DNA of 14,599 bases from Lachnospiraceae bacterium (GTDB taxonomy: Bacteria; Bacillota; Clostridia; Lachnospirales; Lachnospiraceae). Under the pieces are notes generated by a model. The model saw only the letters and a program-made list of their open reading frames with translations. It was not told the DNA's origin and did not search any database. Positions within the stretch are counted from its first letter, which is position 1. Each line of letters opens with the position of its first letter. The translations under genes were made by a program, and so were the position numbers. The DNA lies in NCBI GenBank assembly GCA_017964055.1, contig JAGCSS010000215.1:1-14599 (forward strand), read 5' to 3'. This document shows, piece by piece, positions 1-14,599 of this stretch.

Positions 1-129
1 GATGATGCTCCTCGACCTGATAAAAATAATTCCGCTGACCGCCAGAATAAAAACCGCGATCATCGGAATCAATAATAACATTAACTGATTGCTGATCTTG
101 CCCTTCTTGCCCAAATTGCCGTTGCCCAT
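1..129 (-). CDS. Membrane sensor N-terminus (probably methyl-accepting chemotaxis protein), partial
   Basis: Only the first 43 codons are in the window; the rest lies off the left edge. The start is the ATG at 129-127, preceded by AGGAGG four bases upstream. The peptide begins MGNGNLGKKGKISNQ, a short basic cytoplasmic lead, followed by a strongly hydrophobic segment at about residues 17-37 ending in IFIRSRS. A short basic tail, one uncleaved signal-anchor helix and a following Arg/Ser stretch are typical of clostridial chemoreceptors and sensor kinases, where an extracellular Cache domain comes next. No diagnostic domain is visible, so a histidine kinase or GGDEF sensor is possible. It has its own promoter in the 113-bp gap behind rlmH. 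Confidence 0.55.
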   Translation of the reverse strand, partial: MGNGNLGKKGKISNQLMLLLIPMIAVFILAVSGIIFIRSRSII

Positions 130-182
130 AAAACCTCCTGAAAATAGCGGATACGATATAACAACTTTCAAAATACCTGATT

Positions 183-211
183 ATTATATCACATTTCAGC
201 CTTTCGCGCAA
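183..211 (-). promoter_or_regulatory. Sigma-A-type promoter of the membrane sensor gene
   Basis: On the minus strand TTGCGC (complement of 206-211) is followed after 17 bases by TATAAT (complement of 183-188). The bases before the -10 give TGATATAAT, an extended -10. The predicted transcript starts near 176 and gives a leader of about 47 nt before the ATG at 129. The promoter lies between the rlmH stop and the sensor start, so the sensor can be expressed independently. Confidence 0.65.
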
Positions 212-242
212 CACATTTCGCAATTTTCAGAAGTAAATTTCT

Positions 243-722
243 TCATTTGTGATATGGCTCACGATTTGTGATCCTGTAGGCACGGTAGACCTGCTCGAGC
301 AATATCACCCTCATCAGCTGGTGAGGGAATGTCATGTCGGAAAAGCTGAGCTTCATATCGGCGCGCGAGAGCACCTCGGGGCAGAGTCCGAGCGAGCCGC
401 CGATGATAAATGTGATATGGCTGGTCCCGCCGATCCCGAGCTTATCTATGATCTCAGCAAAGCCGACCGAGTCGGTCTTTTTGCCGTCTATAGCGAGGGC
501 AATGACATATACGTCGTCCTTCAGGCTCTTCAGCAGCCTCTCGCCTTCCTTTTTCCTGATCAGATCCTCCTCGTGGGGCGATGCCTCATCGGGTGTTTTT
601 TCGTCGGCGACCTCGATCACTTCAGGCTTGCAGTAGCGCGAAAGACGCTTAAGATACTCATCGACAGCCTGTGAAAAAAACTTTTCCTTGATTTTTCCGA
701 CACAGAGTACAGTGATTTTTAT
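243..722 (-). CDS. rlmH: 23S rRNA (pseudouridine1915-N3)-methyltransferase RlmH, apparent ATA start
   Basis: RlmH is a SPOUT-family, SAM-dependent methyltransferase that methylates pseudouridine 1915 in helix 69 of 23S rRNA on assembled 70S ribosomes. The protein aligns end to end with the family: KITVLCVGKIKEKF at the N-terminus, FIIGGSLGL in the SAM-binding knot, TFPHQLMR, and the hallmark C-terminus NREPYHK. Counted from codon 722-720 the length is 159 aa, the usual RlmH length. That codon is ATA, with GGAGG eight bases upstream at 731-735. No ATG, GTG or TTG fits the family start. An in-frame GTG at 827 would add 35 residues (FYHYPKSIITHNYGECV...) foreign to the family, and the GGAGG would then lie inside the gene. 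ATA is a very rare start, so a sequencing error for ATG is the main alternative. Confidence 0.9.
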   Translation of the reverse strand: MKITVLCVGKIKEKFFSQAVDEYLKRLSRYCKPEVIEVADEKTPDEASPHEEDLIRKKEGERLLKSLKDDVYVIALAIDGKKTDSVGFAEIIDKLGIGGTSHITFIIGGSLGLCPEVLSRADMKLSFSDMTFPHQLMRVILLEQVYRAYRITNREPYHK

Positions 723-730
723 AGCTTTTA

Positions 731-735
731 CCTCC
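731..735 (-). promoter_or_regulatory. Ribosome binding site supporting the ATA start of rlmH
   Basis: The minus strand reads GGAGG, then eight bases, then ATA AAA ATC ACT, which encodes the conserved RlmH N-terminus. This consensus Shine-Dalgarno at ideal spacing argues that initiation really occurs at 722 rather than at the in-frame GTG at 827. Confidence 0.7.
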
Positions 736-843
736 GAGATTATAAAAAATATATACTTTTTTAATTTTTTAAACACACATTCACCATAATTATGTGTTAT
801 AATGCTTTTCGGATAGTGATAAAACACTTTCTACTCCCACCCT

Positions 844-849
844 ATTATA
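844..849 (-). promoter_or_regulatory. Candidate -10 element for rlmH
   Basis: The minus strand carries a perfect TATAAT here, upstream of rlmH and downstream of the 888-923 hairpin. No convincing TTGACA-like -35 stands 16-18 bases upstream, so this is a weak call. A start near 837 would give a roughly 115-nt AT-rich leader before the ATA start. Confidence 0.35.
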
Positions 850-887
850 CGCATAAGTAACTTTTAATCCTTTTGTTGATTGTTACT

Positions 888-923
888 AGCAAAAAGCAAG
901 CTCCCCCGAGCTTGCTTTTTGCT
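888..923 (-). terminator. Rho-independent terminator (perfect 16-bp stem)
   Basis: Positions 888-903 and 908-923 are perfect inverted repeats around a CCCC tetraloop. The core AAGCAAGCTC/GAGCTTGCTT is flanked by A and T runs, so the transcript ends in a U run on either strand. It begins 10 bases past the stop of the CNNM/CBS gene and separates that gene from the rlmH promoter. Confidence 0.9.
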
Positions 924-932
924 GTCTAAAGA

Positions 933-2294
933 TCATTCCTCAGTCTTTTCTTCGGTTTCCTCGGGCGTATCGAGCTTGGTGACTCTGACCTTACGGATCA
1001 TCTTGCGCTTGGTCTCGAGGATGTCAAAGCGGTAGCCGTTATACTCGACCGTAGCCTTCTCGTCATCCGCGGGTATCCTGCCCAGGATGGATATCAGCAG
1101 GCCGTTCAGGGTATCGAAATTCTCCATGTCGTCATCGTCGGGCTCCACGCCTGTGGCCTCCGAGAGCTCATCAAGATGCGTCTCGCCGAGCACCAGCCAG
1201 ATCGTGTCGTTGCACTGCCTGATCAGCTGCTCCTCGTTGTCGAACTCGTCCTGGATATTGCCGACGATCTCCTCGAGTATATCCTCCATAGCCACGATAC
1301 CGGCCGTCTGCCCGTACTCATCGATCACGATCGCCATATGCACGTTCTTGTTCTGCATCTCATGGAAAAGATCGTCGATATTGAGGGTATCGGGAACCAT
1401 CAGAGGCTTTCTCGAGATATCGAGCAGTGTGCGGTTCTTATAATTATTGCCTGCGTAGCACTTAACAACGTCCTTTAAGTGAATGACTCCGACGATATTG
1501 TCGATGTCACCGGTAAAAAGCGGAAATCTCGAGAAGCTCTGGCGCGCCATGAACTTCATCGCGCTCTCGATATCCATCTCTGAATCCACGGCCACGATCT
1601 TGGTCCTGTGGGTCATGATGTCGCGCGTCTGTTTCTCGTCGAACTCAATGATGTTTGAGATCATCTCGGCTTCCTCGGCTTCGAGCACGCCCTGTTCCTG
1701 CGACTCATTGACCATCGATATGATCTCGTCTTCGGTAACGATATCCTCGGCGTCCGAATCCACGCCGACGATCTTGAGCAGTATATGACATCCTGCCTCG
1801 AGGCAGCTGCCTATCGGCGCAAGGATCACGGTTATCAGCTTCATGAGGCCGAACATCCTGAAGAAATGCTTTTCGGCCTTGAGGCTGCCTAATCTGTCAG
1901 GAATGATGTGTGATAAGAGCACCACCAGATAGATGAACACGATGGTAGCCAAGATAACATAGACCACCGGAAGGATCTCATTCCCATGATAGGCATAGGC
2001 CGCATCATAGAGCGCAACCGCGATATGTCTGGCAAAAGCGATACCGTCCCCGATGAGCGCGATGCCCATGCCGGCGCGTACCGCGTTCAGGAACGCCCTC
2101 TCCTTATTGTCTATAAACTCGAGCGCGGCTTTCGCCGTAGCGGCATGCTCCGGGTCCTCCTCGTCGTCATCCGCCGTTTTCTCCAGTGTATTATAGCTCA
2201 GGTTCTCAAAGGCGGCTTTCGCCAGCTCCAGAAAATAAGCAATGATCGTAAGTGCAGCAATAATGATTATCCCGAGCCACGGGTGTCCGTCCAT
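933..2294 (-). CDS. HlyC/CorC (CNNM) family membrane protein with CBS pair
   Basis: A 453-aa protein with the CorC/CNNM layout. The N-terminal membrane region has hydrophobic segments at about residues 7-27, 70-95, 108-131 and 148-175. A cytosolic CBS pair follows at about 225-280 (IMTHRTKIVAV..., FPLF...GVIHLKDVV) and 292-347 (MAIVIDEYGQTAGIVAMEDILEEIVG, read as two pieces around G329). The CorC_HlyC domain is at about 360-440, and the tail is acidic. Family members handle Mg2+ or Na+ or regulate such transport, with the CBS pair sensing adenine nucleotides. The membrane part is atypical: where relatives have an SxxE pattern in helix 1 and GEixPK, this one has LELAKAAF and SHIIPD, so the usual cation-site residues appear lost. 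The start ATG at 2294 has a GGAGG 13 bases upstream, longer than ideal. It may be co-transcribed with the gene 63 bp upstream. Confidence 0.85.
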   Translation of the reverse strand: MDGHPWLGIIIIAALTIIAYFLELAKAAFENLSYNTLEKTADDDEEDPEHAATAKAALEFIDNKERAFLNAVRAGMGIALIGDGIAFARHIAVALYDAAYAYHGNEILPVVYVILATIVFIYLVVLLSHIIPDRLGSLKAEKHFFRMFGLMKLITVILAPIGSCLEAGCHILLKIVGVDSDAEDIVTEDEIISMVNESQEQGVLEAEEAEMISNIIEFDEKQTRDIMTHRTKIVAVDSEMDIESAMKFMARQSFSRFPLFTGDIDNIVGVIHLKDVVKCYAGNNYKNRTLLDISRKPLMVPDTLNIDDLFHEMQNKNVHMAIVIDEYGQTAGIVAMEDILEEIVGNIQDEFDNEEQLIRQCNDTIWLVLGETHLDELSEATGVEPDDDDMENFDTLNGLLISILGRIPADDEKATVEYNGYRFDILETKRKMIRKVRVTKLDTPEETEEKTEE

Positions 2295-2323
2295 AATGTT
2301 GTGATATCCTCCGTATATTTGCC

Positions 2324-2341
2324 GCCCCGATGTACCGGGGC
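2324..2341 (-). other. Short GC hairpin between the SGNH-NnrD and CNNM genes
   Basis: GCCCCG (2324-2329) and CGGGGC (2336-2341) flank a six-base loop in the 63-bp gap between these two genes. On the minus strand it is followed by GGCAAATATAC rather than a U run, so it is not a standard terminator. It may slow read-through, protect the upstream mRNA 3' end or be incidental. Confidence 0.35.
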
Positions 2342-2357
2342 ATATTAATGTACAATG

Positions 2358-4070
2358 TCAGTCGGCGCGCGTCAGGCTCCTGATCCTCGCGATGACGCCG
2401 GGCACACACTCCGCGATGTCTCCCGCGGTAATGCAGTCCTCGCAGGCGTTATCCGCTGCCGCGTCTCCGGCCGCCGCATGGATGTATACTCCGCTGCGCG
2501 CCGCCTCGTAAGGCGTGAGTCCCGCGGTCATCAGACCCGCGATAAGGCCCGCCAGAACGTCTCCGGAACCGGCTGTGGCCATGCCTGAGTTGCCGTTGGT
2601 ATTGATATGCAAGCGCCCCGCCGATGCGGTCAGCGTACGGGCGTCCTTACATACATATGTTAATATATTATTATAAGTGTATTCATAGGCCGTGTCAAAT
2701 ATGCGGGCCTTTAAAACCTCTGCTTTTATGCCCGTCAGACGCGCCATTTCACCGATGTGCGGAGTGAGTACCGCAGGCGCCGCAAACAGTGCCGCGATCG
2801 CCCCCGGGCGCTCCCCTGCCGGACAGTCTCCGACCTTTTCAGAAATAAGGTTCAGCGCATCCGCGTCTGCCACGGTTTTCTTGCCCGACGCGAGAACGCG
2901 TCCGAGTACCTCCATTGCGGCCGCCGATCTGCCGAGACCCGGTCCGATGAGCACACAGTCCGCCCAGTCCAGTCCCGCAGTCAGCACATCTGCGTCATAT
3001 CCTCCGTCATCCGCAAAAAGCACACCTGTCATCGCCTCGGGCTGCTTATTGTTCAGGAGCCTTACGGTATCCTCGCAGGTCAGTACCTTCACCATGCCGC
3101 AGCCTGCCGTGAAAGCGGCGTGCGTGCAGAGATACCCCGCACCGGCACAGCCTTTGTTCCCCGCTATCACGAGCAGCTTGCCGTAGCTGCCCTTATTGCT
3201 CCATATACGTCTTTCGGGGAGTCTGACTTCACTCTCATATGAAAAACGCGTTACTGCATCGCCGTACTTTTCACCCTGCGCAAAGAATGCGGCGTCGAGC
3301 TCAGCATCCGTAGCTACCTCACAGCCGAGCGCTCCTGCCGCATCACCGGCATCAAAAACCTTACTGCCTGCCGCATCGCTCCCGTCATCTCCCGTCCCAC
3401 GGATAAGATCCGCTGTCTCGGGAATCCCCGCGAGCTCCTGTGCTATCAGCCCCGCAAAGGTCACCGCGCCGTGATAGCGCAGATGTGTATTATCCTCCTT
3501 GCCGTCAGGGAAAGCGGCGTATTTCCCAGCCGGAACATGCACAAAAAACTCCTTTGAAGCTTCGTCGCCGACCGAATCCATCAGCTCCCTGCTCAGCCTG
3601 TTGAGATCGATGCAGGGAACATGCTCGTCCCGTGCCAGCTTCAGCACGGCTGCGGGATACTCGCCGTGAGTCGGAGCGATCCCGCCCGTCGCGGCATCAA
3701 AATGTCTCCTCTCGAGCGGTGTGATCAGTATCGGCTGCGCGCCTCGCGTACGCGCCGTATCGATAAAGGTCCGCAGATTGTCGGTGTACGACCCGTAGGG
3801 TTCGGTGTAGCGGGCCGGATCCTTGTCCTTTTCATCGTTATGCCCGAACTGGATGAAGAGAAAATCTCCTCTGCGGATCTCCCGCGCTATGCGCGCGAGC
3901 CGTCCCTCATCCATAAAGCTCTTGGTGCTGCGCCCGTTCGCTGCATAGTCACGCACCTCGACGCCGTCCCTGACAAACAGCCCGAAAACCTGTCCTATGC
4001 CCGTCTGCGGGTATGAATCGATATAGTTACGGGCAGCCGTTGAATCGCCTGCCCAGAAAATAGTCTTCAC
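2358..4070 (-). CDS. Fusion of SGNH acetylesterase domain and NnrD-type NAD(P)H-hydrate dehydratase
   Basis: A single 570-aa reading frame holds two unrelated enzymes. Residues 1-220 are an SGNH/GDSL hydrolase closest to rhamnogalacturonan acetylesterase: block I AGDST (Ser10), block II ANGRSTKSF, block III FGHND (Asn78) and block V DNTHLRYHG (Asp193, His196). There is no signal peptide. Residues 221-250 are a Gly/Asp/Ala-rich linker. Residues 285-570 match NnrD (YjeF C-terminal, ribokinase-like fold), which uses ADP to dehydrate S-NADHX or S-NADPHX back to NAD(P)H: SNKGSYGKLLVIAG, IGPGLG, DADALN, LTPHIGEM and the catalytic GNSGMATAGSGDVLAG (Asp504). Bifunctional Nnr proteins normally carry the NnrE epimerase at the N-terminus; here an esterase takes that place. 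The GTG start at 4070 has AGGAG nine bases upstream. The gene follows the NUDIX-EAL gene by 35 bp and is probably co-transcribed. Confidence 0.85.
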   Translation of the reverse strand: MKTIFWAGDSTAARNYIDSYPQTGIGQVFGLFVRDGVEVRDYAANGRSTKSFMDEGRLARIAREIRRGDFLFIQFGHNDEKDKDPARYTEPYGSYTDNLRTFIDTARTRGAQPILITPLERRHFDAATGGIAPTHGEYPAAVLKLARDEHVPCIDLNRLSRELMDSVGDEASKEFFVHVPAGKYAAFPDGKEDNTHLRYHGAVTFAGLIAQELAGIPETADLIRGTGDDGSDAAGSKVFDAGDAAGALGCEVATDAELDAAFFAQGEKYGDAVTRFSYESEVRLPERRIWSNKGSYGKLLVIAGNKGCAGAGYLCTHAAFTAGCGMVKVLTCEDTVRLLNNKQPEAMTGVLFADDGGYDADVLTAGLDWADCVLIGPGLGRSAAAMEVLGRVLASGKKTVADADALNLISEKVGDCPAGERPGAIAALFAAPAVLTPHIGEMARLTGIKAEVLKARIFDTAYEYTYNNILTYVCKDARTLTASAGRLHINTNGNSGMATAGSGDVLAGLIAGLMTAGLTPYEAARSGVYIHAAAGDAAADNACEDCITAGDIAECVPGVIARIRSLTRAD

Positions 4071-4105
4071 TCTCTATGACTCCTGTTATCGTAATGACCG
4101 CATGC

Positions 4106-7100
4106 TCATTCACCCGCGGGATCGCTGCTGCCGGTCTCTGTCGGGAACCACTTGTCCTTAGTCGCGGCAAAGCCGTCGCGGTTTATGTCAAACGCGCAGA
4201 GATTCTCGCTGAATGCCTCCGGTGCGCAGCCGAAGAGGATGCCGTTCGCCGAGAAGACCCTCATCTCGGTCGCGACATTGTCCATTGCTATCGTTGACTT
4301 TGCGTCACGTGCGCCCATGCCTATGGCCAGATTGGATTCAACGTCGATGAGTAGCCTGCAGTGACTGCACGCTATGGACAGATCGCCTCCTTCGGCTCCG
4401 ATCGCGGCCACATTCCAGCCTCTGACGGTTATATCAATGCCGCAGTCCCTGATGCCGATATCACCCGAAGTCCTGTCGGTCGATCCGATGCCGGTAACCT
4501 GATTTCCCGCGCCGAATATACGCAGCGCCGTATTGAGTATATGCGTATCCTGTTCTCCGCTCATCGAGCCTATCATCGTGCCCTTGTTGATCCTGACGTC
4601 GATCGCGATATCCATGTTGGTGATATGTATCGGTATCCTGTCCTGATACGAACCGATGCAGACGCAGTTCGAAGCGGCGCAGATGCTCTTGAATGCGCCG
4701 GAACGCAGATCTATCGCCCTCTCATGCGAGGATGAACGGCCGCCGATGCATATGCAGTTCTCACCGCTGATATTGATCTCGAGCAGGCCCGACATCTGTG
4801 AGATGATGCGTCCGAAGGCATAACGGTAGTCGTTTCCGATACCGAACGCGTTGGTGAAGGTAGGCGAGATCGTCAGATTGCCGCCGCCCTCGAGCGTGAG
4901 GTTCGCGCTGTCCGGAACGCGGATACCGTTGCCTGTAAATACATTGCTGCCCTCGATATTGAGCACCAGCGAGGCCTCCTTGCCCAGATCTATGATAGGC
5001 GTCGTGTCGACATCACCGATGCTGACATTGCGGATGGTGAGCCTGCATTTCGTATGATCCTTGATGCGGATCGATACGGGTGACTGGAAATCGGGATTGC
5101 CGACCAGCGTCACATCTCCGCCCGACAGCAGCAGTATGCTGTATTTCTGCAGAGAAAGGTCAACCAGCGAGAGAACCTTCTCGTCCTTTGCGATATAGAC
5201 CTTCTGTCTGGAATTGCCCGAGACGATGTCGAGGTTTGCCCTGCTGATCTCGGAGAGCAGCTGCGGAGGCAGTGACTGCAGCGGTCCTGCCTGAGGCTTT
5301 GCTGTATAGAAGCCCTGGATCAGGTCAACGCCCATGCGGATGGCGGCATACAGCTCCTCCGCCGTCTCAACGCCCTCTGCGAGCGCCTGGAAACCGTTGT
5401 CATGCGCGAACTGGATTATTGTATTTACGAAATGCTGCTTTCTGGGGTCCAGATGCAGCTCCGATATCAGGAATCTGTCGATCTTAACATAGTTGGGCAG
5501 GAATTTCAGCAGGTTCGTAACGTTGGAATAACCGGTGCCGAAATCATCTACCGCCACCTGGAAGCCGTAATCCCTGCTGCGGGTACCCAGAAACTCGATC
5601 GTGGTCTCCTCCATATCGGTCTCTTCGGTAACCTCTATAACGACCTTTTCGAACAGATCGCGATACTCTCCTGCCAGCTTCAAGAACTCCTCTTTTGGCA
5701 GATAGTGGCCCGGAATGCTGTTGATGAATACGAGGCGGTCGCCTATCTCGTCTTTCATCTCCCTCATTTTCCTGAGGACGTTAAAGAGTGTGGCGTGCTC
5801 AACATCGCCGAGCCTGTTCTCCTCGGTCGCGTATTTGAGCAGTGTGAGCGGCGATACTCCGTATTTCTCGGGCATGCGCATCAGAGCCTCATAACCTATG
5901 ACATCACCTGTCTTGGCGCTGATTATGGGCTGGAAATGATAATCTATATCGTTTTCATCAAGTATCTTGTTGACGAGGCTGCGAAGCTCGGGATCCTTCT
6001 CGCCTTCCTGCAGCGCGGCGTAACGGCTCTGCGGTTTTGACTCGAGAACCTCTCTGCTCCTGGCGGATATGCGTACAAGCACCTCTTCGGGGCTCATGCC
6101 CGAGTCGGGCGCAATGATCATCGAAGAGATCGCGATATTGAGCGAGTAATCCGTGAAGGAATATCTGTTGAAACTGTCGAAGCGTGCCGTTATCTGCTCC
6201 TTGAAGGAATCGGCAACAGCCTCGCCGTCATCCCCGGTCTCGGTCACGATCAGATATGTGTCCTCGTCTACCCTGGCGCAGATGCCGCGGCCGTGCAGCG
6301 CGTCCGCGATAAGCTTTGCGCTGGCATTGATGACTCCTACCGACTCCGAAGCGTCCCAGAGCGCGCTGATACGCTTAAAATTGACGAGCTTGACGCTGAG
6401 CAGCACAATGTTCCTGCCGCCCGAGGCAGCCGCATCGAGCATATTCGTGAGCAGATTGTAGAAACCGCTGCGGTTTAGGAAACCGGTCTTCGAGTCCAGC
6501 GCGTTGTCGGCGTCGGACGCGCTCTTCGTCTCCGCGACAAAGAAACTGAGCGCGATCCATGTGTATACCGAATAGAACCTGCCGAGCTCGTCGCGGCCCC
6601 TGTTCATGTACTCAAATGCCTGTCCGGGAGTCACGAGCATATAATCCCCTATGCGCTCGGTCTCCTCGGTGCCCGAAGAATTGATCACGGAAGTGTCCTT
6701 CAGCCTGACATGAGCGCATACTATGGCATTGCTCTCGTCGGTAAGCCCCGGTGAGCTGAAAAGCAGAGGATTGACAACAAAAAGCCTGTCATCCTTACTG
6801 AGCTCGATCGCGGTCTCCTCGCGTATCTCGCGCGCCGCGGCCGAAAGGATGGGGTTATCCGTCTCCAGATCGGACTTGTCGATAAGGCCTGCGGGGATAC
6901 TGAGCAGAGACCGTCCCGCGGGATACCTGTACTCGTGCGTGAGCAGGAGTCTGGGCTCCCTGCCGGGCGTATAAACGATCACGATGCAGCTGACCGCGTC
7001 CGGGACCATAGTCTTAAAAGACTGCTCGTCCTTCGTCGCGGCAATATCCCCGTCCTTACGCCTCGTGGCATTGTAATAGTGCCTGTCGGGCGCATATCTG

Positions 7101-7174
7101 TAGTCGAACACGTTAAGATAATTCGACGTAAATTCCGGGTAAACCATGTCACGCGTAATCTTCAGATCATCCAT
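4106..7174 (-). CDS. NUDIX - degenerate GGDEF - EAL - beta-helix-like repeat protein (c-di-GMP phosphodiesterase)
   Basis: A 1022-aa soluble multidomain protein with no signal peptide or TM segment. Residues about 60-215 form a NUDIX domain of ADP-ribose-pyrophosphatase type: HEYRYPAGRSLLSIPAG, the Nudix helix REIREETAI (Glu116, 119 and 120 present, the usual Gly replaced by Ala122) and SPGLTDE at 141-147. Residues about 222-360 are GGDEF-like, but the signature is RVDED (301-305) and the metal and GTP positions are changed, so cyclase activity is unlikely. Residues about 395-640 are an EAL domain with catalytic positions intact: EAL 429-431, Asn485, EVTE from 514, DDFGTGYS at 543, Lys564-Ile-Asp566, AEGVET (Glu600) and Gln620. 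It should hydrolyse c-di-GMP. Residues about 677-1000 are a repeat domain, probably a beta-helix. The start is the ATG at 7174 because GAGGTG lies six bases upstream; the ATG at 7192 has no ribosome binding site. Confidence 0.85.
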   Translation of the reverse strand: MDDLKITRDMVYPEFTSNYLNVFDYRYAPDRHYYNATRRKDGDIAATKDEQSFKTMVPDAVSCIVIVYTPGREPRLLLTHEYRYPAGRSLLSIPAGLIDKSDLETDNPILSAAAREIREETAIELSKDDRLFVVNPLLFSSPGLTDESNAIVCAHVRLKDTSVINSSGTEETERIGDYMLVTPGQAFEYMNRGRDELGRFYSVYTWIALSFFVAETKSASDADNALDSKTGFLNRSGFYNLLTNMLDAAASGGRNIVLLSVKLVNFKRISALWDASESVGVINASAKLIADALHGRGICARVDEDTYLIVTETGDDGEAVADSFKEQITARFDSFNRYSFTDYSLNIAISSMIIAPDSGMSPEEVLVRISARSREVLESKPQSRYAALQEGEKDPELRSLVNKILDENDIDYHFQPIISAKTGDVIGYEALMRMPEKYGVSPLTLLKYATEENRLGDVEHATLFNVLRKMREMKDEIGDRLVFINSIPGHYLPKEEFLKLAGEYRDLFEKVVIEVTEETDMEETTIEFLGTRSRDYGFQVAVDDFGTGYSNVTNLLKFLPNYVKIDRFLISELHLDPRKQHFVNTIIQFAHDNGFQALAEGVETAEELYAAIRMGVDLIQGFYTAKPQAGPLQSLPPQLLSEISRANLDIVSGNSRQKVYIAKDEKVLSLVDLSLQKYSILLLSGGDVTLVGNPDFQSPVSIRIKDHTKCRLTIRNVSIGDVDTTPIIDLGKEASLVLNIEGSNVFTGNGIRVPDSANLTLEGGGNLTISPTFTNAFGIGNDYRYAFGRIISQMSGLLEINISGENCICIGGRSSSHERAIDLRSGAFKSICAASNCVCIGSYQDRIPIHITNMDIAIDVRINKGTMIGSMSGEQDTHILNTALRIFGAGNQVTGIGSTDRTSGDIGIRDCGIDITVRGWNVAAIGAEGGDLSIACSHCRLLIDVESNLAIGMGARDAKSTIAMDNVATEMRVFSANGILFGCAPEAFSENLCAFDINRDGFAATKDKWFPTETGSSDPAGE
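4220..4870 (-). repeat. Eight degenerate 'IG' protein repeats, period 26-31 residues
   Basis: Within the C-terminal domain of the NUDIX-EAL protein a glycine preceded by Ile (Phe in the last copy) recurs at residues 780, 811, 841, 869, 897, 926, 952 and 982, giving spacings of 31, 30, 28, 28, 29, 26 and 30. Examples are FGIGND, CICIGGRS, CVCIGSYQ, VTGIGSTD, AAIGAEGGD and LAIGMGARD, each followed by alternating hydrophobic strands. The pattern resembles the AGIGGG-type repeats of extracellular beta-helix proteins of gut Firmicutes, but here it is in a protein with no export signal. The fold is inferred. Confidence 0.65.
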
Positions 7175-7180
7175 AGGCGA

Positions 7181-7186
7181 CACCTC
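7181..7186 (-). promoter_or_regulatory. Ribosome binding site fixing the start of the NUDIX-EAL gene
   Basis: The minus strand reads GAGGTG, six bases, then ATG GAT GAT CTG at 7174. The in-frame ATG 18 bases further upstream, at 7192, is preceded by AATGCTGTT with no purine-rich site. The downstream start is therefore preferred and the protein begins MDDLKITRD. Confidence 0.7.
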
Positions 7187-7214
7187 GATCATAACAGCAT
7201 TTGTTTATTCTATC

Positions 7215-7243
7215 ATTATACCCCAAACCGACCGATATTGTAA
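7215..7243 (-). promoter_or_regulatory. Promoter of the NUDIX-EAL / SGNH-NnrD unit
   Basis: On the minus strand TTACAA (complement of 7238-7243), a 17-base spacer and a perfect TATAAT (complement of 7215-7220). Transcription should start near 7208, leaving a short leader of about 34 nt before the ATG at 7174. It is divergent from the ABC-F promoter in the same 178-bp gap. Confidence 0.7.
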
Positions 7244-7274
7244 GCCCCTGAAGCAATAATCCCGCCAAATCGGA

Positions 7275-7303
7275 TTGAAACACTCCGGCGCTTTTGGTAA
7301 AAT
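7275..7303 (+). promoter_or_regulatory. Promoter of the ABC-F / glycosyltransferase unit
   Basis: TTGAAA at 7275-7280, a 17-base spacer and TAAAAT at 7298-7303. The predicted start is near 7310, giving a leader of about 43 nt. The ABC-F ATG at 7353 has GAGG six bases upstream. The -10 overlaps the left arm of the dyad at 7299-7320. Confidence 0.65.
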
Positions 7304-7320
7304 ACTCCTCGGAGCATTTT
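7299..7320. promoter_or_regulatory. Imperfect 22-bp dyad over the ABC-F -10 and start site
   Basis: AAAATACTCC on the left and GGAGCATTTT on the right are inverted repeats matching at nine of ten positions around a TC centre. The dyad covers most of the -10 and the predicted start point. This placement suits a repressor operator; alternatively it forms a weak hairpin at the 5' end of the mRNA. No known regulator motif is recognised. Confidence 0.35.
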
Positions 7321-7352
7321 TATAAGCGTACACAGTTCGAAAGAGGTTTTCC

Positions 7353-9395
7353 ATGATACTTTCATGTTCAAATATAAACAAGTCCTTCGGCACCGACGTG
7401 ATCCTGAAGGATGTCAGTTTTCACATAAACGAGCACGAAAAAGCCGCGATCGTCGGCATAAACGGCGCGGGCAAGTCCACACTGCTCAAGATCATCGTCG
7501 GCGAGCTGACGGCAGACTCGGGCTCGGTCGTCATCGCAAAGAGCACCACCGTAGGTTATCTCTCGCAGCAGCAGGACCTGACTCCGGGCAATACGATCTG
7601 GGACGAAGTTCTTTCCGTTAAATCCGACATCATCGCGATGGAGCAGAATATCCGCAGGCTCGAGCATCAGATGAAGGAGACCGAAGGCGATGAGCTCGAC
7701 GCTCTTCTTAAGCAGTACACACAGCTCACGCACCGTTTTGAGGACGCGAACGGCTACGCGGTCAAGTCAGAAGTCACAGGCGTATTGAAAGGTCTCGGCT
7801 TTTCCGAGGACGATTTTACCATGCGGGTCGAGACGCTCTCGGGCGGCCAGAAAACACGCGTGGCCCTGTCGAAACTCCTGCTTCGCACGCCCGACATCAT
7901 CCTGCTCGACGAGCCCACGAACCATCTCGATCTCGAATCGATCCGCTGGCTCGAAGGCTTTTTAAGCTCCTATAAGGGTGCCGTGATACTCGTTGCGCAT
8001 GACCGCTATTTCCTCGACAAGATCGTGACCAAGGTCATCGAGATCGAGAACTCGCGCGCCGAGACATTCATGGGCAATTACACGACATATTCTGAGAAAA
8101 AGCAGGCCGAGCGCTACGCGAAGCTGCGCGCCTACATGAACCAGCAGCGCGAGATAAAGCATCAGGAAAAGGTCATCGAGACCCTGCGCTCCTACAACCG
8201 CGAAAAATCCATCAAACGCGCCGAATCACGCGAAAAGATGCTGAACAAGATCGAGCGCGTCGAAAAGCCCGTTGAGCTCAACGACAAGATGAACATCATC
8301 CTCGAGCCCAACATCCAGAGCGGCAACGATGTACTCACCGTAAAGCATCTCTCCAAGGGCTTTGACGGCGTGATGCTCTTTGACGACGTGAATTTCGAGG
8401 TAAAGCGCGGCGACCGCATCGCCATAATCGGCAACAACGGCACCGGCAAGACCACGATGCTCAAGATCATAAACGGCATACTGCCGCCCGATTCCGGCGA
8501 ATACAAGCCCGGCGCCAAGGTTTACATAGGCTACTACGATCAGGAGCATCATGTGCTCGACCCCGAAAAGACCATATTCGAAGAGATACAGAGCACCTAT
8601 CCCGACATAGACAACACGCGCGTGCGCAATCTCCTCGCCGCGTTCCTGTTCACGGGCGACGATGTGTTCAAGCTGATCGGAGATCTCTCGGGCGGCGAAA
8701 AGGCCCGCGTTTCGCTCGCGAAGCTCATGCTCTCCGATGCCAATTTCCTGATCCTCGACGAGCCGACGAACCATCTCGACATCGTCTCAAAGGAAATACT
8801 CGAGCAGGCGGTCGCATCCTACACCGGCACCGTGGTCTATGTATCCCACGACCGATATTTCATCAACAAGACCGCGACCAGGGTATTTGAACTGACTGAT
8901 AAACGCCTCGTGCAGTACGAGGGAAATTACGATTATTATCTAGACAAACGCGACGCCGTAATGAACGCGTCATTCGCTACGGGCAGCGGCCGTGCGGTTG
9001 TACGGGACGGTGCTGGACAGGGTGCGGGGTCTGCGGCAGACGGCCGGGCCAAAGCCACGGTTCCGGGCTCTGCCGGAAGCTCCGCTCAGGGCGCCGCAGC
9101 ATCAGGCGCTGCAGCCTCCGGCAAAAACGACTGGGAGACACAGAAAAAGCTCGCGGCAGCCAGACGCAAGACCGAGAATGAGTTTGCCGCATGCGAGGCC
9201 GAGATCGCGCGCATCGAGGCCAGAAACGAAGAGATAGACGGACTGTTCGAGGATCCGTCGGTCGCTACGGATTCGGTCAGACTCAGGGAACTGACCGAAG
9301 AAAAGTCCGCAAATGAGGAAAAGCTTGAGGAGCTGATGCAGACATGGGAGGATTTGTATGAGAAGCTTAATGACTCTGGTAATACCTTGCTATAA
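7353..9395 (+). CDS. ABC-F family ATPase (YdiF/Uup-like) with C-terminal coiled coil
   Basis: A 680-aa soluble protein with two ABC domains and no membrane segment, the ABC-F layout; such proteins act on the ribosome E site to resolve stalls or, in some branches, protect against antibiotics. First domain: Walker A GINGAGKS (35-42), signature LSGGQ (162-166), Walker B LLDEP (184-188), then AHDRYF. The linker helices lie at about 225-320 and are rich in Arg/Lys/Glu. Second domain: GNNGTGKT (360-367), LSGGE (445-449), LILDEP and SHDRYF. Residues 541-592 are an unusual Ala/Gly/Ser-rich linker leading to a C-terminal coiled coil (593-675), as in Uup and YdiF. A resistance role cannot be judged from sequence alone. 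The gene overlaps the glycosyltransferase by 38 nt. Confidence 0.92.
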   Translation: MILSCSNINKSFGTDVILKDVSFHINEHEKAAIVGINGAGKSTLLKIIVGELTADSGSVVIAKSTTVGYLSQQQDLTPGNTIWDEVLSVKSDIIAMEQNIRRLEHQMKETEGDELDALLKQYTQLTHRFEDANGYAVKSEVTGVLKGLGFSEDDFTMRVETLSGGQKTRVALSKLLLRTPDIILLDEPTNHLDLESIRWLEGFLSSYKGAVILVAHDRYFLDKIVTKVIEIENSRAETFMGNYTTYSEKKQAERYAKLRAYMNQQREIKHQEKVIETLRSYNREKSIKRAESREKMLNKIERVEKPVELNDKMNIILEPNIQSGNDVLTVKHLSKGFDGVMLFDDVNFEVKRGDRIAIIGNNGTGKTTMLKIINGILPPDSGEYKPGAKVYIGYYDQEHHVLDPEKTIFEEIQSTYPDIDNTRVRNLLAAFLFTGDDVFKLIGDLSGGEKARVSLAKLMLSDANFLILDEPTNHLDIVSKEILEQAVASYTGTVVYVSHDRYFINKTATRVFELTDKRLVQYEGNYDYYLDKRDAVMNASFATGSGRAVVRDGAGQGAGSAADGRAKATVPGSAGSSAQGAAASGAAASGKNDWETQKKLAAARRKTENEFAACEAEIARIEARNEEIDGLFEDPSVATDSVRLRELTEEKSANEEKLEELMQTWEDLYEKLNDSGNTLL

Positions 9396-10386
9396 CGAGG
9401 AAAAGGCTCTCCCGCTCTTTATGGAGGCTGTCGCTCCGGTTCGTGCCGCGCTCGCCGAAGGACATTTTAAAACGCCCGAAGGCGAGGACATCACATTCGA
9501 GCCCTGCGATACCGAGCTCGTATTCGCGGATGACGGCTCCGAGGACTGCACCTTAAAGCTCCTGCGTGAATATCACGCCGCGGACGAGAGCGTCAGATAC
9601 GTTTCCTTCTCGAGGAACTTCGGCAAGGAAGCCGGCATATACGCCGGCCTTAAAGAGGCAAAAGGCGACTATATCGTCCTGCTCGACGCCGACCTGCAGC
9701 ATCCGGTCGAGTGCATTCCCGTCATGTACAGAGCTCTGACCTCAAATACCGTCGCCTTCCCCGACGAGGACGGCTCAGTCCGCGGACATTACGACTCCGT
9801 CGCGATGTTCAGGAATAAAAGAAAAAGCGACGGACATGTACGCGCTTTCTTCTCGAAATGCTTTTTCAAACTCATCAACCGTCTCTCGGGCCTCAGCCTC
9901 GTGGACGGCGCCACCGATTTCCGCATGATGACGCGAAAGATGGCCGATTCGGTGCTCTCGATGAATGAATACAACCGCTTCACCAAGGGGATATTTAACT
10001 GGGTCGGATACAATACGCTCTGGATGCCTTACAATGACACCGAGAGATGTGCGGGCGATTCCAAATGGACCACAGCGGGCCTCATCCGCTACGGTTTCGA
10101 AGGGATATTCGCCTTCTCGACCAAGCCTCTCACGATCGCTTTCGGGCTGGGCCTGATTCTCTGCCTGCTCGCCGTGATCTACGCGGTTTATACGGTGATC
10201 AGCACTCTGATCTTCGGCAATCCCGTCGACGGCTATCCTTCGATCTTTACGATGGTCCTGCTGTTCGGCGGTATACAGCTGCTGTTCCTCGGCTTCCTCG
10301 GCCAGTACATGTCACGCATGTATCTCGAGACCAAGCACAGACCGATCTACATCCTGAAAGAAAGCAGCGAAGATACACAGGAATAA
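9358..10386 (+). CDS. Family 2 glycosyltransferase, GtrB/DPM1-like, two C-terminal TM helices
   Basis: A 342-aa inner-membrane glycosyltransferase of the polyprenyl-phosphate sugar transferase type (GtrB, YkcC, Dpm1), which moves a sugar from a nucleotide sugar to undecaprenyl phosphate on the cytosolic face. Visible motifs are TLVIPCYNEE (6-15), FADDGS (56-61), SFSRNFGKEAG, the DxD metal site LLDADLQHP (Asp110, Asp112), DGATDFRMM (183-191), and NRFTKGIFNWVGY. TM helices lie at about 259-286 and 296-317. Short insertions at about 38-50 and 129-147 make it longer than typical members. The start ATG at 9358 has GGAGG six bases upstream inside the ABC-F gene, so the two are probably translationally coupled. 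No GtrA flippase or acceptor-modifying enzyme is nearby, so the sugar and final target are unknown. Confidence 0.88.
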   Translation: MRSLMTLVIPCYNEEKALPLFMEAVAPVRAALAEGHFKTPEGEDITFEPCDTELVFADDGSEDCTLKLLREYHAADESVRYVSFSRNFGKEAGIYAGLKEAKGDYIVLLDADLQHPVECIPVMYRALTSNTVAFPDEDGSVRGHYDSVAMFRNKRKSDGHVRAFFSKCFFKLINRLSGLSLVDGATDFRMMTRKMADSVLSMNEYNRFTKGIFNWVGYNTLWMPYNDTERCAGDSKWTTAGLIRYGFEGIFAFSTKPLTIAFGLGLILCLLAVIYAVYTVISTLIFGNPVDGYPSIFTMVLLFGGIQLLFLGFLGQYMSRMYLETKHRPIYILKESSEDTQE

Positions 10387-10394
10387 ATAAAGTT

Positions 10395-10421
10395 AAGGGG
10401 GCGGTTCCGAACCGTCCCCTT
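10395..10421. terminator. Bidirectional terminator between convergent transcription units
   Basis: A 12-bp stem (10395-10406 with 10410-10421, including one G-T pair) with a CCG loop lies between the glycosyltransferase stop and the stop of the 86-aa gene. On the plus strand it is followed by CATTCTATC; on the minus strand by AACTTTATTT, the better U-rich tail. It can serve both convergent units, more strongly the minus one. Confidence 0.75.
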
Positions 10422-10428
10422 CATTCTA

Positions 10429-10689
10429 TCAGAATCTCAGTCTGGTGCCCTCAAAGCGGCTCCGCGTGCGCAGGTAATAGAGGATATACCCTATCCTGTC
10501 ATCGAGGCTCTGCTTGCCGTCTGAGACGATATCGAGGGATATCTCCATATTGAGCACCATATGCTCGTCCACCTCGCCCGCATGCTCCTCGAGTATCCTG
10601 TGCTTTTCCTCCACAGTCTCCGCATCGAGAAAATCCGCCAGTACCTGCGGGATCTGAGGCTCACCGCCGTTATTGTTCTGCTCTGCCAT
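10429..10689 (-). CDS. Small acidic hypothetical protein (86 aa)
   Basis: The start is the ATG at 10689, with GGAG six bases upstream; an in-frame GTG at 10728 has no ribosome binding site. The protein begins MAEQNNNGGEPQ, then LADFLDAETVEEKHRILEEH, a helical stretch resembling the 'F-L-x-A-x-T-x-E-E-K-x-x-I/L-E-E-H' N-terminal segment of several unrelated multidomain bacterial proteins. The C-terminus IGYILYYLRTRSRFEGTRLRF is basic and aromatic. It has no signal peptide or TM helix. I do not recognise a named family and assign no function. It is last in the minus-strand cluster and also has a possible promoter of its own. Confidence 0.7.
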   Translation of the reverse strand: MAEQNNNGGEPQIPQVLADFLDAETVEEKHRILEEHAGEVDEHMVLNMEISLDIVSDGKQSLDDRIGYILYYLRTRSRFEGTRLRF

Positions 10690-10735
10690 AGGCTTCTCCG
10701 ATCCGTGCCTCAAAAACGCTCCGGGCACACGTTTA

Positions 10736-10763
10736 ATTATAACTCATAAGTATTATATCACAA
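10736..10763 (-). promoter_or_regulatory. Possible promoter of the 86-aa gene
   Basis: The minus strand has TTGTGA (complement of 10758-10763), a 16-base spacer and TATAAT (complement of 10736-10741). The -10 is perfect but the -35 matches at only four of six positions. The -35 overlaps the end of the upstream gene, so the small gene may be expressed both with and without the cluster. Confidence 0.4.
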
Positions 10764-12165
10764 CATCCGCACACCGTCTGCCCCTGTCCGCACGCTGCCT
10801 CTGCTGCATGTAATAATCGGCGTATTCGTCGGTGATCAGTCTGTTCTGTATCATCTGCTCGAGATTGTCGAGGAAATCGTATCTGGACATGGACGTGTCA
10901 TCAACCATCTGCTGCAGGATCGCGCCGATGATGTTCTGATACTCCTGCTGCCCGATGACCTGGTCTATCCAGAGGAGTCTCGCCTCAAATGCGCGCTTGA
11001 AGTAGATGCTGTGCTCACCCTCGAGCTTAAGCGAATCATAGATATGCATGTCGAACCTGTACTTCGCGCGCAGGGCTCTCATGGACCTCGGAGTGACCGC
11101 GACGATTCCGCCGAGCACATACTGATTCTTGGTGTAGTTGGTGATGCCCATCCTGTTGGTGAATGAGTTGAACGTGGGCATCACATCCTCAAACTGCTCG
11201 TATATGCCCATATCGTTCCTGATACGGTTGTAGGCGTCGAGATTCTCCTCTTTGACCTCGGACTTGTAGGTAACGTTCAAAAACTGTGAGAGCGGCATGC
11301 TCTCGACTCTTTCGTTGCCCTCCATCAGCAGGAAATAAACTATCTTTTTCTTCGTCCATACCAGAGCCGGGGTACGGGCCGTGTCAAATTTCTTCGAGTC
11401 GTCTATGATGATCGGCACGAAATCCTTTTTGACCTTATAGCGGTGGAGCAGCTGTCTGTACAGAATGGGCGTGTACAGTGCCATCTGCTCGTTCTCGTCC
11501 CTGAGCAAACGGTCTATGCGGGCCTCTTTTGCAGCGCGGGCGTCACGCTCCGCGCGCGACTCACGTCTGCCCGGCGCGCCCGGATCCTCATCGCCGCCGT
11601 CCTCGTCAAAACTTCTCGCCGGACGTATATCGAGCTCGTCCCTGCCGGCTTTGGCCCTGCGGCGCTTACGTCTCCTGCGCCTCCTGAAAAACGAGAAAAA
11701 ATCGCCATCGGACTCATCGTCCTCATCGTCGTCAGCATCTGGGATCTCCTCTTCCTCGTCATACTCTAAGCTGAAGATCTTAGAGTCTCCGCCGACCTCT
11801 ACTTTCCTGTGCCTGATGCGCTTCGGGCGGTCCTCACTGCCGTCATCGTCGTAGCCGTCGTCGCCGTCCTCATCGGTCTCTTCGGTCATGCTCCTGCGGC
11901 GGCTGCCCGTCGCGGTACTGCGCGGACGTTCGTCCTCGTCCTCATCGTCGTCCCCGTCCACATCCTGTGAGACGAAATTCGCGAGGAATACCATCATCAG
12001 CCCGACTATGATCGCGAGAGCGCCCACGGCGAGCGCCCAGAGCTCATAAGTTATGCCTCCGTATATCGCGAGCGCCAGACCTCCGGCCACCAGCACAAAA
12101 ACTGCCAGAAGGAAAAACCTGGTCTTGGCAGAACCGTATTTGATCGTAGCTATCAGCCTACCCAC
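10753..12165 (-). CDS. Two-TM membrane protein with long charged disordered linker, function unknown
   Basis: A 470-aa protein I do not recognise. Two TM helices lie at about residues 17-37 and 41-64, with a very short turn between, so both ends should be cytoplasmic. Residues about 66-225 are low complexity: alternating acidic blocks (DDDEDEDE at 72-79, YDEEEE, DADDDEDDESD) and a strongly basic block of Arg/Lys at 161-173, flanked by FFSFF. Residues about 226-450 look globular (LYRQLLHRYKVKKDF, TPALVWTKKKIVYFLL, SFTNRMGITNYTKNQY), and the tail is Gln/Arg-rich. The start is GTG at 12165 with AAGGAG placed ideally upstream. It lies 49 bp after the AroC homologue. The membrane anchor plus charged tether suggests holding a cytosolic domain near the membrane. 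Confidence 0.75.
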   Translation of the reverse strand: MGRLIATIKYGSAKTRFFLLAVFVLVAGGLALAIYGGITYELWALAVGALAIIVGLMMVFLANFVSQDVDGDDDEDEDERPRSTATGSRRRSMTEETDEDGDDGYDDDGSEDRPKRIRHRKVEVGGDSKIFSLEYDEEEEIPDADDDEDDESDGDFFSFFRRRRRRKRRRAKAGRDELDIRPARSFDEDGGDEDPGAPGRRESRAERDARAAKEARIDRLLRDENEQMALYTPILYRQLLHRYKVKKDFVPIIIDDSKKFDTARTPALVWTKKKIVYFLLMEGNERVESMPLSQFLNVTYKSEVKEENLDAYNRIRNDMGIYEQFEDVMPTFNSFTNRMGITNYTKNQYVLGGIVAVTPRSMRALRAKYRFDMHIYDSLKLEGEHSIYFKRAFEARLLWIDQVIGQQEYQNIIGAILQQMVDDTSMSRYDFLDNLEQMIQNRLITDEYADYYMQQRQRADRGRRCADVVI

Positions 12166-12214
12166 AGCCTTCTCCTTTCGCTTCGCTTCAGGCTTTCAAC
12201 CCCAAATGCAGGTC

Positions 12215-13294
12215 TTATTTGTAAAAATCAACTATGCCGTCAAGCTTTGAATGCATATTCTCAAACAGCAGATCGAGTATGGTCACCGCTGCCATCGACT
12301 CAACCACGACCACCGATCTGGGTACCGTAGTGGTCTCGGCCGCGTCCGCAAGCTCCAGCTCTGCCGGACTGCCGTCGCTGTCTATCGAGCTCATCTTTAA
12401 GCCGGTCAGAGGCGAAGGCGCAAATGCCGCGCGCAGGATGATCTCCGAGCCGTCCGATACCCCTCCGAGAACTCCGCCCGAATGGTTCGAGGTTTTGACC
12501 ACGCCGGACTCAATGGCAAAGCCGTCGGATACGCTGCTGCCCTGCTGCCCCGCGATAGCGAAGCCGTCTCCGAACTCCACGCCCCGAACGAGGTCTATCG
12601 ACATTACGGCTGCCGCGAGTCTCGCATCGAGCTTGTCAAAGAAAGCCGAGCCGACACCTGCGGGAACTCCCGAGATAATGAGCTCCACCACTCCGCCTGC
12701 GGTATTTTTTTCCGCTGAGAGTTCCTTTAAGTATTCTACTGCCCTTTCCGAAGCTTCGGCATCGGGCATGTTCACCGGGCTCGTTTTCAGAACGTCGAGC
12801 GAACAGTTGCCGTACTTTATCGAAACAGGTCCTATGGACCTCACATACGAACAGAATGAAATGCCGAGCTTCTCAAGAATGGCCGTCGCCACGGCACCCG
12901 CTGCGGTACGCGCCGCATTGTCGCGGTCGGTCACACGTCTGGCGATACCGTATTTTACCTCGTACGCCGCGTCTCCTGTTCCCGGACGGTAGATAAAGCG
13001 TTCCTCCTCGCCGGGCCTGTATTTGATCGCGGAATTAATGATCGTCATCGAAAGAGGCGTACCGTTTGTAATGCCGTTCTGCAGTCCCGAATTGACCGTC
13101 ACGAAATCATTCTCGTGGCGTCTCGCGAACAGACACGCCGCGGTCGGTCTCCTGCGGTTCATGTAAGCCTGGATATCGTTCTCACCGAGCTCCAGTCCCG
13201 CGGGCACTCCGTCGATCACCACTCCGATCCCGTTGCCTCCGGTCTCGACCCATGAGGTTATGCTGAAATTCTTACCGAATGTCGCTCCTGCCAT
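12215..13294 (-). CDS. aroC: Chorismate synthase family protein with degenerate active-site motifs
   Basis: A 359-aa protein that aligns over its whole length with chorismate synthase, the FMN-dependent enzyme that makes chorismate from EPSP: MAGATFGKNFSITSW at the start, GVVIDGVPAGL, NRRRP, NGTPLSM, AARTAAGAVA, ISGVPAGVGSAFFDKLDA, MSIDLVRGVEFGDGF, NHSGGVLGGVSDGSEI and VPRSVVVVESMAA. The catalytic signatures are altered. GESHG is VETGG, so the first catalytic His is Gly19. RPGHAD is RPGTGD, so the second His is Thr106. The GGGRSSARET loop is replaced by a segment about five residues shorter, VTDRDN. RHDPC near the C-terminus becomes AAETT. The frame is intact, so this is likely a repurposed or inactive paralogue, not a decayed gene. 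The symbol marks the family only. The ATG lies 1 nt after the HAD stop, with GGAG upstream. Confidence 0.8.
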   Translation of the reverse strand: MAGATFGKNFSITSWVETGGNGIGVVIDGVPAGLELGENDIQAYMNRRRPTAACLFARRHENDFVTVNSGLQNGITNGTPLSMTIINSAIKYRPGEEERFIYRPGTGDAAYEVKYGIARRVTDRDNAARTAAGAVATAILEKLGISFCSYVRSIGPVSIKYGNCSLDVLKTSPVNMPDAEASERAVEYLKELSAEKNTAGGVVELIISGVPAGVGSAFFDKLDARLAAAVMSIDLVRGVEFGDGFAIAGQQGSSVSDGFAIESGVVKTSNHSGGVLGGVSDGSEIILRAAFAPSPLTGLKMSSIDSDGSPAELELADAAETTTVPRSVVVVESMAAVTILDLLFENMHSKLDGIVDFYK

Positions 13295-13295
13295 A

Positions 13296-13703
13296 TTAAC
13301 TCCGTTTCTGCCCGAGCAGCGCCTCGAGCTCTGCCCTGCCCTGCGCGTAATCCTTAAATACGATGCCCTTCATGCCGACTGCGGCCGCGCCGTCGATATT
13401 CTCGGGCGTATCGTCGAGGAACACGCACTCGGAGGCCTCCAGACCGTATCTGTCGAGCAGGATATTATAGATGCGGGCGTCGGGCTTTAAGACCTTTTCC
13501 TGCCATGAGATCACACGCCCGTCCTCGAGTCCGAAGAACTTAAAGTGCGTGCTGATATACTCGTAATGGTCCTGTGAATAGTTTGAGAGCAGATAGACCT
13601 TATAGCCCCTGCTCTTAAGCTCCGACAGCCACCCCGCGGAATAATCGTACTCCATGACGAGCCGCCTGCGGTCAGCGAAAAACAGCCTGATCGCGTCCTC
13701 CAT
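13296..13703 (-). CDS. HAD-superfamily phosphatase, C-terminal part after in-frame TAG
   Basis: 135 codons continuing the reading frame of the upstream piece directly after a TAG codon. It carries the remaining HAD motifs: motif II LLSNYS (Ser40), motif III Lys in KVLKPDARIY (Lys73), and motif IV FLDDTPENIDGA (Asp97, Asp98). It lacks the nucleophile Asp, which is in the upstream piece, so it cannot be a working phosphatase alone. It begins with ATG immediately after the TAG, so termination-reinitiation could make it as a separate chain, but no good Shine-Dalgarno is visible. Together the pieces give about 210 codons, a normal size for a YihX-type HAD-IA phosphatase. Its stop lies one base from the AroC-homologue ATG. 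Confidence 0.75.
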   Translation of the reverse strand: MEDAIRLFFADRRRLVMEYDYSAGWLSELKSRGYKVYLLSNYSQDHYEYISTHFKFFGLEDGRVISWQEKVLKPDARIYNILLDRYGLEASECVFLDDTPENIDGAAAVGMKGIVFKDYAQGRAELEALLGQKRS

Positions 13704-13928
13704 CTAAGGGTCCGTAGCGATCATAGCGGTAATGATATCGTCGAGCGGCATCACACCGCGGTCGACCTCTCTCCAGAGCGCGTTTTTCGTGGTCGCGGCC
13801 GCAAGACGCCATGCCTTTCCGCCCGGCTGCCACTCGGCCTCATCTGCGAAACCGAGTTCCTTTATATAGTCTCTCCACCTGAAAGCGGCGAGCACATTGC
13901 CTATATCAAATACAATATTCTTGATCAT
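13704..13928 (-). CDS. HAD-superfamily phosphatase, N-terminal part ending at in-frame TAG
   Basis: 74 codons starting at the ATG at 13928, which overlaps the ung stop as ATGA. The N-terminus IKNIVFDIGNVLAAFRW carries HAD motif I (nucleophile Asp8) in the FDxGNVL form of YihX-like HAD-IA sugar or nucleotide phosphatases. Residues about 15-74 form the start of the helical cap. Translation ends at TAG (13706-13704) and the next in-frame codon is ATG of the second piece. The gene is thus either a single-codon nonsense pseudogene, a split gene translated by reinitiation, or read through at TAG. No other gene in the window that shows its end uses TAG as its stop. Confidence 0.75.
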   Translation of the reverse strand: MIKNIVFDIGNVLAAFRWRDYIKELGFADEAEWQPGGKAWRLAAATTKNALWREVDRGVMPLDDIITAMIATDP

Positions 13929-14599
13929 ATATTCTCTATCTGCCAGTCAATGGCACTCTCTCCGTGCGCTGTCAAAAACTCGTTGGCTTTGCTGAAATGC
14001 CTGCATCCGAAAAAGCCTCTGTATGCCGAAAGCGGCGAGGGATGCGCGGCTTTGAGCACCAGATGTTTGGGATTGTCGAGCATCGCGGCCTTTCTTTGAG
14101 CGGGTGAACCCCAGAGCAGAAACACCACGGGCCTGTCGATCCTGTTTACCGCAGCGATGATCGCGTCTGTCAGCTGTTCCCAGCCGTGACCCTGATGCGA
14201 GTTCGCGGCATGTTCCCTGACCGTGAGCACCGTGTTCAGCAGGAGTACTCCCTGATCAGCCCATTTCTTAAGGTACCCGTTATTCGGGGTGTAGCAGCCG
14301 AGGTCGTCCGCGAGCTCCTTATAGATATTGACCAGTGAGGGCGGCGGCGGATTCCACGGGAGTACCGAGAAACACAGCCCGTGCGCCTGATGCACCTCAT
14401 GATACGGGTCCTGTCCGAGGATCACGCATTTGACCCTCTCCAGGGGCGTATACGCCAGCGCGTTGAAAATGTCATCCGACGGCGGGAATATCACTCTTTT
14501 CGAATACTCCTCACGGACAAAATTATATAACTGTCTGTAATAGGGCTTCGCGAACTCGGGCTCGAGCACCTTCTGCCATTCTCCTGTTATCGCAGCCAA
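13925..14599 (-). CDS. ung: Uracil-DNA glycosylase, family 1
   Basis: Ung removes uracil from DNA by cleaving the N-glycosidic bond, the first step of base excision repair. The 224-residue sequence covers essentially the whole family length. GQDPYH at 62-67 has the catalytic Asp at 64, the same number as in the E. coli enzyme. PPPPSL (84-89), LLLNTVLTVREHAANSH and LLWGSPAQRK match the family, and the DNA-intercalating loop HPSPLSAYRGFFGCRHFSKAN (two parts around R194) holds the second catalytic His. The codon at the window edge is TTG followed by GCTGCGATAACAGGAGAATGG-type sequence coding AAITGEW. It may be a TTG start or one of the first codons of a gene starting just outside, so it is treated as possibly 5' partial. 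The stop overlaps the HAD start. Confidence 0.95.
   Translation of the reverse strand: MAAITGEWQKVLEPEFAKPYYRQLYNFVREEYSKRVIFPPSDDIFNALAYTPLERVKCVILGQDPYHEVHQAHGLCFSVLPWNPPPPSLVNIYKELADDLGCYTPNNGYLKKWADQGVLLLNTVLTVREHAANSHQGHGWEQLTDAIIAAVNRIDRPVVFLLWGSPAQRKAAMLDNPKHLVLKAAHPSPLSAYRGFFGCRHFSKANEFLTAHGESAIDWQIENI

Follow-up and report, generated by a model that had tools for sequence, protein, structure and literature searches.

A single frame on the minus strand of the window (the whole stretch of DNA analysed, 14,599 nucleotides from a rumen bacterium) encodes NUDIX, GGDEF and EAL domains, each scoring above its Pfam cut-off, followed by a domain predicted to form a beta-helix. From these sequence features, we consider it about an even chance (probability around 0.5) that the product is an active c-di-GMP phosphodiesterase in which a competent Nudix domain serves as the input module and gates the EAL domain in response to an NDP-X ligand.

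A Nudix–EAL fusion in one reading frame

The likely coding sequence (4106..7174, minus strand) gives a protein of 1022 aa from its probable start, and full-length relatives of it were found; the frame stays open upstream to an ATG at 7192. The sequence-only reading had described a one-frame NUDIX, GGDEF, EAL and repeat-domain fusion, and this was borne out by the Pfam scan and by 13 other protein clusters that share the full architecture. No membrane segment was found, the top 19-residue hydropathy being 1.25 vs. 2.7 in the 470-aa protein encoded nearby in the window, and the fusion protein is apparently cytosolic. AlphaFold2 gave no confident arrangement of the domains (pTM 0.45). In G023, a copy is interrupted by a stop within its beta-helix part.

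The Nudix module retains its catalytic residues

The N-terminal module (residues 7-221, 6530..7174, minus strand) was recognized as Nudix by Pfam (31.0 bits vs. a cut-off of 21.1) and as ADP-ribose-pyrophosphatase-like by PDB sequence matches. Its Nudix helix, REIREET (residues 121-127, 6812..6832), contains E122, E125 and E126, which we take to be the metal-binding glutamates, and the SPGLTDE loop (residues 147-153, 6734..6754) is presumably typical of ADP-ribose pyrophosphatases. The three glutamates were present in 19/19 fused and 12/12 free sequences compared, and P148, G149, T151, D152 and E153 were identical in all of them. When every attached copy is counted, the glutamates are retained in 19 of 20; the exception is P0042, a decayed Nudix that has two of the three replaced and is still attached. 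The omega value of the module (0.08, window vs. G005) indicates strong purifying selection. The earlier view of this NUDIX domain as catalytic-looking thus agrees with the conserved glutamates, the SPG-TDE loop and the low omega.

The strict Nudix box was only half matched. In the REUXEEXGU half, R121, E122, E125 and E126 are present and the glycine is A128 in the window, being glycine in 18/19 fused copies; this last Gly of the box is Ala in the window's species and in G005. The GX5EX7 half was not matched, as the loop is longer and an Asn stands for the Glu eight residues before the Arg, a position where Glu is likewise lacking in all 12 aligned free relatives. Seven of the PDB matches to the Nudix region (8wv3, 9jax, 1v8i, 1v8v, 1v8u, 1mk1 and 5i8u; E 5.2e-6 to 3.5e-4; among the best 60 of 76) are named ADP-ribose pyrophosphatase, and others within the same 60 are 8zr8 (methanol dehydrogenase activator) and 2yvm (MutT/nudix family protein). 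A free relative used as the sole query retrieved no solved structure at E 1e-3. By sequence, the closest solved relatives among the matches listed are ADP-ribose pyrophosphatases. The best reading is of a domain predicted to be catalytically competent and to bind an NDP-X ligand. A published rule for ADP-ribose specificity places a proline 15 residues past the final glycine of that box (PMC4629899); here the prolines lie at +14 (P142) and +20 (P148), off by one from that rule.

Degenerate GGDEF and intact EAL domains

The GGDEF domain (residues 231-375, 6068..6502, minus strand; defined by Pfam and motif alignment) is degenerate. RVDEDT (6257-6274) stands in place of R-GGDEF, so that the GGDEF site reads VDEDT, and the D-x-D stretch reads VKLVN in the alignment. 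Both the GGDEF/GGEEF active-site motif and the metal-binding Asp that define a diguanylate cyclase are missing, and a working cyclase was rejected on account of the lost motif. The motif was degenerate in 14/14 Nudix-GGDEF members, with AYNEF, AYDEF and SHDEF in the early branches and GKNEF in P0042, and GGDEF, GSDEF or GADEF is retained in several outer relatives; since the architectures record this domain where BLAST matched it to the GGDEF of the window, it is undercounted in distant sequences. In 5/19 listed Nudix-bearing members the domain is missing altogether, and a short linker alone lies between Nudix and EAL. The sequence-only reading was correct in calling the domain a remnant, its metal and GTP motifs being gone; its further proposal of a GTP-binding relay is disfavoured by this degeneration and by the members that lack the domain.

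The EAL domain (residues 411-633, 5294..5962, minus strand) scored 169.3 bits vs. a cut-off of 31.3. Nine expected positions, which we assume to be the metal and catalytic sites of EAL enzymes, were intact in 131/131 sequences, in agreement with the catalytic residues noted previously, and omega was 0.03 (window vs. G005). The best reading of these features is a predicted active c-di-GMP phosphodiesterase.

The beta-helix and exchange of the N-terminal module

The C-terminal repeat domain reported earlier is present (residues 663-1020, 4133..5206, minus strand), and fold prediction gave a single-stranded right-handed parallel beta-helix, pectate-lyase-like and of comparable size. Adhesins, tailspikes, epimerases and lyases matched its fold equally well, and the idea that it is a known enzyme was dropped; Foldseek alone returned no match at E <= 0.001. 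EAL and beta-helix were both kept in 120/120 homologues listed, and EAL was carried by 55/55 beta-helix matches (search range, proteins of about 565-1800 aa), so the beta-helix is a fixed partner of EAL in this family. It probably provides a docking or oligomerisation surface. Among the fold matches, this fold otherwise occurs mainly in secreted, surface and phage proteins; as the constant companion of an EAL enzyme that has no membrane segment, it is unusual.

The N-terminal module is variable and may be Nudix, GNAT, a LacI-type binding domain, or none. The Nudix position is taken by a LacI-type Peripla_BP domain in P0065 and by GNAT in P0041 and P0074, and members with GGDEF, EAL and beta-helix but without Nudix exist; the constant partner of EAL is the beta-helix, and Nudix is one of several interchangeable modules (homologue figures cover 120 listed of 238). 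In the Nudix tree, the fused copies formed a single clade (support 100/99) vs. 26 free copies sampled (20 of the 120 listed among 2730 free matches, plus six from the loci). The early branches of a 42-sequence clade were all Nudix-bearing, with the module decayed in one; the family tree held 91 of the 131 sequences, the LacI-type and "1070 aa" groups having been thinned. These topologies suggest that Nudix was acquired once, apparently from a free-standing Lachnospiraceae Nudix family, and that it was apparently later lost repeatedly and decayed once.

Among 24 genomes of the genus, a fused Nudix occurred in 8, a free copy in 5 and both in 0, an absence of overlap that is not significant (P about 0.10). 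With matches taken to about E 1e-15, a level that weaker copies would escape, neither form was seen in G001, G008 and G022; G003 was not counted as Nudix-less because its second EAL-beta-helix copy ends at a contig edge. In a set of 299 genomes, nearly one per genus, Nudix was found at E <= 1e-25 in 16, of which 15 were free and the window's own alone was fused, and the beta-helix region was found at E <= 1e-15 in 18.

Gene neighbourhood

Among 19 loci compared, several of them on short contigs, the gene order of the window was kept only at the G005 locus (93% identical); of the other flanked Nudix-bearing copies (G010, G015, G018 and G019), only G015 and G019 had common neighbours. A gene for a GDSL esterase / NAD(P)H-hydrate dehydratase fusion lies 35 bp downstream of the coding sequence. 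It was given no weight because it was not found beside other copies in the 19 loci, and an NAD/ADP-ribose theme had no supporting neighbour genes outside the closest species. The neighbourhood was therefore rejected as a pointer to the ligand.

Proposed mechanism and alternative explanations

In the mechanism that we favour, the Nudix domain would bind an NDP-X compound, for which ADP-ribose is the first candidate given the subfamily resemblance. Occupancy by the ligand may shift the arrangement of a Nudix dimer, and the change would pass through the linker and the dead GGDEF domain to the EAL dimer, as could be expected by analogy with the gated EAL enzyme Bd1971 (PMC6717892). The EAL domain, whose residues are in place, would then cleave c-di-GMP to pGpG at a rate that depends on the ligand. 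Since the glutamates are retained, Nudix probably hydrolyses its ligand too, which would end the signal. The best reading of the place of Nudix is an input position, given the LacI-type or GNAT modules that relatives have there. Its use is likewise best read as regulatory rather than housekeeping, considering the repeated loss, the lack of a free copy in G001, G008 and G022, and the decayed yet attached module of P0042. The c-di-GMP machinery of the genome also speaks for this mechanism. Points that weigh against it are the low confidence of the AlphaFold2 domain arrangement, the half-matched Nudix box, the displaced proline, the lack of a structural match to the free relative, the neighbour genes that lend no NAD or ADP-ribose theme outside the closest species, the intact Nudix motif as compared with the impaired NrtR sensors, and the stop in G023. 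Should the mechanism be borne out, the input to a c-di-GMP phosphodiesterase would be an intact catabolic enzyme fold, and c-di-GMP would be tied to a metabolic nucleotide.

The alternative that survives best, although we find it rather doubtful, is a bifunctional enzyme without crosstalk, in which a working house-cleaning Nudix hydrolase merely shares a chain with the phosphodiesterase. The catalytic residues kept in all 19 fused copies compared are consistent with it, as is the distribution in the genus, as if the fused form had replaced the free one (P about 0.10). The ligand-binding or GNAT modules of relatives at the same position argue against it, as do the repeated loss of Nudix with no free copy seen in three genomes and the lineage in which a decayed Nudix remains attached.

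An elaboration of the gating reading, tentative and a shade less probable than the bifunctional enzyme, is that of a self-terminating timer: a NAD-derived nucleotide (ADP-ribose or a relative) would be bound, EAL switched meanwhile, and the nucleotide destroyed. If so, c-di-GMP breakdown would track NAD turnover, and enzyme folds (Nudix, GNAT) would be swapped on a fixed EAL-beta-helix core.

It is unlikely that Nudix is kept mainly as a scaffold, a dimerisation domain for the active EAL dimer whose substrate is irrelevant. ADP-ribose pyrophosphatases are dimers, P0042 retains its decayed module, and members with GGDEF, EAL and beta-helix alone manage without Nudix; however, a mere scaffold would not need three metal-binding glutamates, the SPG-TDE loop or an omega of 0.08.

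We regard as quite improbable a localised phosphodiesterase in which the beta-helix is decisive, docking EAL on a partner (possibly the type IV pilus in the case of the long-frame relatives), with mere fine-tuning left to the N-terminal modules. In the lists examined, neither EAL nor beta-helix occurred without the other, and a PilB-type match lay no more than 4 kb away from the EAL-beta-helix match in 6/8 long-frame genomes; pilus names and N-terminal type were judged by eye there, except for PF00437, and neighbours were fully read for G009 and G013. In contrast, a PF00437 match above 400 bits was found in 1/8 Nudix-bearing genomes (G018), so that, within the limits of these incomplete genomes, the pilus is not the partner in most of them. 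No such match was seen in the window's genome (a 65% complete MAG) and no pilus-type gene near its coding sequence (Pfam for five neighbours, the rest by eye). A type IV pilus output was rejected for the window's protein, the support being confined to long-frame relatives.

Lastly, although the window is one of the 408 contigs of a fragmented MAG, the idea that misassembly or a frameshift has fused separate Nudix and GGDEF-EAL genes, which would have undone the earlier proposal, is refuted by the like fusion in 13 other clusters, by frames also open in G005, G010 and G016, and by an omega that is low in every domain (window-G005 pair only, other pairs being near synonymous saturation or giving no estimate).

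Comparison with known systems

FimX-type GGDEF-EAL proteins, which were also represented among the structure matches, are regulators of type IV pili; the EAL of FimX is degenerate. The long-frame relatives likewise adjoin PilB-type genes; the window's protein differs from FimX in its intact EAL and in a genome without a PF00437 match above 400 bits. PA0575 and DosP, the best fold matches of the tandem GGDEF-EAL core, have other input domains, and the PA0575 structure 5m3c has GTP bound according to its title, whereas the window's GTP motifs are lost. Free-standing Lachnospiraceae Nudix hydrolases share 39-52% identity over the module and the same catalytic motifs; they are about 220 aa long, unfused, and some are annotated "ADP-ribose pyrophosphatase".

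Bd1971 of Bdellovibrio is an EAL enzyme gated by cAMP through a cNMP/CRP-type sensor, and the available text on it makes no mention of Nudix, GGDEF or beta-helix (PMC6717892); its activity and gating have been demonstrated, whereas those of the window's protein are predicted. Nudix domains sense ADP-ribose in several NrtR regulators (PMC4666351, PMC6800001). NrtR and AraR resemble the window's protein in using the Nudix fold as a ligand-binding input; their output, unlike that of the window's protein, is a winged helix-turn-helix on DNA, and their Nudix motif is impaired, whereas the window's is intact in its REUXEE half (PMC4666351, PMC6800001). A C-terminal winged helix-turn-helix of the NrtR type was absent from the Pfam scan and from the best 25 of 26 NCBIfam matches, and impaired glutamates were not seen in the 19 fused copies, P0042 alone being impaired. 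Given this difference from the impaired NrtR sensors, a working enzyme fits the intact Nudix as well as a sensor does. At the CdgC locus of Azospirillum, a putative Nudix hydrolase gene lies directly downstream of a diguanylate cyclase gene; these are separate genes, with a cyclase instead of a phosphodiesterase, and the passage describing them states no functional link (PMC8564387).

The architecture had been called unfamiliar, and we likewise found no description of a Nudix-EAL or EAL-beta-helix protein in the open-licence literature, which is weak evidence because it covers open-licence papers only. In a review on c-di-GMP sensory domains published in 2022, the word Nudix is absent from the main text (PMC8846402). 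An action of c-di-GMP on NAD synthesis through NadR was reported in Salmonella in 2025, in an article according to which a connection of this kind had not previously been revealed (PMC12421817); it runs in the direction opposite to the link proposed here. The EAL-beta-helix core, joined to Nudix, GNAT, a LacI-type domain or nothing, is a natural experiment, since the effects of different modules on the same core are directly comparable. The host genome's own c-di-GMP machinery comprises 22 GGDEF matches (21 above the cut-off), 6 EAL matches and one PilZ.

Architecture and inheritance of the Nudix–EAL fusion

The protein encoded at 7174-4106 (minus strand) joins an N-terminal Nudix domain to a degenerate GGDEF domain, an EAL domain and a C-terminal predicted right-handed β-helix. 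We observed that this fusion, reported in the sequence-only reading, is real and inherited and not an assembly join, since the full domain order also occurs in 13 other homologues. Among the 120 listed of the 238 homologues found, 14 have this order (the window's own protein counted) and five have the Nudix–EAL–β-helix order without GGDEF. EAL and the β-helix are both present in all 120, and EAL also accompanies the β-helix in 55/55 proteins found via the β-helix region, a search that reached proteins of roughly 565-1800 aa only, shorter β-helix proteins being possible. Within these lists, the EAL–β-helix core is constant.

Across the 24 genomes of the genus, the frame of the full form is open in the window's genome (G000), G005, G010 and G016, and the GGDEF-less Nudix form is found in G015, G018 and G019; the loci L021 and L022 are the G005 and G016 contigs and bring no additional evidence. 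G003 is left out of the genomes counted as lacking Nudix, since a contig end interrupts its second EAL–β-helix copy. A copy in G023 (locus L028, contig C226, 9-3053) has the full domain order, with an in-frame TAG in the β-helix part, about 716 codons in.

The N-terminal module of these proteins is exchanged, the input position being occupied in relatives by ligand-binding or GNAT folds. N-terminal GNAT acetyltransferase domains were observed on the same core in the clusters P0041, P0074-P0076, P0079 and P0121-P0123.

State of the individual domains

Nine EAL residues, which we take to be those required by EAL enzymes, are identical in 131/131 sequences; the domain looks active, as first proposed, and would hydrolyze c-di-GMP. 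The GGDEF motif of the window's protein is replaced by VDEDT and its D-x-D stretch reads VKLVN. With the metal and GTP motifs gone, the remnant looks dead, as had been noted, and its suggested role as a GTP-binding relay is not supported. GGDEF, GSDEF or GADEF is retained by several outer relatives. Omega values between the window and G005 were 0.08 for Nudix, 0.10 for GGDEF, 0.03 for EAL and 0.09 for the β-helix.

The description of the Nudix module as catalytic-looking agrees with the identity of R121, E122, E125, E126, P148, G149, T151, D152 and E153, which include its glutamates and SPG-TDE-loop residues, in 19/19 fused and 12/12 free-standing Lachnospiraceae sequences. By its residues, the module looks competent and may bind and hydrolyze an NDP-X compound. 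The GX5EX7 half of the Nudix box had no match in the window's module, the last Gly of the box is Ala in the window and G005, and the proline of the ADP-ribose rule lies one residue off (+14); given these features, ADP-ribose is considered a candidate ligand and not a conclusion.

A twentieth attached copy, P0042, is decayed: within residues 1-120, two of three metal-binding glutamates are replaced, and the module lacks its N-terminal part. What is left of it still scores against the Nudix profile (E 2e-5 over 130 proteins) and remains joined to GGDEF–EAL–β-helix.

History of the Nudix module

In a 91-row tree of the EAL–β-helix core, all Nudix-bearing rows fall within one 42-row clade, which was analyzed again with six outgroup rows. 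Its successive early branches are P0036, P0025, P0042, P0012, P0007 with P0011, P0005 and P0003, and their forks are all starred save that of P0025 (99/76). Nudix is present in each of them, decayed in P0042. Nested inside the clade are 21 Nudix-less rows, which require five state changes, two of them forced by starred branches. When compared with a sample of 26 free sequences, the 19 fused copies group together as a single clade (100/99). Read most simply, the trees indicate that Nudix was gained once and then lost several times; close relatives may also have exchanged the module, P0006 being placed among Nudix-less rows. The GNAT form P0041 is nested inside the Nudix clade in the 91-row tree, away from the other GNAT members.

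Proposed mechanism

The Nudix may sense a ligand and use up this signal itself, or may simply be a second enzyme in the same chain. We give more weight to the sensor, since the module occupies the position where relatives have ligand-binding or GNAT folds and has been lost or has decayed, while the EAL residues never vary in the set. As a sensor, the Nudix input would be allosterically coupled to EAL. The β-helix is a putative docking part. Two precedents are an N-terminal nucleotide sensor able to keep EAL in an active state in Bd1971 (PMC6717892) and a Nudix fold able to serve as an ADP-ribose sensor in NrtR (PMC4666351, PMC6800001); unlike either, the input module of the window's protein retains catalytic residues.

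The architecture had been called unfamiliar, and in the portions of the open-licence literature consulted no description of Nudix–EAL or EAL–β-helix proteins was found. A review of H-NOX associates Nudix proteins with H-NOX genes and states that none has a known action on c-di-GMP (PMC8738867). In Azospirillum, a putative Nudix gene adjoins the diguanylate cyclase gene cdgC (PMC8564387), as an unfused neighbor. Both the components and the broader concept have precedents, but we know of no earlier account of their combination or of a family with such exchangeable modules.

Distribution and possible output

Genes of the close type (like the window's) are present in 12/24 genomes of the genus and those of a distant, long-frame type (1294-1606 aa, 30-37% identity) in 8/24; no genome shows both (P ~0.0007 for independent occurrence, kinship ignored). 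It looks as though a single role is filled by either type, its input having changed and perhaps its output too. In 6/8 long-frame genomes, a PilB-sized PF00437 match was located no more than 4 kb from the EAL–β-helix gene; among the eight Nudix-bearing genomes, only G018 has a PF00437 match above 400 bits. The long-frame genes at L052 (G013) and L053 (G009) adjoin pilB/pilT-like genes, and at long-frame loci the type IV pili of Lachnospiraceae may be under the control of c-di-GMP. The window's genome encodes one PilZ protein and flagellin is present in 24/24 genomes, which makes motility a possible output.

Neighboring genes

The frame at 2358-4070 (minus strand) encodes a GDSL-type esterase (PF13472) and an NAD(P)H-hydrate dehydratase (PF01256) in a single fused protein, the dehydratase being an enzyme usually accompanied by an epimerase domain; the fusion is also present in G005. 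The protein encoded at 10753-12165 (minus strand), 470 aa in length, is hydrophobic at its N-terminus (hydropathy 2.7) and contains an extended stretch of charged, low-complexity sequence. It had no match in the Pfam scan and shares 93% identity with its G005 counterpart.
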